In this document: positions 1 through 64,000 of the stretch, one piece after another
How positions within the stretch are numbered: the first letter of the stretch is position 1
How the letters are laid out: every line of letters starts with the position of its first letter
From: Parvibaculaceae bacterium PLY_AMNH_Bact1
GTDB taxonomy: Bacteria > Pseudomonadota > Alphaproteobacteria > Parvibaculales > Parvibaculaceae
Assembly (NCBI GenBank): GCA_032881465.1
Contig: CP126168.1
Span: forward strand, 2,480,001-2,544,000
Reading direction: 5' to 3'
DNA: 64,000 nucleotides
Program-made: the position numbers and the translations under genes
Notes under the pieces: model-generated
What the model was told of the DNA's origin: nothing
The model's database searches: none
Seen by the model: the letters and a program-made list of their open reading frames with translations, nothing else

Positions 1-2082
1 ATTGAAGCACCTGTCCTTGCAACGGACGTTGACATCCAGGTCACCGGACCGACGGGGCGCACCCGTGTCACGCAGCGGTTTGAGAACCCCGGCGAGGGAT
101 GGGTAGAAGGCATCTATGTCTTTCCACTTCCTGAAGATGCCGCCGTCGACACCCTGAAAATGGTGATCGGCGACAAAGTCATTGAAGGCGAGATCAAAGA
201 GAAGGTCGAAGCCCGTCGAATTTACGAAGAGGCCCGAGACGCCGGCCAACGCGCGAGCCTTGTCGAACAGGAACGTCCCAACCTTTTCACCAACTCAGTC
301 GCAAATATTGGTCCTGGCGAAACGGTCATCATCCAGATCGAATATCAAGAGACCATCCGCCAATCGAATAACACGTTCTCGCTAAGGTTCCCGATGGTGG
401 TGGCACCCCGCTACAATCCACAGCCAACAATCGTGCACACAGTGGACATCGACAACCGCAATGGTTGGGGCGTCGTTGATCCCGTGCCCGATCGCGATCG
501 CATCGAACCACCGGTCCAACATCCCGACGAGGGACCAGTTAATCCGGTCACGCTGACCCTGTCGCTTGACGCAGGTTTCCCTATCGATCGGATCGTCAGC
601 CACCACCACGAAGTCCGTATTGAGCGCGGCGAGCGCAACGCCACCCTGACGCTAAAGGAAGGGAATGTGCCCGCCAACCGCGACTTCGAGCTTACCTGGA
701 CGCCGGAAGAAGGCTCGGAACCCACCGCAGCCCTGTTCAGAGAAAGCTGGAAGGGTGAGGATTACCTGCTCCTCATGGTGACACCTCCTTACGGCGAAGA
801 AGTCGAGACGGCACCTGCACGTGAAGTCATCTTCGTCATCGACAATTCGGGCTCCATGGCAGGCGAAAGCATGCCTCAGGCAAAAGAGAGTCTCTTGAAA
901 GCTCTCGATCGCCTAAAGCCAACCGACACGTTCAACGTTGTACGCTTTGACGACACCCACGAGGTTCTGTTCGAGCAATCCATCCGTGCGGACCGGGAAA
1001 ATCTCAACGTCGCCCGCCGGTTTGTCCGCTCCCTGGAAGCGGACGGCGGCACTGAAATGTTACCCGCGCTTCAGGCCGCTCTGCGTGATCCGCTGAACGA
1101 CACATCCCGTCTGCGTCAGGTGATCTTCCTGACCGACGGCGCAATTGGCAATGAACAGCAGTTATTCGAGGCGATTGTCAACAATGCAGGCCGCTCTCGC
1201 CTGTTCCCTGTGGGCATCGGCTCAGCCCCCAACAGTTATTTCATGACCCGGGCTGCAGAAATGGGCCGTGGCGCCTTCACCCACATCGGGTCAGAAGCGC
1301 AAATTGCGGAGCGGATGAAAGAGCTGTTCCTGAAGCTCGAAAACCCCGCCATGACAGATCTACGTCTCGTTTGGCCGGACGGCATTGAAGCCGAAGCCTG
1401 GCCCACGCCCTTGCCTGACCTCTACCGTGGAGAGCCTATCGTTCTCTCAGCAAAGCTTGCAGAAGACAGGGAAGGAACATTGCGCCTCGCCGGTAAAACC
1501 GGAGATGAGGTTTGGGCCATCGATATGGAAATCTCAAAAGATGCCCCCAACCGTGTAGGTGTTTCCCAGCTTTGGGCAAGGCGCAAAATCGCCTCCCTCG
1601 AAGCAGCCCGCACCATGGGCGGCGATTGGGACGCATTCGACAAGGAAATCACAGAAGTCGCCCTCGCCCATCATCTGGTGAGCCGCCTCACAAGCCTGGT
1701 GGCTGTCGACAAAACACCGGCGCGTCCTGTTGGTGAAGAGCTCACACAGACTGAGGTGCCTTTGAACCTGCCCGCTGGGTGGGAGTTTGAGAAAGTCTTT
1801 GGGGAACCCGACGCAGCCACACCCGTTATGCAGCAGGCCCGCGCAGGGGCCATGCGCTCCATGCTCGCCGCTGCACCAGCGCCCATGATGATGGCGGACA
1901 CCAGCCAGGCACAAGGCATCGCCCTTCCACAAACGGCCAGCGAGGCACCAGCCCTCATTGCGCAAGGGATTATGATGCTTCTTCTGGCACTCTCGCTCCT
2001 CGCTGGGTGGTTCTTATGGATGAAGCAGACCGGCAATGGTCCTCGATTTGAGCGGAGCCCGTCTTTCAAGTGGAGACGGTGA
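1..2082 (+). CDS. Sortase-target surface protein with VIT and vWA domains (5' partial)
   Basis: The frame is open from base 1, so the start lies outside the window; 693 codons are visible. The first ~110 residues read as a VIT (inter-alpha-trypsin inhibitor) domain. A vWA domain follows with the MIDAS motif DNSGSM at fragment residue 281. Near the C-terminus are LPQTA (642-646), a hydrophobic segment and a basic tail (FKWRR). This is the sortase-substrate layout of the family known as marine proteobacterial sortase target protein. The next gene is the matching sortase, and its ATG overlaps this stop codon (TGATG). Anchoring to the cell envelope is inferred; the ligand is unknown. Confidence 0.93.
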   Translation: MEAPVLATDVDIQVTGPTGRTRVTQRFENPGEGWVEGIYVFPLPEDAAVDTLKMVIGDKVIEGEIKEKVEARRIYEEARDAGQRASLVEQERPNLFTNSVANIGPGETVIIQIEYQETIRQSNNTFSLRFPMVVAPRYNPQPTIVHTVDIDNRNGWGVVDPVPDRDRIEPPVQHPDEGPVNPVTLTLSLDAGFPIDRIVSHHHEVRIERGERNATLTLKEGNVPANRDFELTWTPEEGSEPTAALFRESWKGEDYLLLMVTPPYGEEVETAPAREVIFVIDNSGSMAGESMPQAKESLLKALDRLKPTDTFNVVRFDDTHEVLFEQSIRADRENLNVARRFVRSLEADGGTEMLPALQAALRDPLNDTSRLRQVIFLTDGAIGNEQQLFEAIVNNAGRSRLFPVGIGSAPNSYFMTRAAEMGRGAFTHIGSEAQIAERMKELFLKLENPAMTDLRLVWPDGIEAEAWPTPLPDLYRGEPIVLSAKLAEDREGTLRLAGKTGDEVWAIDMEISKDAPNRVGVSQLWARRKIASLEAARTMGGDWDAFDKEITEVALAHHLVSRLTSLVAVDKTPARPVGEELTQTEVPLNLPAGWEFEKVFGEPDAATPVMQQARAGAMRSMLAAAPAPMMMADTSQAQGIALPQTASEAPALIAQGIMMLLLALSLLAGWFLWMKQTGNGPRFERSPSFKWRR

Positions 2083-2666
2083 TGCGTATCACGCCGGCTC
2101 TCCTGCTTGCCGCCGCCTTGGGTCTCACCACCCTTGGCGGTTGGCAGCTGGGTCAGGGTCTCTACATGGACGCAAAGGCTGAACTCGCCCAGACCCTGCT
2201 CGAAAATGCCTGGGACCAAACCAAGCAAACCGGGAAACCGGTAAAGGCCTGGGAGTGGGCAGACACCTGGCCAGTCGCGCGGGTCATCGCACCACGCGTA
2301 AAAGCGTCCGCTATCGTTCTTGCGGGTGCCAGCGGCGAGGCTTTGGCCTTTGGCCCCGGCCACCTGTCAAACAGTGCAGAACCGGGCGCACAAGGAACCA
2401 GTGTGATAGCCGCCCACCGCGACACCCATTTTGAGTTTTTGAAAGACATGCAGATCGGTGATGCAGTGGAGCTGGAAGCCCATAACGGTGAAAGCCACAC
2501 CTATATTGTCGACGATCTGAAAATCGTCCGCGCCGACGCATCTGGAATTGACCCCCGTGAACCAGGGAAGCGTCTCGCTCTGGTCACTTGCTTTCCCTTC
2601 AATACAACGGAACAAGGCCCACTCAGATATGTCGTCTTCGCCACTGCAGAGGAAGATCTGATTTGA
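2082..2666 (+). CDS. Class GN sortase
   Basis: A 194-aa transpeptidase with an N-terminal membrane segment (residues ~4-22). The sortase catalytic residues are visible as H112 (AAHRDTHF), C170 (LVTCFPF) and R182 (LRYVV). Class GN sortases of Gram-negative bacteria are usually encoded next to a single vWA substrate, as here. I chose the ATG at 2082, which overlaps the upstream TGA by one base and has GGAGA in front, over the GTG at 2070. Translational coupling with the substrate gene is likely. Confidence 0.93.
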   Translation: MRITPALLLAAALGLTTLGGWQLGQGLYMDAKAELAQTLLENAWDQTKQTGKPVKAWEWADTWPVARVIAPRVKASAIVLAGASGEALAFGPGHLSNSAEPGAQGTSVIAAHRDTHFEFLKDMQIGDAVELEAHNGESHTYIVDDLKIVRADASGIDPREPGKRLALVTCFPFNTTEQGPLRYVVFATAEEDLI

Positions 2667-2702
2667 GAGTGCGATGGCGAATCAATCAAATTTCCAACCG
2701 TT

Positions 2703-2734
2703 AGATGTAAATCCTATGGTCTAATTTTACGTCT
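2703..2734. other. Inverted repeat in the sortase-TetR intergenic region
   Basis: AGATGTAAA (2703-2711) and TTTACGTCT (2726-2734) form a 9-bp stem with one G-U wobble, 37 bases after the sortase stop codon. No U-run follows, so it is a weak terminator candidate. The rest of 2667-3056 is AT-rich and I see no gene in it. Confidence 0.3.
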
Positions 2735-2955
2735 AGGCTTCCGCTGCATCAACCTCATCGAAATGGTCTAGAAATGCACTAAATTTAACCAATTACTCAA
2801 ATAGTAAGCGGACAGAAAAACTCCCGCAGAAAAGCACCGGTGCAAGATGCAAGATCTCAATACGTAGAAATCGGCGTAGAAATACCGAATAAAAACAACA
2901 ACTTATTGAACCGAGCAATTACATTATTCACATCGCAAACAGTTCATGCTTGCAT

Positions 2956-2970
2956 TGAATGTGATATTCA
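2956..2970. promoter_or_regulatory. Candidate operator upstream of TetR-family gene
   Basis: TGAAT (2956-2960) and ATTCA (2966-2970) are perfect inverted half-sites separated by 5 bases, about 90 bases before the TetR-family start. Autoregulation through such a palindrome is common for the family, but binding here is only inferred. Confidence 0.25.
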
Positions 2971-3056
2971 TGACAAAAAGATGGTGTAAAAATGGGGCAT
3001 TCCTGACGGTCGGTTTTGCCCAACGGGGACATTAGTTTTTGTGAGGAGTTCTTAAA

Positions 3057-3671
3057 ATGGGACTGGAAGGTTATCGACGTCGGGTCAGTGAATCGAAAAG
3101 AAAATCGATCATGGCTGCGGCGGGTGCGGAATTTCAAGACAACGGTTTTACCCATGCGGCTATGGCAGAAATTGCTCGTAAAGCCGACGTTTCAACCGCA
3201 ACGCTCTACAAACATTTTGGGTCGAAAGAAGAGCTGTTCAGCTCAATCGTCGAAGCATCCTATGCAGGACTCGAGATGCCTAAGAGCGCGGCCGCAGAGG
3301 CAAAGACAGCAAAAGAAGCACTGACAACTGCTGCCAACGACTACCTGAACCAACAATTTGGATCTGGTATCAACGCGCTGATGCGCGCGATTATCTCCGA
3401 GACCTCAGGCGTACCGGAGGTGGGCAAGAGCTTCTTGAAACGCGGTGTCAACGGACGCAACAAGGACTTTGTCGCATTCCTCGATAACCTGGTTGAACGC
3501 AAGCTGCTCAAACCTCACGATACAAAAATGTCATCTCTCCAAATCGTCGGTATGATCAAAGAGAACTTCGTGTGGCCAACAATGTTCGATCCCAACTTCA
3601 AGCTACCGTCAAACAAAGACGCTATTATTGAAGAAGCAATTGACACATTCCTCGCCCACTACGGCGCGTGA
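3057..3671 (+). CDS. TetR/AcrR-family transcriptional regulator
   Basis: A 204-aa one-component repressor. The N-terminal HTH (residues ~15-60) reads AGAEFQDNGF, then IARKADVSTATLYKHFGSKE, the typical TetR recognition-helix region. The C-terminal half (~80-200) resembles the AefR-like TetR_C_7 type, which binds an unknown ligand. GAGGAG ten bases before the ATG supports the start. The gene converges on a methyltransferase with 6 bases between the stop codons, so the neighbour is not an obvious target. Confidence 0.88.
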   Translation: MGLEGYRRRVSESKRKSIMAAAGAEFQDNGFTHAAMAEIARKADVSTATLYKHFGSKEELFSSIVEASYAGLEMPKSAAAEAKTAKEALTTAANDYLNQQFGSGINALMRAIISETSGVPEVGKSFLKRGVNGRNKDFVAFLDNLVERKLLKPHDTKMSSLQIVGMIKENFVWPTMFDPNFKLPSNKDAIIEEAIDTFLAHYGA

Positions 3672-3677
3672 GCGATC

Positions 3678-4469
3678 CTACTTCGTCGCCACAAACATGT
3701 AGCGATTGACGCTGAAAAAGAAGGCGCCCAGCTCTGCCAGACGGAGCTGGTCGTCATACCAGCACTGAATATCTTCTTGCGTAAGACCGTGCTTATCCGC
3801 ATTCCCGCGCACAAATGATCGTATGCCACGCATGATCCCCGCCGCATATGAATGCGGTTGAAATCCGACACTCAACATCGGGACGATCTCAACGCGTGAC
3901 ACGTGAAAACCAGTGCGCTTGAGCCGCCGTGCGAGAGTTGAGGGTAAGTGGGGATCTGCCAGGTGGTCATCCCAGCAGGCAAGCACCCGTTTCATCAGCT
4001 CCGCGTCGCTTGCGTGCCAGACAATCGAATCCCAATCCGTATCCAGGATAACGGCCCGACCATGCGGCTTTAGAACTCGATGTAATTCTTTCAGCGCCTT
4101 GTCCACATCATCCACATATTCATAGACCTGCGTGGAGACAGCCGCATCAAAGCTTCCATCCGGCACTTCAAGGTTCGTCGCATCACAAGTGACGAACTCA
4201 GCTTGAGGCAGCGCTGCACAACGGGTCCGCGCCATGGTGACCATCGCGTCACTGACATCCACCCCCAGAACGCGACCTTCCGCCCCCACCATCTTGGCAG
4301 CATCTTCGGCCAACAAACCGGGCCCCGATCCGATGTCTAGTGCGTGCTCATAAGAAGCAAGGCCGAGCGCATCCAGAACCGCGATACGCTGTCCGACAAC
4401 ATCTGGCGTCTGATACATGGCTTCAACGGCCTTGGCAGCATTTGCATCAAAATCAATCTTCCCACTCAT
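3678..4469 (-). CDS. Class I SAM-dependent methyltransferase
   Basis: A 263-aa enzyme with the SAM-binding motif I LDIGSGPGLL at residues 44-53, the acidic residue of motif II in VLGVDVS, and a post-motif region ATNLEVPDGSFDA, typical of the Methyltransf_11 type. The substrate cannot be named. Its start overlaps the stop of the upstream small membrane-protein gene by 4 bases (ATGA), so the two are translated from one message. Confidence 0.85.
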   Translation of the reverse strand: MSGKIDFDANAAKAVEAMYQTPDVVGQRIAVLDALGLASYEHALDIGSGPGLLAEDAAKMVGAEGRVLGVDVSDAMVTMARTRCAALPQAEFVTCDATNLEVPDGSFDAAVSTQVYEYVDDVDKALKELHRVLKPHGRAVILDTDWDSIVWHASDAELMKRVLACWDDHLADPHLPSTLARRLKRTGFHVSRVEIVPMLSVGFQPHSYAAGIMRGIRSFVRGNADKHGLTQEDIQCWYDDQLRLAELGAFFFSVNRYMFVATK

Positions 4470-4912
4470 CCCACACTCACTTTGTCTACACCCTCTTGGT
4501 CCTGCCTGATCGCCTCAACAATGCGGTCCGGCGCACTCATATCATCAAGAACAAACTGCCGCCCATCGGGCAGACTGACCCTGACCTGCCCAGCGCCTAC
4601 CAGTTTTTGCAGATAAGACTGTGCAATCTGGACATGCCCGACAGAGGCGCGGTCAACACTTACCTTTTCTGGCCGCCGCCCACCGGTTGAAATCTCCACA
4701 CGATCTGACAAGACCGAAATTTCCGCGCCTCGCGCCCTATAGAACGCCCAGAGGTAGAGCGTCGGTACAGCAATCACCTCAACGGCCAACGCCAGGAGTC
4801 TCAAGGTTTCCAGAGGTGGCTCACGCCTGTCCGCCCAGAAAAGAATACCCGCCCACAAAATGGAGATGCTGAGTGCAGGTAGGTAGATTGACCAATGTCG
4901 TTCAGACCGCAT
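4466..4912 (-). CDS. Small membrane protein with PH-like C-terminal domain
   Basis: A 148-aa protein of unknown function. Two hydrophobic segments (residues ~8-27 and ~36-58) are followed by a soluble part rich in beta-strand pattern (ISVLSDRVEISTGGRRPEKVSVDR, broken here into short strands), as in bacterial PH-like membrane proteins. It is the first gene of a two-gene operon with the methyltransferase and overlaps it by 4 bases. Confidence 0.7.
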   Translation of the reverse strand: MRSERHWSIYLPALSISILWAGILFWADRREPPLETLRLLALAVEVIAVPTLYLWAFYRARGAEISVLSDRVEISTGGRRPEKVSVDRASVGHVQIAQSYLQKLVGAGQVRVSLPDGRQFVLDDMSAPDRIVEAIRQDQEGVDKVSVG

Positions 4913-5045
4913 TACGTAGCTTCACCTTTCAACACTGATCTTTGTCATCGCTAACGCGATTGTCCCAGATGCACACGCCATTGTTAAGCCTTCACAGAAA
5001 AATTGGCTGATTGCCGCCTCTCTGCCAATCAGATAAACCGGACCC

Positions 5046-5924
5046 ATGACCCGTTTGCGTGCTGACCTGCTTCTGCTTTTAACGGCGCTCATCTGGGGCG
5101 CAGCCTTCGTTGGCCAATCAACCGCGATGGATCATCTCGGTCCATTACTTTTCACAGGCACACGGTTCCTTCTAGCGACCCTCGTCGTCCTACCTTTCGC
5201 GCTGGCAGAGAGCCGAAAAGGCCCGCCACTCCGCCGCGATCACGTGACCCTGATGGGCGCTGCAGGCCTCGTCTTTTTCATCGCAAGCATAACCCAGCAG
5301 GCGGGGTTGCTCGCGACAACTGTCACAAATGCTGGTTTTCTAACGGCACTTTATGTGGTGCTGGTACCCATCATCGCCTTCATGGCTTTGAGGCACAGGC
5401 TTCCCTGGGTCATCTGGCCGGCGGCGGCCCTCTCTTTGGCGGGCACCTGGCTTCTGGGAGGTGGGCTCTCCGGGTTGAATTGGGGGGATAGCATCATGAT
5501 CTTCAGCGCCCTCTTCTGGGCGCTCCAAGTTCTGCTTGTGGGATCGCTCGCAAGCCGTTCTGGCCGCCCAATCACCCTGGCAGCATTGCAGTTTGGCGTC
5601 ACTGCATTCCTTTGCCTGATTTTGGCTGCCGTGTTTGAACCCATATCGTTCACAAACATGGCAGCCGCCTGGAAGGAACTGCTTTTCACCGGCATCATCT
5701 CAGGTGGGTTGGGTTTTACGTTGCAGGCTGTGGGCCAGCGCTACACCCCAGCATCAGACGCTGCCATCATCATGTCGTCAGAAGCTCTCTTTGCTGCCCT
5801 CTTCGGTGCAGTGCTGCTCGGCGAACGGCTCCCCATGATCGGATGGATCGGATGCGGCTGCATTCTGGCGGCCGTCATCGGTGTGCAACTCGCACCGCTC
5901 TGGAGACAGCGCACGCTAACCTGA
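5046..5924 (+). CDS. DMT-superfamily (EamA) transporter
   Basis: A 292-aa integral membrane protein with about ten hydrophobic segments arranged as two EamA repeats. The first opens with LLLLLTALIWGAAFVGQS, and the second near residue 150 with a WGDSIMIFSALFWALQ segment. Such proteins export metabolites or amino-acid-like compounds. The substrate is not predictable. It stands alone, divergent from the small membrane protein gene and convergent with the PfpI-like gene. Confidence 0.87.
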   Translation: MTRLRADLLLLLTALIWGAAFVGQSTAMDHLGPLLFTGTRFLLATLVVLPFALAESRKGPPLRRDHVTLMGAAGLVFFIASITQQAGLLATTVTNAGFLTALYVVLVPIIAFMALRHRLPWVIWPAAALSLAGTWLLGGGLSGLNWGDSIMIFSALFWALQVLLVGSLASRSGRPITLAALQFGVTAFLCLILAAVFEPISFTNMAAAWKELLFTGIISGGLGFTLQAVGQRYTPASDAAIIMSSEALFAALFGAVLLGERLPMIGWIGCGCILAAVIGVQLAPLWRQRTLT

Positions 5925-5933
5925 ACCAGCCAT

Positions 5934-7010
5934 CTAATAAGGATACTCCAATTGAAGGGCGACGAACTCAGCACTATCCCGCCCATATTGCGCGGTTAGA
6001 AAGGCGAGTATCTGTTCTGGCGCAGTCGCACCCGGATCCAGCTGAAGATCTCCGCCTGAGCCAAAGCCCACAGACGCTGTGGCATTGCCAAGCTCAGGCT
6101 GGTCTGGCAACACGGTCAGTCCATTCAATGTACGCACAGCATCGCTTGCCACGGGCACGGCCTGGGAACGATAGGTCCTGGCAAACATGTCGACAGCAAA
6201 TGCCAGGGCGATCTCATCCATACCGTCGGACAAAACAAGTGCATACTCATCCCGCGGCCAGCCGAAGAGGAAATTACGCGCAGCGACCCAGATAGGTCCT
6301 GCCCCCAGTACAAATTCCTCTGACTTGTGGTCTGCGCCAAATCCCTCAACGGCAAGCTCTGCAGCAAGAGACTCCGCGCGGACCTTCCCGGCCAGCATCT
6401 CAACCAGGTGAAGAGAAATCGGTAAGGACGCACTCACACCAGCTGAGGTGGCGACATTGCCATCGCGCACATAGCGCAAGTTCTCCTGCCAACGAACCTC
6501 TGGGAAGTCTTCCTGCCGAACGTCTCGCGTACACCAGTGCCCCGTCGCCTGTCGTCCGTCCAGCAATCCAGTGCGTGCCAGCACAAGCGCGCCATCACAG
6601 ATAGAGACAAGCATGGCCCCTTTCTCTGATTGCTGCTGCAACCACTTAATCAGCACCGGGTCATCGTGATCAAGAACCGCCGGAATAATCACAAGGTCGG
6701 CGCCCTCCGGCAGCCTGGCATCAAACTGATCCAACGTTTCATCGGGCTCAACGGTCAGACCCGGCCACAGAAAGACAGGCCCAGGTTCCGTCGACACCGC
6801 ACGCACGTCGCCGATCTGCGCCCGAGAAAGAACCCCATAGGGCACAAGAAAGTCCGTGACCTCTGTACCACCATTTTGCGCAACCACCACAATGGACCGA
6901 TCATCCGCGCGCGCCTCGTCAACCGCGACCAGGGTCACCAAGGCCATCAAGCTGAGGGTTAGCAACAGGGCCGTCCCGACGGCGCAAGATGGCAGTTGAA
7001 ACCGTGACAT
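5934..7010 (-). CDS. Exported DJ-1/PfpI-superfamily protein
   Basis: A 358-aa protein with an N-terminal hydrophobic signal segment (residues ~12-30, cleavage plausible after DEARA). The DJ-1/PfpI-like domain (~38-225) carries the nucleophile-elbow cysteine C138 in SICDGA, followed by ARTGLLDGRQATGHWC. The C-terminal ~130 residues match nothing I recognise. Much of the core parallels the ligand-binding half of the divergent GlxA-type regulator (TGLLDG, TSAGVSA), so this looks like a periplasmic paralogue of that sensor domain. RBS AAAGGAAAA precedes the ATG. Enzymatic activity is unproven. Confidence 0.8.
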   Translation of the reverse strand: MSRFQLPSCAVGTALLLTLSLMALVTLVAVDEARADDRSIVVVAQNGGTEVTDFLVPYGVLSRAQIGDVRAVSTEPGPVFLWPGLTVEPDETLDQFDARLPEGADLVIIPAVLDHDDPVLIKWLQQQSEKGAMLVSICDGALVLARTGLLDGRQATGHWCTRDVRQEDFPEVRWQENLRYVRDGNVATSAGVSASLPISLHLVEMLAGKVRAESLAAELAVEGFGADHKSEEFVLGAGPIWVAARNFLFGWPRDEYALVLSDGMDEIALAFAVDMFARTYRSQAVPVASDAVRTLNGLTVLPDQPELGNATASVGFGSGGDLQLDPGATAPEQILAFLTAQYGRDSAEFVALQLEYPY

Positions 7011-7120
7011 GGGCTTTTCCTTTCAAGGTCATTCACCCTTTGAAAATGCCCTTGCATTCATTTGGCAGCAATGACACGATTAACGCATATTCTGCCAACC
7101 TGAGTTCGGAGTGCCCCCCA

Positions 7121-8131
7121 ATGAGCCCTGCCGCGACAGCGCGTCCTCCAACCGCCGTCCGCAAGATTGTCATCTACACCTATGAGGGCGGCATGATGCT
7201 GGACGTTGTCGGCCCCGCTGACGTCTTCGCAACAGCCGCACAATATGTCGCTCATACAGAAAATGCGGCAGCGCCTTACACGGTGGAGGTGATCGCCAAC
7301 GAAGCAGGACCGGTCACCATGTCGAATGGCGTTCAGATCGTCGCGGCCAAAAGCTTCCAGGATGTAAGAGGCCCCATCGACACGCTCATTTTTGCCGGTG
7401 GCTCAGAAGAAGGTATCTCAGAAGCAGAGCAGGACGCCGCCCTTCGTCCCTGGATCAAACGGAAGGCGGACACAGTAAGACGCCTTGCAAGCGTATGCTC
7501 CGGTGCTTTCTTCCTGTCACGGACGGGACTGCTGGACGGGCATCGCGCGACCACCCATTGGGTCGCTTGCGAAAGACTTGCCAAAGACCACCCGAAAATC
7601 GACGTGGTGGACGATGCCATCCATGTGAAAAGCGGTGATACATACACATCCGCAGGCGTGTCTGCAGGCATCGACCTGGCGCTTGCCATGGTGGAAGAAG
7701 ACCTTGGGCGCGACGTCGCCATGCAGGTCGCCCGACACCTGGTGCTCTTCCTACGGCGTCCCGGTGGGCAATCCCAGTTCTCTGCACAATTGGCTGCACA
7801 GAGTAATAAGACAGAAAAGTTCGATGCTCTGCTCACCCACATTGCCGAGCATCCGGAGGATGATTTGAGTGTCCCCGCACTTGCAGATCAGGTCGCCATG
7901 AGTCCACGCAATTTTGCGAGGCTTTTCAGACAGCAGGTCGGTGAAACGCCAGCGAAATATGTTGAACGCGCGCGTCTTGACGCCGCCCGCAGGCGGTTGG
8001 AAGAGGATGACGACAAGGTCGAAGCGGTCGCCGCAGCAACCGGCTTCGGTACAGCTGAAACCCTGCGCCGCACCATGAAACGACACATGGCAACAACACC
8101 GGAAGCCTACCGCGCAAGTTTTGGCGGCTAG
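7121..8131 (+). CDS. GlxA-type AraC-family transcriptional regulator
   Basis: A 336-aa regulator with an N-terminal DJ-1/PfpI-like domain (~10-190, nucleophile-like cysteine C126 in SVCSGAFFLSRTGLLDG) and a C-terminal AraC double HTH (~235-336, SPRNFARLFRQQVGETPAKYV). The frame is open further upstream, but the ATG at 7121 has GGAG eight bases before it and fits the usual family N-terminus. It is divergent from the exported DJ-1-like gene across ~110 bases, so a shared control region is likely. Its stop overlaps the stop of the convergent TetR gene by 4 bases. Confidence 0.88.
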   Translation: MSPAATARPPTAVRKIVIYTYEGGMMLDVVGPADVFATAAQYVAHTENAAAPYTVEVIANEAGPVTMSNGVQIVAAKSFQDVRGPIDTLIFAGGSEEGISEAEQDAALRPWIKRKADTVRRLASVCSGAFFLSRTGLLDGHRATTHWVACERLAKDHPKIDVVDDAIHVKSGDTYTSAGVSAGIDLALAMVEEDLGRDVAMQVARHLVLFLRRPGGQSQFSAQLAAQSNKTEKFDALLTHIAEHPEDDLSVPALADQVAMSPRNFARLFRQQVGETPAKYVERARLDAARRRLEEDDDKVEAVAAATGFGTAETLRRTMKRHMATTPEAYRASFGG

Positions 8132-8754
8132 CTGTTTCCTGACCCAAGAAGCGTTCGGAGCGACGCAATGGCGGTCTTGCGGATCGCATCAATATCGGTC
8201 GTTGGATTCACCATGCGCTGAATTCGAATACCAAGAAGAAACGCGCCAATACTGACCGCCATGACGTCCGGGTCGAGCGAACGACTGATCGTGCCAGCCT
8301 CCTGACCGCTTTCTAACAACATCCGGAGACGTTCCCGCACGCCATCATGCACGCGGGAAAACAGCGGCCTAAGGGTCGGCTGTGTCGCCAGGCTCTCTGC
8401 AAGCAGCACGTGATATGTGTCGCGAATGGCCGCGTCCTCCGTGTCGCTCAGATAGATATCAATAAAGGCCAGCAAAGCTTCATCTGGTGGCAGCGTGTCC
8501 ACATGGTGTGCAAACAAAAAGGCGTCGAACCGTTCAGCTACATCTTCCACCAGCGCATGGATAAGCCCCTCTTTCGACCCGAACCGTTGTGTAACGAGCC
8601 CCCGGCTCAGGCCAGCACGTTCGCCGATCCGCTCAAACGTCGCCGCCGCAACCCCTCCCTCTGCCACCAGCTCCGCCGCCGCCCGCAGCAATTTGCCCTC
8701 AGACGCGGCCCTGCGCTCCGCTTGGGTTCGAGGTTTTTCCACAATTTCAATCAA
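8128..8754 (-). CDS. TetR-family regulator, probable regulator of the P450 operon
   Basis: A 208-aa TetR-type repressor. The HTH lies at residues ~15-60 (FERIGERAGLSRGLVTQRFGSKEGL), and the C-terminal domain is of the ligand-sensing type. It is divergent from the P450 gene across 188 bases, the usual arrangement for a local repressor. Control of the P450-rubredoxin pair is inferred from position only. Confidence 0.87.
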   Translation of the reverse strand: MIEIVEKPRTQAERRAASEGKLLRAAAELVAEGGVAAATFERIGERAGLSRGLVTQRFGSKEGLIHALVEDVAERFDAFLFAHHVDTLPPDEALLAFIDIYLSDTEDAAIRDTYHVLLAESLATQPTLRPLFSRVHDGVRERLRMLLESGQEAGTISRSLDPDVMAVSIGAFLLGIRIQRMVNPTTDIDAIRKTAIASLRTLLGSGNS

Positions 8755-8851
8755 GCTGGACCACCCATCTAAGATTCCGCTACGGCAACAAGTCCCGTTA
8801 CGTCAACAGGAGGAAGTATGCGTGTTTTTATTTGTTATTCAACCAACAATC

Positions 8852-8868
8852 TGGCTATGCTTTAGCCA
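8852..8868. promoter_or_regulatory. Candidate TetR operator between TetR and P450 genes
   Basis: TGGCTA (8852-8857) and TAGCCA (8863-8868) are perfect inverted arms around TGCTT, in the divergent promoter region. Position and symmetry fit an operator; no consensus is known for this regulator. Confidence 0.35.
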
Positions 8869-8942
8869 AAGGCCAGACAGGCCATCGGGCGCCAGGACCC
8901 TAAAGGCCCCCCACATCGACGTGACACTTCGAGGAAACATCT

Positions 8943-10217
8943 ATGCGCATTGATCAGGATATCGCCCAAACAATTGTCGACCCCAAGGCCTACGCTGCAG
9001 GCACTCCGATTGACGACGCATTCAAAATTCTGCGCAAAGAGGCGCCCTTCGCCATCGCGGAGCCAAAAGGCTTTGACCCTTTCTGGGTCGTCACCAAGTT
9101 TGACGATATTCAGTTTATTGAGCGGCAGAACGAGCTTTTTCACAATGGCGACAGGTCAGCTGTGCTCACCACTCTTGAGGCAGACAAGATGGTGCGTGAC
9201 ATGATGGGTGGCTCTCCCCACCTTGTGCGCTCTCTAGTGCAGATGGACAATCCGGATCACATGGCCTATCGCCGTCTGACGCAGGCCTGGTTTCTGCCGC
9301 AGAACATCAAGAAGCTCGAGCCACGTATCCGTGAAATCGCCCGCTCATTTCTGGACCGCATGGCGGCATTCGGCACCGAGTGTGATTTTGCCCGGGATGT
9401 CGCCTTCCTCTACCCCCTTCATGTGATCATGGAAATTCTGGGTGTTCCCGAAAGCGACGAACCCAAAATGCTGAAGCTCACACAGGAACTGTTTGGCGCA
9501 GCCGATCCGGAACTAAGCCGCAGCGGCGACGCAGAACAGGGAACAGAAGCGGGTGTCAACTCTATCGCCGAGACAGTCGGCGAGTTCATTGAATATTTCA
9601 ACGCCATCACCGAAGACCGGCGCGCTAATCCACGTGATGACGTTTCAAGTGTCATCGCCAATGGCCAGATCAATGGAGAGCCCCTCGATCACTTCGCCGC
9701 CATGTCCTACTACATTATTGCAGCGACTGCAGGACATGACACCACGTCCAACACAACAGCAGAAGGCCTGTGGGCGCTTTGCAATCACCAGGATGAACTT
9801 GCAAAGCTGAAGGCAGATCCGTCCCTGATTGATGGCCATATCGAAGAATCCATCCGCTGGACAACAGCCGTGAAACACTTCATGCGAACAGCGACAGAAG
9901 ACACCGAGGTGGCGGGTCGGAAAATCGCCAAGGGAGATTGGCTGATGCTTTGCTATCAGTCCGGCAATCGCGACGAAGATCACTTCGATGATCCGTTCAC
10001 CTACAAAGTGGACCGCACCCCCAACAAACATGTCGCCTTCGGCTATGGCGCGCATGTCTGCCTCGGTCAGCACCTGGCACGAATGGAAATGCGCATCCTC
10101 TGGGAAGAACTCCTGCCACGTCTGGAAAGCATCGAACTGAATGGCACACCAAAGCGAATGGAATCTTCTTTCGTCTGCGGTCCAAAGTCTGTCCCCATCA
10201 AATTCAAGATGAATTGA
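8943..10217 (+). CDS. Cytochrome P450 monooxygenase
   Basis: A 424-aa soluble bacterial P450. The I-helix oxygen-activation motif is AGHDTT (263-268), the K-helix ExxR is E302-R305, and the heme-ligand loop is FGYGAHVCLG with cysteine C373. Segments such as FWVVTKFDDI and RILWEELLPRL resemble CYP153-like and related class I P450s, but I would not assign a subfamily. GAGGAA lies seven bases before the ATG. A rubredoxin gene starts 12 bases downstream, so the electron donor may be rubredoxin rather than ferredoxin. Substrate unknown; fatty acid, alkane or terpenoid are possible. Confidence 0.95.
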   Translation: MRIDQDIAQTIVDPKAYAAGTPIDDAFKILRKEAPFAIAEPKGFDPFWVVTKFDDIQFIERQNELFHNGDRSAVLTTLEADKMVRDMMGGSPHLVRSLVQMDNPDHMAYRRLTQAWFLPQNIKKLEPRIREIARSFLDRMAAFGTECDFARDVAFLYPLHVIMEILGVPESDEPKMLKLTQELFGAADPELSRSGDAEQGTEAGVNSIAETVGEFIEYFNAITEDRRANPRDDVSSVIANGQINGEPLDHFAAMSYYIIAATAGHDTTSNTTAEGLWALCNHQDELAKLKADPSLIDGHIEESIRWTTAVKHFMRTATEDTEVAGRKIAKGDWLMLCYQSGNRDEDHFDDPFTYKVDRTPNKHVAFGYGAHVCLGQHLARMEMRILWEELLPRLESIELNGTPKRMESSFVCGPKSVPIKFKMN

Positions 10218-10229
10218 GGCAGAACAGCC

Positions 10230-10409
10230 ATGGCAGAGACCGATTTCAAAACCTGGCAGTGCCGCACCTGTGGCTATCTCTATGACGAGGCGGAGGGAGA
10301 CCCGACAGAAGGCCTTGCACCAGGCACGCGCTGGGCGGACATTCCTGACGATTGGGTCTGCCCGCTCTGCGGCACGCCTAAATCGGATTTCGACATGATT
10401 GAGCTGTAG
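10230..10409 (+). CDS. Rubredoxin
   Basis: A 59-aa one-iron electron-transfer protein. The four iron ligands are C11 and C14 (CRTCGY) and C44 and C47 (CPLCG), in a normal-length rubredoxin fold. It follows the P450 gene by 12 bases with GAGG upstream, so the two are almost surely co-transcribed. The last 43 coding bases plus six more recur at 12279-12327 in a broken copy. Confidence 0.95.
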
Positions 10410-10415
10410 GAGAGC
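10367..10415 (+). repeat. Direct repeat, left copy (rubredoxin 3' end)
   Basis: This 49-base stretch covers the end of the rubredoxin gene and six bases beyond it. It matches 12279-12327 at 46 of 49 positions by eye, in direct orientation. The chemoreceptor gene lies between the copies. Confidence 0.9.
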
Positions 10416-10417
10416 CC

Positions 10418-12190
10418 TTACCCCGCCGCCCGTACATCGGCCAGGAAAGCACTGACATGAGTGCGCAATGTTTCAGATTGCTTACTCATCTGCATCACCG
10501 ATTGGGTGACCCGCTCCGCAGTGGTTCCTGACAGGGTCGCTGATTGCTGAACACCAGTCATCGCTTCGGCTATTTCCTGAGTGCCAAGAGCTGCTTGTTG
10601 CACACTACCGGCAATTTCCTGCGTCGCGCTCCGTTGCTCGTCGATGGCAGAAGCAACGGTCGCCGCATATTTGTCGATTTCCTTGATCGTTTCAGAAATG
10701 TCTCCGATAGCCGACACAGAGTCTTCAGTCACCGCTTGAATGGCCGTAATCTGTTCACTAATTTCACCCGTCGCCTTGGCCGTCTGCATCGCCAATTGTT
10801 TCACTTCTGACGCGACAACGGCAAACCCCTTGCCTGCCTCGCCTGCCCGCGCCGCTTCGATGGTTGCATTGAGCGCCAGCAGGTTGGTCTGGTCGGCGAT
10901 ATCATTGATGAGGCTCACCACATCTCCAATCCGCGTTGCCGCTTCCGCCAGCCCATTCACTGACGCTGTCGTCTTGTCTGCGTCGGCAACAGCTTTGTGT
11001 GTGATCTGTTTTGTGGTCTCGATATTTTTCGACACTTCCGCGATCGAGTTTGACATTTGCTCCGCCGCCGACGCCACCACCTGGACATTGGTACTGGCCT
11101 CCTCAGACGCGGCTGCGACAGAAGCAGTTTGGCTCTGACCATCGTTTGCCACATTCGACATATCTACGGCCGCTGTATCAAGTGAGCCCATTGCATCACC
11201 AATAACATCCATCACAGATGCAACCGAGTGGTCGAAAGCCTGTGTTATTTTATCAACCGCCAGACGCCGTTTTTCCTTTGCCTCTTCATTGGCTTTTTGC
11301 TGCAAAGCCAATGCCTGGGCCTCCTCCGTCCGCTGCCTGAGAGCGTCATAGGCGCGGGCCGTCTGACCAATCTCATCTTGCGTATCGATGTCCATTTCCT
11401 GGCTTGTATCCCCATCTGCCAACACCGTCAGCGCACCAACGACCCGCAACAGGGGTTTGACAACCGCTCGAACGATAAGGAAAGAAATGATACCGCCCGT
11501 CACGATCGCCGTTAATGTCATAATGACCACCGTCATCACAGCGCTCTTCTCATGGCTCAACACCGTTTCGAGCGACTGCACCGTCAGTTCTTCAATATCG
11601 AACAGAATCTCTTCGATCTCGTGGTCGAGCGCCTCTTCCTCTGCAATGACGTCCGACGCTTTTTCGCGCGCGAGCGCAATGCGCCCGGTCTGAAGCAAAT
11701 GATTGACCTCATTCGCATGTTCTTCGTATTTCAGATGAGCCGCATCGAAATGCTTGAGGGAGGCCAGTATTTCACGATAGCGCTCAAGGGTCTTTTCATC
11801 ATGCGTGAGTGAAATCGCCTCTTCGGCGATTTTCTCCGCCTTGACCACATCGACATCCACTTGGTGGCTGTACTTCTCGAATTTCTCAATATTCTCAGCA
11901 AGCGAGCGTCGCTCAGCCGAGCCGAACGCGGCCAAGCCAGCACGCAATGTGCGCTCAAAATAGACGGCTTGCTCAAGCTGCGCGAGCGCCACCTTCGTCA
12001 CCATTTCGGTCAGCGGCATATGTTCTTGAGAGATTTCTTCAATCTCTGCCGTAATTTCGTTCATCCGCAAAAGCGTGACAGCTGCCGTGGCAACAAAGCA
12101 CGAAAGCAGAAAAACGATGACACCATAAAATTTATAGGAAACTGAAAACCGGCCGAGAAACTTGTTTCCAGCAGAAAGGGCCCCATTCAT
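10418..12190 (-). CDS. Methyl-accepting chemotaxis protein
   Basis: A 590-aa chemoreceptor. A membrane segment (~20-38) is followed by a periplasmic four-helix sensor (~40-235), a second membrane segment (~240-262), a HAMP domain, and the cytoplasmic signalling hairpin. The highly conserved tip reads [24 protein letters not shown], split here as [10 protein letters not shown] and [11 protein letters not shown] chose the ATG at 12190 (GGAGAAAGCC upstream) over the open frame that extends to 12268. It is a solitary receptor with no che genes nearby, and it is transcribed against the P450-rubredoxin operon. Ligand unknown. Confidence 0.93.
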
Positions 12191-12258
12191 TGGCTTTCTC
12201 CGAAGCAAAAAGCCACCCGCCGCTATATTCCCCATGAAGAGATACCAAAACCCTAACA

Positions 12259-12369
12259 ATGGAAACATTATTGAACAGCTGCGGCACGCCTAAGTCGGAT
12301 TTCGACATGATTGAGCTACAGGAGAGCTTGGCTAAAACCGCCGTTAACCAATTTGGTACGGGAGATTAA
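12259..12369 (+). pseudogene. Rubredoxin C-terminal fragment (right copy of direct repeat)
   Basis: Bases 12279-12327 repeat the end of the rubredoxin gene (10367-10415). In this copy the TAG stop has become CAG, so the frame runs on through QESLAKTAVNQFGTGD to a TAA at 12367-12369. Only [13 protein letters not shown] of the rubredoxin remains; the first cysteine pair is absent. A 36-codon frame from the ATG at 12259 exists but has no ribosome binding site. I read it as a remnant of a second or ancestral rubredoxin gene. Confidence 0.75.
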
Positions 12370-12414
12370 CCATGCCAGTATAGACCTTTCGAATAGGACG
12401 GTCGGGGATGCGGC

Positions 12415-12831
12415 ATGGCAGGGAACATCAGCAGAGCGATAAGTATCGGGGCAGCCTTGGCTGTTCTGGCCCTAACGGCGCAGGCCCCAGCAGTACTGGC
12501 GGCAGACAGTTCCGCCTGTTTCTTCAACGGACCCAGTTTCGAAGGCGCCGCCTATTGCATCTCTGCGGGCACCCGCAAGGGCATGGTCGAGCACCCCTTC
12601 GGCAAGCGCTTTCGGTCCGTTCAACTGACGGGCAGCGCCGTGGTCCACATCTGCGAATATTCAGGTTTCGGTGGCCGCTGCATGGTAGTGGAGAAAAGCC
12701 AGCCCGACCTCGACACGCTCTACGTGAACCATGTCGAGTCTTACGAAGTCATGACGGTTGAAAGCTCCGGCTCCCGCTTCTTCAACCATGTGGGCTATGC
12801 CGACAGTGGTGTCCACAACGCAGGTGAGTAA
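12415..12831 (+). CDS. Secreted beta/gamma-crystallin-fold protein
   Basis: A 138-aa protein with a signal peptide (residues 1-29, cleavage near VLAA). The mature part holds two Greek-key-like segments: ACFFNGPSFEGAAYCI at ~35-50 and ICEYSGFGGRCMVVE at ~80-95. The aromatic/Gly pattern and paired cysteines resemble beta/gamma-crystallin or peptidase inhibitor I36-type domains. Such domains can bind calcium or inhibit proteases; neither can be asserted here. It is a single gene ahead of a bidirectional terminator. Confidence 0.6.
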   Translation: MAGNISRAISIGAALAVLALTAQAPAVLAADSSACFFNGPSFEGAAYCISAGTRKGMVEHPFGKRFRSVQLTGSAVVHICEYSGFGGRCMVVEKSQPDLDTLYVNHVESYEVMTVESSGSRFFNHVGYADSGVHNAGE

Positions 12832-12835
12832 ACGA

Positions 12836-12858
12836 CCGAGGCGAGCTTGTCGCCTCGG
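12836..12858. terminator. Bidirectional terminator-like hairpin
   Basis: CCGAGGCGA (12836-12844) and TCGCCTCGG (12850-12858) form a perfect 9-bp stem around GCTTG between two convergent genes. No long U-run follows on either strand, so efficiency is uncertain. Confidence 0.6.
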
Positions 12859-12872
12859 CTTCGAAGCTTAGC

Positions 12873-13976
12873 TCAGGCTTTCTCAGAGACAAACCACACA
12901 TTCATCGGATCGTGTGGCAATACATGACGTACTGAATTGGAGAAACCAGCGACTTTCAACATCTCCAAGGCTGTTTCCCATCCCCACATGGTGCCAAGCC
13001 CTGCGCCGCCCTGCCCCAAAGACACAGGCATACAATGGCTGAAAGAAACCGAATAGAGGAACGGCGCCATTGCAAAGTCGAGATTATTCTCAAGCACAGC
13101 TGATCCGCCAATATCCTGCATGAGATACACGCCGCCAGATCGCAAACAACCATAGAGCCCCGCGATGAGACCCTGCGGGTCTTTCTGATCATGCACCGCA
13201 TCAAAGGATGTCACGAAATCGAACGCATCATTTGCGTCATACCCGGTCAGGTCTTTTGTTTCGAAATGTAGATTGGTGAGACCTTTGGATTGCGCCAACG
13301 CTGCTGCCGTGGCAATGGCATCCGAGCACAGATCATAGCCAACAAAACGGCTCTGAGGATAATGCTCGGCAAGCGCGACAAGCGCTTTGCCCTCGCCGCA
13401 TCCGGCGTCCATCACGTCGATGCCATCTCGCAAACGGTCATCGAGTCCCGGCACCATGGGCACGATGACATCAAACAATTGAGCAACCACCGTCTGCCCA
13501 CTGTCTTCTGCCATCACTTTGTGAAAACACGGATAGTCGTCATAGCTCGTCCCTTCGCCCGACCGGAAGCATTGCAATAACCGCTCCTCGCTGGCGCCAA
13601 TCACCGGCACCAGCTGGGCAGTGCCAGCGAAATTCCCCATAGGCGCACCGCGTGTCAGCGCTGCCGCATGCTCCGGCGGCAAATGATAGAGCGCGCCCTC
13701 GGGCTCATAGCGAACAATGCCGCCGGTTACCATCGCCGCCAACCATTCTCGAACATACCGCTCAGAAAGATTTGCCGCTTTTGCAATCCCATCCGACGTG
13801 GAGGGGGGCATGTCCGCCATGCAATCGAACAGTTCTGCCTTATGCCCAAAGGACAACATCACAGCCAACGCACCGGCATTCAGGATACCCGCCATATCGC
13901 CGGCAAAACTCTCGGCAGCTGCGGCATCAAAGGCCACAGCATCAATAGAGGGGGAAGGGTCTAAAGAAACACTCAT
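12873..13976 (-). CDS. SAM-dependent methyltransferase with winged-helix N-terminal domain (Rv2258c-like)
   Basis: A 367-aa enzyme. The N-terminal winged-helix part (~45-110, IAKAANLSERYVREWLAAM) resembles the dimerisation domain of O-methyltransferases. The Rossmann part contains VMDAGCGEGKAL (motif I) and GYDLCSDA (motif II). The whole layout recalls the mycobacterial Rv2258c group. Substrate unknown. The start chosen is MSVSLDPSP, which has GGAG seven bases upstream; four in-frame codons before it are less likely. The 312 bases between this start and uvrB show no convincing gene or structure. Confidence 0.82.
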   Translation of the reverse strand: MSVSLDPSPSIDAVAFDAAAAESFAGDMAGILNAGALAVMLSFGHKAELFDCMADMPPSTSDGIAKAANLSERYVREWLAAMVTGGIVRYEPEGALYHLPPEHAAALTRGAPMGNFAGTAQLVPVIGASEERLLQCFRSGEGTSYDDYPCFHKVMAEDSGQTVVAQLFDVIVPMVPGLDDRLRDGIDVMDAGCGEGKALVALAEHYPQSRFVGYDLCSDAIATAAALAQSKGLTNLHFETKDLTGYDANDAFDFVTSFDAVHDQKDPQGLIAGLYGCLRSGGVYLMQDIGGSAVLENNLDFAMAPFLYSVSFSHCMPVSLGQGGAGLGTMWGWETALEMLKVAGFSNSVRHVLPHDPMNVWFVSEKA

Positions 13977-14288
13977 TGAAATCTCCATGAAACGAAGGGA
14001 GGCGCGACCATTTCGGCGCGCTCAGAATTTGCGCGGACCCTGACCGAAGGGAACACCGATCAGAAGATCCAATTTCCCAACCCCTACCCGCTCGTTGGTG
14101 CCTACAATGTTGGTCCGCTGACTACATCGACGCCACCAAGACCACGACTGTGGTCCGTCGCCCCTGTGCCGCCCCCGCGGAGCAGGTCACCTTTGGTGAT
14201 CAAGCGTGAGCGAGAATACTGACATTTCCTGACAGGTGAGGCGCCCTGCCCCCTTTGAATGGGAGTGATTCCGCGCCATATTGGACTC

Positions 14289-16643
14289 ATGAGCACCAAG
14301 ACAGATCAGCCGGGATTCTCAGAAGCACCGGGCGCGTCGTTTGTTCCAGAACAACCGCTGACGCAGCCCGTACCCGAGCGCGCGCCCAATGGCGATGCCC
14401 TGGAACCCTTCACCCCCCACCGGCCCGAGCGCCCGGAAAAGTCCGAAGGCGGTATTGCCTTCAAGCTCGTCTCGGAGTTTGAGCCCAAGGGTGACCAGCC
14501 CGAAGCCATCAAGGAGCTGGTGGCGCAGGTGAACGAAGGCGAGCGCGACCAGGTGCTCCTCGGCGTCACCGGCTCCGGCAAGACCTTCACCATGGCGAAG
14601 GTGATTGAACAGACCCAGCGCCCGGCGATTATCCTCGCGCCGAACAAGACGCTCGCCGCCCAGCTTTACGGGGAGTTTAAAAACTTCTTCCCGGACAATG
14701 CGGTCGAATATTTCGTGTCCTATTACGACTATTACCAGCCGGAAGCCTATGTGGCCCGCACGGACACCTATATCGAAAAAGAAAGCTCCATCAACGAGCA
14801 GATCGACCGCATGCGCCACGCCGCGACGCGCGCCCTGCTGGAGCGCGACGATGTCATCATCGTGGCGTCCGTCTCCTGCATTTACGGCATCGGCTCGGTG
14901 GAAACCTATTCGGAGATGACCTTCACCGTGAAGGTGGGCGAGAAGCTCGACCGCAACCAGCTGATCGCCGACCTCGTCGCCCTGCAATATAAGCGCAACG
15001 ACAACGCGTTTCAGCGCGGCACCTTCCGCGTGCGCGGCGACACGGTGGAAGTCTTCCCCGCTCACCTGGAAGACCGGGCCTGGCGCGTCAACATGTTTGG
15101 CGATGAGGTGGAGGAGATTGTCGAGTTCGATCCCCTGACCGGCCACAAGACAGACCGCCGCCCCTTCATCAAGCTCTACGCCAACTCCCACCACGTGACG
15201 CCGGGCCCGACGCTGCAGCAGGCGGCGACCCAGATCAAAAAGGAACTGGGCGACCGCCTCGATGAGCTGAACGCCCAGAACAAATTGCTGGAAGCCCAGC
15301 GGCTGGAACAGCGCTGCAATTTTGACATTGAGATGATGCTCGCCACCGGCAGCTGCGCGGGCATCGAGAACTATTCCCGCTACCTCACCGGCCGCAAGCC
15401 CGGCGAGCCGCCCCCCACGCTGTTTGAATATATCCCGGACAATGCCCTCATCTTTGCCGACGAAAGCCATGTGAGCGTGCCCCAGATCGGCGGCATGTAT
15501 CGCGGCGACTATCGGCGGAAATCGACCCTCGCGGAATTCGGCTTCCGCCTGCCAAGCTGCGTGGACAACCGCCCGCTCAAGTTCGAGGAATGGAACGCCA
15601 TGCGGCCGCAGACAGTCTATGTCTCGGCCACCCCCGGCCCCTGGGAGATGGAGCGCACCGGCGGCGTCTTCGTGGAACAAGTGATCCGCCCCACAGGCCT
15701 CATCGACCCGCCGACGGAAATCCGCCCCGTGGACACGCAAGTTGATGATCTGATTGACGAGTGCAAACAGGTGGCAGCGCGCGGCGGGCGCATTCTCGTC
15801 ACCACGCTCACCAAGCGCATGGCAGAAGACCTCACCGAATATATGCATGAGCAGGGCATCCGCGTGCGCTACATGCATTCCGACATCGACACGCTGGAGC
15901 GCATCGAGATCATTCGCGACCTGCGCCTCGGCGCCTTTGATGTGCTGATCGGCATCAACCTGCTGCGCGAGGGCCTCGACATTCCCGAGTGCGAGCTGGT
16001 GGCGATCCTCGATGCGGACAAGGAGGGCTTCCTGCGCTCAGAAACCTCGCTGGTGCAGACCATTGGCCGCGCGGCGCGGAATGTCGACGGGCGCGTCATC
16101 CTCTATGCGGACAAGGTGACGGGCTCCATGGAGCGCGCGCTGGCGGAGACCGCCCGCCGGCGGGAGAAGCAGGAAGCCTATAACAAGGAACATGGCATCA
16201 CGCCGGAAAGCATTCGCAAGAATATCGGCGACATCATGGAGAGCATGTACGAGCAGGACCATGTGAGCGTCGACACGGGCCCAGAAAGTATATATGGGGA
16301 CACGGTGGAACTGGTCGGCCACAATCTACGTGCGCACATTCAGGATATGGAAAAGCGCATGAAGGACGCCGCCGCGGATCTGGAATTCGAGGAAGCCGCG
16401 CGCCTGCGCGACGAAATCCACCGCCTGGAACAGACGGAACTCGCCATCGCCGACGACCCGTTTGCGCGCCAAAGCGCCGTCGCCGCGGCGAACTCAAACA
16501 AATCCCTTCCCCCTCAGGGGGAAGGTCAGGATGGGGGTGGAAACAAAAAACGCCCCCTCGCCCGCTCAGCGTCCGGCAAAGCCGGCACGCGAACCTTCAA
16601 AAAGTCCGGCCAGACAAAGCCAAGACGCCGTAAGGGGCCTTAG
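14289..16643 (+). CDS. uvrB: Excinuclease ABC subunit B
   Basis: A 784-aa nucleotide-excision-repair helicase-like subunit, longer than the ~670 aa of E. coli. Walker A is GVTGSGKT and the beta-hairpin reads [11 protein letters not shown]; helicase motifs DESH and QTIGRAARN, and a C-terminal UVR domain ([20 protein letters not shown]) are present. The extra length is an N-terminal extension of ~55 residues and a basic C-terminal tail. That tail includes a translated palindrome ([13 protein letters not shown]). The start is uncertain; ATG 14259 is also in frame. Its third-position GC is visibly higher than that of most neighbours. Confidence 0.97.
16505..16525. repeat. REP-like palindrome inside the uvrB 3' end
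   Basis: CCTTCCCCC (16505-16513), TCA, GGGGGAAGG (16517-16525) is a perfect hairpin followed by GTCAGGATGGGGGTGG. It sits within the coding frame and adds [13 protein letters not shown] to the UvrB tail. From memory, the same peptide is produced by dispersed palindromes in other Alphaproteobacteria. Confidence 0.75.
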
Positions 16644-16736
16644 GGCATTCCCCTATGAAACATTGTAGTGTAATTGAAAGCCGCAACGTTCAAATCACAA
16701 CGCAATTTCAGTTACCCTCTTGCAGGCACAATTACG

Positions 16737-19364
16737 TTATCTTTTCAACACCATTTGATTGCTGAATATATCTTCCCCCCTCCAACGTCCGATCTTTGTG
16801 TCCATATGGAGTCTACGGCGTTCATCCCCCATTGCCATCGTGTAGTATGATGTCCCCCAGGCTTCGTCCAAAAGCGCCAACAAAAAGAAGCCAATTGAGT
16901 TGGCAAAGAAGTCACCTTCCGCGATCGGAAGCCAATCACGCTCGCTGTCGTCCGCAGGCCCCCGCATCAGAATGCTAGAATAGCTGAACATTGGCGCACG
17001 CACGACCCGGTTATCCATCCTGAATTCTTCTTCTTTTTCCAGTGCGTGGTAACCAGAATTCAAAACGATCTCATCGCTCATTCTAAACTTCGCCAACACT
17101 GCCGCCTTATCAAACCAGGTGTTTTCAGCTTCTGCGATTTTGAGAGCCCCAACATCACCACCTAGCCGCAGCACTGTCATAGCAATTTCCTGTTGATCCT
17201 TGTCCGTCAGGGAGCTTTCCTCACACAGGTTAACTTGTTCATTTGCCCAGCTTACGAGAGGTTCGCCACGAAGATGAGGGATTGCCGTATCTCTAGCGGC
17301 TCTGTTCGTTTCGCCTGTGAGCACGCCGCATATGCCGCGCAGATCTCCAGACTTCAATCCTCCGACAGATACAACTCCAGGCAACCCCGCCCTTTCCCCA
17401 TAAACCGGCGGGCACAGAAACGCCCGTGCAATTGCAACACCATGTTCATCTCTGACTGTTCGCAAGTTCTCTGAGAGCCGCCTCACGGTTTGCGCATTCT
17501 CTTCAGTAAAAGCATCAAGAAATTCATTGCTAGACATCGGCTTGAACTGAAGGCGGGAGATGAAATCTATTGGCTCTAGTTCAAGCCAATCATTCGCTCT
17601 ATATCGGTGTATCACATCGGTTAGACGGTCTTCCACGCTCACAGAAACATCAAGCGATGGGCATAATTCACCGCACACATCCACGATTGTTCCAGTCTCA
17701 TCATAGCTCGATCGCAACAAGCGCTCGAGATGATCTGTATCGGGTTCAAGCACCGCAGAAACCTTTGTACCCTCGCTTTGAAGCGCTTCGTCGTTTCCAG
17801 CGACCCTAAGTATGGGTCGAGAGTCAACTCCGTTCCGAAAATCAAGTACAAATGTTTGGTCCTTAGCTGCACCGCACCGGCGAGTTGTAACACGCACCTT
17901 CTTGCTGATCATGAAAACAGAAAAAAAGCCAATACCAAACTTCCCCGCATTGCCGACACCACGTGTCAACAATCCTGGAAACTCGCGCCTCATAAGTTCC
18001 GATCCCCAGAACGACTGACCGAAATTTAGCAGATGATGAACTAGAACATCCTGGCCCATTCCTAGCCCATTGTCCTCTACCTCGAGCACATGACCATCAT
18101 CGCTTTTCAGTATCCTAACAACAACCTCTCCCCATTCGTCGTCGACGCCATCGACCACCCTTCTAGCACGTATGGCATCGGACGCATTTTGGATCAGCTC
18201 CCTCAGCGCAATGTCAGGTTTGTCACCGTAAAGGGCTGAGCCACCTAGTTTTTTGACAATTTCAGTGACACCCGAAATATGCACCTCAGCAGACACAGGT
18301 ATCCAATCAACCACCGGAAGGTCGTTCGTCAGTTTTTCCAAACTGCCAATGTTTGCTACAGACCGGGCAGCAAAACGTTCGTTGTGCCCTCTTTTTGCGG
18401 CAATTAGTTGATCACTCCTTCGCAATTCACTATCGATCATCTTTAGCGTGTCAAGACACAACCACCACGCATCAGCATCCTCAACCCCAAAAGAAGTAAC
18501 TGACGTATAGACAATCTGATCATTCTGAAGAGCCGGACGCGCCAGTTTACTTTGAAAATTCCAATGGTTGCCGGATACGCCTGAGGGCTTACGAAGTGCT
18601 CTAAGAAAAGCCGGGGCTCTCCTCGCATCAACATGGGAAGCGTCTGCAGCTCTCAAAATAGCTGCCACCTTTAACAAATCGAAAGACCAGAGCTGCGGGA
18701 AAATCACCGGGGCATTCACGCGGCGGTCCAGTCGACGCTCAACCTCATCAACGGACCACCAGTGGCTATGGGCGATCATTCCAATTGCCTGTCCAAAGAT
18801 ACCACGTAGCTCGTCATCCCCCATCAACCGGTGTGCCATAGAGTCGCCACGCACTCTCCATTCACATGCGAGCAACTTCGCCGAGTGTTTTGCATGCATC
18901 TGCCGAAGTAGATCTGCGATCACCTCTTTCAAGACTTCTGCAGGTGGCTCCTGAATCTCAACGTCGCTAGGACGCCGGCCCTCCGTACGCTGAAAGAAAT
19001 AGACAACAGTATCGGACCATTCAGCGCTATCTTTAAGCTCACTAATTCCGGAGGGATAAGCTGCCAAACTCATAGCGGCATCGTGCAGCAAAATAGCTCC
19101 ACCAAGCACAAATGCTTCAGTCGGTGTGAGCTTATAGTCAGGCCCGCAAACAATGTCGGCCATAGACCAAAGTGCATCTAGATGCGTCAAGTCATGGACT
19201 GTATAGTCAGGTAAATCCCTTGCAATCTCACCCACCAACATCCCGACCTTATCGCGCAGTGCCATGTATGCCACTCGCAGCCTTTCACGCTGGGAATCGT
19301 ATTTGTCGTTCTCTCTGTATGCCAACGTTGATTGCCAGAGATGCGTTTCTTCGAATTCAGACAT
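16737..19364 (-). CDS. HD-domain protein fused to an HSP90-like (GHKL) ATPase
   Basis: An 875-aa cytoplasmic protein. Counting from the ATG at 19364, the N-terminal part (~40-245) keeps the HD-phosphohydrolase residues: H57, H94-D95 (LLHDA), H199/H201 (AHSHW) and a late D241 (RAADASH). A GHKL ATP-binding fold follows at ~355-520: E389/N393 in ELIQNASDAI, D431-x-G-x-G in VEDNGLGMG, and GNAGKFGIGFFSVF. The C-terminal ~350 residues match nothing I recognise. HD plus HSP90-like fusions are seen in predicted bacterial conflict systems, so a defence role is a reasonable guess. It is a lone gene, visibly more AT-rich than uvrB. Confidence 0.85.
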   Translation of the reverse strand: MSEFEETHLWQSTLAYRENDKYDSQRERLRVAYMALRDKVGMLVGEIARDLPDYTVHDLTHLDALWSMADIVCGPDYKLTPTEAFVLGGAILLHDAAMSLAAYPSGISELKDSAEWSDTVVYFFQRTEGRRPSDVEIQEPPAEVLKEVIADLLRQMHAKHSAKLLACEWRVRGDSMAHRLMGDDELRGIFGQAIGMIAHSHWWSVDEVERRLDRRVNAPVIFPQLWSFDLLKVAAILRAADASHVDARRAPAFLRALRKPSGVSGNHWNFQSKLARPALQNDQIVYTSVTSFGVEDADAWWLCLDTLKMIDSELRRSDQLIAAKRGHNERFAARSVANIGSLEKLTNDLPVVDWIPVSAEVHISGVTEIVKKLGGSALYGDKPDIALRELIQNASDAIRARRVVDGVDDEWGEVVVRILKSDDGHVLEVEDNGLGMGQDVLVHHLLNFGQSFWGSELMRREFPGLLTRGVGNAGKFGIGFFSVFMISKKVRVTTRRCGAAKDQTFVLDFRNGVDSRPILRVAGNDEALQSEGTKVSAVLEPDTDHLERLLRSSYDETGTIVDVCGELCPSLDVSVSVEDRLTDVIHRYRANDWLELEPIDFISRLQFKPMSSNEFLDAFTEENAQTVRRLSENLRTVRDEHGVAIARAFLCPPVYGERAGLPGVVSVGGLKSGDLRGICGVLTGETNRAARDTAIPHLRGEPLVSWANEQVNLCEESSLTDKDQQEIAMTVLRLGGDVGALKIAEAENTWFDKAAVLAKFRMSDEIVLNSGYHALEKEEEFRMDNRVVRAPMFSYSSILMRGPADDSERDWLPIAEGDFFANSIGFFLLALLDEAWGTSYYTMAMGDERRRLHMDTKIGRWRGEDIFSNQMVLKR

Positions 19365-19626
19365 GGATCTTTGCAATTCTTCTAAACTGATAAGGTGACT
19401 CTATCCTACGCGTGCAGCCAATAGTGCCGAGTTTTCTGGATTGAGCAAGCATGCTCGGGGTGACTAAGTGTCTTTCAACCATCCCCCTAATGCATGTCGG
19501 TCGAATCGGTGCCAAAATTCGCGCCAAGACTGCGCATCTTTTGACCCTCTTTTTTTCAGTCTGACACGACATGCACTGAACAAATGATTCTGCTATGCTG
19601 ATCACGCGGCGGGCAAAATCTCGTCG

Positions 19627-19830
19627 TGGGGCGTAGTAACCCCAAACCAAGACATGCGGTCACCCGTCATTAGGTTTTACCTAAGCAGACATGCGTGGCC
19701 GGGTGGCGGTCACGCATGTCCAGGGTTATCACCTAAAGGTGGTCGCGCCCTTTCGTCTTGGGAGGGTTACTAACACCCGGCTTTTTCGCTCTTAGCCGGA
19801 ATTGCCTCTCCCGAAACGGCAAGAGAGGCA
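19627..19830 (+). ncRNA. Candidate structured 5' leader with six hairpins
   Basis: Six perfect inverted repeats lie end to end: TGGGG/CCCCA (19627-19631, 19640-19644); TTAGGT/ACCTAA (19670-19675, 19679-19684); GACATGCGTG/CACGCATGTC (19688-19697, 19711-19720); CACCT/AGGTG (19730-19734, 19737-19741); CCGGCT/AGCCGG (19777-19782, 19794-19799); TGCCTCTC/GAGAGGCA (19803-19810, 19823-19830). The last one buries the Shine-Dalgarno GAGAGG of the gene starting at 19834. This fits a regulatory leader that hides the start site. I do not recognise a known riboswitch family. Upstream, 19365-19626 shows no gene or clear structure. Confidence 0.5.
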
Positions 19831-19833
19831 GGC

Positions 19834-20148
19834 ATGACCTCCCCAGATGATCCAGAAGACGGTGGCAAAGCCACCGGGGACGGCAAGAAGACCTCCGAGG
19901 CAGGAGAAGACGCACTGAACCTCGCCTACTTGCCCCCGCACGCAAGGGCTCATTATGGAAGCGCGGACGAGCGCATTCAAAACGCGCTGGCCCATGTGAA
20001 CCCGGAGACAGCCGTCACCTTCCTCCGCAAGACCCACGGGGCCCAGGCGGGCCAGGAGGCGCTCATGCGCGCCCTCATGGCGGAGCGGCAGCACCACCGC
20101 ACCGCCGCCCGCTATTGGCTGGATGTGTATGGGAAGTTGGTGGGGTAG
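19834..20148 (+). CDS. Small orphan protein downstream of hairpin-rich leader
   Basis: A 104-aa protein of unknown function. The first ~28 residues are acidic, Gly/Lys-rich and probably disordered (DDPEDGGKATGDGKK). The rest is predicted helical with several His and Arg residues (LPPHARAHYGSADERI, ALMAERQHHRTAARYWLDVY). The ATG is preceded by GAGAGGCAGGC, whose GAGAGG is one arm of a hairpin. No partner gene lies downstream; a palindrome-rich repeat region follows. Confidence 0.65.
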   Translation: MTSPDDPEDGGKATGDGKKTSEAGEDALNLAYLPPHARAHYGSADERIQNALAHVNPETAVTFLRKTHGAQAGQEALMRALMAERQHHRTAARYWLDVYGKLVG

Positions 20149-20181
20149 AAGACGTTTGATGCCTGCGTCTGCAGCCCCTGG

Positions 20182-20204
20182 ACCCCCGGAACAAGTCCGG
20201 GGGT
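20182..20204 (+). repeat. Paired palindromic element, copy a
   Basis: Arms ACCCCCGGA and TCCGGGGGT around loop ACAAG, flanked by CCTGG on the left and GACGG on the right. Confidence 0.9.
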
Positions 20205-20254
20205 GACGGTCTTAGTTTGGAGGTACCGCAAAGGACAATCAAAAACTCTGCGTC

Positions 20255-20277
20255 ATTACCGGGCTTGTCCCGGTAAT
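20255..20277 (-). repeat. Paired palindromic element, copy b
   Basis: Arms ATTACCGGG and CCCGGTAAT around CTTGT, inverted relative to copy a (loop is its reverse complement; flanks CGTC and CCAGGG). Confidence 0.9.
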
Positions 20278-20317
20278 CCAGGGTTACAGAATAAAAGCCT
20301 GCGTTTGTAGCCCCTGG

Positions 20318-20340
20318 ACCCCCGGAACAAGTCCGGGGGT
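20318..20340 (+). repeat. Paired palindromic element, copy c
   Basis: Arms ACCCCCGGA and TCCGGGGGT around ACAAG; identical to copy a. Confidence 0.9.
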
Positions 20341-20389
20341 GACGGCTTTTGTTTTATGTGCTTCAGGGGACAATCAAAAACTCTGTGTC

Positions 20390-20412
20390 ATTACCGGGCT
20401 TGTCCCGGTAAT
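20390..20412 (-). repeat. Paired palindromic element, copy d
   Basis: Arms ATTACCGGG and CCCGGTAAT around CTTGT; identical to copy b and inverted relative to c. Confidence 0.9.
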
Positions 20413-20437
20413 CCAGGGTAAGGAACCGCATACCAGC

Positions 20438-20731
20438 CTACTTCATGAGATCGTCGTAGAGGTCGCGCCATTGCGGATTGCGTTCCTCAATCAGATTAAT
20501 CTTCCACACCCGCGGATAGGCCTTGATGGTCTTCTCCCGCTGAATGGCAGAAAGCGCGTCGCCCGCTTCTTCGAACCAGACAAGGTGTTTCAGATCGTAG
20601 CGGGACGTAAACCCTTCTACGGTGCCGCTCTTATGCTCATAAGCGCGGCGAGCGAGATCGCTCGTCACACCGCAATAGAGCGTGCCATTGCGACGGTTGG
20701 TCATGAGGTAAACGTGGAAGCGTTTCTCCAT
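20438..20731 (-). CDS. GIY-YIG domain nuclease (UPF0213-like)
   Basis: A 97-aa single-domain protein. The GIY-YIG motif is degenerate but recognisable: HVYLMTN at residues ~5-11 and LYCGVTSDLARRAYEH at ~17-32, with the catalytic Arg in ARRAYEH and a Glu in EREK-type context (IQREKTIKAYPRVWKINLIE). The family cuts DNA, often branched or repair intermediates; the role of stand-alone members is unclear. The frame is open upstream, but that extension is only a translated palindromic element (PGLVPGIQG), so I start at MEKRF. It sits between palindrome copies d and e. Confidence 0.85.
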   Translation of the reverse strand: MEKRFHVYLMTNRRNGTLYCGVTSDLARRAYEHKSGTVEGFTSRYDLKHLVWFEEAGDALSAIQREKTIKAYPRVWKINLIEERNPQWRDLYDDLMK

Positions 20732-20753
20732 GGGAGAAGCTTGCCGCCCCTGG

Positions 20754-20776
20754 ATGCCCGGAACAAGTCCGGGGGT
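20754..20776 (+). repeat. Paired palindromic element, copy e (imperfect)
   Basis: Arms ATGCCCGGA and TCCGGGGGT around ACAAG with one mismatch and one wobble. It lies just upstream of the GIY-YIG start and has no inverted partner close by. Confidence 0.8.
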
Positions 20777-20847
20777 GACGGCTTCAAAATGAAGCACACA
20801 AAAAAACTTATCCTCCCCCCTCCTTGAACCCCCATTTAATAAGGCAT

Positions 20848-21085
20848 CTCCCGCCCATGTGAGGGGCGTGTCGACCGTTCAGTCAGGCGGGTGGGAGTTG
20901 CGGCTTTCGGGCGGGAGAGTTGACGGCTCACGTACCGGAGCAACCTGCAAGAGGACCGGAGAGACCCTCCGGGGCGGGCACTTAAGGCCCGGTCACGGCC
21001 CGCGGATGAAAGTCCAAAGGCACGGCCCGGGAGAAACAGGCGCTTAGCTCGGGATATGATGGATGGCAGCGATTGCAGCAGCCGC
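20848..21085. other. GC-rich, palindrome-rich stretch, possible structured RNA or intron remnant
   Basis: Base-pairing potential is dense: CTCCCGCC (20848-20855) with GGCGGGAG (20910-20917); CCGGAG/CTCCGG (20956-20961, 20967-20972); CGGGC/GCCCG (20975-20979, 20987-20991); and CACGGCCCG occurs twice near 20994 and 21021. The segment GGATGAAAGTCC recalls domain I of some group II introns, but I see no domain V and no reverse transcriptase. It is not RNase P RNA by its conserved core. A 62-codon frame across it looks spurious. No gene is evident in 20777-21370. Confidence 0.35.
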
Positions 21086-21232
21086 GCGCGGAGTGCCGGA
21101 AGGCCTCTAAAAAAGAAACACAGATGAGGCTTTGCGGCATTCCGCGTCCCTCACGACTTTTGCTGAACCTGCGTGCGGCGTCTCATGCGGGACGCCTTCG
21201 CACGCCTGCATCACATACAAACCCAAACCGTC

Positions 21233-21255
21233 ACCCCCGGACTTGTTCCGGGGGT
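21233..21255 (-). repeat. Paired palindromic element, copy f
   Basis: Arms ACCCCCGGA and TCCGGGGGT around CTTGT; pairs with copy g in inverted orientation 51 bases on. Confidence 0.9.
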
Positions 21256-21306
21256 CGCCCCGGATTTTTGGGAGCGAAACGCGCAGGCTTTTACTTGGAA
21301 CCCTGG

Positions 21307-21329
21307 ATTGCCGGAACAAGTCCGGCAAT
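21307..21329 (+). repeat. Paired palindromic element, copy g
   Basis: Arms ATTGCCGGA and TCCGGCAAT around ACAAG. The stem differs from the other copies but stays perfectly paired. Confidence 0.9.
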
Positions 21330-21370
21330 GACACTTCTATTTTGTGGATCTGTTGTGCAAAAAGGGCCCC

Positions 21371-22066
21371 TCAAGAACAGCCTTCCACCCAATGCACTTC
21401 CGGCGGGCGGCCCACACGGTAGGCAGTCACCTTGCCCTCGTCGGTTTCAAACACAATGCCTTTGGTGTCTGTGAGCGTCACGATATAGTCCGTGCCCACA
21501 CCATATTTGTTGGGCTCGGTCGCAACCTTGTCGCCCCAGGCGGCCGTGATGTCACCGACTGGGCTGCCAAGGCCCACGCCATTCGGAAGCGACGGCCCGG
21601 TGGTCACCCCTTCCGGCCCCATGCTGCTCACATCAATCCGCGCAAGGTCACCCGCCACCAGCATCAGGTAGAGCTCCCCCCCGGGCTGGGCAATGCGCAC
21701 ATAATGGCATTCTGGATTGATCTGGTCAGAGTCAGAAATGGAAGCAGCAATTTCCGGATCGGTCAGGTCCACCGGCTTACCAATCGCGAAGGGGCCATAG
21801 CCCACTTCCGTGAAGGGGCGCACGGGCTTTTCAGGGGGAATAGGGGCGGCATCAAACTGGCTGCCGCGAGGGCGCGGCGTCGCAGGAGTGAGGAAATCAG
21901 GGGGCGGCGGCAGGGCCGTGCCCTTTTCAATGTCCGAGGAGCCGCCCACATCCGGCGAGAGATCAATCCCGTCAATGGCGGCAAAAGCAGAACAGGTTCC
22001 AAGCACCAACAGGATGCAGCCATCCACCAACCCCAAACCGCGAAACCGACCGCGAGACCTACTCAT
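21371..22066 (-). CDS. Secreted hypothetical protein
   Basis: A 231-aa protein with a basic N-terminus and hydrophobic segment (residues ~9-30, LVDGCILLVLGTCSAFA) that looks like a signal peptide. Proline-rich residues ~45-80 lead into a soluble C-terminal domain containing HYVRIAQPGGELYLML and DYIVTLTDTKGIVFE, probably beta-rich. No family recognised. The long upstream open frame is translated palindrome and intergenic sequence; the ATG at 22066 with GGGAG upstream is preferred. Confidence 0.65.
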   Translation of the reverse strand: MSRSRGRFRGLGLVDGCILLVLGTCSAFAAIDGIDLSPDVGGSSDIEKGTALPPPPDFLTPATPRPRGSQFDAAPIPPEKPVRPFTEVGYGPFAIGKPVDLTDPEIAASISDSDQINPECHYVRIAQPGGELYLMLVAGDLARIDVSSMGPEGVTTGPSLPNGVGLGSPVGDITAAWGDKVATEPNKYGVGTDYIVTLTDTKGIVFETDEGKVTAYRVGRPPEVHWVEGCS

Positions 22067-22157
22067 GACCACCAACTCCCAGAAACAACCAACAGACCGC
22101 CAGTGTGACCCGGAAAGAAGAGAGATGAAAGCACTCACTATCACCACCCCATTCGTC

Positions 22158-22180
22158 ACCCCCGGGCTTGTCCCGGGGGT
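22158..22180 (-). repeat. Paired palindromic element, copy h
   Basis: Arms ACCCCCGGG and CCCGGGGGT around CTTGT; pairs with copy i 40 bases on. Confidence 0.9.
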
Positions 22181-22220
22181 CCCGGGGCCGTGGAACCGAA
22201 GCCTGCGATTGGAACCCTGG

Positions 22221-22243
22221 ATACCCGGGACAAGCCCGGGTAT
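22221..22243 (+). repeat. Paired palindromic element, copy i
   Basis: Arms ATACCCGGG and CCCGGGTAT around ACAAG; inverted relative to copy h. Confidence 0.9.
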
Positions 22244-22297
22244 GACACTTTTGTTTGGAGAACCGCAAACTAGGCACGATTCCTGCTCCGTGAGGCT

Positions 22298-22657
22298 ATG
22301 AGCCCTCGTATCTGGTCCATATTGGCACTGATTGCCGCCTTTCTTATGGGTGCCGCGCCCGCCAGCGCGCTGCCCCAGGTCGAACTGCGCGGGGCCAACT
22401 CTGAACTGACCCAGATCGGGATCGAGCCGCGCCTGCCCGCCTCGCAGTTTTTGGCACCAGATGAGGGCCTGAGAAATCCCGTGCCGCTCGCCACCAAGGC
22501 CGAGATTGAGGCCGCCGGCGACGCCCTCATTCAGAAATATGCGCCCGTCCGCGGAGCAGGCGCCCGCGTGCATCTGGACCTCTATACCGATCGCGCGGAG
22601 CAGACCGGCAAGCTCGAAGACGTCGCCCTCACCGCCAATTATACGGTCAGCTGGTAA
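22298..22657 (+). CDS. Small secreted hypothetical protein
   Basis: A 119-aa protein with a clear signal peptide (residues 1-24, cleavage near ASA). The mature part contains a helix (KAEIEAAGDALIQKYA) and ends in a short beta-rich tail (ALTANYTVSW). No family recognised. It is divergent from the other secreted hypothetical across a region holding palindromes h and i. Confidence 0.6.
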   Translation: MSPRIWSILALIAAFLMGAAPASALPQVELRGANSELTQIGIEPRLPASQFLAPDEGLRNPVPLATKAEIEAAGDALIQKYAPVRGAGARVHLDLYTDRAEQTGKLEDVALTANYTVSW

Positions 22658-22720
22658 GCGCCGCGTCGTCGCACCAGAGCGCTTTGCATTCTGTTAATTC
22701 TAACGATCTAGAATTTTAGG

Positions 22721-23332
22721 ATGGGTGGTTCATCAGATATTGATCCGGCGCTTCAATCGCCAAAAACCGTCAGCTTTGCTGATCTCTGGTACCGCGCTCG
22801 AGCGGATGTAAAAACCAGTGTTCCCGCTAAGACCGACATGCCGCTGATGGGCCTTGCCCCCTTCATGTCGAATCTCGCCATGCTGAAGCACGAGGCTGAT
22901 GGTCGTGCCCGCTATACTCTGTTCGGCACCGGCCTCGCCGCCGCTTTCGGCCAGGACCTCACCGGCCAATATGCCGAAACCCCCATGAACGACGAAGCCC
23001 GCGCAAAGCTGGAAACCGTCCTCACCGAATTTTATAATGCGCATGGCCGTGACGCCCTCTTTGGCCGCTGGACCCTATCCAAGGCCCGCACCTCGACAGG
23101 GCGCCTCATCGAGTTTGAAAACCTCGCCCTCCCCTACCGCGAAGAAAGCGACAACAGCATTCGCTACATCGCCTATGCAATCACCCTCACCACTCTCGAT
23201 TTTGGTGAAGGCATGGTGGAACGCTTTCCTGATACTGAAACCCGCATGTTCAATGCCGAAACAGACCGGCCCGACTGGCTGTACCAGGACCCTGAGTCAC
23301 CCGCGCTCATCATCGAGGCAAATGTCGCCTGA
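22721..23332 (+). CDS. PAS_5-type domain protein
   Basis: A 203-aa cytoplasmic protein with the alphaproteobacterial PAS_5 layout: a start strand around residue 45 (PFMSNLAMLKHE), then RARYTLFGTGLAAAFGQDLTG (split as RARYTLFGTG and LAAAFGQDLTG) and YREESDNSIRYIAYAI. No output domain is attached. The family is common in Alphaproteobacteria and its function is mostly unknown. Confidence 0.8.
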   Translation: MGGSSDIDPALQSPKTVSFADLWYRARADVKTSVPAKTDMPLMGLAPFMSNLAMLKHEADGRARYTLFGTGLAAAFGQDLTGQYAETPMNDEARAKLETVLTEFYNAHGRDALFGRWTLSKARTSTGRLIEFENLALPYREESDNSIRYIAYAITLTTLDFGEGMVERFPDTETRMFNAETDRPDWLYQDPESPALIIEANVA

Positions 23333-23403
23333 AGATCGGGTCGCCTGAAGCTTGAGGGCCCTAAAGGCTGGCTCCTCCCCACCGAACGCCCTACAAATAG
23401 GGC

Positions 23404-23943
23404 ATGGCAGATCACGCACTCCTTATTGGCACCACAGGCATGCTTGCCCCGGTCGCCCGACAGATTGTTGGCGAGAGCCAGCACGCAACGCTCTGTGCCC
23501 GCAGCGCGAGCAAATTCTCTTTCGGCGAAAGCTTCCTCGACGACAAAGTCATGAAGCTACCCCTCGACTATACAGACGAGACGCATTTCCTCGACACACT
23601 CCGTGTTCGCGGTCCGGTAGATCTCGCCGTCACCTGGCTTCACCCGGAAGCACATACACTCCGCGACGGCATCGCCGACTGTGTGGTCCCCGGCGGCAAG
23701 ATCATCGAGATTATGGGCTCCGCATCAGGCAAGCCAGACGGGTTTGCCGATCAGCGCCTGGAGGCCATGAAAACTCAAGCCGGAAAAACCTATCGCCAGG
23801 TGATCCTGGGGTTTGTTGTGGAAGGCGACAGCTCCCGCTGGCTCACCCATGACGAGATTTGCGAGGCAACCCTGCGGGCCTATCGTGGGTTCGATACCCG
23901 CACCATTGCTGGAACATTAGAACCTTGGGAGAAGCGACCATGA
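23404..23943 (+). CDS. Rossmann-fold protein, short-chain dehydrogenase-like
   Basis: A 179-aa protein. The N-terminal ALLIGTTGMLAPVARQI is a dinucleotide-binding-like beta-alpha unit with a modified glycine motif (GxTGML), followed by LCARSASKF. No SDR YxxxK pair is evident, so it may bind but not use NAD(P) in the classical way. Its stop overlaps the start of the next gene by 4 bases (ATGA), linking it to the DUF1176 protein. Confidence 0.65.
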   Translation: MADHALLIGTTGMLAPVARQIVGESQHATLCARSASKFSFGESFLDDKVMKLPLDYTDETHFLDTLRVRGPVDLAVTWLHPEAHTLRDGIADCVVPGGKIIEIMGSASGKPDGFADQRLEAMKTQAGKTYRQVILGFVVEGDSSRWLTHDEICEATLRAYRGFDTRTIAGTLEPWEKRP

Positions 23944-25022
23944 AAAACCTGATGGCAGCCCTGGTCGCATTTTCCGCCACGCCTGCCCTTGCCGATTTCA
24001 ACGAAATGCCGATGGCACCACCGCCGCAGGAAGTAATCGACCGCGCGTTAGATGACCCGGACTGCTTCCTGCCCGAAGCGTTTGATGTACTGGAAATGTG
24101 GGATGGCACGACACTAGATGCCAACACACGCATACACATCGTGCCCTGCCAGCTTGCCGCCTATAACATGATCTCAAAGATCATCGTTGAACGCCGCGAC
24201 GACGAGGGAACAGACTCTACCTTCGACCTGCAGAGCTTTGCAGATTACTCAACGCTCTACGGTTGGACAGCCTCCGACACGCTCACCAACGCATTCATAA
24301 ATCCGGAGAGCGGGCACCTAGCCCACTTCCACAAAGGACGTGGCATAGGCGATTGCGGCGCCAGTGGATCATGGGAGTGGACAGGTTTTCTCTTCGCCAT
24401 GATCGAGTACAGAGTCCATGAAGCCTGCGACCAAAGCATGATGCCCGACGCCTGGCCCATCATCTACCAACGTACCTCCCGGCCGGAGTCAGCAATCACG
24501 CCGGATCCTGTCATCGACACACCACAAGGAGAGAGCGCCGATTGTTCAGTGGTTCCCTTCTGCGAAAGCCGGCGTTACTTCAAAGACTTTCTTGTCTCGT
24601 GCCGACAGCCGAGAGGAGACGGCTCCCGTTTTTGTTCTGCCAACGCCTATGTTCACGATACAGAAGCGCCCGCAGGGTATGACTATCAGCTGCGCGTCAG
24701 CCGTGAGCGGCGCAATGCTCCGCTACGCATTTCATTCATTGCCGTTTTTGAAATGATGGATCGAAGCAAGCCGATGACCATCAGTATTGACGGCGAGCGG
24801 ATCACGGCACTTCAGCCAGACGAAATTGAAACACCTGAGTCGATCAACGACTATTTTGTCGGGCCGCAAGCGAAAGCAGATCAGCTTGTCGACGCCATGC
24901 GTGCGGGGGCTGACATTACATTCACCTACCGAAGCGAAAACGGACAGAACCTCTCCGTACCATTCTCTCTGTCAGGTCTCACCGCTTCCCTTCTGTGGAT
25001 GCAGGAAAACGCCGGAAACTAA
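23940..25022 (+). CDS. Secreted DUF1176/IalB-like protein
   Basis: A 360-aa exported protein with a signal peptide (residues 1-18, cleavage at ALA). Residues ~30-180 resemble DUF1176, with the motif GIGDCGASGSWEWTG and paired cysteines. Residues ~200-350 resemble the IalB (invasion-associated locus B) fold, with CRQP, ISFIAVFEMM and TISIDGERI. IalB-like proteins are periplasmic and of unclear function. It starts inside the stop of the preceding gene, with GGGAGAAG as ribosome binding site. Confidence 0.7.
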   Translation: MKNLMAALVAFSATPALADFNEMPMAPPPQEVIDRALDDPDCFLPEAFDVLEMWDGTTLDANTRIHIVPCQLAAYNMISKIIVERRDDEGTDSTFDLQSFADYSTLYGWTASDTLTNAFINPESGHLAHFHKGRGIGDCGASGSWEWTGFLFAMIEYRVHEACDQSMMPDAWPIIYQRTSRPESAITPDPVIDTPQGESADCSVVPFCESRRYFKDFLVSCRQPRGDGSRFCSANAYVHDTEAPAGYDYQLRVSRERRNAPLRISFIAVFEMMDRSKPMTISIDGERITALQPDEIETPESINDYFVGPQAKADQLVDAMRAGADITFTYRSENGQNLSVPFSLSGLTASLLWMQENAGN

Positions 25023-25098
25023 AAAAATCACGAAGCTGTGCATAGACGACCGGCCGACGTCGTCTATCCTGAAGACATTGTTCTAACAGGGGCAGACC

Positions 25099-25638
25099 AT
25101 GCGCGCACTTGCACTCATCACAACCTTTCTAACGCTCCTCGCCACGCCCATCTTCGCTGAAGAGGAGACGCGCTCACGCGAGGGCACCATGTCCCTTGAG
25201 AACATGCACGTGATCCTAGAACGACTTGACAAAGACCTGGAAAACCAGAATGGGACCTGGCAGCTCACCATCGCCGACGTGCCGGTCGTCATCGTCACCG
25301 ATGCCGCAAACAATCGGATGCGTATCCTTGTTGCCATCCGGAAAGCCAATGCGCTGTCAGAAGAAGACCTCACACGCATCATGCAGGCAAACTTCGATAG
25401 CGCGCTGGACGCCCGCTATGCAATTGCTAAAAACATCCTCTGGAGCACTTATATTCATCCGCTGAGCACGCTGCACAGCCGACAGCTTATTGAGGCCATC
25501 GGCCAGACTGTAAATCTTGCCCGCACCTATGGATCTAGCTATTCGTCTGGGCTTTTGCTCTTTGGCGGTGGCGACAGCAGCGCCATTCAGCAACGCGAAC
25601 TCATCGACAAATTGCTCAAACAGGGCCAGCCAACGTAA
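25099..25638 (+). CDS. Secreted YbjN-like hypothetical protein
   Basis: A 179-aa protein with a signal peptide (residues 1-20, IFAE). The mature part resembles a YbjN / secretion-chaperone-like fold: MHVILERLDKDLENQ, WQLTIADVPVVIVTDAANNRMRI, then ALSEEDLTRIMQANFDSALDARYAI in short segments. The homology is only suggestive. It has its own ribosome binding site (AGGGGC) and converges on a membrane-protein gene. Confidence 0.6.
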   Translation: MRALALITTFLTLLATPIFAEEETRSREGTMSLENMHVILERLDKDLENQNGTWQLTIADVPVVIVTDAANNRMRILVAIRKANALSEEDLTRIMQANFDSALDARYAIAKNILWSTYIHPLSTLHSRQLIEAIGQTVNLARTYGSSYSSGLLLFGGGDSSAIQQRELIDKLLKQGQPT

Positions 25639-25642
25639 CACT

Positions 25643-26050
25643 TCAGCTCAGGAGATACTGACCGACATCCTTCACGTCGAAGATGAGCGAAATCCACAAG
25701 GTTGCCAGCGCCAGCACATACCAGACCCCGTAAACACTCTTCACTTCTATCTGGGAGAAACGCCGCGCCATGTAAATCGCGACCGGTGTCCAGAGAACGA
25801 GGTGGGTGATCCCCCACAAATTGTTCCAGCCGACAGCATATCCAATTAAAAACGTCGCAGGAATTGTCAAGAACATCGCCAGAAGCAGCCATCGGGCTTC
25901 TACGCCGAAGAAAGCAAAAATGAGGGAGCCGAGAAATAGGACGATCCCCATCCAATTCATCCACCACTGCACCCACAACGGAAGAGCTGAAATATAGGCA
26001 TCTTGAGAAGCCTGAAGATCTCCGAGAATTGTCATTAAGTCGCTGAACAT
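25643..26050 (-). CDS. Small integral membrane protein
   Basis: A 135-aa protein with four hydrophobic segments (~residues 30-50, 54-75, 82-100, 110-128). No family assigned. The ATG at 26050 follows GAGGGAGGGGG and is preferred to the GTG at 26068. It is a single gene between convergent and divergent neighbours. Confidence 0.65.
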   Translation of the reverse strand: MFSDLMTILGDLQASQDAYISALPLWVQWWMNWMGIVLFLGSLIFAFFGVEARWLLLAMFLTIPATFLIGYAVGWNNLWGITHLVLWTPVAIYMARRFSQIEVKSVYGVWYVLALATLWISLIFDVKDVGQYLLS

Positions 26051-26158
26051 AGGGTCCCCCTCCCTCACCTTGATTGGTTCTTGTTATTGATGACTATTGT
26101 CGAACCTTTACATCAAGCCTGCATCTGACAATCTCGTGAGACAAGAAGAAAGAGCACC

Positions 26159-26674
26159 ATGCCGCCCAAAAGCACCCGGGAAGACACCGACAAAACCTTT
26201 CTAACGCATCCTGAATGGGTAAAAGGCGCTTGCGGTTGCGGAATTGTGCGGTTCGAACTCAAATATCCAGCGCGCTGGGCGTATCACGACCACTCAGCCG
26301 CCACCCGAAAGGTCATGGGAACCGCGTCTGTGACCTATGTTGGGTCCTGGCGCAAAAGGTTTAGGTATACCGGCGGCGAAGACGCCCTCACGGACTACCG
26401 GGACGACGACAAAGGCATTACGCGCCGCTTCTGCATTGAATGCGGCACCCCCGTCGCCTATGAGCGCGACGCATCACCTCACATGGTCAACATACCTCGC
26501 GGATTGTTTAGTGAGGGTGTTGGACGCGAACCTCGCTACCATGTCCGAATGGGCGAAATGCCGGACTGGGCCTATACAGGTGAGAAAGTAAATCCACTCA
26601 AAGACTACCCAACAGTTCTCTATGAACGCCCACGAAAATCGAAGAAGCGCAAACCGCCGGAAGACATGTTCTAA
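26159..26674 (+). CDS. GFA/CENP-V-family zinc protein
   Basis: A 171-aa protein of the glutathione-dependent formaldehyde-activating enzyme family. Zinc-ligand cysteines appear in CGCGIVRFEL (~residues 23-32) and FCIECGTPVAYE (~97-108). The family includes S-(hydroxymethyl)glutathione synthase and many members of unknown role; activity cannot be assigned. Single gene, convergent with the antiporter. Confidence 0.82.
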   Translation: MPPKSTREDTDKTFLTHPEWVKGACGCGIVRFELKYPARWAYHDHSAATRKVMGTASVTYVGSWRKRFRYTGGEDALTDYRDDDKGITRRFCIECGTPVAYERDASPHMVNIPRGLFSEGVGREPRYHVRMGEMPDWAYTGEKVNPLKDYPTVLYERPRKSKKRKPPEDMF

Positions 26675-26689
26675 AAGAGTGGCTTGAAC

Positions 26690-28444
26690 CTAGGTCTGTT
26701 CCACATCAGGGTTCACACGGGCGTACCCCTCTTCACGGACTCTGTCCATATGAGGAACGATCGCCTCATGCGGCGTACCAAGTGAATGCAAAACATCAGA
26801 AGCGAGCTGCAATGACGCTTCCAACGTCTCTGGCACAATGCCCGTCGCCCCAAGCTTAATAAGTTCCCGAGAATGTGTCAGATCATGCGCACGCACAAAC
26901 ACAGGAAGCTTTGGCCACTTGGCGCGAACGGAAGCCACTCCTTTGGTGCTCGCAGCATAGTCATTCAGTGTAATGACAATTGCAGCAGCCCGATCCGCTC
27001 CGACCCGTTCCAACACATCATGACGCGTGGCATCACCGTAAAAGACCGGCCCACCACTCTTACGAGCCTCTTGCGCCCGCGCGACACTCATATCCAGCGC
27101 CACAAAGGGAACCATCTGTTCAGAGAGCAGCCGCGCAACCGTGCGACCCACGCGACCATAGCCAGCAATGATGACATGCCCGCTCAGATCATCATCTATC
27201 GATGACACTTCTATTTCTTTCTCCACCCGATATCGTCTCGCGATAAGAGCAGAGACACCATTTCCCACAATCATAAGAAGCGGTGTCAGTGCCATCGATA
27301 CCCCGGCGACAATCAGCGTGTATTGCGCGATTTCGCGGTCAAGAACACCGCCAGCCATGGCCCCGCCAAGGATCACAAAAGCAAACTCACCGCCTGCACT
27401 CAACAGCAAACCGGTCCGCACTGCCTGGCTGGCCGTGACGCCAAACGCCACCGTGAGCGCTGAGATCATTATTGCCTTAATGCCGATCAGACCAACGACA
27501 CCCAGAAAAATCTCATAGGGCATTGCCTGCATGATCGCGAAATCCAGCCCCATCCCAACACTGATAAAGAACAAGCCAAGCAAAAGGCCTTTGAACGGCT
27601 GAATATCAATTTCGATCTGCGGACGGAATTCTGTCTCTGACAACACAAGGCCAGCCAGGAAAGCACCCAAAGCCATAGAGAGACCGGACTGGCCCGTCGC
27701 CCAGGCCGTACTGAGCACAGCAAGTAACGTTAAAGCCATGAAGAGTTCAGGCGACCTTGCCCAGGTAACCAAACGAAAAAGGTAACGCAGCGCATATCTG
27801 CCAACAATGAGGATAAATGCGATTGCCGCCACTGCCTGCAAAACAGCAATCCCGATCAGTTTGGCCAGATCAAGTGGCCCCTCTGCACCACCATTGGACA
27901 GAATGGCCACCAGCATAATGAGCGGCACAACCGCAAGGTCCTGGAACAAAAGAATAGAGAACGTCCGACGCCCCATCGGCGTTGCGAACTCACTCCGTTC
28001 GATCAACACCTGTGTAACGATGGCGGTTGAGGAAAGTGCAAGCGCAAAACCAATAACCACCGAGGCCTCAATAGAATTGCCCCACATGCTTGCAAACAGC
28101 GCAAGGACAGACCCACAAATGAGCACCTGCAGTCCACCCAGTCCGAAAATCAGACGGCGCATCGCCAGCAGACGTTCAAATGGCAATTCAAGGCCAATGG
28201 TAAACAGAAGAAAAACAACGCCCAGCTCTGCCAGCCGGGCCACACCTTCCGTGTCTGCAATCACTGCTAGACCAAAAGGACCGATCAGGGCCCCCGCTGC
28301 CAGATATCCCAATACTGGACTGGCTCTCATCCACTGGAACAAGGGCACAATCAGCACAGAGGCAACCAGAAAGACAACAATCTCCCTCAAATAGGGAATG
28401 ACCTCCGTATGCGCCGCACCCGCTTCCACCAGCCATTTCTCCAT
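26690..28444 (-). CDS. CPA2-type K+/H+ antiporter with TrkA-N domain (KefB-like)
   Basis: A 584-aa inner-membrane cation/proton antiporter. About twelve membrane segments occupy residues ~10-390. A cytoplasmic Rossmann RCK domain follows at ~405-520 (HVIIAGYGRVGRTVARLL). The layout matches KefB/KefC and YbaL-type proteins; no separate KefF/G-like subunit is adjacent. The start MEKWLVE is preferred, since the upstream frame lacks a ribosome binding site. It is divergent from a Ca/Na exchanger gene across ~200 bases. Confidence 0.9.
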   Translation of the reverse strand: MEKWLVEAGAAHTEVIPYLREIVVFLVASVLIVPLFQWMRASPVLGYLAAGALIGPFGLAVIADTEGVARLAELGVVFLLFTIGLELPFERLLAMRRLIFGLGGLQVLICGSVLALFASMWGNSIEASVVIGFALALSSTAIVTQVLIERSEFATPMGRRTFSILLFQDLAVVPLIMLVAILSNGGAEGPLDLAKLIGIAVLQAVAAIAFILIVGRYALRYLFRLVTWARSPELFMALTLLAVLSTAWATGQSGLSMALGAFLAGLVLSETEFRPQIEIDIQPFKGLLLGLFFISVGMGLDFAIMQAMPYEIFLGVVGLIGIKAIMISALTVAFGVTASQAVRTGLLLSAGGEFAFVILGGAMAGGVLDREIAQYTLIVAGVSMALTPLLMIVGNGVSALIARRYRVEKEIEVSSIDDDLSGHVIIAGYGRVGRTVARLLSEQMVPFVALDMSVARAQEARKSGGPVFYGDATRHDVLERVGADRAAAIVITLNDYAASTKGVASVRAKWPKLPVFVRAHDLTHSRELIKLGATGIVPETLEASLQLASDVLHSLGTPHEAIVPHMDRVREEGYARVNPDVEQT

Positions 28445-28650
28445 CACTATCGCGTGTTGCAGGTATGTGCCGCACACGTCTGCTCAATTTGAGCGGTTTT
28501 ACTTCAGCCGGAAGGCCCCTATATATGGAGGATAGGGGATCGACGTTAAGAAAGAAAATAAATGACCGCCGACGGGAGTTTAACCGCTACACCGCAATCT
28601 GGCTTGGCATGCACGGCGCACCGCGACCTTTCTCGCCGGAGCGGCTTCCT

Positions 28651-29640
28651 ATGATGTACCTGTCGCTGATCAGCGGTTTTGTCATTCTGCTGTTTTGTGG
28701 CGACCTGCTGGTCCGAGGCGCGGTCTCACTCGCCCTTAAGCTCGGCATACCCTCAATGCTCATCGGGTTAACTGTAGTGGCCTTTGGGACATCCGCACCG
28801 GAGCTTGTTGTTTCCATTAGGGCGGCACTGACCGGCGTGAGCGGTATTGCCATCGGCAATGTTGTTGGGTCCAACATAGCGAATGTACTTCTTGTTCTGG
28901 GCATACCTGCCCTGATTTATCCCACACTTTGCGACCAGGTATCAGTCCGGCGAAACACCCTCTTCATGGTATCTGCCACCCTTATCTTCATATTCCTCTG
29001 CTTGTTTGGCCAGCTCGTCTTCTGGCAGGGACTGATCCTCTTTACACTTGTCCTTCTGTTTTTGGCATATGTGGCAACCCATGCAGTAAGTACCGCCAAC
29101 GGGTCAGGCTCTGCCTCTATCGAAGAAGAATTCGAACTCCCCGACGAAAACTCCGGTCTTCCTCAAAACCCCGTCATGATTGCGCTCTTTCTCGCCGCCG
29201 GCGTACTCGGCCTGCCGCTTGGCGCCCACTTCATCGTTGATGGCGGCACGGACATCGCGAGAGCCTTCGGTGTCTCAGACAGTGCCATCGGCCTATCACT
29301 TATTGCATTCGGCACATCGTTGCCAGAACTCGCCACAACAGTCATCGCGGCACTCCGCCGTCAGGCTGACATCGCCGTTGGCAATGTCCTGGGCTCCAAT
29401 CTTTTCAACATTTTGGGCGTCATGGGCATTACGGCGATGGTTGCTCCAATCGCAGTTCCTCCAGCCTTTATCTGGTTCGACCTTTGGGTCATGTTGATCG
29501 CCGCCTTGCTGGTCGTGCCGTTCGCCATGTCGAAAGGCACAATCACACGCTCGGCAGGCGCCTTTTTTCTTATCGGTTATGTCGCCTATCTCTATTTCCT
29601 ATTTGTTGCGGACCGTGCAGCGACAATGCACGCTGCCTAA
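28651..29640 (+). CDS. Calcium/sodium antiporter (YrbG-like, CaCA family)
   Basis: A 329-aa exchanger with ten hydrophobic segments and the two CaCA alpha-repeats: GTSAPELVVSI with NVVGSNIANVLLVLG in the first half, and GTSLPELATTV with NVLGSNLFNILGVMG in the second. The charged loop between halves (SIEEEFELPDEN) is acidic. The frame is open 62 codons upstream, but ATG 28651 has GGAG nearby and begins the first membrane segment. Confidence 0.92.
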   Translation: MMYLSLISGFVILLFCGDLLVRGAVSLALKLGIPSMLIGLTVVAFGTSAPELVVSIRAALTGVSGIAIGNVVGSNIANVLLVLGIPALIYPTLCDQVSVRRNTLFMVSATLIFIFLCLFGQLVFWQGLILFTLVLLFLAYVATHAVSTANGSGSASIEEEFELPDENSGLPQNPVMIALFLAAGVLGLPLGAHFIVDGGTDIARAFGVSDSAIGLSLIAFGTSLPELATTVIAALRRQADIAVGNVLGSNLFNILGVMGITAMVAPIAVPPAFIWFDLWVMLIAALLVVPFAMSKGTITRSAGAFFLIGYVAYLYFLFVADRAATMHAA

Positions 29641-29649
29641 GATGCCCAA

Positions 29650-30414
29650 ATGACAAACCAATCTCCGAGAAATGTACTCATTACCGGCAGTGCGAAACGC
29701 ATCGGTCGCGCTATCGCACTTGGACTGGCCGCTGACGGCTGGGGTGTCGCGGTTCATTATGGCGGATCCGCTGAAGCAGCGGCCCAAACCGTGCAAGACA
29801 TTGTCAAGGCAGGAGGCCGCGCTTCCACTTTTCAGGCGGATTTGGCAGACGTAAACACACTCACCCCGCTTATCGAACAGGCACATGCTGAACTGGGCCC
29901 GCTGACGGCTCTCGTCAACAATGCCTCCCTATTCGCAGATGATAGTCTGGAGAGCCTGACACCCAACAGCTGGTCCATCCATATGGACACCAACCTCAGG
30001 GCCCCACTGTTCCTCGCTCAGGCCTTCGCCAAACAATTGCCAGAGAGCAATACCGGCAACATCATCAACATCATCGATCAGCGGGTCTGGCGTCTAACAC
30101 CCCGCTTCCTGTCCTATACCACTTCCAAGGCGGGTTTATGGACACTGACCCAGACCCTGGCACAGGCAATGGCCCCTAAGATCAGGGTCAATGGGATAGG
30201 TCCAGGCCCCACCCTGTCCAATGACCGTCAATCCAGTGACGATTTTGAGGGTCAGGCAGCATCAACTCTGCTGCAGCGACAGATTTCGACGGAAGAAATT
30301 TGCGCTGCCGTCAGATTTATCCTTGCCAGTCCTGCCATGACAGGCCAAATGATCGCTCTAGACAGCGGCCAGCATCTCGCCTGGGAAACCCCTGACGCTG
30401 TCGGACCCGAATGA
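29650..30414 (+). CDS. SDR oxidoreductase, pteridine reductase/FolM-like
   Basis: A 254-aa short-chain dehydrogenase. TGSAKRIGRAIALG forms the NADPH site, followed by NNASLF and the catalytic Y-x3-K in SYTTSKAG. The Lys/Arg after the first glycines (SAKRIGR) and the IDQRVWRLTPRF segment are typical of pteridine reductase and dihydromonapterin reductase relatives. The dihydroneopterin aldolase gene 32 bases downstream supports a pterin substrate. The role in making tetrahydro-pterin or -folate is inferred. Confidence 0.82.
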   Translation: MTNQSPRNVLITGSAKRIGRAIALGLAADGWGVAVHYGGSAEAAAQTVQDIVKAGGRASTFQADLADVNTLTPLIEQAHAELGPLTALVNNASLFADDSLESLTPNSWSIHMDTNLRAPLFLAQAFAKQLPESNTGNIINIIDQRVWRLTPRFLSYTTSKAGLWTLTQTLAQAMAPKIRVNGIGPGPTLSNDRQSSDDFEGQAASTLLQRQISTEEICAAVRFILASPAMTGQMIALDSGQHLAWETPDAVGPE

Positions 30415-30446
30415 CCTCGTAGAGCGCAAACAAGGACTTAAATTCC

Positions 30447-30893
30447 ATGAACCATCGCTCCTCAAACAATGACAAAGATCTGAACGCCAGCTTGGACAAT
30501 GTGACCCGCCTGAGAATCGCAGACGGTTCCCAGTCCATTCGCCATGTCTTCGTCCGCGATTTGGTACTGGATGGGGAAATTGGCGTCTATGCGCACGAAA
30601 AAGACGGTTTCCAGCAACCCATGCGCTTCAATATCGACCTAACAGTGCGCGAAGTAGCCCATGGTGACGCGCTGGAGAACGTCGTTTGCTATGAACAGGT
30701 CGTCAATAAGGTCAAAAACCTGCTGGATGAGGGCCACGTCAATCTCGTCGAAACCCTGGCTGAGCGCATCGCGTCCAGGTGCTTGGAAGACGCCCGGATT
30801 GAGTGTGCGAGGGTCCGGGTAGAAAAGCTTGCCGCGATTGCTGAAGTCGCAAGTGTCGGGGTGGAAATCGAGCGGACACGGGTGCGAACTTAA
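30447..30893 (+). CDS. folB: Dihydroneopterin aldolase family protein
   Basis: A 148-aa T-fold enzyme of folate synthesis that cleaves dihydroneopterin to 6-hydroxymethyl-dihydropterin and glycolaldehyde. The family pattern is visible: VLDGEIGVYAHEKDGFQQP, YEQVVNKVKNLL, HVNLVETLAERIA and the late VRVEKLAAI lysine. The first ~30 residues extend past the usual start. It follows the pteridine-reductase-like gene, probably in one operon. Confidence 0.85.
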   Translation: MNHRSSNNDKDLNASLDNVTRLRIADGSQSIRHVFVRDLVLDGEIGVYAHEKDGFQQPMRFNIDLTVREVAHGDALENVVCYEQVVNKVKNLLDEGHVNLVETLAERIASRCLEDARIECARVRVEKLAAIAEVASVGVEIERTRVRT

Positions 30894-31184
30894 GCAAAAA
30901 GCCCCCTAAATAAAACCACAAGACTACCATTACACCCTTGAATTTTTTCACATATTTGTCATCCAGAAATAGACCGCATGCGGACATTTGTGCACACGGC
31001 GGCAACCTTCCAATTAACCATAAGATCTAGCGCCCAGAATTGGGGCTCGCCGCTGGAAACAATCGAACCGGTCAAAAAAACTGTTTCTTTTCAATAAGTT
31101 ACAAAAACGCGATTTGGACCCAATATTCGAATAATCGTTGTGTCACAATCAGTTGCGTCGAATCCCTTGAGATTCTCAACAACC

Positions 31185-31193
31185 TTATCCACA
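31185..31193 (+). other. DnaA-box consensus in the folB-uvrC intergenic region
   Basis: TTATCCACA matches the DnaA box consensus exactly. Only one is present, in the 450-base gap 30894-31343, which otherwise shows no gene or clear hairpin. It could tie uvrC transcription to DnaA, or be chance. Confidence 0.3.
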
Positions 31194-31343
31194 GGCCAGA
31201 AGTGAAACAGATCGGTCCAGTAAACGTGCAGATTTTAGGGAATAAAAGCGCCCCAACACGTGCCCTTCTATTCAACTGTGCTACGCGACTACTGCATCAA
31301 TCTGACCACCTTAATTGCCACATACATCGAACTAAGGACAACG

Positions 31344-33275
31344 ATGAGCAAAGACGCCATGGATAGCGCGGCAGATGAGCTTCATGGCGCGGCTTTGATC
31401 GCTGAAAAGGTCAAAACCTTGCCTGACAGCCCCGGCGTCTATCGGATGCTGAAGAGCAACGGCGACGTCCTCTATGTCGGCAAGGCCCGCAGCTTGAAAA
31501 AGCGAGTAACGAGCTACACGAAGCTTGCTGGCCACTCCAATCGCATCGCCCGGATGATTTCGTCCACGGAGGCCATGGAATTTATCACCACGGCAACGGA
31601 GACAGACGCGCTCCTGCTTGAAGCCAATCTCATCAAGCAGCTAAAGCCCCGCTACAATGTCCTGCTGCGTGATGACAAGTCCTTCCCCTATATTCTGCTT
31701 ACCTCTGATCATGACTATCCTCAGGTGGTGAAACATCGTGGCAGCCGCTCGCGAGAGGGCGACTATTTCGGCCCCTTCGCTTCCGCAGGCTCCGTCACCC
31801 GAACCCTGAACACGCTCCAGAGGGCTTTTCTGCTGCGCTCGTGCACTGATTCCGTGTTTGACGTCCGGACACGACCCTGCTTGCTCTATCAAATCAAACG
31901 CTGTTCTGCCCCCTGCACGGGTGAAATCAACAAAGAGGACTATGCCGAACTAGTCTCAGAATCTCGGGACTTCCTGCAGGGCAAAAGCCGCCGAACACAG
32001 GAACATCTGGCCGAGCTAATGGAAGCCGCCAGCACCAAACTGGATTTCGAAGGGGCCGCAATCTACCGCGACCGCATTCGCGCACTGACAAATATTCAGT
32101 CCCACCAGGGCATCAATCCACAATCAGTGACGGATGCAGACGTCTTCGCTATTGCCGAAGACAGCGGACAGACCTGCGTCCAGGTCTTCTTCTTCCGCGG
32201 CGGCCAGAACTGGGGCAACCGCGCTTACTTCCCGCGCCACGAGAAGGGGTTCACCCGTGCGGAGGTGCTCGATGCATTCCTCGCTCAGTTTTATGACGAG
32301 CGGCCTGCGCCACCGAAAATCTTCCTGAGCGACGATGTACCTGGACGCACGCTTTTGGGCGAAGCGCTCACCATCAGGGCAGAGCGGCGCATTACGGTCT
32401 CTGTGCCCCAGCGCGGCGAAAAGCGGGAACTCGTGGATCATGCGCTCAGCAATGCTAAAGATGCCTTGGGGCGTCGCCTTGCCGAGTCCGCCACCCAACG
32501 CAAGCTTCTAAATGAACTGGCAGAGATATTCGGTCTCGACACTCCGCCAGAACGCATCGAAGTCTACGATAACAGCCACATTCAGGGCACGAACCAGGTC
32601 GGTGGGATGATTGTCGCCGGGCCTGAAGGTTTCCAGAAAAACCAGTACCGCAAGTTCAACATCAAGGGAGACGACATTGAGCCCGGCGATGATTATGGAA
32701 TGATGCGCCAGGTACTCACGCGACGCTTTACACGTCTCCTCAAAGAAAGCGCGGCCGCCGCCGAAGCAGACGGCCCTGACGAGGCGTCAGCAAAAACTGC
32801 CGATGAAAAACGTGCCAATGGCTGGCCAGACATCATCCTGATTGACGGCGGCATGGGACAACTCTCCGTTACGATGGAAGTCATGACCGAACTGGGTATC
32901 GACGACGTGGCAGTCGTGTCTATTGCTAAAGGACCAGACCGGAATGCGGACCGCGAGCGCTTTTTCATGCCCGGTCGGGACCCATTCTCCTTGCCGGAGA
33001 AAAGTCCCGCTCTCTATTTCCTGCAAAGGCTCCGCGACGAGGCACACCGGTTTGCCATCGGCTCTCACCGCACCAGACGGGCCAAACAAGCCAAGTCAAA
33101 CCCGCTCGACAATGTGCAGGGTGTAGGGGCTGCCCGTAAACGCGCTCTGCTCCACCATTTCGGGTCTGCCAAAGCCGTGTCACGGGCTGGCCTCACGGAT
33201 CTCAATTCCGTCGAGGGTATCTCTGAAAAAGTCGCCAAAGCAGTCTATGATCATTTCCACGGGACACCCGATTGA
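31344..33275 (+). CDS. uvrC: Excinuclease ABC subunit C
   Basis: A 643-aa nucleotide-excision-repair nuclease that makes the 3' and 5' incisions. The GIY-YIG domain is at ~28-105 ([18 protein letters not shown]), then a cysteine cluster, a UVR domain (~215-250), the RNase H-like endonuclease with DNSHIQGT and IDGGMGQL, and C-terminal helix-hairpin-helix repeats ([14 protein letters not shown]). ATG 31344 with AAGGA upstream is preferred to the longer open frame. pgsA follows 25 bases on, a common proteobacterial linkage. Confidence 0.97.
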
Positions 33276-33300
33276 CGTAAAGCGGTGCTAAGGTACGAGT

Positions 33301-33921
33301 ATGACGGAAACACAGAGCAGCAAACTGGACCGCCGAACGGCCGTTCTGACGAGTTTGCCTAACATGCTGACCTATGCCCGCATCCTTATGGTGCCAGCAC
33401 TGGTTGCAGGGTTTTACCTGGACGGGCCAGCCGCCAACTGGACAACCCTTGGCATCTTCATCCTCGCGGCAGTTACGGACTATTTTGATGGCTACTTCGC
33501 ACGCGCCTGGGAGCAGACGTCAAACCTCGGCCGCATGTTGGATCCAATTGCAGATAAGCTACTGGTCTCCGCAGCACTCTTCATGCTGATTGCCAATGAC
33601 ACCATCAGCTGGGGCTCTGTCCTCGCCGCCATCATCATTCTGAGCCGTGAGATATTGGTCTCAGGCCTCCGAGAGTTTCTGGCACAAGTCCGAGTGAGCG
33701 TTCCCGTCAGCCAACTGGCAAAATGGAAGACAGCGATCCAGATGATCGCAATCGCCTTTTTGCTGGCCGGCGACGCAGGCGAAGCAATCTTGCCTGGTAC
33801 TCAACAGGTCGGCATTTGGCTCCTTTGGATTGCGGCAGGCCTCACCCTATATACAGGCTACGACTATTTCAGAGGCGGGCTCCGTCACGTCATTGAAGAT
33901 GATGCCAAGTCCGCTGATTAG
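33301..33921 (+). CDS. pgsA: CDP-diacylglycerol-glycerol-3-phosphate 3-phosphatidyltransferase
   Basis: A 206-aa inner-membrane enzyme that makes phosphatidylglycerophosphate, the committed step to PG and cardiolipin. The CDP-alcohol phosphatidyltransferase signature is complete: D-Y-F-D-G-Y-F-A-R, then G and two D in LGRMLDPIADK. Several hydrophobic segments follow. It lies between uvrC and moaD, a conserved order. Confidence 0.95.
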   Translation: MTETQSSKLDRRTAVLTSLPNMLTYARILMVPALVAGFYLDGPAANWTTLGIFILAAVTDYFDGYFARAWEQTSNLGRMLDPIADKLLVSAALFMLIANDTISWGSVLAAIIILSREILVSGLREFLAQVRVSVPVSQLAKWKTAIQMIAIAFLLAGDAGEAILPGTQQVGIWLLWIAAGLTLYTGYDYFRGGLRHVIEDDAKSAD

Positions 33922-33922
33922 A

Positions 33923-33965
33923 GTGTTTCCAGGTGAAGTGGGAACGGTTCACCGTCCGGAAACAC
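33923..33965. repeat. Large inverted repeat between pgsA and moaD
   Basis: GTGTTTCC (33923-33930) pairs with GGAAACAC (33958-33965), and inside it GGTGAA (33932-33937) pairs with TTCACC (33948-33953). The form resembles a dispersed intergenic palindrome I remember from Hyphomicrobiales genomes. A transcription-attenuation role is also possible. Confidence 0.65.
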
Positions 33966-33997
33966 GGAAAACAAAAAGAGCTTAGGCCAGGATCCTC

Positions 33998-34252
33998 ATG
34001 AAAGTCCTCTATTTCGCGTGGTTTCGAGACCGCATCGGCATGGCCGAAGAAGAAATCGAATTGACCGGAGCCAACAAACTCACCGTGCGGGATTTTATTC
34101 GTGACCTTTCTGGTCGGGGCGAGGGATACGCCACTGCATTTGAAGATATGGACGTCGTTCATGTCGCCCTCGACATGCAGGAAGTGGATCACGACACATT
34201 GGTCGGCGGCGCGTCCGAAATTGCCTTCTACCCGCCTTTCACAGGGGGGTGA
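33998..34252 (+). CDS. moaD: Molybdopterin synthase sulfur carrier subunit
   Basis: An 84-aa ubiquitin-fold protein ending in the diglycine PFTGG, which is thiocarboxylated to donate sulfur to precursor Z. The hydrophobic start (MKVLYFAWFRDRIG) is typical. The next gene is moaE, three bases downstream, so the two synthase subunits are translated together. Confidence 0.93.
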   Translation: MKVLYFAWFRDRIGMAEEEIELTGANKLTVRDFIRDLSGRGEGYATAFEDMDVVHVALDMQEVDHDTLVGGASEIAFYPPFTGG

Positions 34253-34255
34253 ACC

Positions 34256-34720
34256 ATGGTCAGCGTACAAACGGGTGATTTCGATCCCGGCGCCGAGATG
34301 GACAAGCTTGTTGCCGGTCGGACCGACATCGGCGCATCGGTGAGTTTTGTGGGATATATGCGCTCCCGCAACGAAGATCGCGACGTCGAAACCATGACCT
34401 TGGAGCACTATCCGGGAATGGCGGAAAAAGCGTTGAGCGAGATTGAGAAAGAAGCACACAAGCGGTGGCCCCTACAGGCAAGCACCATTATCCACCGGGT
34501 CGGGCCACTGAAACCCGGCGACAGAATTGTCTTGGTCATCACAGCTTCCGCCCATCGTCAGGCGGCTTTTGAAGCTGCGGAGTTTTTGATGGACTGGCTG
34601 AAAACCAAAGCTCCCTTTTGGAAGAAAGAGTCCGGCCCAGACGGCGATAGTTGGGTGTCCTCACGAAGCACAGACGAAGACGCCGCCCAAAGATGGACGG
34701 CGCCAGCTAAATCCAAATAA
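34256..34720 (+). CDS. moaE: Molybdopterin synthase catalytic subunit
   Basis: A 154-aa subunit that takes the MoaD C-terminus into its active site. Family motifs are visible: GASVSFVGYMRSRNEDRDV, MTLEHYPGMAEK and the catalytic region FWKKES. Together with MoaD it converts cyclic pyranopterin monophosphate to molybdopterin. Confidence 0.93.
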   Translation: MVSVQTGDFDPGAEMDKLVAGRTDIGASVSFVGYMRSRNEDRDVETMTLEHYPGMAEKALSEIEKEAHKRWPLQASTIIHRVGPLKPGDRIVLVITASAHRQAAFEAAEFLMDWLKTKAPFWKKESGPDGDSWVSSRSTDEDAAQRWTAPAKSK

Positions 34721-34729
34721 CAAGAGACC

Positions 34730-35617
34730 TTACGCAGCGCTGACCTTCGGCTGCACCTCCGCTGAATAATCATCCATCAGTGTTTTTGTGATCGTCGATG
34801 GCGTGTAGGTGTAGGGCCCGATTTCCGCAACCGCCGTCACTTCAACGGCTGTGCCTGTAATGAAGCACTCACTGAAATCACCCAGCTCTTCTTCCTTGAT
34901 GTGGCGCTCAACAATCTCGTAGCCACGTTTGCGAGCCAGATCAATCACCGTGCGACGGGTGATCCCATCCAGGAAGCAATCAGGCGTTGGCGTGTGCAAG
35001 ACTCCGTCTTTGACAAAAAACACGTTTGCGCCGGTCATTTCAGCCACATAACCGCGATAGTCCATCATCAACGCATCCGCATAACCCTTGGCTTCTGCTG
35101 CATGTTTAGAAACAGTACAAATCATATAGAGACCTGCGGCCTTTGAATCGCAAGGCGCAGTCTCAGGCGAAGGTCGGCGATATTGAGCAATGTCAGCCCG
35201 AATACCTTTAAACCGAAGTTCCGGGTCGAAATAGGATGGCCACTCCCAGGACGCCACGGCCACATGAATTTTGTTCTTCTGTGCAGAGACCGCCATCATT
35301 TCACTGCCACGCCAGGCCACAGGGCGAACATATCCATCCACAATGCCCTGCGCAGCGACAGCTTTCCGACATGCGTCGTCGATTTCCTCTATGCTGTAGG
35401 GAATCTCAAACCCAAGAATTTCAGCCGACTTAAAAAGCCGTTCGGTATGTTCACGCAGTTTGAAAATCTCGCCGCCATAAACCCGCTCGCCTTCAAAGAC
35501 GCAGCTGGCATAATGAAGCCCGTGGGTCAGGACGTGCACCTTCGCATCCGTCCATGGAACGAGGTCACCGTTGAACCAGATAAAGCCGTCTCGCTTATCA
35601 AATGGAATATCCGCCAT
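34730..35617 (-). CDS. ilvE: Branched-chain amino acid aminotransferase
   Basis: A 295-aa PLP-dependent class IV aminotransferase making valine, leucine and isoleucine from their keto acids. Markers are FIWFNGDLVPW, the THGLHYASCVFEGERVY substrate loop (in parts), AAGLYMICTVSKHAAEAKGYADALMMD with the PLP lysine, and the cofactor-binding ITGTAVEVTAVAEIG. It is convergent with moaE and divergent from the MarR gene. Confidence 0.93.
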   Translation of the reverse strand: MADIPFDKRDGFIWFNGDLVPWTDAKVHVLTHGLHYASCVFEGERVYGGEIFKLREHTERLFKSAEILGFEIPYSIEEIDDACRKAVAAQGIVDGYVRPVAWRGSEMMAVSAQKNKIHVAVASWEWPSYFDPELRFKGIRADIAQYRRPSPETAPCDSKAAGLYMICTVSKHAAEAKGYADALMMDYRGYVAEMTGANVFFVKDGVLHTPTPDCFLDGITRRTVIDLARKRGYEIVERHIKEEELGDFSECFITGTAVEVTAVAEIGPYTYTPSTITKTLMDDYSAEVQPKVSAA

Positions 35618-35832
35618 GAGCCTGGATCCTGATTGTTTCCCGACCGATCTGGCGCAAGCGCGATCTTTTTCACCAGCAGCGTTTGCCCAACTCGGTTCGC
35701 TGCCTACAAAAATTGCAGCACGCCCGGTCTTTGGGTCAAAATACTGGCACTCACGTCGCGAAAACGCCAGATGGGTTCATTTCTGTCGTAAATTCGATTG
35801 TCAAAGTAACTATGTGATCGAGATATGTCAAC

Positions 35833-36372
35833 ATGGCTGACATAAAAATATCTACCCAGGCTTCAAGATCAGACCACACATCCGCGGATTCCGCAGAGAA
35901 TCTGGCCGAAAAAGAGGCTCTCATTCAGGCAATCGAACTTCTGTTCTTTGCCTATCGGGACTTTGTGAGCGACCCTGATGCGATTCTAGAAGCTGACGGT
36001 TTGGGCCGAGCCCATCACCGCGTGGTCCATTTTGTGGGCCGCAATCCCGGCATCACCGTCGCAGAGCTTCTGGGGATCTTACGGATCACCAAACAGAGCC
36101 TGGCCCGCGTCTTAAGAGAACTCATTGAGCGAGAACTCATCGAACAAAAGACCGGAACGCGCGATCGCAGGCAGCGCCACCTTCACCTCACCGACGCTGG
36201 CACCAATCTCGAACGTCGCCTCGCCGTTCCACAGCACGCCCGCGTGGCAAAGGCAATTGCAGATGCTGGACCAGAGGCAGCAGGCGCGTGGAAAAAAATC
36301 CTGCTCAATCTTGTCAACGAAGACGAGCGCACGGCAGTCGAGACCCTTATCACGAATGGCGAGGTGCCTTAA
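35833..36372 (+). CDS. MarR-family transcriptional regulator
   Basis: A 179-aa winged-helix regulator. HTH at ~75-100 (TVAELLGILRITKQSLARVLREL) and the wing KTGTRDRRQRHLHLTDAG are classical. Its stop TAA overlaps the response regulator ATG by one base (TAATG), so it is translationally coupled to a two-component system, an unusual but conserved-looking pairing. Confidence 0.88.
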   Translation: MADIKISTQASRSDHTSADSAENLAEKEALIQAIELLFFAYRDFVSDPDAILEADGLGRAHHRVVHFVGRNPGITVAELLGILRITKQSLARVLRELIERELIEQKTGTRDRRQRHLHLTDAGTNLERRLAVPQHARVAKAIADAGPEAAGAWKKILLNLVNEDERTAVETLITNGEVP

Positions 36373-37085
36373 TGTCCCTCGCTACCTCAGAAGCCCCCGC
36401 AGCACCATTTGATGAAGAGACACCGCATATTCTGGTTGTCGATGATGACCGTCGCATCCGCGAACTGCTGAAAAAATATCTGAGTGAAAATGGCTATCGC
36501 ATCTCAACTGCTGAGAGTGCTTCCGAAGCGCGGGCGCGCATGGAGGGCATAGCGTTTGACCTTCTCGTACTTGATGTGATGATGCCTGGAGAGACAGGTC
36601 TGGAGCTCACCAAATCACTTCGGCTGGATTCGTCTATCCCTATTCTACTTTTGACAGCCCGCGCCGAAACAGAACATCGAATTGAGGGATTTGAAGGCGG
36701 TGCAGATGATTATCTGCCAAAGCCCTTCGAGCCACGGGAATTACTGCTGCGCATCGGCACCATTCTCCGACGCACCGTGCCGGAAAAAACGGATACAAGT
36801 CAGGTCCGCCTTGGCGCCTGCCGGTTTGATCGAGAAAGGGGCGAGCTCTGGCGCGATGGTAATCTTGTCCGTCTGACAGACCGTGAGATCCAGATGATGC
36901 ATCTCTTTGCCAGCCGTCCGAATGAAACACTGTCCCGCACACTCTTAAGAAACGACGAGGCCGGCACGGAGCGGGCAATTGATGTGCAGATCAACCGCCT
37001 TCGACGAAAAATTGAGAAAGACCCGAAAAACCCGATTTATCTCCAAACCATCCGCGGTCTGGGATACGTTTTGAAACCCGATTGA
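36372..37085 (+). CDS. OmpR-family response regulator
   Basis: A 237-aa regulator. The receiver domain (~18-130) has acidic pocket D24-D25, phospho-acceptor D68 (LLVLDVMMPG), the T in LLLTARAE and K in LPKPFEP. The C-terminal winged helix ends in RRKIEKDPKNPIYLQTIRGLGYV, read in parts. The frame is open upstream, but the ATG at 36372 overlapping the MarR stop fits best. The partner kinase lies 52 bases downstream. Confidence 0.95.
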   Translation: MSLATSEAPAAPFDEETPHILVVDDDRRIRELLKKYLSENGYRISTAESASEARARMEGIAFDLLVLDVMMPGETGLELTKSLRLDSSIPILLLTARAETEHRIEGFEGGADDYLPKPFEPRELLLRIGTILRRTVPEKTDTSQVRLGACRFDRERGELWRDGNLVRLTDREIQMMHLFASRPNETLSRTLLRNDEAGTERAIDVQINRLRRKIEKDPKNPIYLQTIRGLGYVLKPD

Positions 37086-37137
37086 GCCCGCGCACGAACC
37101 TCGTGAGCAGCACCCAAACTCCAGGGACGAGAACCGG

Positions 37138-38559
37138 ATGAGTGGCGTCGACATTCAGGATGAACAACATACCGCACGGACCGACCGCACGGGTGCAGCC
37201 AACGCCGAGCAAAAACATCATGCAGGCAGGGGCATCCATCCCTTTCGCATTTTGAAGAAGCTAATGCCTCGCGGCCTCTATGGCCGTTCCCTTATTATTA
37301 TCGTCGCCCCTATGGTTTTGCTGCAGGTGGTTGTGACTTATGTGTTTCTGGAGCGCCATTGGCAGATGGTGACAGAAAAACTCACCAGTGCCGTTGTGAG
37401 CGACATCGCCTTGCTACTGGAGGCAAATGCGACATTCCCTGAAGGAAATGCCAGTGCGCCACAGCTAACAGCGCTTGCCTGGGAACAGCTGGAAATGAGT
37501 GTCTCTTTCCGACCAGGCGAAAGCCTGCCGACAGAATCACGGAACCCAGGCTTCTCACTCTTAGACCAATCACTGCGCAGTGAGTTGGACGAACGGATCG
37601 GCAAACCCTTTTGGCTCGATACTGTGTCTTATCCTGACTATGTGGACATTCGCATTCAGACAGCCGGCGGCGTAATGCGTGTCCTACCACTTCGCAGCCG
37701 GGTCTATGCCACAAACTCACATATCTTCCTTGTATGGATGGCAGGAGCATCGCTTCTGCTCATCGCCATCGCCATCTTGTTTTTGCGAAACCAGATCCGC
37801 CCAATTGAGCGGTTGGCCGTGGCAGCAGAAAGCTTCGGCAAAGGCCGACACTCCGGTTCCTTCAAACCGTCAGGAGCGCTTGAGGTCCGACGAGCCGCCG
37901 CTGCCTTCCTAGACATGCGCGAACGCATTCAGCGGCAGATTGATCAACGCACAACCATGCTTGCGGGCGTCAGTCATGACCTGCGGACACCACTCACCCG
38001 CTTCAAACTCCAGATTGCCCTGATGGGAAACAATCCTGAGGTGGATGAACTCAAGAGCGACGTTCGCGATATGGAACATATGCTCGAAGACTATTTGGCG
38101 TTTGCTCGCGGAGAAGAAGGCGAGGAAGCACAGATTGTTGACCTCGCAGGCCTCCTGAATGAAATCCGCTTAGACGTTCAACGTCATGGCCACCAGATCG
38201 CCGTTGAATCAGAACCGGGCATCACGCTGCCGCTCCGTCGAGCAACCTTCAAGCGGTGCCTGACCAACCTGACTGACAACGCTACCCGCTATGCAGACAC
38301 CGTTCGTTTAACCCTCTTATCTAACGAAAAGTCGGTCACCATCGCCGTCGACGACAATGGGGAGGGCATTCCAGACGACCAATTGGAAGAAGTATTCCGG
38401 CCCTTCCATCGTCTGGACACAGCCCGCAATCTCGACAATGCCGGGACCGGCCTGGGCCTAGCCATTGCACGCGACATCGCAAGGTCTCATGGCGGCGATA
38501 TCACGCTGTCAAAAAGTGCATTAGGTGGCCTGCGCGCGGAAATTACTCTGCCGCACTAG
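37138..38559 (+). CDS. EnvZ-like sensor histidine kinase
   Basis: A 473-aa kinase. After a ~40-residue cytoplasmic leader come membrane segments at ~50-68 and ~200-218 flanking a periplasmic sensor, then a HAMP (~215-270). The H-box is AGVSHDLRTPLTRFKLQ (phospho-His), and the ATPase has N, DDNGEGIP and GTGLGLAIARDIA boxes. It partners the OmpR-type regulator just upstream. Its last 17 bases overlap, on the opposite strand, the end of the TetR/COQ9-like gene. Confidence 0.94.
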   Translation: MSGVDIQDEQHTARTDRTGAANAEQKHHAGRGIHPFRILKKLMPRGLYGRSLIIIVAPMVLLQVVVTYVFLERHWQMVTEKLTSAVVSDIALLLEANATFPEGNASAPQLTALAWEQLEMSVSFRPGESLPTESRNPGFSLLDQSLRSELDERIGKPFWLDTVSYPDYVDIRIQTAGGVMRVLPLRSRVYATNSHIFLVWMAGASLLLIAIAILFLRNQIRPIERLAVAAESFGKGRHSGSFKPSGALEVRRAAAAFLDMRERIQRQIDQRTTMLAGVSHDLRTPLTRFKLQIALMGNNPEVDELKSDVRDMEHMLEDYLAFARGEEGEEAQIVDLAGLLNEIRLDVQRHGHQIAVESEPGITLPLRRATFKRCLTNLTDNATRYADTVRLTLLSNEKSVTIAVDDNGEGIPDDQLEEVFRPFHRLDTARNLDNAGTGLGLAIARDIARSHGGDITLSKSALGGLRAEITLPH

Positions 38560-39151
38560 CATGGTGAGGTTGTGCTTCGGGTGCTGCAGTGTCGCCCCAA
38601 AGCGCCGCTGATTGCTGAAGACGCTTGTCGAGTTCTGACATGGTTTTGCCGAGGCCAGGCTCATCATCCAGCCAGACCCGGAAAGCAGCGAGCCAGACAA
38701 TTCCCAGCGCTCTTGCCCGGACTGCCCCATACACGCCGCCAGAATCGATAGAAGCCGCTTCCAGCATCCAGTGCATTGACCGGAGCGCAGGACGCGTTCC
38801 TGCGAGGATGCCGAACGGGTCTCGCACCAGATCACGAGAGATCGCCCTCACGCCTTCTTTGTAAGGGCCGAGTTCATCAAAACGCAGCATCAGCACATCG
38901 AAAAGACGGTCCTTGGGACGCTCACCTTCCTGATCTTCCGGGTCTACAGCCCGGAGCACCCGCACGTCCGTTCGACGTGAAAAAGCGGCAAGGATCGCTC
39001 GTTTGCCGGAGAATGTGCCATGCAAATCAGCCAGGGGCACCTTTGCCCGCTGAGCGACATCAGAAAGAGATACGCGACTCCACCCCTCTTCCGCAGCCAA
39101 CTGCAGCACAGCATCAATAATCTTGTCTTCTACTGTCTTTCGCGGTGCCAC
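38543..39151 (-). CDS. TetR-like/COQ9-related protein
   Basis: A 202-aa helical protein. The N-terminal HTH (IIDAVLQLAAEEGWSRVSLSDVAQRAKV, in parts) is TetR-like, and the middle, with DRLFDVLMLRFDELGPYKEGVRAI, resembles the COQ9/TetR family seen in Alphaproteobacteria. It could be a repressor or a ubiquinone-biosynthesis lipid-binding protein; the HTH arginine/lysine pattern favours the first. It overlaps the kinase gene tail to tail by 17 bases. Confidence 0.75.
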   Translation of the reverse strand: MAPRKTVEDKIIDAVLQLAAEEGWSRVSLSDVAQRAKVPLADLHGTFSGKRAILAAFSRRTDVRVLRAVDPEDQEGERPKDRLFDVLMLRFDELGPYKEGVRAISRDLVRDPFGILAGTRPALRSMHWMLEAASIDSGGVYGAVRARALGIVWLAAFRVWLDDEPGLGKTMSELDKRLQQSAALWGDTAAPEAQPHHASAAE

Positions 39152-39214
39152 GGCTCTGCCTACCTGCTCTCACGGGGTAAGAAGACAGCATAGTACAAAT
39201 TGGCTGAAAAGAGC

Positions 39215-40051
39215 TTACTGCTTTGAGAGCTCCCTTGATCTGTCCCGAGCGGCCGTCATGCCTAAGCGCATAAGCTGGGCAAGCCCATCCTGTCCCAACA
39301 ACACGTCCAGGGCCGCCGCCGTCGTCCCCCCTGGCGAGGTCACATTCTGGCGCAGCGTTGATGCATCCTCTGGCAAGGTCTCAAGCATGGCGCCAGCGCC
39401 TGCGACAGTCATCCGCGCCAGCTGAGCAGCAAGGTCTGGCTCCAGCCCCAGGGCTTCTCCAGCCGCCGTCATTGTCTCAGCTAGGGCAAAAACATAAGCA
39501 GGCCCGCTCCCAGAGAGCGCCGTCACTGCATCCATCTGACTTTCAGCACCAAGCCAAACAACGTCCCCCACCGTACTCAGCAAGCTGTCGCAGATAGTCT
39601 TGTCGGCGTCGGTAACCAGATCATTCCCGACGACAGCAGTAATTCCTTTGCCAACGGAGGAAGGTGTATTGGGCATCGCGCGAATGATAGCAGCACCACC
39701 ACCCAGCAATTCGTCAAGCCGCTCAAGATCAACACCAGCAGCGATTGATAGAAAGAGGGTTCCGGGCCGCACAAGCGGGCGAAGGTCGGGCAGGACAGCA
39801 TCCATAATCTGCGGCTTAACTGCGAGCACCACAATGCGCGGCGCAGCCTCCATCTCCTCCAACGGCAGATTAAGACGCAGCCCCTTCTCAGCCACCAACT
39901 GCGCAATTTCGCTGGGCGGTGTAGGATCTCGCAGGAACACATCTGCTGGCTCAAGCCCCTGATCGAGCCACCCTGTTAAAAGAGCTCCACCCATTTTTCC
40001 GGCACCAACCAGCACCAGCGGATCATCGAAACGCAGCATCTCAATACTCAC
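39215..40051 (-). CDS. proC: Pyrroline-5-carboxylate reductase
   Basis: A 278-aa NADPH-dependent enzyme, last step of proline synthesis. The N-terminal Rossmann motif is LVGAGKMGGALLTGW. The C-terminal dimerisation region has ALSGSGPAYVFALAETM and TVAGAGAMLE, with the family signature VTSPGGTTAAALDVL. A YbjN-type gene lies 42 bases upstream on the same strand, an order common in Alphaproteobacteria. Confidence 0.95.
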   Translation of the reverse strand: MSIEMLRFDDPLVLVGAGKMGGALLTGWLDQGLEPADVFLRDPTPPSEIAQLVAEKGLRLNLPLEEMEAAPRIVVLAVKPQIMDAVLPDLRPLVRPGTLFLSIAAGVDLERLDELLGGGAAIIRAMPNTPSSVGKGITAVVGNDLVTDADKTICDSLLSTVGDVVWLGAESQMDAVTALSGSGPAYVFALAETMTAAGEALGLEPDLAAQLARMTVAGAGAMLETLPEDASTLRQNVTSPGGTTAAALDVLLGQDGLAQLMRLGMTAARDRSRELSKQ

Positions 40052-40093
40052 TTGCCAAAATCGGATTGCACGAACGCCAGAACCTCAAACGGG

Positions 40094-40600
40094 TCAGGCA
40101 GACCCAACAGTCTCAAACATCGCCGCAGCGATCGCCTCTTCGGGGCTTCGCCCGGCCCAGATAACGAAATTGAAGGCAGGGTAGTAACGATCACAAGCCT
40201 CCATCGCCAGATGCAGCAAAGCTTCACACTGTTCCGGCGTCGCCGCCGCTCCACCACATAAGAGCAATGTGTCACGAAACAAGATCGTCCCGTCATCTGA
40301 CCACATATCGAAATGTCCGGACCAAAGCTGTTCATTGATCAGACCAAGCAGATCCCGAACTGCCAGACGTTTCTCCGGCGGCACACGCATGTCCAGCGCA
40401 CTGGCCATGTGCAGGCCGCAAAAATCATCCCGCCAATTCAGTGAAATCTGATAGTCCCGCCACTCACCCACAAGCGCCAGATTAAGCTCCTGCTCGTGAG
40501 ACCGATCGAAGGCCCAGTTTCGAATATCAGCAACTTGCTCCAGAAGATCGAGTGGATTTGCGTCGACATAGTCTGCAGGCACCATGGTCGCCTTCATCAC
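40094..40600 (-). CDS. YbjN domain-containing protein
   Basis: A 168-aa cytoplasmic protein with the YbjN (type III secretion chaperone-like) fold; ELNLALVGEWRDYQISLNWRDDFCGLHMA (in parts) and INEQLWSGHFDMWSDDGTILFR are characteristic of the alphaproteobacterial group next to proC. Function unknown; E. coli YbjN is a stress/motility effector. Probably co-transcribed with proC. Confidence 0.8.
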   Translation of the reverse strand: MMKATMVPADYVDANPLDLLEQVADIRNWAFDRSHEQELNLALVGEWRDYQISLNWRDDFCGLHMASALDMRVPPEKRLAVRDLLGLINEQLWSGHFDMWSDDGTILFRDTLLLCGGAAATPEQCEALLHLAMEACDRYYPAFNFVIWAGRSPEEAIAAAMFETVGSA

Positions 40601-40651
40601 GAGTCCTCGTCCGCCGCTTCACACTGTTCAGGTGTCAGCACATCCATATAT

Positions 40652-40660
40652 TGTGGATAA
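40652..40660 (-). other. DnaA-box consensus upstream of the YbjN-proC genes
   Basis: TGTGGATAA, the reverse complement of the DnaA box TTATCCACA, lies ~50 bases before the YbjN gene start. Single site; functional meaning unknown. Confidence 0.25.
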
Positions 40661-40794
40661 CTCTCCCCCAAACACTACAGAGCGTGCCCGATCAACTGAG
40701 TCGGCGCAAGCGCCGGGAAGCGCGTAGAGACAAAAAACATGTGGAAAACGGCCTGATTGGCAGACCCAACTCTGCGGGCGAAAGCGCCGTGATC

Positions 40795-41052
40795 CTAGCC
40801 TTGGGAGGACGCCGCTGTTTCGAGCGCCTCAATCCGGGCTTTCAGCGCTTCATTCTCTTCACGCGCCTTAGCCGCCATCGCCTGAACCGCATCGAATTCA
40901 TCCCGAGATACAAGATCCAGATCGGCAATCAGACGTTCAGCCTGACCTTTCACAATGGCTTCGATTTCCTGACGCAACCCTTGGGCCGCCCCCGCCGCAG
41001 ACGTAAATAGCTTCGCAACATCATCAAGCAGCCGGTTGTCATACTGGGTCAT
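40795..41052 (-). CDS. ubiK: Accessory factor UbiK (BMFP) family protein
   Basis: An 85-aa protein. Residues 1-45 are a membrane-fusogenic-type helix (LLDDVAKLFTSAAGAAQGLRQEIEAI, in parts) and the C-terminal half is a coiled coil ending EALKARIEALETAA. The YqiC/UbiK family supports aerobic ubiquinone synthesis. Divergent from lgt, a common arrangement. Confidence 0.82.
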   Translation of the reverse strand: MTQYDNRLLDDVAKLFTSAAGAAQGLRQEIEAIVKGQAERLIADLDLVSRDEFDAVQAMAAKAREENEALKARIEALETAASSQG

Positions 41053-41244
41053 TGTCGTTCTCCAATTCTGCCACGATCTTACGCCCTTCCCTGAATTTTG
41101 TCAGCCCGGACAAGGCTCTATCGGCGCTTGCGACCAGATGTCTCGATCCTGTGAATGCTCGTCGCCCATGTTGGCCTTTGGCTTGACATGCAAAGCCCGA
41201 GAGAGACACTTACCAGCCACATCCTGACCGCAGAAAGAGTGCCT

Positions 41245-42078
41245 GTGCCCTTCCCCGAAATAGATCCTGTTCTGATCCAAGTGGGTCCCTTTGCGATCCG
41301 CTGGTATGCCCTCGCCTACATAGCAGGTCTCCTCCTCGGCTGGCGCTATCTGATGCGCCTCGCAGACACGCCAACCATCTGGGGCCGCAAGTCGCCCTTC
41401 ACCCGCGATCAGGCGGACGATCTGCTTCTTTGGGTCGCTCTCGGCGTTATCTTGGGGGGGCGCTTAGGCTATGTGCTCTTCTATAACCCAGTCTTTTATC
41501 TCTACAATCCAGGCGACATCATTGCTGTCTGGAATGGGGGCATGTCCTTCCACGGCGGATTTCTGGGCGTTGTCCTGGCGATCTATCTATTTTCCCGCAA
41601 GCACACCATTCCACTCTGGTCACTCGCAGATGGTGCAGCCGCCGTCGCACCCATCGGCATTCTGTTTGGGCGCCTTGCAAACTTCATCAACAGTGAGCTC
41701 TGGGGCAGAACAACCGACGTAGCATGGGGCGTTGTTTTCCCAACCGGTGGTCCGCTTCCCCGGCATCCAAGCCAGCTTTACGAAGGGCTGCTGGAAGGTG
41801 TGTTGCTCTTCATCGTCTTGAGATACCTCACCCATCACACAAACGCCCTATCGCGCCCGGGAATTGTGGCAGGCACCTTCTTCATCGGCTATGGCCTGTC
41901 GCGCATCTTTGTCGAGTTCTTCCGTGAGCCCGACGCGCATATCGGTTACCTGTTCGGCCCCGTGACACAAGGCATGGTCCTGACAGTCCCAATGATCCTT
42001 GTCGGCGCAGGTATCATCTGGTGGGCTCAGACAAAGTCGCAGACGCCACAATCCAATCCAGCGCGAAAGCAGAAATAA
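41245..42078 (+). CDS. lgt: Prolipoprotein diacylglyceryl transferase
   Basis: A 277-aa inner-membrane enzyme that attaches diacylglycerol to the lipobox cysteine. Key motifs are GPFAIRWYALAYIAGL, GGMSFHGGFLGV with the essential HGG, and the Lgt signature GRLANFINSELWGR. I chose the GTG at 41245 (AGAAAGAG upstream), where homologues usually start with PFPxIDPV; an open frame reaches back to 41155. Confidence 0.93.
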   Translation: MPFPEIDPVLIQVGPFAIRWYALAYIAGLLLGWRYLMRLADTPTIWGRKSPFTRDQADDLLLWVALGVILGGRLGYVLFYNPVFYLYNPGDIIAVWNGGMSFHGGFLGVVLAIYLFSRKHTIPLWSLADGAAAVAPIGILFGRLANFINSELWGRTTDVAWGVVFPTGGPLPRHPSQLYEGLLEGVLLFIVLRYLTHHTNALSRPGIVAGTFFIGYGLSRIFVEFFREPDAHIGYLFGPVTQGMVLTVPMILVGAGIIWWAQTKSQTPQSNPARKQK

Positions 42079-42090
42079 CCTAACCCGACC

Positions 42091-43167
42091 GTGACCGCGC
42101 TTTCGCACCATATTGCCAGCCTCATCCAGCAGGATGGTCCCATGCCGCTCGACATGTTTATGGACCTGGCTCTCGCACATCCCGAGCATGGTTATTACCG
42201 CACCCGGGACCCACTAGGCCGCAGCGGGGACTTCACCACCGCGCCAGAAATCTCCCAGATGTTTGGGGAACTTCTGGGGCTTTGGTCTGTCGACATATGG
42301 CAGAAACTCGGTGCGCCGAATTCCTTCAATCTGATCGAATTCGGCCCGGGCCGGGGCACACTCATGGCCGACGCCCTGCGCGCAGCCAAACTTGTTCCCG
42401 CCTTCCGCGACGCTGCCAATGTCGTTTTTCTGGAAACAAGCCCTACCCTGCGCGCAGAACAACAACAACGCGTGCCAGACGCTTCCTGGATCGAAACGAT
42501 TGACGCATTGCCCGATGGCCCATGCATCATCCTTGCAAATGAGTTTTTTGACGCGCTCCCAATCAAGCAGTTCCAAAAGACGGGCAAAGGATGGCAAGAA
42601 AGGTGTGTGGCGCTGCAGGCACCCGCTGGTGACGACACACCAGTGTTCCAATATTCCCTAGCAGACACATCAGCCACGCCTTCCATGCTTGCAGCAAGTG
42701 TCCGCGAGGCACCTGAAGGGTCGATCGCTGAAATCTGCCCCGTCGCACAAATAATCATGGAACAACTACGCGCTCGCTTTGATGCAAACCCCGCCGCGGC
42801 CCTCATCATCGACTACGGATACAATCACAGCACCGCAGGAGACAGTTTCCAGGCGTTGAAGAACCACAAGTTTGTCGATCCGCTCGTTGAACCCGGCGAG
42901 GCTGACCTTACCGCTCATGTCGATTTCGAAGCACTTGCAAAACCTTTCAGCAAGGAAGCGCTTTACGGACCCTCAGACCAAAAGTCCTTTCTCGAAGCGC
43001 TCGGCATCCACGCACGGGCCAACGCCCTTAAGGCAAACGCCAACGAACAGCAACAACGCGACATCACTTCGGCTGTGAAACGCTTGACGGACAGAGACGC
43101 GATGGGCAGCCTCTTCAAGGTGATGGCCGTGACGTCACCCGGCCTTCCCGCGCCAGCAGGCCTTTAA
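42091..43167 (+). CDS. MidA/NDUFAF7-type class I SAM methyltransferase
   Basis: A 358-aa methyltransferase family protein. The SAM-binding loop is EFGPGRGTLMADALRA, and the N-terminus contains HPEHGYYRTRDPLGRSGDFTTAPEIS (in parts), diagnostic of the MidA/NDUFAF7 family. In mitochondria the family methylates an arginine of complex I; the bacterial target is not known. GTG start. It lies 12 bases after lgt and 31 before pgeF, as in many Alphaproteobacteria. Confidence 0.88.
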   Translation: MTALSHHIASLIQQDGPMPLDMFMDLALAHPEHGYYRTRDPLGRSGDFTTAPEISQMFGELLGLWSVDIWQKLGAPNSFNLIEFGPGRGTLMADALRAAKLVPAFRDAANVVFLETSPTLRAEQQQRVPDASWIETIDALPDGPCIILANEFFDALPIKQFQKTGKGWQERCVALQAPAGDDTPVFQYSLADTSATPSMLAASVREAPEGSIAEICPVAQIIMEQLRARFDANPAAALIIDYGYNHSTAGDSFQALKNHKFVDPLVEPGEADLTAHVDFEALAKPFSKEALYGPSDQKSFLEALGIHARANALKANANEQQQRDITSAVKRLTDRDAMGSLFKVMAVTSPGLPAPAGL

Positions 43168-43198
43168 AAGCTGCGACACAAAATGAAGGGACGTCGCA

Positions 43199-43984
43199 TT
43201 GATACAATCTGATGTTCTGTCAGCGTTCCCCAACATCGCCCATGGCTTCTTCACCCGCGAGGGTGGCACCTCATCAGGCATCTATGAAGGCCGCAATTGC
43301 GGTTTGGGGTCTGACGACTTTCGAGCAAACGTGATCGAAAATCGCGGACGAACTGCAGATGACATGGGAGTTCCCCATGACCATCTGCTCACCGTCTATC
43401 AAGTTCATTCGCCGAACGTCATCATTGCAGACAAGCCATGGACGTCCGACGCGTCGCCTGAAGGCGATGCGCTTGTCACAGCAACCAGCGGCCTGGCACT
43501 GGGCATCCTGACAGCAGACTGCACGCCCATCCTCTTCGCTGATCCCCATACGGGCATCATAGGAGCGGCCCACGCGGGGTGGAAAGGCGCCATTGGCGGT
43601 GTCCTGGAAGCAACTGTCGACGCCATGACCTCGCTCGGCGCCAAACGCGAGCAGATCAGCTGCTCCATTGGCCCGACAATTTCTCAGGCGAACTACGAGG
43701 TCGGAGCTGAATTCCAGAAACAGTTTGTGGCTGAAACCCCCGACAACAATATCTATTTCATTCCAAGCGCTCGCGAGAATCACTTCCAATTCGACCTGCC
43801 GCATTTTGTGGCCGACCGGCTCGGCAGCCTTGGTGTCAACCGCGTCGACAACACCAACCTGTGCACTTATGCCGATGCCAAGCGATTCTTTTCCTATCGT
43901 CGTACGACCCATGCAGGCGAACCGGACTATGGGCGACAAATATCCTCAATTGCCCTGCAAGATGCAGGACAGACTTTGGTATGA
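43199..43984 (+). CDS. pgeF: Peptidoglycan editing factor / laccase-like YfiH protein
   Basis: A 261-aa protein of the YfiH (DUF152) family. Metal-binding Cys/His motifs are TADCTPILFAD and GAAHAGWKG, with CSIGPTISQANYEVG further on. Members remove misplaced serine from muropeptide precursors or act on purine nucleosides. TTG start at 43199 with AAGGGA eight bases before it; no ATG fits in frame. Confidence 0.9.
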   Translation: MIQSDVLSAFPNIAHGFFTREGGTSSGIYEGRNCGLGSDDFRANVIENRGRTADDMGVPHDHLLTVYQVHSPNVIIADKPWTSDASPEGDALVTATSGLALGILTADCTPILFADPHTGIIGAAHAGWKGAIGGVLEATVDAMTSLGAKREQISCSIGPTISQANYEVGAEFQKQFVAETPDNNIYFIPSARENHFQFDLPHFVADRLGSLGVNRVDNTNLCTYADAKRFFSYRRTTHAGEPDYGRQISSIALQDAGQTLV

Positions 43985-44059
43985 GGCCATGGCCTTGCTA
44001 CCCTTAGGCTGAAACGAATCGCTGATATGAGATCAGCGATGTGAGGGGAAGCCATCGCT

Positions 44060-45352
44060 GTGAGCGACAGAGAGACCGCGACAGTCCTACAGCGAACGAG
44101 CGACACCGGGCGCACGAACTGGGCGCTAAGCGTTTGCCTGACGAGCTTGCTTGTTCTCTCGTCCTGTGGGGAAGACAGGCCAGACATAGAGGCACTGGGT
44201 TTAAACATACCGGCCGACACCTCCCTTATCACCGGATCTGTTCAAGGCCTTCAGCGTCGCGGCGTATTTATCCAGCTGCCCGCTGGCCTTCCTGATGAGT
44301 TGGCAAGCCAGTTATTGGCACGCTTCCAGGAGGCAAGCATCGCCAACCAACTGACCCTTGCCAGAACCGGAACCGTTCCCGAATACACCGTCAAAGGCGT
44401 AGTACGCGCTGGCGCATCACGAAACGGCACAGCGGTTGTGGTGGTTTGGGAAGTGATCGGACAGGATGGGAAGCGCGTAAAGCGCATAACCGACGATGTG
44501 GTGATCCAGCGGCGCAACTCTGCCGATTCAGCCTTTTATGATCCCTGGGCTGCGGTGGATGAAGCAACGCTTGAAGGGATTGCCGACAGCGCGGCGTTGG
44601 AGCTCGCTGGATGGGTGTCCGACCAAACCTTGGGCGCGAGCCCCGATAGTGACATTTCTCTAACAACCGCCAGCCTTCGCGACACAGCATCCGCAGATGC
44701 TCAAGACGCACAGGCCATTGGTGCGTCACCAAGTATAGACCTTTCAACACCGTCGATCCTGCAATCAAGGCAACCGAACGATGCTGCAGCAAACCTTTCT
44801 GGGATCGCAGCACGCAACGCGACCTTGGGCATTACTCAACCGCATGCCGGTCCGGCGCCTGAGACGACCCAAGTACGGAGCCCCCTTGCACCTGAGCGAG
44901 AAGAAGCAATCGCACCGGTAGCTTCATTGGAGCCCCCCACTGCCGCCCCGCAACAAAGCCAAGTGCCCCGCAGCGACAGCAACGGGACCCGCGCTTTGTT
45001 TGATGTCGCAGTCGGAACCTCACCGGGTGATGGGCGCTTGTCGCTTGCGGCAGCTGTCCAAGAAGCGCTGGTGGAGGCGAACCACAAAACCCGTGAGCCA
45101 CAGGCATTCAGGGTTATCGGCAATGTCGCGCTGGAACCAGCCCGGGAGGAAACATCCCCGGGCGTCATCAGCATCAACATTGAATGGACGGTGACCACCA
45201 AAGAGGGAACGCCTTTGGGGCTCATCACCCAGTCCAACCAGGTCGATGAAGACGCTGTGGCAGGTGCATGGGGGGACATCGCTACCGCCGCAGGCACCGC
45301 CGCCGCAGATGGGATATTGCAGCTCATCAATGAACCAACGCCGCCTGCATGA
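44060..45352 (+). CDS. Predicted lipoprotein of unknown function
   Basis: A 430-aa protein. A signal segment (~residues 20-35) ends in the lipobox-like LVLSSC, so it is probably a lipoprotein matured by the Lgt encoded nearby. A first domain (~50-180) and a related C-terminal domain (~315-425) flank a Ser/Thr/Pro/Gln-rich linker (~190-310). Both domains share a pattern such as VVVVWEVIGQDGKRVKRITD and NIEWTVTTKEGTPLGLITQ, suggesting an internal duplication. GTG start with AGGGGAA upstream. Confidence 0.65.
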   Translation: MSDRETATVLQRTSDTGRTNWALSVCLTSLLVLSSCGEDRPDIEALGLNIPADTSLITGSVQGLQRRGVFIQLPAGLPDELASQLLARFQEASIANQLTLARTGTVPEYTVKGVVRAGASRNGTAVVVVWEVIGQDGKRVKRITDDVVIQRRNSADSAFYDPWAAVDEATLEGIADSAALELAGWVSDQTLGASPDSDISLTTASLRDTASADAQDAQAIGASPSIDLSTPSILQSRQPNDAAANLSGIAARNATLGITQPHAGPAPETTQVRSPLAPEREEAIAPVASLEPPTAAPQQSQVPRSDSNGTRALFDVAVGTSPGDGRLSLAAAVQEALVEANHKTREPQAFRVIGNVALEPAREETSPGVISINIEWTVTTKEGTPLGLITQSNQVDEDAVAGAWGDIATAAGTAAADGILQLINEPTPPA

Positions 45353-45500
45353 GCCAGATTAAGATTGTTGCCACAAGGACACGGTGTGCGGTTTACAGGC
45401 GACAACGAGCCTTGATACAACCCCGCCAGATGCAGGGCGGAGTCCGCAAACATCATTTCGAGCGTGGACCCAATAAAGGGCTCACAACAGGGGAAAACAG

Positions 45501-46436
45501 ATGAAACTGGTCGCAGGCAATTCTAACAGGGCTCTTGCCGAATCTATTGCCGCCTATCTCAACCTTCCCTTGACGAAATCGGTCGTTCGCCGGTTTGCTG
45601 ATATGGAAGTCTTCGTCGAAATTCAGGAAAATGTGCGCGGTGAGGATGTTTTTGTCATCCAATCCACCTCTTTCCCGGCCAACGATCATCTGATGGAAAC
45701 CCTGATCATTATCGATGCGCTGAAGCGAGCCTCCGCCAATCGGATTACCGCCGTCATGCCTTATTTTGGCTATGCGCGGCAGGATCGTAAGCCGGGCCCC
45801 AGAACGCCGATTTCTGCCAAACTTGTGGCCAACATGGTCGCCACGGCTGGTGCTGACCGGGTTCTTACCGTTGATCTCCACGCCGGACAGATCCAGGGCT
45901 TTTTCGACATCCCAACAGACAATCTCTTCGCGGCTCCGGTCATGACCCGGGATATTCAGGAGAATTATGAGGGTGCGGATAATCTGATGATTATCTCTCC
46001 TGACGTGGGCGGTGTGGTCCGTGCACGAGCTCTGGCCAAACGCCTGAACGCAGATCTCGCGATTGTCGACAAACGGCGCGAACGGGCAGGCGAATCGGAA
46101 GTAATGAACATTATCGGGGACGTAAATGGACGCCCCTGCATCCTGGTTGACGACATCGTCGATTCTGCTGGCACGCTCTGCAATGCCGCCGAAGCTCTGC
46201 TGGCTCAGGGAGCGACCGAGGTGTCCGCTTATGTGACCCATGGAGTGCTCTCTGGGGGGGCTGTGGCCCGTGTGACGGCTTCTCAGCTCAAAGAGCTGGT
46301 TATCACCGATACCATCCAGGCAACTGAGGCTGTCCGCGTGAGCCACAATATCCGCACGACCTCTATTGCCCCGCTGGTGGGTGAGGCAATGCGCCGAACC
46401 GCCGAAAGCCGCTCGGTTTCCAGTCTCTTCGACTGA
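45501..46436 (+). CDS. prs: Ribose-phosphate pyrophosphokinase
   Basis: A 311-aa enzyme that makes PRPP from ribose-5-phosphate and ATP. Conserved parts are [42 protein letters not shown] and the PRPP loop [12 protein letters not shown]. The ribosome binding site AGGGGA is clear. The following L25, pth and ychF genes form the conserved alphaproteobacterial block. Confidence 0.97.
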
Positions 46437-46548
46437 CACCTAGGGACCCCGCAGCTGCACTAAGTGGTTGTTTTCTGAGGGGTTCTGCGCTATCACGCCA
46501 TCCGATCGCACTTCCACACCCCTGGAGGAGACTTGCGACGCCTAATTG

Positions 46549-46570
46549 GGGCCCTAGGGCCCTGTTTTTA
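46549..46570 (+). terminator. Terminator-like palindrome between prs and rplY
   Basis: GGGCCCTAGGGCCC (46549-46562) is self-complementary and is followed by TGTTTTTATT, only ~15 bases before the L25 start. It could end the prs message or act as an L25 attenuator. The practical stem is 5 bp with a CTAG loop. Confidence 0.55.
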
Positions 46571-46584
46571 TTGGAGAATTTGCA

Positions 46585-47250
46585 ATGGCCGATAATACTC
46601 AACTTACGGCCCAAGCACGAGACCGGGCCGGCAAGGGGGTCGCCCGGGCACTTCGTCGCGAGGGACGTGTTCCAGCAGTGGTTTATGGTGACAAAAAGTC
46701 CCCTGACCTGATTTCGCTTTCACACAATGAAGTGACGAAGCTTTGGAATAAGGGCTCTTTCATGAGCGCCCTGCTCGACCTGGAAGTCGATGGCAAAACA
46801 CAGCGTGTCATTCCACGCGATGTGCAGCTCGACCCCGTCAAAGATTTCGTGACACACGTTGATTTCCTACGTCTTGGCAAAGGCGCTAAAATCGCGGTTG
46901 AAGTGTCAGTTAACTTCCTGAACGACGAAGAATCTCCAGGCATCAAGCGTGGCGGTATTCTGAACGTCGTCCGTTACGAGGTCGAACTGCTTTGCCCAGC
47001 TGAATCGATCCCAGAGTCGATCGACGTTGATCTAACCGGCACCGACATTGGCGACTCGATCCACATTTCTGCGATCACACTGCCTGAAGGTGTCACACCC
47101 GTCATCACAGATCGTGATTTCACGGTTGCCACCATTGCCGCGCCTGCAGCTCTTGTCTCTGAGGAGAATGAAGCTGAAGAAGGCGAAGGTGATGAAGGCG
47201 AAGCAGCAGCTGAGGGTGAAGGCGAAGGCGGCGAAAACAGCGAAGGCTAA
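46585..47250 (+). CDS. rplY: 50S ribosomal protein L25 (CTC form)
   Basis: A 221-aa ribosomal protein that binds 5S rRNA. The N-terminal L25 domain (RAGKGVARALRREGRVPAVVYG) is followed by the TL5/CTC C-terminal domain (~95-185), and the protein ends in a very acidic Glu/Gly tail. E. coli L25 lacks the second domain. TTGGAGAA precedes the ATG. Confidence 0.96.
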   Translation: MADNTQLTAQARDRAGKGVARALRREGRVPAVVYGDKKSPDLISLSHNEVTKLWNKGSFMSALLDLEVDGKTQRVIPRDVQLDPVKDFVTHVDFLRLGKGAKIAVEVSVNFLNDEESPGIKRGGILNVVRYEVELLCPAESIPESIDVDLTGTDIGDSIHISAITLPEGVTPVITDRDFTVATIAAPAALVSEENEAEEGEGDEGEAAAEGEGEGGENSEG

Positions 47251-47282
47251 CGCCCTCGTGCCACCTTTAAGGAGCATGTCAC

Positions 47283-47924
47283 ATGATCCTCTTGGTAGGC
47301 CTTGGCAATCCGGGGGAGAAATACGCCCGTCAACGCCACAATATCGGCTTTATGGCGGTGGATGAGATCATCCGCCGCCATAATTTTTCGCCGGAACGAA
47401 AACGCTTTCAGGGGCTTGTCTGCGAGGGCACGCTTGATGGCGCCAAAGCGCTCATTCTTAAACCGCAGACTTACATGAACGAGAGCGGTCGCGCCGTTGG
47501 CGAAGCCATGCGCTTCTATAAGCTCGAACCCTCAGATGTTGTCGTCATGCATGATGAGCTTGATCTACCCGCTGCAAAGGTACGCATCAAAACCGGGGGC
47601 GGTGCTGCCGGGAACAATGGCATCCGCTCTATCGCTTCCCATATCGGCCCTGACTTCAGGCGCCTTCGCATCGGTATCGGTCATCCAGGTGACCGCGCCC
47701 GCGTGAGCGGCCATGTGCTCGGCGATTTCGCCAAGGCCGACAAAGCCTGGCTTGACCCACTTCTGGACGCAATTGCCGAAGCAGCACCTCTTCTGGCGGC
47801 AGGCAAAGATTCAAGCTTTGCCAACAGGGTTCATCTGATTTTGAATCCACCCCAACCCAAAAAGCCCAAAACTGAGAACCAGGCGGGCCAAGCAAAACAA
47901 AAGGACACACCCGATGGGGTTTAA
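47283..47924 (+). CDS. pth: Peptidyl-tRNA hydrolase
   Basis: A 213-aa enzyme that releases stalled peptides from tRNA. N9 and H19 lie in [17 protein letters not shown], and the catalytic Asp is in HDELDLP. A Lys/Gln-rich tail extends beyond the usual ~190 aa. The end overlaps the ychF start by 11 bases. Confidence 0.96.
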
Positions 47925-49011
47925 ATGCGGCATTGTAGGCCTGCCGAACGTCGGCAAATCGACCCTGTTCAACGCGCTCACACAGACCGCGTCAGCCCAG
48001 GCGGCGAACTATCCCTTCTGTACCATTGAGCCCAATGTCGGCGAAGTCGCCGTACCAGATGCCCGCCTCGACAGCCTGGCGAGCATCGCTGAATCAAAAG
48101 AGATCATCCCCACCCGCCTCACCTTTGTGGACATTGCTGGTCTCGTCAAAGGCGCGTCCAAGGGCGAAGGGCTGGGCAATCAGTTTCTCGCAAACATCCG
48201 AGAAGTCGATGCCATCGCTTATGTGCTGCGCTGTTTTGAAGATGGCGACGTCACCCATGTCGAAGGTCGGATTGACCCCCTCGCCGATGCCGAGATCGTC
48301 GAAACAGAGCTGATGCTCGCGGACCTTGAAAGCCTGGAAAAGCGTCTGCCCGCACTGGAAAAGAAAGCCAAAGGCCAAGACAAAGAAGCCAAAGAGACCA
48401 TCGACCTCATCGAACGTGCTCTGATTCAGCTACGTGATGGCAAACCGGCCCGCTTCACAGAACGTACAGAGGAAGAGGAAAAAGCCTTTCGCGGCCTCAA
48501 CCTCCTGACATCTAAGCCCGTTCTCTATGTCTGCAACGTGGAAGAAGAGTCCGCTGGAACCGGCAACGAGTTCTCAAAAACCGTTGAGGCTCGGGCCGCA
48601 AAAGAAGGCGCCGTTGCTGTCGTCATCTCCGCAAAGATTGAAGAAGAACTGGCCCAATTGGACTCAGAAGAACGAACGGACTATCTGGAAGAGCTGGGTC
48701 TCGCAGAAGCCGGACTCGACCGCCTGATCCGCGCAGGCTACGACCTTCTCCACCTCATCACCTATTTCACCTGCGGCCCGAAAGAAACCCGTGCCTGGAC
48801 AATCACCGAAGGCACATTGGCCCCAGCCGCAGCCGGTGTGATCCATACCGATTTTGAAGCCGGCTTCATCCGCGCTGAAACCATCGCCTATGATGATTTC
48901 ACAAGTCTTGGCGGTGAAGCCGCCGCAAAAGACGCGGGGAAAATGCGCCTTGAAGGAAAAGAATATCTGGTTGCAGACGGCGACGTCATGCACTTCCGGT
49001 TCAATAACTAG
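47914..49011 (+). CDS. ychF: Redox-regulated ATPase YchF
   Basis: A 365-aa Obg-related P-loop protein. G1 is [10 protein letters not shown]3 is DIAGL, and the altered NVEE instead of NKxD explains ATP preference. A coiled-coil insertion (~130-200) and a C-terminal TGS domain (~280-363, [16 protein letters not shown]) are present. The family binds ribosomes and modulates stress responses. Start overlaps pth by 11 bases. Confidence 0.96.
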
Positions 49012-49022
49012 GGAGGTCGAGG

Positions 49023-49490
49023 ATGATCTATTGGGAAGATGTGCCGGTTGGGCATTCGTTCACAACTGCTGAGCGCACCATCTCAAAAGAAGAGATCATC
49101 GAATTCGCGGGCGAATACGATCCTCAACCCTTCCACCTCGATGAAGAAGCTGCCAAAGACTCGATCCTTGGTGGCCTTTGCGCGAGCGGCTGGCACAGTT
49201 GTGCCATCGCTATGCGTCTTGTCTATGACAGCTTCCATGTGAAGGCCGCAACACAGGGCTCACCCGGCATTACAGAATGCCGTTGGCGACGTCCGCTCTA
49301 TGCAGGTGAGGCCGTCAAAGTAACCGTGAACTGCATCAATGCCCGAGAGTCAAAGAGCCGCCCTACCATGGGCCTCACCAACTGGACCTGGGAAATGACC
49401 AACCAGGCAGGCGAGACAATCATGACCATTGAAAGCTGGTTGATGATGGGACGACGGCCCGCAAATGCAGCTACGCCGGAGGCGAGCTAA
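49023..49490 (+). CDS. MaoC-like hot-dog dehydratase (first of a pair)
   Basis: A 155-aa R-hydratase/MaoC-family protein. The hydratase-2 motif appears as EYDPQPFHLDEEAA, with the catalytic Asp and His. It closely parallels the next gene over its first 60 residues, so the two are tandem paralogues that may form a heteromer. The substrate is probably an enoyl-CoA-type thioester. Its stop overlaps the next ATG by one base. Confidence 0.87.
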   Translation: MIYWEDVPVGHSFTTAERTISKEEIIEFAGEYDPQPFHLDEEAAKDSILGGLCASGWHSCAIAMRLVYDSFHVKAATQGSPGITECRWRRPLYAGEAVKVTVNCINARESKSRPTMGLTNWTWEMTNQAGETIMTIESWLMMGRRPANAATPEAS

Positions 49491-49996
49491 TGTCGTGGTT
49501 TGAAGATATCGAAATCGGACGTGAGATTGAGCTGGGAAGCCACACCTTTACCAGCGAGGACATAATTCGCTTCGCGGAAAAATACGATCCCCAACCCTTT
49601 CATACCGACCCGGAAGCGGCAAAGGACTCCCACTTCGGAGGCCTTGTGGCCGCAGGCTGGCACATTGCTGCCGTTTGGATGAAGCTGATGATTGCAGCCC
49701 GCAAAACAGCACCTAAGGACGAAAGCAAACCAGCACCAGATGGGCGCCAGGCGCCGCAGGGCGGACCCTCTCCGGGGTTCTTTGATCTGAAATGGATCAA
49801 ACCAGTGCGCGCAGAGGACACGATCTCCTACCGCACCACGACGATTGAGAAAGTGGATCTCAAGAGCCGACCCTATCAAGGCATCATTCGCAGCTTGAAT
49901 GAAGGCTTCAATCAGGAAGGCGAGTTGGTATTCTCCTTCGTCGGCCAAGGCCTGATTGAGCGCCGTGATCCCTACGCCGCACCATCAGAGGGCTAA
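49490..49996 (+). CDS. MaoC-like hot-dog dehydratase (second of a pair)
   Basis: A 168-aa paralogue of the preceding gene, with KYDPQPFHTDPEAAKDS in the hydratase-2 position. It has an extra proline/lysine-rich insertion (~77-98, KTAPKDESKPAPDG) absent from its partner. Translation is coupled through TAATG. Catalytic residues are intact in both copies. Confidence 0.87.
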   Translation: MSWFEDIEIGREIELGSHTFTSEDIIRFAEKYDPQPFHTDPEAAKDSHFGGLVAAGWHIAAVWMKLMIAARKTAPKDESKPAPDGRQAPQGGPSPGFFDLKWIKPVRAEDTISYRTTTIEKVDLKSRPYQGIIRSLNEGFNQEGELVFSFVGQGLIERRDPYAAPSEG

Positions 49997-50005
49997 TGAG
50001 ACAGC

Positions 50006-51220
50006 TCAGGAAAAACCAAACAGTCGCTCCGCATTGCCGCGAAGAATAGCGTACCGCGCTTCTGGCTTTCCTTCCGTGACCATCAGCACTTTGGCTTGTG
50101 TCGCTGCCAGGTGATAAAAGGGCCAGTCTGTCCCGTAGAGAAGCTTGTCAGAGCCAACCTCACGGACCAATTGATCGAGCTTGGTCACCCCTTGCCCGTG
50201 AATGCCAAGTGAAAGGTTCGCGTACTTCTGTGCCAACGGAATAACTTGATCCACATCCCGCGCACCCGCATGTCCCATCACGAACTGGACGTTCGGGAAA
50301 TCCCGGATGGCCCCTTCATAGTGCCGCATCAGGGCGTATTTGTGGGAAAACTCGGGCTCAATACCGGCCCGCCCCCCATGATAGAGAATGGGCAGACCAA
50401 GCTCCCCACAGGTTTCATAAATCGGTGCCATGGCCGGATCATCTGGATAAAAACGCTGCATGGTCGGATGCAGCTTGATCATGCGAATACCTTCTGCAGC
50501 AAGCGCACGAAGTTTTGCTGGCGCTTCGGGGTCACCCGGCACCACAGAGCCACCCCTGAGCAGACGGGTCTCAGCCTTGGCACTTTCTATCGCCTGGAAC
50601 CAGTTTTCTGTCAGCGCATCCCCAAATGGCAGTCCCCAGGCAATAGGCAGAATTTGCGCTTTCTCGACTCGACAATCGTCCATTTCGGCCAGCAAGTTGG
50701 GGATCGTATGTGTCGCTGCTGCACTACTACCGTGCAGAATTTGTGCAAGCGACATAAGCTGCAACCGCCGCAGAGCAGCCTCGGAAAAGTTCGCATTGAT
50801 ATAAACGTCAAGATCAAGCGGACATCCGGGTGCTGTCGCATCACAATCAAGCATGTATTCAACACGGTCAGTCTGCGCAGAGAGATCAAGATCAGGGGCA
50901 AACAGCATGTTCATGCCCAGATGTGCATGCACATCAACCGCAGCGGGCACGCTCTCATCAACCAAGACCAGCCTGCCCTGCGCGTTCAATTCATACCAGG
51001 GAAGAGCTGCCAGGCCCCGATAGCCTTCATAAACCTGGCGGCCAAAAGGGCCAGAGCCAGACTGCGCTGCCTCTCGCGCTTTCTGCGCAATCAACGCATC
51101 CGCTTCTTCCTGAGTGTAACGTTCCGAAAAACGATCACTCCGCAATGAGAAATATCCAGCCACGCTTGCCAGCGTCAACGCACCTGCAAGACCCAGAAAA
51201 GACCGTCGCTTCAATTTCAT
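50006..51220 (-). CDS. Tat-exported amidohydrolase-family protein
   Basis: A 404-aa protein with a twin-arginine signal, KRRSFLGLAGALTLASVAG, at residues ~4-22. The amidohydrolase_2 TIM-barrel part has VDVHAHLG (metal-binding HxH), IKLHPTMQRFYP, YHGGRAG, MGHAGARD and the final LYGTDWPF aspartate. The substrate is unknown; relatives include decarboxylases such as ACMSD. ATG 51220 follows AGGGGGCAG; the longer frame has no signal-like start. Confidence 0.85.
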   Translation of the reverse strand: MKLKRRSFLGLAGALTLASVAGYFSLRSDRFSERYTQEEADALIAQKAREAAQSGSGPFGRQVYEGYRGLAALPWYELNAQGRLVLVDESVPAAVDVHAHLGMNMLFAPDLDLSAQTDRVEYMLDCDATAPGCPLDLDVYINANFSEAALRRLQLMSLAQILHGSSAAATHTIPNLLAEMDDCRVEKAQILPIAWGLPFGDALTENWFQAIESAKAETRLLRGGSVVPGDPEAPAKLRALAAEGIRMIKLHPTMQRFYPDDPAMAPIYETCGELGLPILYHGGRAGIEPEFSHKYALMRHYEGAIRDFPNVQFVMGHAGARDVDQVIPLAQKYANLSLGIHGQGVTKLDQLVREVGSDKLLYGTDWPFYHLAATQAKVLMVTEGKPEARYAILRGNAERLFGFS

Positions 51221-51392
51221 TCTTCTGCCCCCTTGGCAACGCAAGCACCACCTCTCATAGCACGAGCAAATCATCACACCCACACCCTTAGTGGTCAACG
51301 CACCAGCACACACGAACCATGTCCATCAGCAGGAAACGATTGCCCTCGCATAAGCGGACGGGCACCATACGGCGACAAAAAGGAGAGCTCAG

Positions 51393-52085
51393 ATGGCACG
51401 CAGCGGAAATACGATCGAACTGGTCGCTGATCAGGATTTCGATCTTGGCGCCTACCTCGTGACACCAGCCGATGTTGACGCAGAGCCAAACGGACAGGGT
51501 CTCGTGCTCATTCAGGAGATCTTTGGTGTCACGGATCACATCAAAGAACTCTGCGACGGATATGCAGAACGAGGCTTCACTGTCATTGCACCCTCTATGT
51601 GTGACCGCGGTGAAAAAGGATGGCAGTCGGACTACACCGGCGAGGGGTTTCAACGCTCCATCGAACTGGCGCAAAACTTTGGTGGGCCCAATGCCCAAGG
51701 CGACATCCAAGCCGCCATCGACTTCCTGAAAGCTCAAGGGACCGACATCGTTCATATCACCGGCTATTGCTATGGCGGCTCCATGGCGTGGCTTGCAGCC
51801 TGTCGTTGCACAGGGCTCGCATCTGCCGTCGGTTATTACGGTCGTTTGATTATGGATATGGAAGACGAGACACCCTCTGTGCCTACGATGCTCCATTTCG
51901 GCGACAAGGACGCCTCCATCCCCATCGATTGGGTCCGTGCGTTCAAAGACAAACGCACCGACATCACTGTCCACATTTACGAAGCAGACCACGGCTTCAA
52001 CTCAGACCGGCGCGACCACTATTCCAAAGAGGCTGCAGATCTTGCGTTTACCAGAACACTCGAATGGTTCGCCAAAGCTTCGTAA
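51393..52085 (+). CDS. Dienelactone hydrolase family protein
   Basis: A 230-aa alpha/beta hydrolase. The catalytic triad is C126 (GYCYGG), D171 or D173 (FGDKDASIP) and H200 (EADHGFNSD), with E42 in QEIFG holding the resting cysteine. Dienelactone hydrolase opens lactones in aromatic degradation, but no other pathway gene is nearby, so the true ester is unknown. AAAGGAGAG precedes the ATG. Confidence 0.9.
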   Translation: MARSGNTIELVADQDFDLGAYLVTPADVDAEPNGQGLVLIQEIFGVTDHIKELCDGYAERGFTVIAPSMCDRGEKGWQSDYTGEGFQRSIELAQNFGGPNAQGDIQAAIDFLKAQGTDIVHITGYCYGGSMAWLAACRCTGLASAVGYYGRLIMDMEDETPSVPTMLHFGDKDASIPIDWVRAFKDKRTDITVHIYEADHGFNSDRRDHYSKEAADLAFTRTLEWFAKAS

Positions 52086-52097
52086 CGCCAGAAGATA

Positions 52098-52517
52098 TCA
52101 AGTCTTAGGGTAGAGGATCATCTGCGTGCATCGAAAGAGCGCAATGATCTTACCAGAAGTCTCGTTCTTTACCTCAACATCCCAAACATGAGTCGTCCGG
52201 CCCTTATGTGCCGGTCGCGCAACGCCTGAAACAACCTCACCTTCACGGGCACTCCCGAGGAAATTAGTTTTAAGTTCAACCGTGGTAAAGCTGGCGCCTT
52301 CAGGCAAGTTCGGAGACATGCCTGCGGCGCAAAGCCAGTCCGCCAAGGTGATCACCACCGGTGCCCAGAGAAAGCCCGTTCCCGCAATCACCGGCTCCGT
52401 AACCGTTAGCTGTCCTTCCACTCGGTCCGCATCACAATAGGTGAGTGAAACGCCCACATGGCCTGGATGTTTATTGGCGGTAAACGCGTTCAACCGTTCA
52501 ACATAGTCATCTGTCAT
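52098..52517 (-). CDS. PaaI-type hot-dog thioesterase
   Basis: A 139-aa hot-dog fold protein of the PaaI/YiiD_C-like group. The central helix motif GTGFLWAPVVITLADWLCAAG and the strand SFTTVELKTNFLGSA are typical. It likely hydrolyses an acyl-CoA. It converges on the dienelactone hydrolase gene. Confidence 0.82.
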   Translation of the reverse strand: MTDDYVERLNAFTANKHPGHVGVSLTYCDADRVEGQLTVTEPVIAGTGFLWAPVVITLADWLCAAGMSPNLPEGASFTTVELKTNFLGSAREGEVVSGVARPAHKGRTTHVWDVEVKNETSGKIIALFRCTQMILYPKT

Positions 52518-52591
52518 AGCCTGCCTCCCAAGCCAATCCTAAACGACCTATACGAAACCTGACGACAATTTTCGTTCTCAAAAGACCAAAC

Positions 52592-52623
52592 AAGAAAAGG
52601 GCCACGCGAAAGTTCGCATGACC
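52592..52623 (-). terminator. Rho-independent terminator of the two-PAS chemoreceptor gene
   Basis: GGCCACGCGAA (52600-52610) and TTCGCATGACC (52613-52623) pair over 11 positions with two G-U wobbles on the transcribed strand. A CTTTT tract follows on that strand (52592-52599). It lies 25 bases after the gene's stop codon. Confidence 0.75.
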
Positions 52624-52647
52624 CCACTGCATATTGCTTAGAAGAAA

Positions 52648-54168
52648 CTATGCAGTCTGAAGACTGCGATAAAGCTCCGTCCCCTCTACTGCAAACTGGT
52701 TCGACTCTTCAACAGCCTTGGATATGCCAGCAAGGCTCTGATCGACTTCGCCAACTGCCGTAGAAACGGATTGCATGTTTGAACTTATCTCACCAGTTGT
52801 TGCAGTCTGTTCTTCCACAGCCCCAGCAGCCGTCGTCACACTGGTCTCCACCGCATCCACGGCTGACTTGATCCCAGACAAACGCCCAACAACCTCTTCA
52901 GCAATAGTCTGCATACCGCCAATCTCGCCGCTAATCTCATCCGTCGCTTTTGCAACCTGATTAGCAAGCGATTTCACCTCAGAGGCGACAACGGCAAAGC
53001 CCTTGCCTGCCTCGCCCGCCCGTGCGGATTCGATGGTGGCATTCAATGCAAGCAGATTGATTTGACCCGCAATGTCCTGGATCATCTGAACAATGTTTCC
53101 CATCGCTTCTGCAGCATCCGTGAGCTTCTGAGTCGATTCATCGGCTTTCAGGGCTTCATCAGTTACCCGCTCCACTTCGGTTTTAGACGTTACCATGCTC
53201 TGTGCGATTTCCCGCGCAGACGCTTCGAACTCTTCTGCCGCCGATGCAACAGTCTGAACCATCTGAGCTGTTTCGCCTGAGGCCGCCGCCGCCGTCGATG
53301 ACTGTTCGTTTGCGCGACCAACAGCGACCATGATTTTTTCGAGTTTTTCGTCAACCAAAGCTCCAACACGCTTGGCTTCATGTTGCGCCTGAATCTGCTC
53401 CGTGATGTCTGTCGCGTACTTCACCACCTTGAAGGGCTTACCACTCGGGTCCAAAATTGGGTTATAAGAAGCCTGAATCCAAATCTCTTTGCCGCCCTTT
53501 CCAAAGCGCTTATATTCAGCAGCCTGATATTTTCCCTGTGCCAACTGGCTCCAAAACTCTTGATATTCAGCACTCTCAGCGTAGTCCGAAGCTACAAACA
53601 TGCGATGGTGCTTGCCCTGAATTTCTTCCAGTGAATATCCGACAGCGCCAAGGAAGTTTGCGTTCGCTGTAATGATCGTGCCATCCATATGAAACTCGAT
53701 GACAGCCTGGGACTTAGAAATGGCCTCAATCTGCCCTGCATGATCCGCTTTTAGAAGGGTGTCAGCGGTGATGTCCGTCGCGTATTTCACAACCTTAGTC
53801 ACGTCGCCCTTCGCATTCAGAATCGGATTGTAAGAGGCTTGGATCCAAATTTCGCGGCCTCCCTTTGCGATCCGCTTGTATTCAGCAGCTTGAAACTCAC
53901 CATTTGCGAGCGCGTCCCAAAACTTTTGATATTCAGCTGATCGCGCATAGCTAGGGTCAACAAACATGCTGTGGTGCTTGCCCTGAATTTCTTCCAGCGA
54001 ATACCCGATAGCGCCCAGAAAATTCTCATTGGCCGTGATGATCGTACCATCTGGCTTGAATTGGATAACAGCCTGTGACTTATTGAGCGCATTCAACAGA
54101 GCAGTTTGGTCGCCACCACCAGAGACCAAAGAACTGATTTTCCCACTCAGAATGGAAACAATTGACAT
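52648..54168 (-). CDS. Soluble chemoreceptor with two PAS domains
   Basis: A 506-aa cytoplasmic MCP without membrane segments. Two PAS domains (~25-140 and ~145-265) are near-duplicates, both with [23 protein letters not shown] and [11 protein letters not shown], followed by the MCP signalling region ([20 protein letters not shown], in parts). Each PAS resembles the redox/heme-sensing PAS of Aer-like receptors, but the ligand is unknown. ATG 54168 with AAGGGTG upstream. Confidence 0.92.
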
Positions 54169-54447
54169 TAATTCACCCTTTTTTCTCGACACCGCAAAAG
54201 CAAACGCTTCCATGGTCCCACCTGATTTAAAGACAAACTCGCAAGCGAGCATCGTCCAGTCCCCAATCACGGAAAGGGTGAGAGAAGCCCTTCTAATTCC
54301 GCCGCCAACCAACCCCATCGAACAATTTAAATCTAATGGTCTAAAAAAACCTTAATTTTGGTTGGGTGAATTTCTCTGCACTAAACAGCGGAATACAGAG
54401 ATTTGCATTCGTCAAAATCTAGAAGAAACGTCTTGATGAGTATGTGC

Positions 54448-55101
54448 TCAGTCCTGCTGACCATACCCTTTGAACTTCTCAAGTACGTACTGCATCTCAT
54501 CATCACTCAGCAAAGGTACAGAGCCAAGCAAAGGTACAGAGCCAAGCAAACGGGCGCGTCCATATTGTTCTGCAAGCGTTTCCACCTCAACAGCCAGATC
54601 GTAGGCTTTGACAAGATCCACCCCGCAGGCAATCACCCCATGATGGGCAAGCAGACAGGCAGTACGGTCAGCCAGTGCCTTAACTGCTAAGGCCGCCAAC
54701 TCTTCCGTACCGAAGGTCGCATAGGGCGCGCACCGAATGTCCGCGCCACCCGCCGCCGCAACCATATAATGGAAAGCGGGGATGCCCTCTTCCATGCACG
54801 CCAAGGCCGTCGCAGCATTTGAATGAGTGTGAACTATGGCCTGCACATCTTCCCGGGCTGCATAGATGGCTGCATGGAAATGCCACTCAGAGGACGGTTT
54901 GCGAGAACCGGGCAAAACAGACCCGTCCAGCCCCATAGACACAATGTCCGACGGGACAAGTTCTTCATAGGCCATGCCCGTAGGGGTAATCAGGACCCGC
55001 TCGCCATCGCGGACAGACACATTGCCCGACCGACCTGCAGACAGGCCAGATGTCGACATTGTCAAAGCGGCGTCAATGACCGATTGCGCAAGTGCGCTCA
55101 T
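54448..55101 (-). CDS. Class II aldolase (MTA-salvage aldolase, Ald2/MtnB-like)
   Basis: A 217-aa zinc aldolase/adducin-family enzyme. Zinc-site histidines are in VHTHSNAA and LLAHHGV, with the GRSGNVSVRDGERVLITPTGM loop in parts. It is the last gene of the mtnP-apt-mtnA operon and overlaps mtnA by 4 bases. Its substrate is therefore likely 5-methylthioribulose-1-phosphate, either dehydrated (MtnB) or cleaved to DHAP and methylthioacetaldehyde (Ald2). Near the C-terminus an 18-bp tandem repeat duplicates LLGSVP. Confidence 0.85.
   Translation of the reverse strand: MSALAQSVIDAALTMSTSGLSAGRSGNVSVRDGERVLITPTGMAYEELVPSDIVSMGLDGSVLPGSRKPSSEWHFHAAIYAAREDVQAIVHTHSNAATALACMEEGIPAFHYMVAAAGGADIRCAPYATFGTEELAALAVKALADRTACLLAHHGVIACGVDLVKAYDLAVEVETLAEQYGRARLLGSVPLLGSVPLLSDDEMQYVLEKFKGYGQQD
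54511..54546. repeat. 18-bp tandem duplication in the aldolase C-terminus
   Basis: CAAAGGTACAGAGCCAAG occurs at 54511-54528 and again at 54529-54546, with a partial third copy CAAA after it. It is in frame and duplicates six residues before the last helix. Confidence 0.95.
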
Positions 55102-56189
55102 GATCTCTTCTCCGGAAAGAGCGAGAGCAATCCCTCACGCGAAGCCGCACAAATCCCCCTATCCGTCACTAGGGATGTCACCAAGCGCGCGGGCGTTACA
55201 TCAAAGGCCGGATTAGCCACCTCACTCCCGACCGCGCTCACCTGGACTTCCTGAACCTGCCCCTCTGCGGTCAGCCCCGAGACATGGCTAACCTCTCGAG
55301 CGCTGCGTTCTTCAATAGGAATGTCGGCACCCCGCTCCAGCGCCCAATCAATGGTCGTGTAAGGTAGCGCCACATAGAAGGGCACATCATTGTCAAACGC
55401 GGCAAGCGCCTTTAAATAAGTCCCAATCTTATTGCAGACATCGCCATTCGCCGCAGTGCGATCAGTCCCGACAATGCACAGGTCAATTTGGGCCTTCTGC
55501 ATCAGATGCCCACCCGCATTGTCGACAATCACCGTATGCGGAATGCCTTCCTGCCCCAACTCATAGGCAGTGAGTGCAGCACCCTGGTTACGCGGACGGG
55601 TTTCATCGACCCAAACATGGAGGGGCACTCCCTCCTCCCGCGCCATGTAAAGCGGCGCCGTCGCCGTTCCCCAATCAATGGTCGCGAGCCATCCTGCATT
55701 GCAGTGGGTCAGAACATTGACAGGTTTACCGCCATTTACCTCTGCAATGCCCCTGATCAAAGATGCGCCATGCTCGCCAATCCGTCGGCTCACCTCTACA
55801 TCGGCTTCAACGATCTCCGTAGCCTTTGCGTAGGCAGCTTCGGCACGCAAATGCGGTACATGGTGGCGCACAGCATCAGACATTTCGTCCAATGCCCATT
55901 TTAGGTTGATCGCCGTCGGCCGCGTAGCGTGCAATCGGGCATTGGCTTCCTTTAATCCTGCATCCGACGGATCATCCCTCAGCGCGAGTGCCAGGCCAAA
56001 GGCCGCCGTCGCCCCAATGAGCGGCGCACCGCGCACAGCCATGTCTTTTATGGCCCGTGCCGCATCATTTAAATCCCGCAAGATGGAAACTTCAAACACA
56101 TGCGGCAATTTTTGTTGGTTGATGATGGAGACGGTCCATCCATCTTCATTCAACCAGATGGTGCGCATATGTTTGCCGTCTATGCGCAT
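55098..56189 (-). CDS. mtnA: S-methyl-5-thioribose-1-phosphate isomerase
   Basis: A 363-aa isomerase turning methylthioribose-1-phosphate into methylthioribulose-1-phosphate. Characteristic parts are RGAPLIGATAAFGLALAL, the catalytic Cys in NVLTHCNAGWLAT, VDETRPRNQGA, and the Asp in GTDRTAANGDVCNKIGTY. Five bases separate it from apt upstream; it overlaps the aldolase downstream. Confidence 0.94.
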   Translation of the reverse strand: MRIDGKHMRTIWLNEDGWTVSIINQQKLPHVFEVSILRDLNDAARAIKDMAVRGAPLIGATAAFGLALALRDDPSDAGLKEANARLHATRPTAINLKWALDEMSDAVRHHVPHLRAEAAYAKATEIVEADVEVSRRIGEHGASLIRGIAEVNGGKPVNVLTHCNAGWLATIDWGTATAPLYMAREEGVPLHVWVDETRPRNQGAALTAYELGQEGIPHTVIVDNAGGHLMQKAQIDLCIVGTDRTAANGDVCNKIGTYLKALAAFDNDVPFYVALPYTTIDWALERGADIPIEERSAREVSHVSGLTAEGQVQEVQVSAVGSEVANPAFDVTPARLVTSLVTDRGICAASREGLLSLFPEKRS

Positions 56190-56194
56190 GATGC

Positions 56195-56725
56195 CTAGTC
56201 CCCTTCGAACGTACAGAGCGACAGCACTTCTATGTCATACCCTTCAAGGCGGTCACGACCACCAAGAGCAGGGAGTTCGATCACAAAGCTCGCACCCAGC
56301 ACATTCGCGCCTGCGCGACCTATCAGTTTCACAGCCGCTTCAGCAGTACCACCCGTGGCGATCAGATCATCCACCAGCAGAACATTTGCCCCCTTGGCAA
56401 CTGCGTCCGTGTGGATCTCTACAATGTCGGTGCCATATTCAAGCTCATATTCCTGGCCCATCGTTTCCGCTGGCAGCTTTCCCTTCTTGCGGACCGGGAT
56501 GAAGCCCTTGCCCAACTGGTGCGCAACAGCACCTCCAAGAATGAATCCGCGTGCTTCGATGCCAGCAACCATATCAATATCCGCGCCCACATGAAGTTGA
56601 ACCAGTGCATCAACGGATTGCCGAAAGCCCTGCGCGTCAGACAGCAAGGTGGTTACGTCCCGAAACTGGATACCAGGTTTTGGATAATCAGGAATGGTCC
56701 GAATATAGTCTTCGATCTTTTTCAA
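56195..56725 (-). CDS. apt: Adenine phosphoribosyltransferase
   Basis: A 176-aa type I PRTase that converts adenine and PRPP to AMP. The PRPP loop is LLVDDLIATGGTAEA, with FRDVTTLL and VAGIEARGFILGGA in the N-terminal half. In this operon it recycles the adenine released by MTA phosphorylase. Confidence 0.95.
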   Translation of the reverse strand: MKKIEDYIRTIPDYPKPGIQFRDVTTLLSDAQGFRQSVDALVQLHVGADIDMVAGIEARGFILGGAVAHQLGKGFIPVRKKGKLPAETMGQEYELEYGTDIVEIHTDAVAKGANVLLVDDLIATGGTAEAAVKLIGRAGANVLGASFVIELPALGGRDRLEGYDIEVLSLCTFEGD

Positions 56726-56736
56726 CGTAATTTTCC

Positions 56737-57609
56737 TTAAAGAACTCGGCCCGCGACTGCGTCCAGTTTACCAAGAAGTGCAGGGTCGCGCGCATCCGGC
56801 CCGGTGATAATGGCCATCTCAAGCGCCTGGTCATGTCCCTGCGGACAGGGGTCCCGGTCTTTTCCGGCAACAGAGCTGATCAACCGCCGCAGCATGTCCC
56901 GCGAACGCTCAGCATTGTCCGTCAAAATCTGAATGACCTGCGCCACATCCACGTCATCCTCATGCGGATGCCAGCAGTCATAATCCGTCACCATCGCGAC
57001 AGTGGCGTAACAAATCTCAGCCTCCCGGGCCAGCTTTGCCTCAGGCATATTGGTCATGCCAATCACCGAACAGCCCCAGGAGCGATAAAGCTCCGACTCA
57101 GCCCGGGATGAGAATTGCGGCCCCTCCATGGCAAGATAAGTCCCGCCACGCGTGTGAGGGATCTCCTCGGCTGCACACGCTGCTTCCAGAAGGTCTCCCA
57201 GACGCGCATTCACCGGATCGGCCATGGAAACGTGAGCCACACACCCCTCCCCGAAAAAGCTCTTCTCTCGCGCAAATGTCCGATCGATAAACTGATCCAC
57301 AATCACAAAATGACCAGGCGGCAGTTCTTCTTTGAGCGACCCAACAGCAGACACAGAGACAATGTCCGTGACACCGGCGCGTTTTAGCACGTCAATGTTG
57401 GCGCGGTAGTTGATGGAACTCGGACTGTGAACGTGGCCGCGACCATGACGCGGCAGGAAAACAAGCTGCACACTGTCCAGCTCCCCGAAATGCAATTCGT
57501 CAGAGGGCTCACCCCAGGGGCTCTCTACCCGCTCCCAGCGCTCATTTTCAAGGCCTGGAAAGTCATAGACCCCACTGCCACCCAACACACCCAAAACTGT
57601 TTTTGTCAT
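56737..57609 (-). CDS. mtnP: S-methyl-5'-thioadenosine phosphorylase
   Basis: A 290-aa enzyme releasing adenine and methylthioribose-1-phosphate from MTA. GGSGVYDFPG and RHGRGHVHSPSSINYRANI (phosphate site) are seen, as are YLAMEGPQFSSRAES and the MTA-specific TDYDCWHP instead of the PNP asparagine. Start ATG 57609 with GGAGG five bases upstream is preferred to the GTG at 57624. First gene of the MTA operon. Confidence 0.95.
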   Translation of the reverse strand: MTKTVLGVLGGSGVYDFPGLENERWERVESPWGEPSDELHFGELDSVQLVFLPRHGRGHVHSPSSINYRANIDVLKRAGVTDIVSVSAVGSLKEELPPGHFVIVDQFIDRTFAREKSFFGEGCVAHVSMADPVNARLGDLLEAACAAEEIPHTRGGTYLAMEGPQFSSRAESELYRSWGCSVIGMTNMPEAKLAREAEICYATVAMVTDYDCWHPHEDDVDVAQVIQILTDNAERSRDMLRRLISSVAGKDRDPCPQGHDQALEMAIITGPDARDPALLGKLDAVAGRVL

Positions 57610-57640
57610 TTTGCCTCCGACCACGTTGGGTCACCCTAAC

Positions 57641-57667
57641 AAAAAGGGCCCCCGAAACGGGAGCCCT
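57641..57667 (-). terminator. Rho-independent terminator after petABC
   Basis: On the minus strand AGGGCTCCCG and CGGGGGCCCT pair around TTT with one unpaired base, followed by TTTTTGTT. It sits 25 bases past the cytochrome c1 stop codon and ahead of mtnP. Confidence 0.85.
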
Positions 57668-57691
57668 AATCAACGTCCAAATGTGCACGGC

Positions 57692-58531
57692 TTAGTGAGC
57701 GTCAGCCCAAACCTTGCGCATTGTGAAATACATGAGACCTGCAAAGATCGTCAGGAAGATCATGACCTGGAAGCCCAAGCGATGACGCGCTTCACGGGTT
57801 GGCTCAGATGCCCATGTCAGGAACGTTGTCACGTCCTTGGCATACTGATCCACCGTCATTGGCGCACCATCCTCATAGTCAACAATCTCATCCGACAGCG
57901 GGTTTGCCATAGCCAGCAGATGGCCCGGGAAGTAGGCATTATAGTTCATGCCTGCAGGAACATCGAACCCTTCGGGTGCGTCTTCATAGCCCGTCAGCAG
58001 CGAGTAAACATAATCCTCTGCACCGCCGCGAGCCTTCACGACAAGCGACAGGTCAACAGGGTACGCACCACCATTTGAGGCGCGTGCTGCATTCTCGTTG
58101 TCAAACGGGGCCGGGAAAGGGTCTTTCGGCATACGAGCACGCTCGAACATGTCACCGTAGTCATCGGGTCCATCTTCAACTGTGTAATCCGCTGCAATGA
58201 CCTTGACCTCATCTTCGGTGAACTCCGGACCGCCAGGCTGTGACAGGTTCCGGAACTTCATGAGGTCCATTGCGTGGCAAGCCGCGCAGACTTCTGAATA
58301 GACCTTATAGCCACGGCGGAGCGCAGACCGGTCGAATGTGCCGAAAGGCGCATCGAAGGACCAGTCACGTTCCTTCAGCTCAACAGCAGGACCGGCAGCC
58401 TTAGCACCGCCCATTGTCAGGAACATCGCCCCAAGCACAACAATCGCAACAGCCCCCAAGAAGGGAACAACGCTACATGCGCGGGTGAAGATGCAAGGAC
58501 GGCTCTCAGTTTCGTTCAAATGTGTGGTCAT
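57692..58531 (-). CDS. petC: Ubiquinol-cytochrome c reductase, cytochrome c1
   Basis: A 279-aa c-type cytochrome of complex III. A hydrophobic leader (~residues 24-45) is followed by the heme c motif CAACH and the Met ligand region in PAGMNYNAYFPG. A C-terminal membrane anchor precedes the end (MIFLTIFAGLMYFTMRKVW). Last gene of petABC, 11 bases after petB. Confidence 0.96.
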   Translation of the reverse strand: MTTHLNETESRPCIFTRACSVVPFLGAVAIVVLGAMFLTMGGAKAAGPAVELKERDWSFDAPFGTFDRSALRRGYKVYSEVCAACHAMDLMKFRNLSQPGGPEFTEDEVKVIAADYTVEDGPDDYGDMFERARMPKDPFPAPFDNENAARASNGGAYPVDLSLVVKARGGAEDYVYSLLTGYEDAPEGFDVPAGMNYNAYFPGHLLAMANPLSDEIVDYEDGAPMTVDQYAKDVTTFLTWASEPTREARHRLGFQVMIFLTIFAGLMYFTMRKVWADAH

Positions 58532-58542
58532 TTTTCCGCCCC

Positions 58543-59829
58543 TTATCCGCGTGTCTCTGGAGACGCGGTCGCTTCAGACGAACCGCCCCCGCCACTCAGC
58601 ACTGATTGCGCAATGCTCTCCGGCAAAGGTTTGGTCTTCTCGACAAGGCCCAGAACCGGCAGGATGATGAGGAAATGAGCGAAGTAATATGCCGTCAGGA
58701 TTTGAGCAGCAATCACATAACCGCCTTCAGCCGGCTGCCCACCCAGATACCCAAGGCCAAGACAACAGGCCACGAAGATCCAGAAGAACTGGCGGAACAG
58801 AGGACGGAAGCGCGCAGAGCGTACTTTCGACGTATCCAGCCAAGGCAGCACGAACAAGATCCCAATCGATGCAAACATGGCAATCACGCCACCAAGCTTG
58901 GAGTCGATTGGACCAATGTCGAATGTAATGGCCCGCAGGATTGCGTAGAACGGCAGCAGATACCATTCCGGCACAATGTGTGGCGGTGTCACCAGCGGGT
59001 TCGCTTCAATGTAGTTGTCTGCGTGGCCGAGCGCGTTCGGATTGAAGAACACGAAGTAGCCAAAAAGCAACAGGAAGATCGACAGACCGAATACGTCTTT
59101 GATCGTTGCGTAAGGTGTGAACCGGACCGTGTCCTGCTCATCCTTTACGTCAATCCCAGCTGGGTTGTTCTGACCCGTCACGTGCAGCGCCCAAACATGG
59201 AGTGCCACAACCCCTGCAATCAGGAAGGGGATAAGGTAGTGAAGGGAAAAGAAACGGTTAAGTGTTGGGTTATCAACGGAGAACCCACCCCAGAGCCATT
59301 CCCGCAGTGGATCGCCAATCAATGGGATCGCACCAAACAGGTTAGTGATAACCGTTGCACCCCAGAAGCTCATTTGCCCCCAAGGAAGCACATAGCCCAT
59401 AAAGCCAGCAGCCATCATAAGGAGGTAGATCAGCACACCCAGGATCCAAAGCACCTCACGCGGTGCCTTATAGGAGCCGTAATAGAGGCTCCGGAACATA
59501 TGGATGTAAACGGCTAGGAAGAACATCGAAGCGCCGTTCGCATGTACATAGCGAATGAGCCAGCCATAGTTTACGTCGCGCATAATGTGCTCAACGCTAT
59601 CAAATGCCATGCTCACATGTGGCGTGTAGTGCATTGCGAGCACGATGCCTGTCACGATCTGGATAACAAGACAGAAGGTCAGGATTGCCCCGAACGTCCA
59701 CCAATAGTTCAGATTGCGGGGTGTTGGATAGACGATAAAGGAGTCATACCCCAGACGCATGATCGGAAGACGATCATCCATCCACTTGGTAAAGCCATTT
59801 GAGGGCTCGTAGGTGCTTTCACCGCTCAT
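58543..59829 (-). CDS. petB: Ubiquinol-cytochrome c reductase, cytochrome b
   Basis: A 428-aa membrane subunit with eight helices. The heme-ligand histidines sit in [30 protein letters not shown] (in parts), [12 protein letters not shown] and [11 protein letters not shown]. The Qo-site PEWY is in [11 protein letters not shown]. Length is typical of bacterial bc1 complexes. Confidence 0.97.
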
Positions 59830-59840
59830 GATCTATTCCC

Positions 59841-60374
59841 TCAACCAATCTTGATTTTGTCGTCGGACAGGAAGTCATATTCAGGCACTTCCAAGTTGAG
59901 TGGCGCTGGGCCGCGACGGATACGGCCAGCCGTATCATAGTGCGAACCGTGGCATGGACAGAACCACCCATCATAATCGCCCTTCTCATCGGCAACCTTC
60001 TGCCCCTTCGGCACACAGCCAAGGTGCGTACAAATGCCAACCATCACCAGCCATTCCGGCTTGATGACACGTTCTGCATCTGTTTGAGGGTCTCTGAGAT
60101 CAGCGAGGTTGACCGCATCGGCCTCCGCAATCTCTTTTTCGGTCCGGCGGCGGATGAAGACAGGCTTCCCGCGCCATTTAACCGTGATCGACTGGCCCAC
60201 TTCCACATTGGAAATGTCCACTTCGATGGAAGCGAGCGCCAAGGCGGACGCATCCGGGTTCATTTGATCGATGAGTGGCCAGGCAATGCCCGCAACGCCT
60301 ACAGCTGCAAAAGCGCCTGTGGCTACATAGAGGAAATCGCGCCGTGTCGGCTCATCCGTGTCGGTGGTTGCCAC
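59841..60374 (-). CDS. petA: Ubiquinol-cytochrome c reductase, Rieske iron-sulfur subunit
   Basis: A 177-aa protein with a Tat-like membrane anchor ([19 protein letters not shown]). The 2Fe-2S cluster ligands are in CTHLGC and [12 protein letters not shown] start with AAGGAG nine bases upstream. First gene of the bc1 operon. Confidence 0.96.
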
Positions 60375-60618
60375 GGTTGAGGTCTCCTTTATTTAAAGTG
60401 CAGCGCCAGCCCATTTGACCATCGTCAGGTGGCCAGGACGGACGCCCAAAACCGGAATTTGCGGGGCTTTGTCCCCTCGTCCCCGCATTGCCGCGTTTGT
60501 GGCATTCCATACATAAATTGTCCAGTCCTTGGGACTTTGAAGTGGCAGGATGACGCATGCGGCGATCTGTGCGAGATCACGTCAGGAATGCCATACCTGT
60601 TTGAGGATACCGTAAACG

Positions 60619-61077
60619 ATGCGAATTGCCCTATTTGAGCCCGATATACCGCAGAATACTGGGAATATTCTACGTTTAGGGGCCTGCCTGGGTGTACCTG
60701 TGGATATTATTGAGCCCTGCGGCTTCCCACTCTCAGACAGAGGCCTGAAGCGCGCCGGACTGGACTATCTGACCATCGCGGCCATGCATCGCTTCGATTC
60801 GTGGGACGCTTACCTGGAGAATCTGAGCCCAGAAGCCCGTCTAATCCTCATGACCACGGCGTCTGCAGAGCCCTACCAGGACTTTGAGTACAAAGAGGGC
60901 GATGTTGTGCTCATGGGCCGCGAGAGCGCTGGCGTGCCCCCCCATGTCCACGACCGAGCAGATGCCCGTCTCTATATCCCCATGGCTGAGGGAGCCAGAT
61001 CGCTCAATGTCTCTTCCGCCTGCGCCATGGTCGCAGGCGAGGCGCTCCGACAGCTCGGTGCATTCCCCACCGTCTAG
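60619..61077 (+). CDS. trmL: tRNA (cytidine(34)-2'-O)-methyltransferase
   Basis: A 152-aa SPOUT-class methyltransferase modifying the wobble ribose of tRNA-Leu. It has the trefoil-knot motifs FEPDIPQNTGNILRLGACLG at the start, VLMGRESAGVP and IPMAEGARSLNVSSACAMV at the end. It is divergent from petABC across ~240 bases without other features. Confidence 0.93.
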   Translation: MRIALFEPDIPQNTGNILRLGACLGVPVDIIEPCGFPLSDRGLKRAGLDYLTIAAMHRFDSWDAYLENLSPEARLILMTTASAEPYQDFEYKEGDVVLMGRESAGVPPHVHDRADARLYIPMAEGARSLNVSSACAMVAGEALRQLGAFPTV

Positions 61078-61089
61078 ATAGGCACACCT

Positions 61090-62415
61090 TCAAACCGCCT
61101 TGGAATGGCGCCCTGCGCCGTTCGAAAGATAGGTGTCAAAGGCAGCCGCAGCCACACGAACGAGCGGACGCCCTTCTTCTGTGACCACAAGACGATCCCC
61201 TTGCAGCTCAACCAGACCATCATCCATGAGCGGTTCCAGACACTTCAGTTCTCGTTTGTAGTGATCGCGTCCACCAGCAAGGTCTGCGTGCAGTGTGCAC
61301 ATCAGATCATTGATAATGTCGCGGCGCTCCCGGTCATCTTCGCTCAAGGCCCGCCCTTTCACGATGGGCAGGTGCCCCGCCTGTACAGCGTCTTTGTAGG
61401 AAGCGAGCGACGGTTGGTTCTGCACATAGCCTTGCGGCAAGGACCCAATAGAAGACGCGCCGAGCCCAATCAGGGTTTCTGCATCATCGCTTGTATAGCC
61501 CTGGAAGTTCCGCTGCACGCCCTCGCCCGCCAACGGGTCACCAGGCAGCGCAAAATGATCAAATCCAACAGCAACGTAGCCAAGCTCAATCAAACGTGCG
61601 CGAGCGGCTTCAAACTGCGCGAAGCGGGCTTCCGCATCAGGGAGTGCCGCCTCATCAATCATTTTCTGATGGCTCTTCATCCACGGCACATGGGCATAGC
61701 CAAAAAGCGCTACCCGTTGCGGATCGAGGGACACCGCCAGATCCACTTGATCAATCACGCTCTCCACCGTCTGATGCGGGAGCCCATACATAAGATCCAT
61801 ATTGATGGCCGTGATCCCGGCGCCCTGAAGCCAACCCACCACCTGGGCGGTCATGTCATAGGGCTGGATGCGATTGATGGCTTCTTGAACCCGTTCGTCA
61901 AAATCCTGCACGCCAATGCTGACCCGGCTGACCCCAGCTTTCGCCAGCGCCTGCACATAGTCTTCAGTCGCCGTGCGCGGATCGAGTTCCACCGCCAGCT
62001 CCACATCATCGCAGAGATCAAAATGAGTATGCAGGGCGTCAACCATACGCGCCCAGTCCTCTGGCGTCAGCATGGTGGGGCTGCCCCCACCCCAATGAAT
62101 ATGAGCAACGGGAAAGCGTGCGGGGAGCGCCTCGGCGAGAAGCGCGATTTCTTTCAGGACATGATCTACATAAGAGGCGACCGGGTCATAACGCGCCACA
62201 ATCTTGGTATTGCACCCGCAGAACCAGCACATCGCGGCACAAAAAGGCACATGAATGTAGAGCGACAGCGGTTTTGACCGGTCGAGGTCCGTCAACCACG
62301 CGCGATAAACATCCTCTCCAACGCTGTCTGAGAAATGAGGGGCTGTGGGATAGCTCGTGTAGCGCGGCACCGGCCGGTCATACTTAAGAGCAAGAGAAAG
62401 CGAAGAACGAGTCAT
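61090..62415 (-). CDS. hemN: Oxygen-independent coproporphyrinogen III oxidase
   Basis: A 441-aa radical-SAM enzyme. Cluster cysteines C59, C63 and C66 lie in CAAMCWFCGCN, with the HIHWGGGSPTML loop and GYTSDDAETLIGLGASSIG further on. It makes protoporphyrinogen IX without oxygen. Divergent from hemF, its oxygen-dependent counterpart, with a probable FNR-type box between them. Confidence 0.95.
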   Translation of the reverse strand: MTRSSLSLALKYDRPVPRYTSYPTAPHFSDSVGEDVYRAWLTDLDRSKPLSLYIHVPFCAAMCWFCGCNTKIVARYDPVASYVDHVLKEIALLAEALPARFPVAHIHWGGGSPTMLTPEDWARMVDALHTHFDLCDDVELAVELDPRTATEDYVQALAKAGVSRVSIGVQDFDERVQEAINRIQPYDMTAQVVGWLQGAGITAINMDLMYGLPHQTVESVIDQVDLAVSLDPQRVALFGYAHVPWMKSHQKMIDEAALPDAEARFAQFEAARARLIELGYVAVGFDHFALPGDPLAGEGVQRNFQGYTSDDAETLIGLGASSIGSLPQGYVQNQPSLASYKDAVQAGHLPIVKGRALSEDDRERRDIINDLMCTLHADLAGGRDHYKRELKCLEPLMDDGLVELQGDRLVVTEEGRPLVRVAAAAFDTYLSNGAGRHSKAV

Positions 62416-62485
62416 GAGATACTTCAGTTTTGGGCCACACCGACATATTGTGCGCCAACCTAAACATCACACGCCCGTCCGTGCC

Positions 62486-62499
62486 TTGACCCAAATCAT
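62486..62499. promoter_or_regulatory. Probable FNR/FixK-type box between hemN and hemF
   Basis: TTGAC-CCAA-ATCAT matches 8 of the 10 fixed bases of the FNR/anaerobox consensus TTGAT-N4-ATCAA. Its place in the hemN-hemF divergent promoter makes oxygen control of hemN plausible. Confidence 0.55.
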
Positions 62500-62543
62500 G
62501 GGGCCAAATAATGAAAACGGCGCGCCATAACAACAGAGTGAAC

Positions 62544-63416
62544 ATGGATATCGACGCCGCAAAGACCAAAGCTGAAACCTGGTTCCAATCGCTTCGCGAC
62601 GAGATCTGCGCGTCCTACGAACAGTTAGAAGACGAACTGACCGGCACCTTGTCTGATAGACCTGCCGGGCGTTTTGAACGCACTCCATGGAATCGGGGCG
62701 ACGCAAACGAAGAAAAAGGCGGCGGCGTCATGTCCGTCATGAAAGGCCGCGTCTTTGAGAAAGTAGGCGTCCATACCTCGTCTGTGTTTGGTGAATTCTC
62801 TGAGGAGTTCCGCGCACAAATTCCTGGCGCCGATGAAGACCCGCGCTTCTGGGCAAGCGGCATCTCTCTCATCGCCCATCCGCAGAACCCGAACGTGCCT
62901 GCCGTGCATATGAACACCCGCATGATCGTCACCACCAAATGGTGGTTCGGTGGCGGTGCTGACTTAACACCCGTGCTTGATCGCAACCGGACCCAGGAAC
63001 ACAAAGACACTATTGATTTTCATGCCGCCATGAAAGCGCCCTGCGACACCCATGGAAGCGACTTCTATGAACGCTTCAAAAAATGGTGTGATGAGTATTT
63101 CTACCTGCCCCATCGCGATGAACCCCGCGGTATTGGTGGCATCTTTTATGACCGTCATAATACGGGCGACTGGGACAAGGACTTTGCCTTCACCCAGGAT
63201 GTTGGCCGCGCCTTCCGCGACATCTATCCAACGCTGGTCCGTCGACACGTTGACGAGCCATGGACGGAAGCTGACCGGGAAGAACAACTGATCCGGCGCG
63301 GGCGTTATGTGGAATTCAACCTTCTCTACGACAGGGGCACAACCTTTGGCCTCAAGACCGGCGGCAATGTGGACTCAATCCTGTCCTCTATGCCACCCGA
63401 AGTGAAATGGCCTTGA
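62544..63416 (+). CDS. hemF: Oxygen-dependent coproporphyrinogen III oxidase
   Basis: A 290-aa enzyme for the aerobic step of heme synthesis. Family motifs include [49 protein letters not shown] (in parts) and [20 protein letters not shown] start at [14 protein letters not shown] 62511 is in frame but lacks a ribosome binding site and overlaps the regulatory area. Confidence 0.95.
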
Positions 63417-63430
63417 AGCAACTTAACTCC

Positions 63431-64000
63431 TCAAAAATGCGCGGCGTAGCCACCATCAACAAAAAGCACATGGCCGGTGACATAGGACGCAGCCTCTGAC
63501 GCGAGGAATACCGCTGCACCGCCAATCTCTTCCGGGCACGCCCACCGCCCCAGGCTTGTGCGTTGCTCAAGCCATCTGTCGATAGTGGGATCAGTTGTCA
63601 TCTCGTCATTGCGTTCCGTCGCAAAGAAACCCGGTGCAATAGCATTCACGGTGATCTGCCGTTCGCCGAGCTCCGCCGCCAATGCCCGCGTAAGAGATTC
63701 AAGCCCGCCTTTCGCAATCGTGTAAGGCGTGTCGCCCTTGTTCGACAGTGGCCCAGCAATCGACGTGATGTTGATGATGCGCCCGCCTGCGCTCATAAGC
63801 GCTGCGGCGCGGCGCGACAGATCAAAAGGCGCCACAAGATTTACATTGAGCATCGTGCGCACATCGTCGAGCGAATGGTCATCCAGCGCACGACGATCGC
63901 GGAGCCCCACATTGTTCACAAGAATGTCGAGCCCATCATCTCGAAGCGCGTCGAACGCAGAAGCGACAGCCACTTCGTCCGCGACATCAAATACGAGAGG
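63431..64000 (-). CDS. SDR oxidoreductase (5' partial at the right edge)
   Basis: A classical short-chain dehydrogenase missing its N-terminal cofactor motif, which lies beyond the window. Visible parts are LDILVNNVGLRDRRAL, NITSIAGPLSNKG with the catalytic Ser, YTIAKGG (Y-x3-K) and FVDGGYAAHF at the end. It resembles gluconate 5-dehydrogenase-like SDRs; the substrate is not assigned. The frame is open through base 64000. Confidence 0.9.
   Translation of the reverse strand, partial: PLVFDVADEVAVASAFDALRDDGLDILVNNVGLRDRRALDDHSLDDVRTMLNVNLVAPFDLSRRAAALMSAGGRIINITSIAGPLSNKGDTPYTIAKGGLESLTRALAAELGERQITVNAIAPGFFATERNDEMTTDPTIDRWLEQRTSLGRWACPEEIGGAAVFLASEAASYVTGHVLFVDGGYAAHF

Follow-up and report, generated by a model that had tools for sequence, protein, structure and literature searches.

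The array of hairpins preceding a 104-aa gene in the window (the whole stretch of DNA that was analysed, 64,000 nucleotides of the genome of Parvibaculaceae bacterium PLY_AMNH_Bact1) is likely to be the leader of this small gene and to represent a divergent, genus-level branch of the C4-type antisense RNA regulators. The leader RNA probably controls the 104-aa gene. One architecture is found in the window RNA, in sRNA-Xcc1, and in C4 and its relatives, and this common architecture makes a single origin probable, descent being judged here from sequence comparison. The original prediction had placed the array in no known class. That statement is not supported, as the order of an a1 hairpin, a b1 strand, a b' segment in a hairpin loop, an a' segment and an outer helix is the architecture of phage P1 C4 and of sRNA-Xcc1.

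The structured RNA occupies positions 19606–19781 of the forward strand and ends 52 nt 5' of the 104-aa ORF. All six inverted repeats described originally are borne out (19628–19631/19640–19643, 19670–19674/19680–19684, 19688–19697/19711–19720, 19730–19734/19737–19741, 19777–19781/19795–19799 and 19803–19810/19823–19830), though the element exceeds that description, with the RNA beginning at the hairpin 19605–19628. The features of the region are as follows.

16737–19376, reverse strand: 879-aa protein with HD-CE and HATPase (HSP90-like) domain matches, the divergent neighbour, replaced by others at other copies.
19588–19599, forward strand: extended -10-like promoter element TTCTGCTATGCT, with TGnTATG at 19591–19597 and a TGnTA core in eight of eight copies; putative promoter role.
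19605–19628, forward strand: 5' hairpin P0 with loop region GGGCAAAAUCUC, identified by folding, pair-keeping variation in eight copies and comparison with P1.
19628–19643, forward strand: hairpin A (GGGG/CCCC) with loop CGUAGUAA; GC/AU covariation at one stem pair, 96.2% of cells paired.
19647–19653, forward strand: b1-like strand CCAAGAC, partner 19755–19761; double-sided changes at five of seven pairs, 75% of cells paired.
19670–19684, forward strand: hairpin UUAGGUUUUACCUAA (UUAGG..CCUAA) of the window-type copies; from the eight-copy alignment.
19688–19720, forward strand: hairpin P4, stem 19688–19697/19711–19720, with B in its loop; read as an inverted repeat and from the eight-copy alignment and covariation.
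19748–19766, forward strand: hairpin with b' GUCUUGG (19755–19761) in its loop, read directly from the sequence; rivals the b1–b' pairing.
19767–19772, forward strand: a' segment UUACUA, pairing with the loop of hairpin A according to the swap test and covariation.
19774–19781, forward strand: B' CACCCGGC, forming the outer helix with B at 19698–19705; mostly invariant, and paired in 100% of cells across the set of 13.
19795–19799, forward strand: GCCGG, an alternative partner of B' read directly from the sequence; the small hairpin would replace the outer helix.
19803–19830, forward strand: hairpin hiding the Shine-Dalgarno (SD) sequence, stem 19803–19810/19823–19830, from the inverted-repeat reading and folds.
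19834–20148, forward strand: conserved 104-aa gene, an ORF with a predicted disordered N-terminus and predicted C-terminal helices.

The a1-like segment UAGUAA (19634–19639) lies inside the loop of hairpin A, and B (19698–19705, GCCGGGUG) lies in the loop of P4. P4 and the b' hairpin are separated by the invariant stretch CCUAAAGG, and both are competitors of the named long-range pairs. The a' segment is located directly 5' of the 3' strand of the outer helix (sequence 19767–19781), and the conserved RNA domain ends with B' at 19781. Because the a1–a' and B–B' helices are interleaved, they would form a pseudoknot if both form. The segment 19774–19781 can pair with 19698–19705 or, partly, with 19795–19799, and the local repeats are thus not all independent.

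The forward strand of 19600–19840 folds at -113 kcal/mol (z -6.3), whereas its shuffled versions give -81.8 (sd 4.95) and none of the 200 is as low; three other copies give z values of -5.6, -8.7 and -2.4. The opposite strand is nearly as stable (-108.4, z -6.0), and the G-U pairs within the helices are consistent with the forward strand being the RNA. A sigma-70 scan of 19360–20440 omits the extended -10-like TGnTATG and has its sole forward-strand match at 19561–19588.

Four copies of the unit are present in the window genome (G000), as found with 19560–20160 as the query, and full-length copies occur in three of the six other species of the genus (one each in G003 and G001, two in G005). 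The genus genomes compared include Alpha proteobacterium Mf 1.05b.01 and the Rhodobiaceae MAGs FE80 and NORP32. The same DNA search returned nothing in the remaining 57 of 61 genomes; the family-level and order-level searches covered an identical set of 40 genomes. Model R1 identified a further divergent RNA in G005 (L079), and model R2 a second divergent RNA in G003 (G003:C2:1934353-1934507, 67.4 bits). Across the alphaproteobacteria, R2 matched 77 places in 45 of 385 genomes and 39 of 276 genera, a lower bound given the strict filters, with five of the 77 being copies used in the model and its source genomes G000 and G003 among the 45. Minus-strand matches of the models were regarded as mirror images of the stems. 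One genome of 1.9 Mb (G038) carries six R2-type RNAs. A simple script was used to pick the genes downstream of 28 R2 loci, and these genes are highly varied; Pfam analysis of six gave ORF6N (L140), DUF4268 (L122), HTH (L129), PhyH (L134), no match (L121) and a Rha-like protein below the cut-off (L132).

A BLASTN search of the window RNA against 72,556 plasmids returned seven records (four Sphingomonas, two Polymorphobacter and one Qipengyuania), and among the four records examined, two Sphingomonas plasmids have the RNA at the head of a gene run extending to a MobF relaxase. The RNA of locus L080 (R1, 23.7 bits) precedes a TraM gene (Prok-TraM) and matches 360 of the 72,556 plasmid records, with at least 80% of the query covered in 320; Agrobacterium (185) and Rhizobium (78) account for 263 of the 360. 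The next gene is traM in all seven cases examined, by annotation (H1–H3, H6), by region (H4, H10) or by Pfam (L080). This traM leader of Ti-type conjugative plasmids resembles the window type, with R2, which was built without traM leaders, scoring 61–78 bits on four of four, but it differs in preceding a TraM gene and in having another 5' hairpin. A conserved GCGGGGGCGCACCGCGGAC-like stretch lies between the RNA and traM (L085–L087, L080) and is a possible second partner of B'. The listings of the literature searches provided no published name or description for the traM leader RNA.

The original prediction named alignment in relatives as a check on the stems, and the helices do covary. RNAalifold analysis of the eight copies gives 61 pairs, 12 of which have at least one double change. 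The named pseudoknotted structure of 35 pairs was scored in 13 sequences (eight window-type copies, one divergent copy and four sphingomonad plasmids, with the traM and sRNA-Xcc1 types excluded). In this set 90.5% of cells are paired compared with 82.4% when shuffled (0/500), 41 cells carry double-sided changes compared with 15.2 (0/500), the covariation score is 0.285 compared with 0.158 (0/500), and 12 pairs have a double change compared with 8.3 (8/500). Structures slid along the alignment score at most 0.113, a control biased towards any structure that, like the present one, was read from a member of the set. The most variable helix of the set is b1–b'.

Pairing was also examined by swapping partners among 45 RNAs, with L099 and L109 omitted (match shifted by a contig end) and L131 left out of the group-wise swap and CCA analyses (misplaced RNA end). 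Duplex energies were too noisy, the own partner being best for a' in 10, B' in 16, b' in two and the ribosome binding site (RBS) in one of the 45, and contiguous-helix scores were used instead, a choice made after the duplex outcome was known. With these scores, a' paired with its own 5' region reaches 20.4 compared with 14.7 when swapped, B' reaches 23.4 compared with 17.9, and b' reaches 19.2 compared with 16.9, each with 0/5000 permutations as high. Individual RNAs beat 95% of swaps in 25 of 45 cases for a', 14 for B' and nine for b'. The best helix is sometimes not the named one, for example for a' of copy G0b and b' of copy G3. The eight window copies alone give 3/2000 permutations for a' and 4/2000 for b', and 1759/2000 for B–B', a helix that is nearly invariant there. 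In the traM group (n=4) a' is not separated (329/2000 permutations reach the own score; b' 76), and in the sphingomonad group (n=4) b' is not separated (1484/2000; a' 91). When B' is scored against the downstream region, the own partner ranks in the top three of 45 in six of the eight copies, with no gain within the group (16.1 and 16.1), where both sides are near-invariant.

The final stem was originally reported to hold the SD of the gene at 19834, and this is read directly in the sequence, where GAGAGG (19823–19828) lies in the stem and the ORF starts 5 nt beyond. When 12 window-type and sphingomonad leaders are folded from B' to the start codon, 11 of them have this stem in the minimum-energy structure, and the ten bases before the spacer have mean unpaired probabilities of 0.21–0.50 across the twelve. 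The exception is G0b, in which the short fold favours another stem and leaves AGAGA of the SD region unpaired, although the SD stem does appear when the longer strand is folded. The SD stems align poorly, and this alignment did not enter the counts. Sphingomonad leaders likewise carry an SD hairpin of their own. The downstream genes of the eight copies encode 85–124 aa and are under purifying selection in most comparisons, so that the conservation of this reading frame, on which the original prediction depended, is upheld. The dN/dS values are 0.08–0.25 among the window copy (W), G0b, G3 and G1 (W–G3 0.18, W–G0b 0.09, W–G1 0.16) and 0.42–1.14 against the divergent copy G5b, where the N-terminus is poorly aligned. 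The gene had been called an orphan, which is not quite so given the eight copies in the genus and the two proteins outside it, from Microvirga and OFTM203, that resemble the C-terminus. The 104-aa protein has no Pfam match, PHROGs gave nothing usable for it, the viral contigs queried with the ORF contain no relative, and the predicted structure has a mean pLDDT of 66.8. The neighbours of the two C-terminal relatives are, by likeness, presumably a SIR2-like protein (Microvirga) and a restriction-like protein (OFTM203). No RNA was seen by eye at either, and R1 is blank nearby, with one far match (L045, E 2.1).

In phage P1, C4 is an antisense RNA with target sites a2 and b2, which repeat the a1 and b1 sequences at the RBS of the gene that follows, and the downstream genes form the icd/antirepressor operon. 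The P1 record has the order a1, b1, C4, a2, b2. Like C4 (P1 c4-icd-ant; RF01695 and RF03163, clan CL00128), the window RNA is a leader that has a GCAAAnUC hairpin first and next to it a hairpin with a1 in its loop, followed by b1, then b' in a hairpin loop and a' beside the 3' strand of the outer helix. By sequence and covariation, the 3' domain carries the a' and b' partners of the looped a1 and the upstream b1, and the outer helix closes that domain. The loop GCAAAUUC of the first hairpin of the P1 c4-a1b1 element recurs in P0 of seven of the eight window-type copies, and by eye GCGGUAUUUUUGUG or a near-identical sequence follows b1 in P1 and in several sRNA-Xcc1 leaders. The Rfam C4 models do not match 19560–19860 even at E 10, and the gathering threshold of RF01695 is not reached. 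The window type differs from C4 in having the SD hairpin in place of a2/b2 and an unrelated downstream gene, the 104-aa protein in place of an icd/antirepressor operon. Downstream scores for b2 and a2 in the window group are 15.0 and 12.9 with the own partner and 16.8 and 13.9 when swapped within the group. In the divergent copy L079, which is intermediate, CCGCACAA sits immediately ahead of the ATG and pairs with a segment, UUGUGCGG, that overlaps the b' of this copy.

According to a title cited in PMC12710915, RNase P acts on the C4 precursor as a substrate. A CCA within 7 nt after B' occurs in 14 of 28 and 15 of 27 RNAs of the two larger groups and in none of the eight window, four sphingomonad and four traM RNAs, and its absence from all eight window copies makes C4-style RNase P processing doubtful for them. 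Another phage leader, IsrK (RF01394, Salmonella prophage Gifsy-1), is described in PMC4825925 as controlling translation of its downstream operon; it overlaps the P1 a1/b1 region with 35.1 bits, below gathering, and does not match in 19560–19860.

At the gathering threshold no Rfam family matches the window RNA, which agrees with what was first predicted. A lax search of 19560–19860 provided one chance match and a weak match to sRNA-Xcc1 (RF02221; 21.1 bits, E 0.22, gathering 53), which covers model positions 1–87 in register; the weak Rfam match of L077 is also sRNA-Xcc1, in register with that of the window. This 87-nt model spans only the 3' half of the C4-like layout. It matches in 61 of 398 Pseudomonadota genomes, 39 of them above gathering, and in none of 14 control genomes, and one genome (G345) carries nine sRNA-Xcc1-type RNAs. 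Thirty loci were examined with their flanks, and 28 remained once L099 and L109 were set aside. About 100 nt upstream of sRNA-Xcc1 there is a hairpin with the a' complement in its loop, together with b1, so the pairing order of P1 C4 recurs around these matches. The a' complement is at least 7 nt long without odd pairs in 25 of the 28 loci (by the author's reading, not in L096, L112 and L113). Copies of a1/b1 flank the SD of the next gene in many loci, for example L105, L106, L107, L116 and L117, and are not present at others, such as L100 and L093. In the corresponding test, 14 of the 28 loci have a b' that outscores 90% or more of the swaps; against the downstream region b' scores 18.7 in this group compared with 14.6 when swapped, while the alphaproteobacterial R2 group is weak (34/2000). 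In 20 of the 28 R2 loci taken for the comparison, the sRNA-Xcc1 model matches eight in register (28.6–37.2 bits, all below gathering), and one place, G432:C16, is matched by both models.

The apparent likeness between sRNA-Xcc1 and the window type comprises the outer helix (for example GGCCGGGUG/CACCCGGCC) with a' directly before it, and the a1 hairpin and b1 that lie outside the Rfam model. The window type differs in being without the RBS mimic, in its extra P0 and P4 hairpins and in its score of only 21.1 bits. According to PMC12444791, sRNA-Xcc1 is located in Xanthomonas integron cassettes, upstream of symE. It is named separately from C4 in PMC12189769, and titles and abstract openings yielded no paper joining the two. 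The RNA itself is reported in PMC2996969 as stable, about 100 nt long and with mapped ends. By analogy, and as proposed for sRNA-Xcc1, the window leader might release a trans-acting small RNA through termination or processing, with targets elsewhere. Terminator-like hairpins seen by eye 3' of B' in several alphaproteobacterial relatives would suit this explanation, which is compatible with the C4 one. The forward strand of 19360–20440, however, contains no terminator-like site in a scan, and the RNA adjoins the ORF in all eight copies; a trans-acting product is rather unlikely for the window.

The original prediction proposed a riboswitch, a thermosensor or a protein-binding leader. The structured leader, the covariation of its helices, the conserved frame behind it and the SD-hiding stem (11 of 12 folds) are supported; a metabolite riboswitch or a thermosensor gained no positive evidence. 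A leader of this kind would open the SD hairpin in response to a ligand, heat or a protein, and its likeness to C4 would be a convergence of GC-rich hairpins. The SD hairpin is kept though a2/b2 sites are absent, and a binding site could be formed by invariant stretches, CCUAAAGG among them. Against this, P1 has the same order of a1 hairpin, b1, b', a' and B' together with the GCAAAnUC loop, the pairing scheme recurs at sRNA-Xcc1 loci, the sRNA-Xcc1 model matches eight of 20 relatives in register, and a and b vary freely, unlike a ligand pocket. A leader outside the C4 type is for these reasons improbable.

The RNA and the ORF occur together in eight of eight copies, whereas the gene 5' of the RNA is different beside each of them. 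This neighbour is divergent from the RNA in seven of eight copies, the exception being that of G003. In the window it is the 879-aa protein with HD-CE and HSP90-like ATPase domains, which may be a defence effector. The 5' neighbour is OLD/GajA-like in G003 and SIR2-nSTAND-TPR in G001; in G005 one copy has a TIR-like protein (below Pfam cut-offs; PADLOC TIR effector, E 1.5e-7) and a 228-aa protein, and the second has an ORF of 120 aa, located in sequence that is masked in part. The other G000 copies have a pentapeptide protein, a TPR protein with a small ORF, and a 448-aa protein of no known kind. The domains found support a defence-like neighbour in four of the eight copies (window, G003, G001 and G005b).

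The gene bordering the shared module site is, by likeness, one that we take to be uvrB. Downstream of it, the module is present with differing cargo in G000, G001, G003 and G005, and G002 has other cargo and no module; the site is not seen on the contigs of G004 and G006. This uvrB-side hotspot (from 14259–16643 to 20148) holds different genes in each of five genus species, several of them defence-like; G002 carries a peptidase M78 gene there and, together with an alpha-glutamyl/putrescinyl thymine pyrophosphorylase, a thymidylate-synthase-like gene. The G0b unit is missing between matching genes in G003 and, along with the preceding gene, in G006, and the G0d unit is missing in G001 and G003. 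At the G0d site G005 and G002 (loci L062 and L059) carry TPR-type cargo without an RNA match, and the RNA and the cargo are thus not always together. Clean transposition was considered and rejected for the G0b unit, which replaces approximately 130 nt at the matching G003 site with no target duplication or clean junction seen. Palindromic repeats (GGACCCCCGGAACAAGTCCGGGGGTGACGG, ATTACCGGGCTTGTCCCGGTAATCCAGGG) are located at 20169–20420 behind the ORF, and similar ones occur near other modules and at unit edges. That the array is instead a folded DNA element, a recombination or insertion site for cargo exchange with an incidental RNA fold, would accord with cargo that varies by copy and units missing at matching sites in some relatives, but it is very improbable given that the promoter core, the SD hairpin and the reading frame are all conserved, that G-U pairs occur on one strand and that neither a clean junction nor a target duplication was seen at the G0b site in G003.

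For a C4-type leader, the transcript would start near 19605 and the SD hairpin would keep the 104-aa gene at a low level of translation. Alternative folds of the RNA domain may form, with a' and b' paired to a1 and b1, and with B' paired to either B or 19795–19799. The choice of fold, or pairing in trans with another copy carrying matching a and b sequences, would then set the output of the small protein, making the element a putative C4-derived switch on small-gene translation. The a1/b1 pairs differ among the four G000 paralogues, two of which have a common a1 but not b1. Variation of a and b between paralogues on a constant scaffold is expected if these segments encode specificity.

A wider reading, held tentatively and at somewhat less than even confidence, is that C4-type RNAs are one large superfamily of mobile-element RNA switches that includes sRNA-Xcc1, the traM leaders, the sphingomonad conjugation leaders and the window type. 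The scaffold would be kept while the a/b sequences set specificity, and a resident element would use its RNA to silence the corresponding genes of a related element on arrival. The window branch would have swapped the target site for a local SD hairpin, so becoming a stand-alone switch that governs a small protein linked to defence islands. The finding provides a testable function for a leader family that is poorly described by the models of Rfam 15, and suggests why sRNA-Xcc1 precedes genes, namely as the presumed 3' half of a leader of the C4 kind. If this is right, quorum-controlled Ti-type conjugation would have an RNA layer at traM, and defence islands may carry RNA switches of the phage-immunity type.
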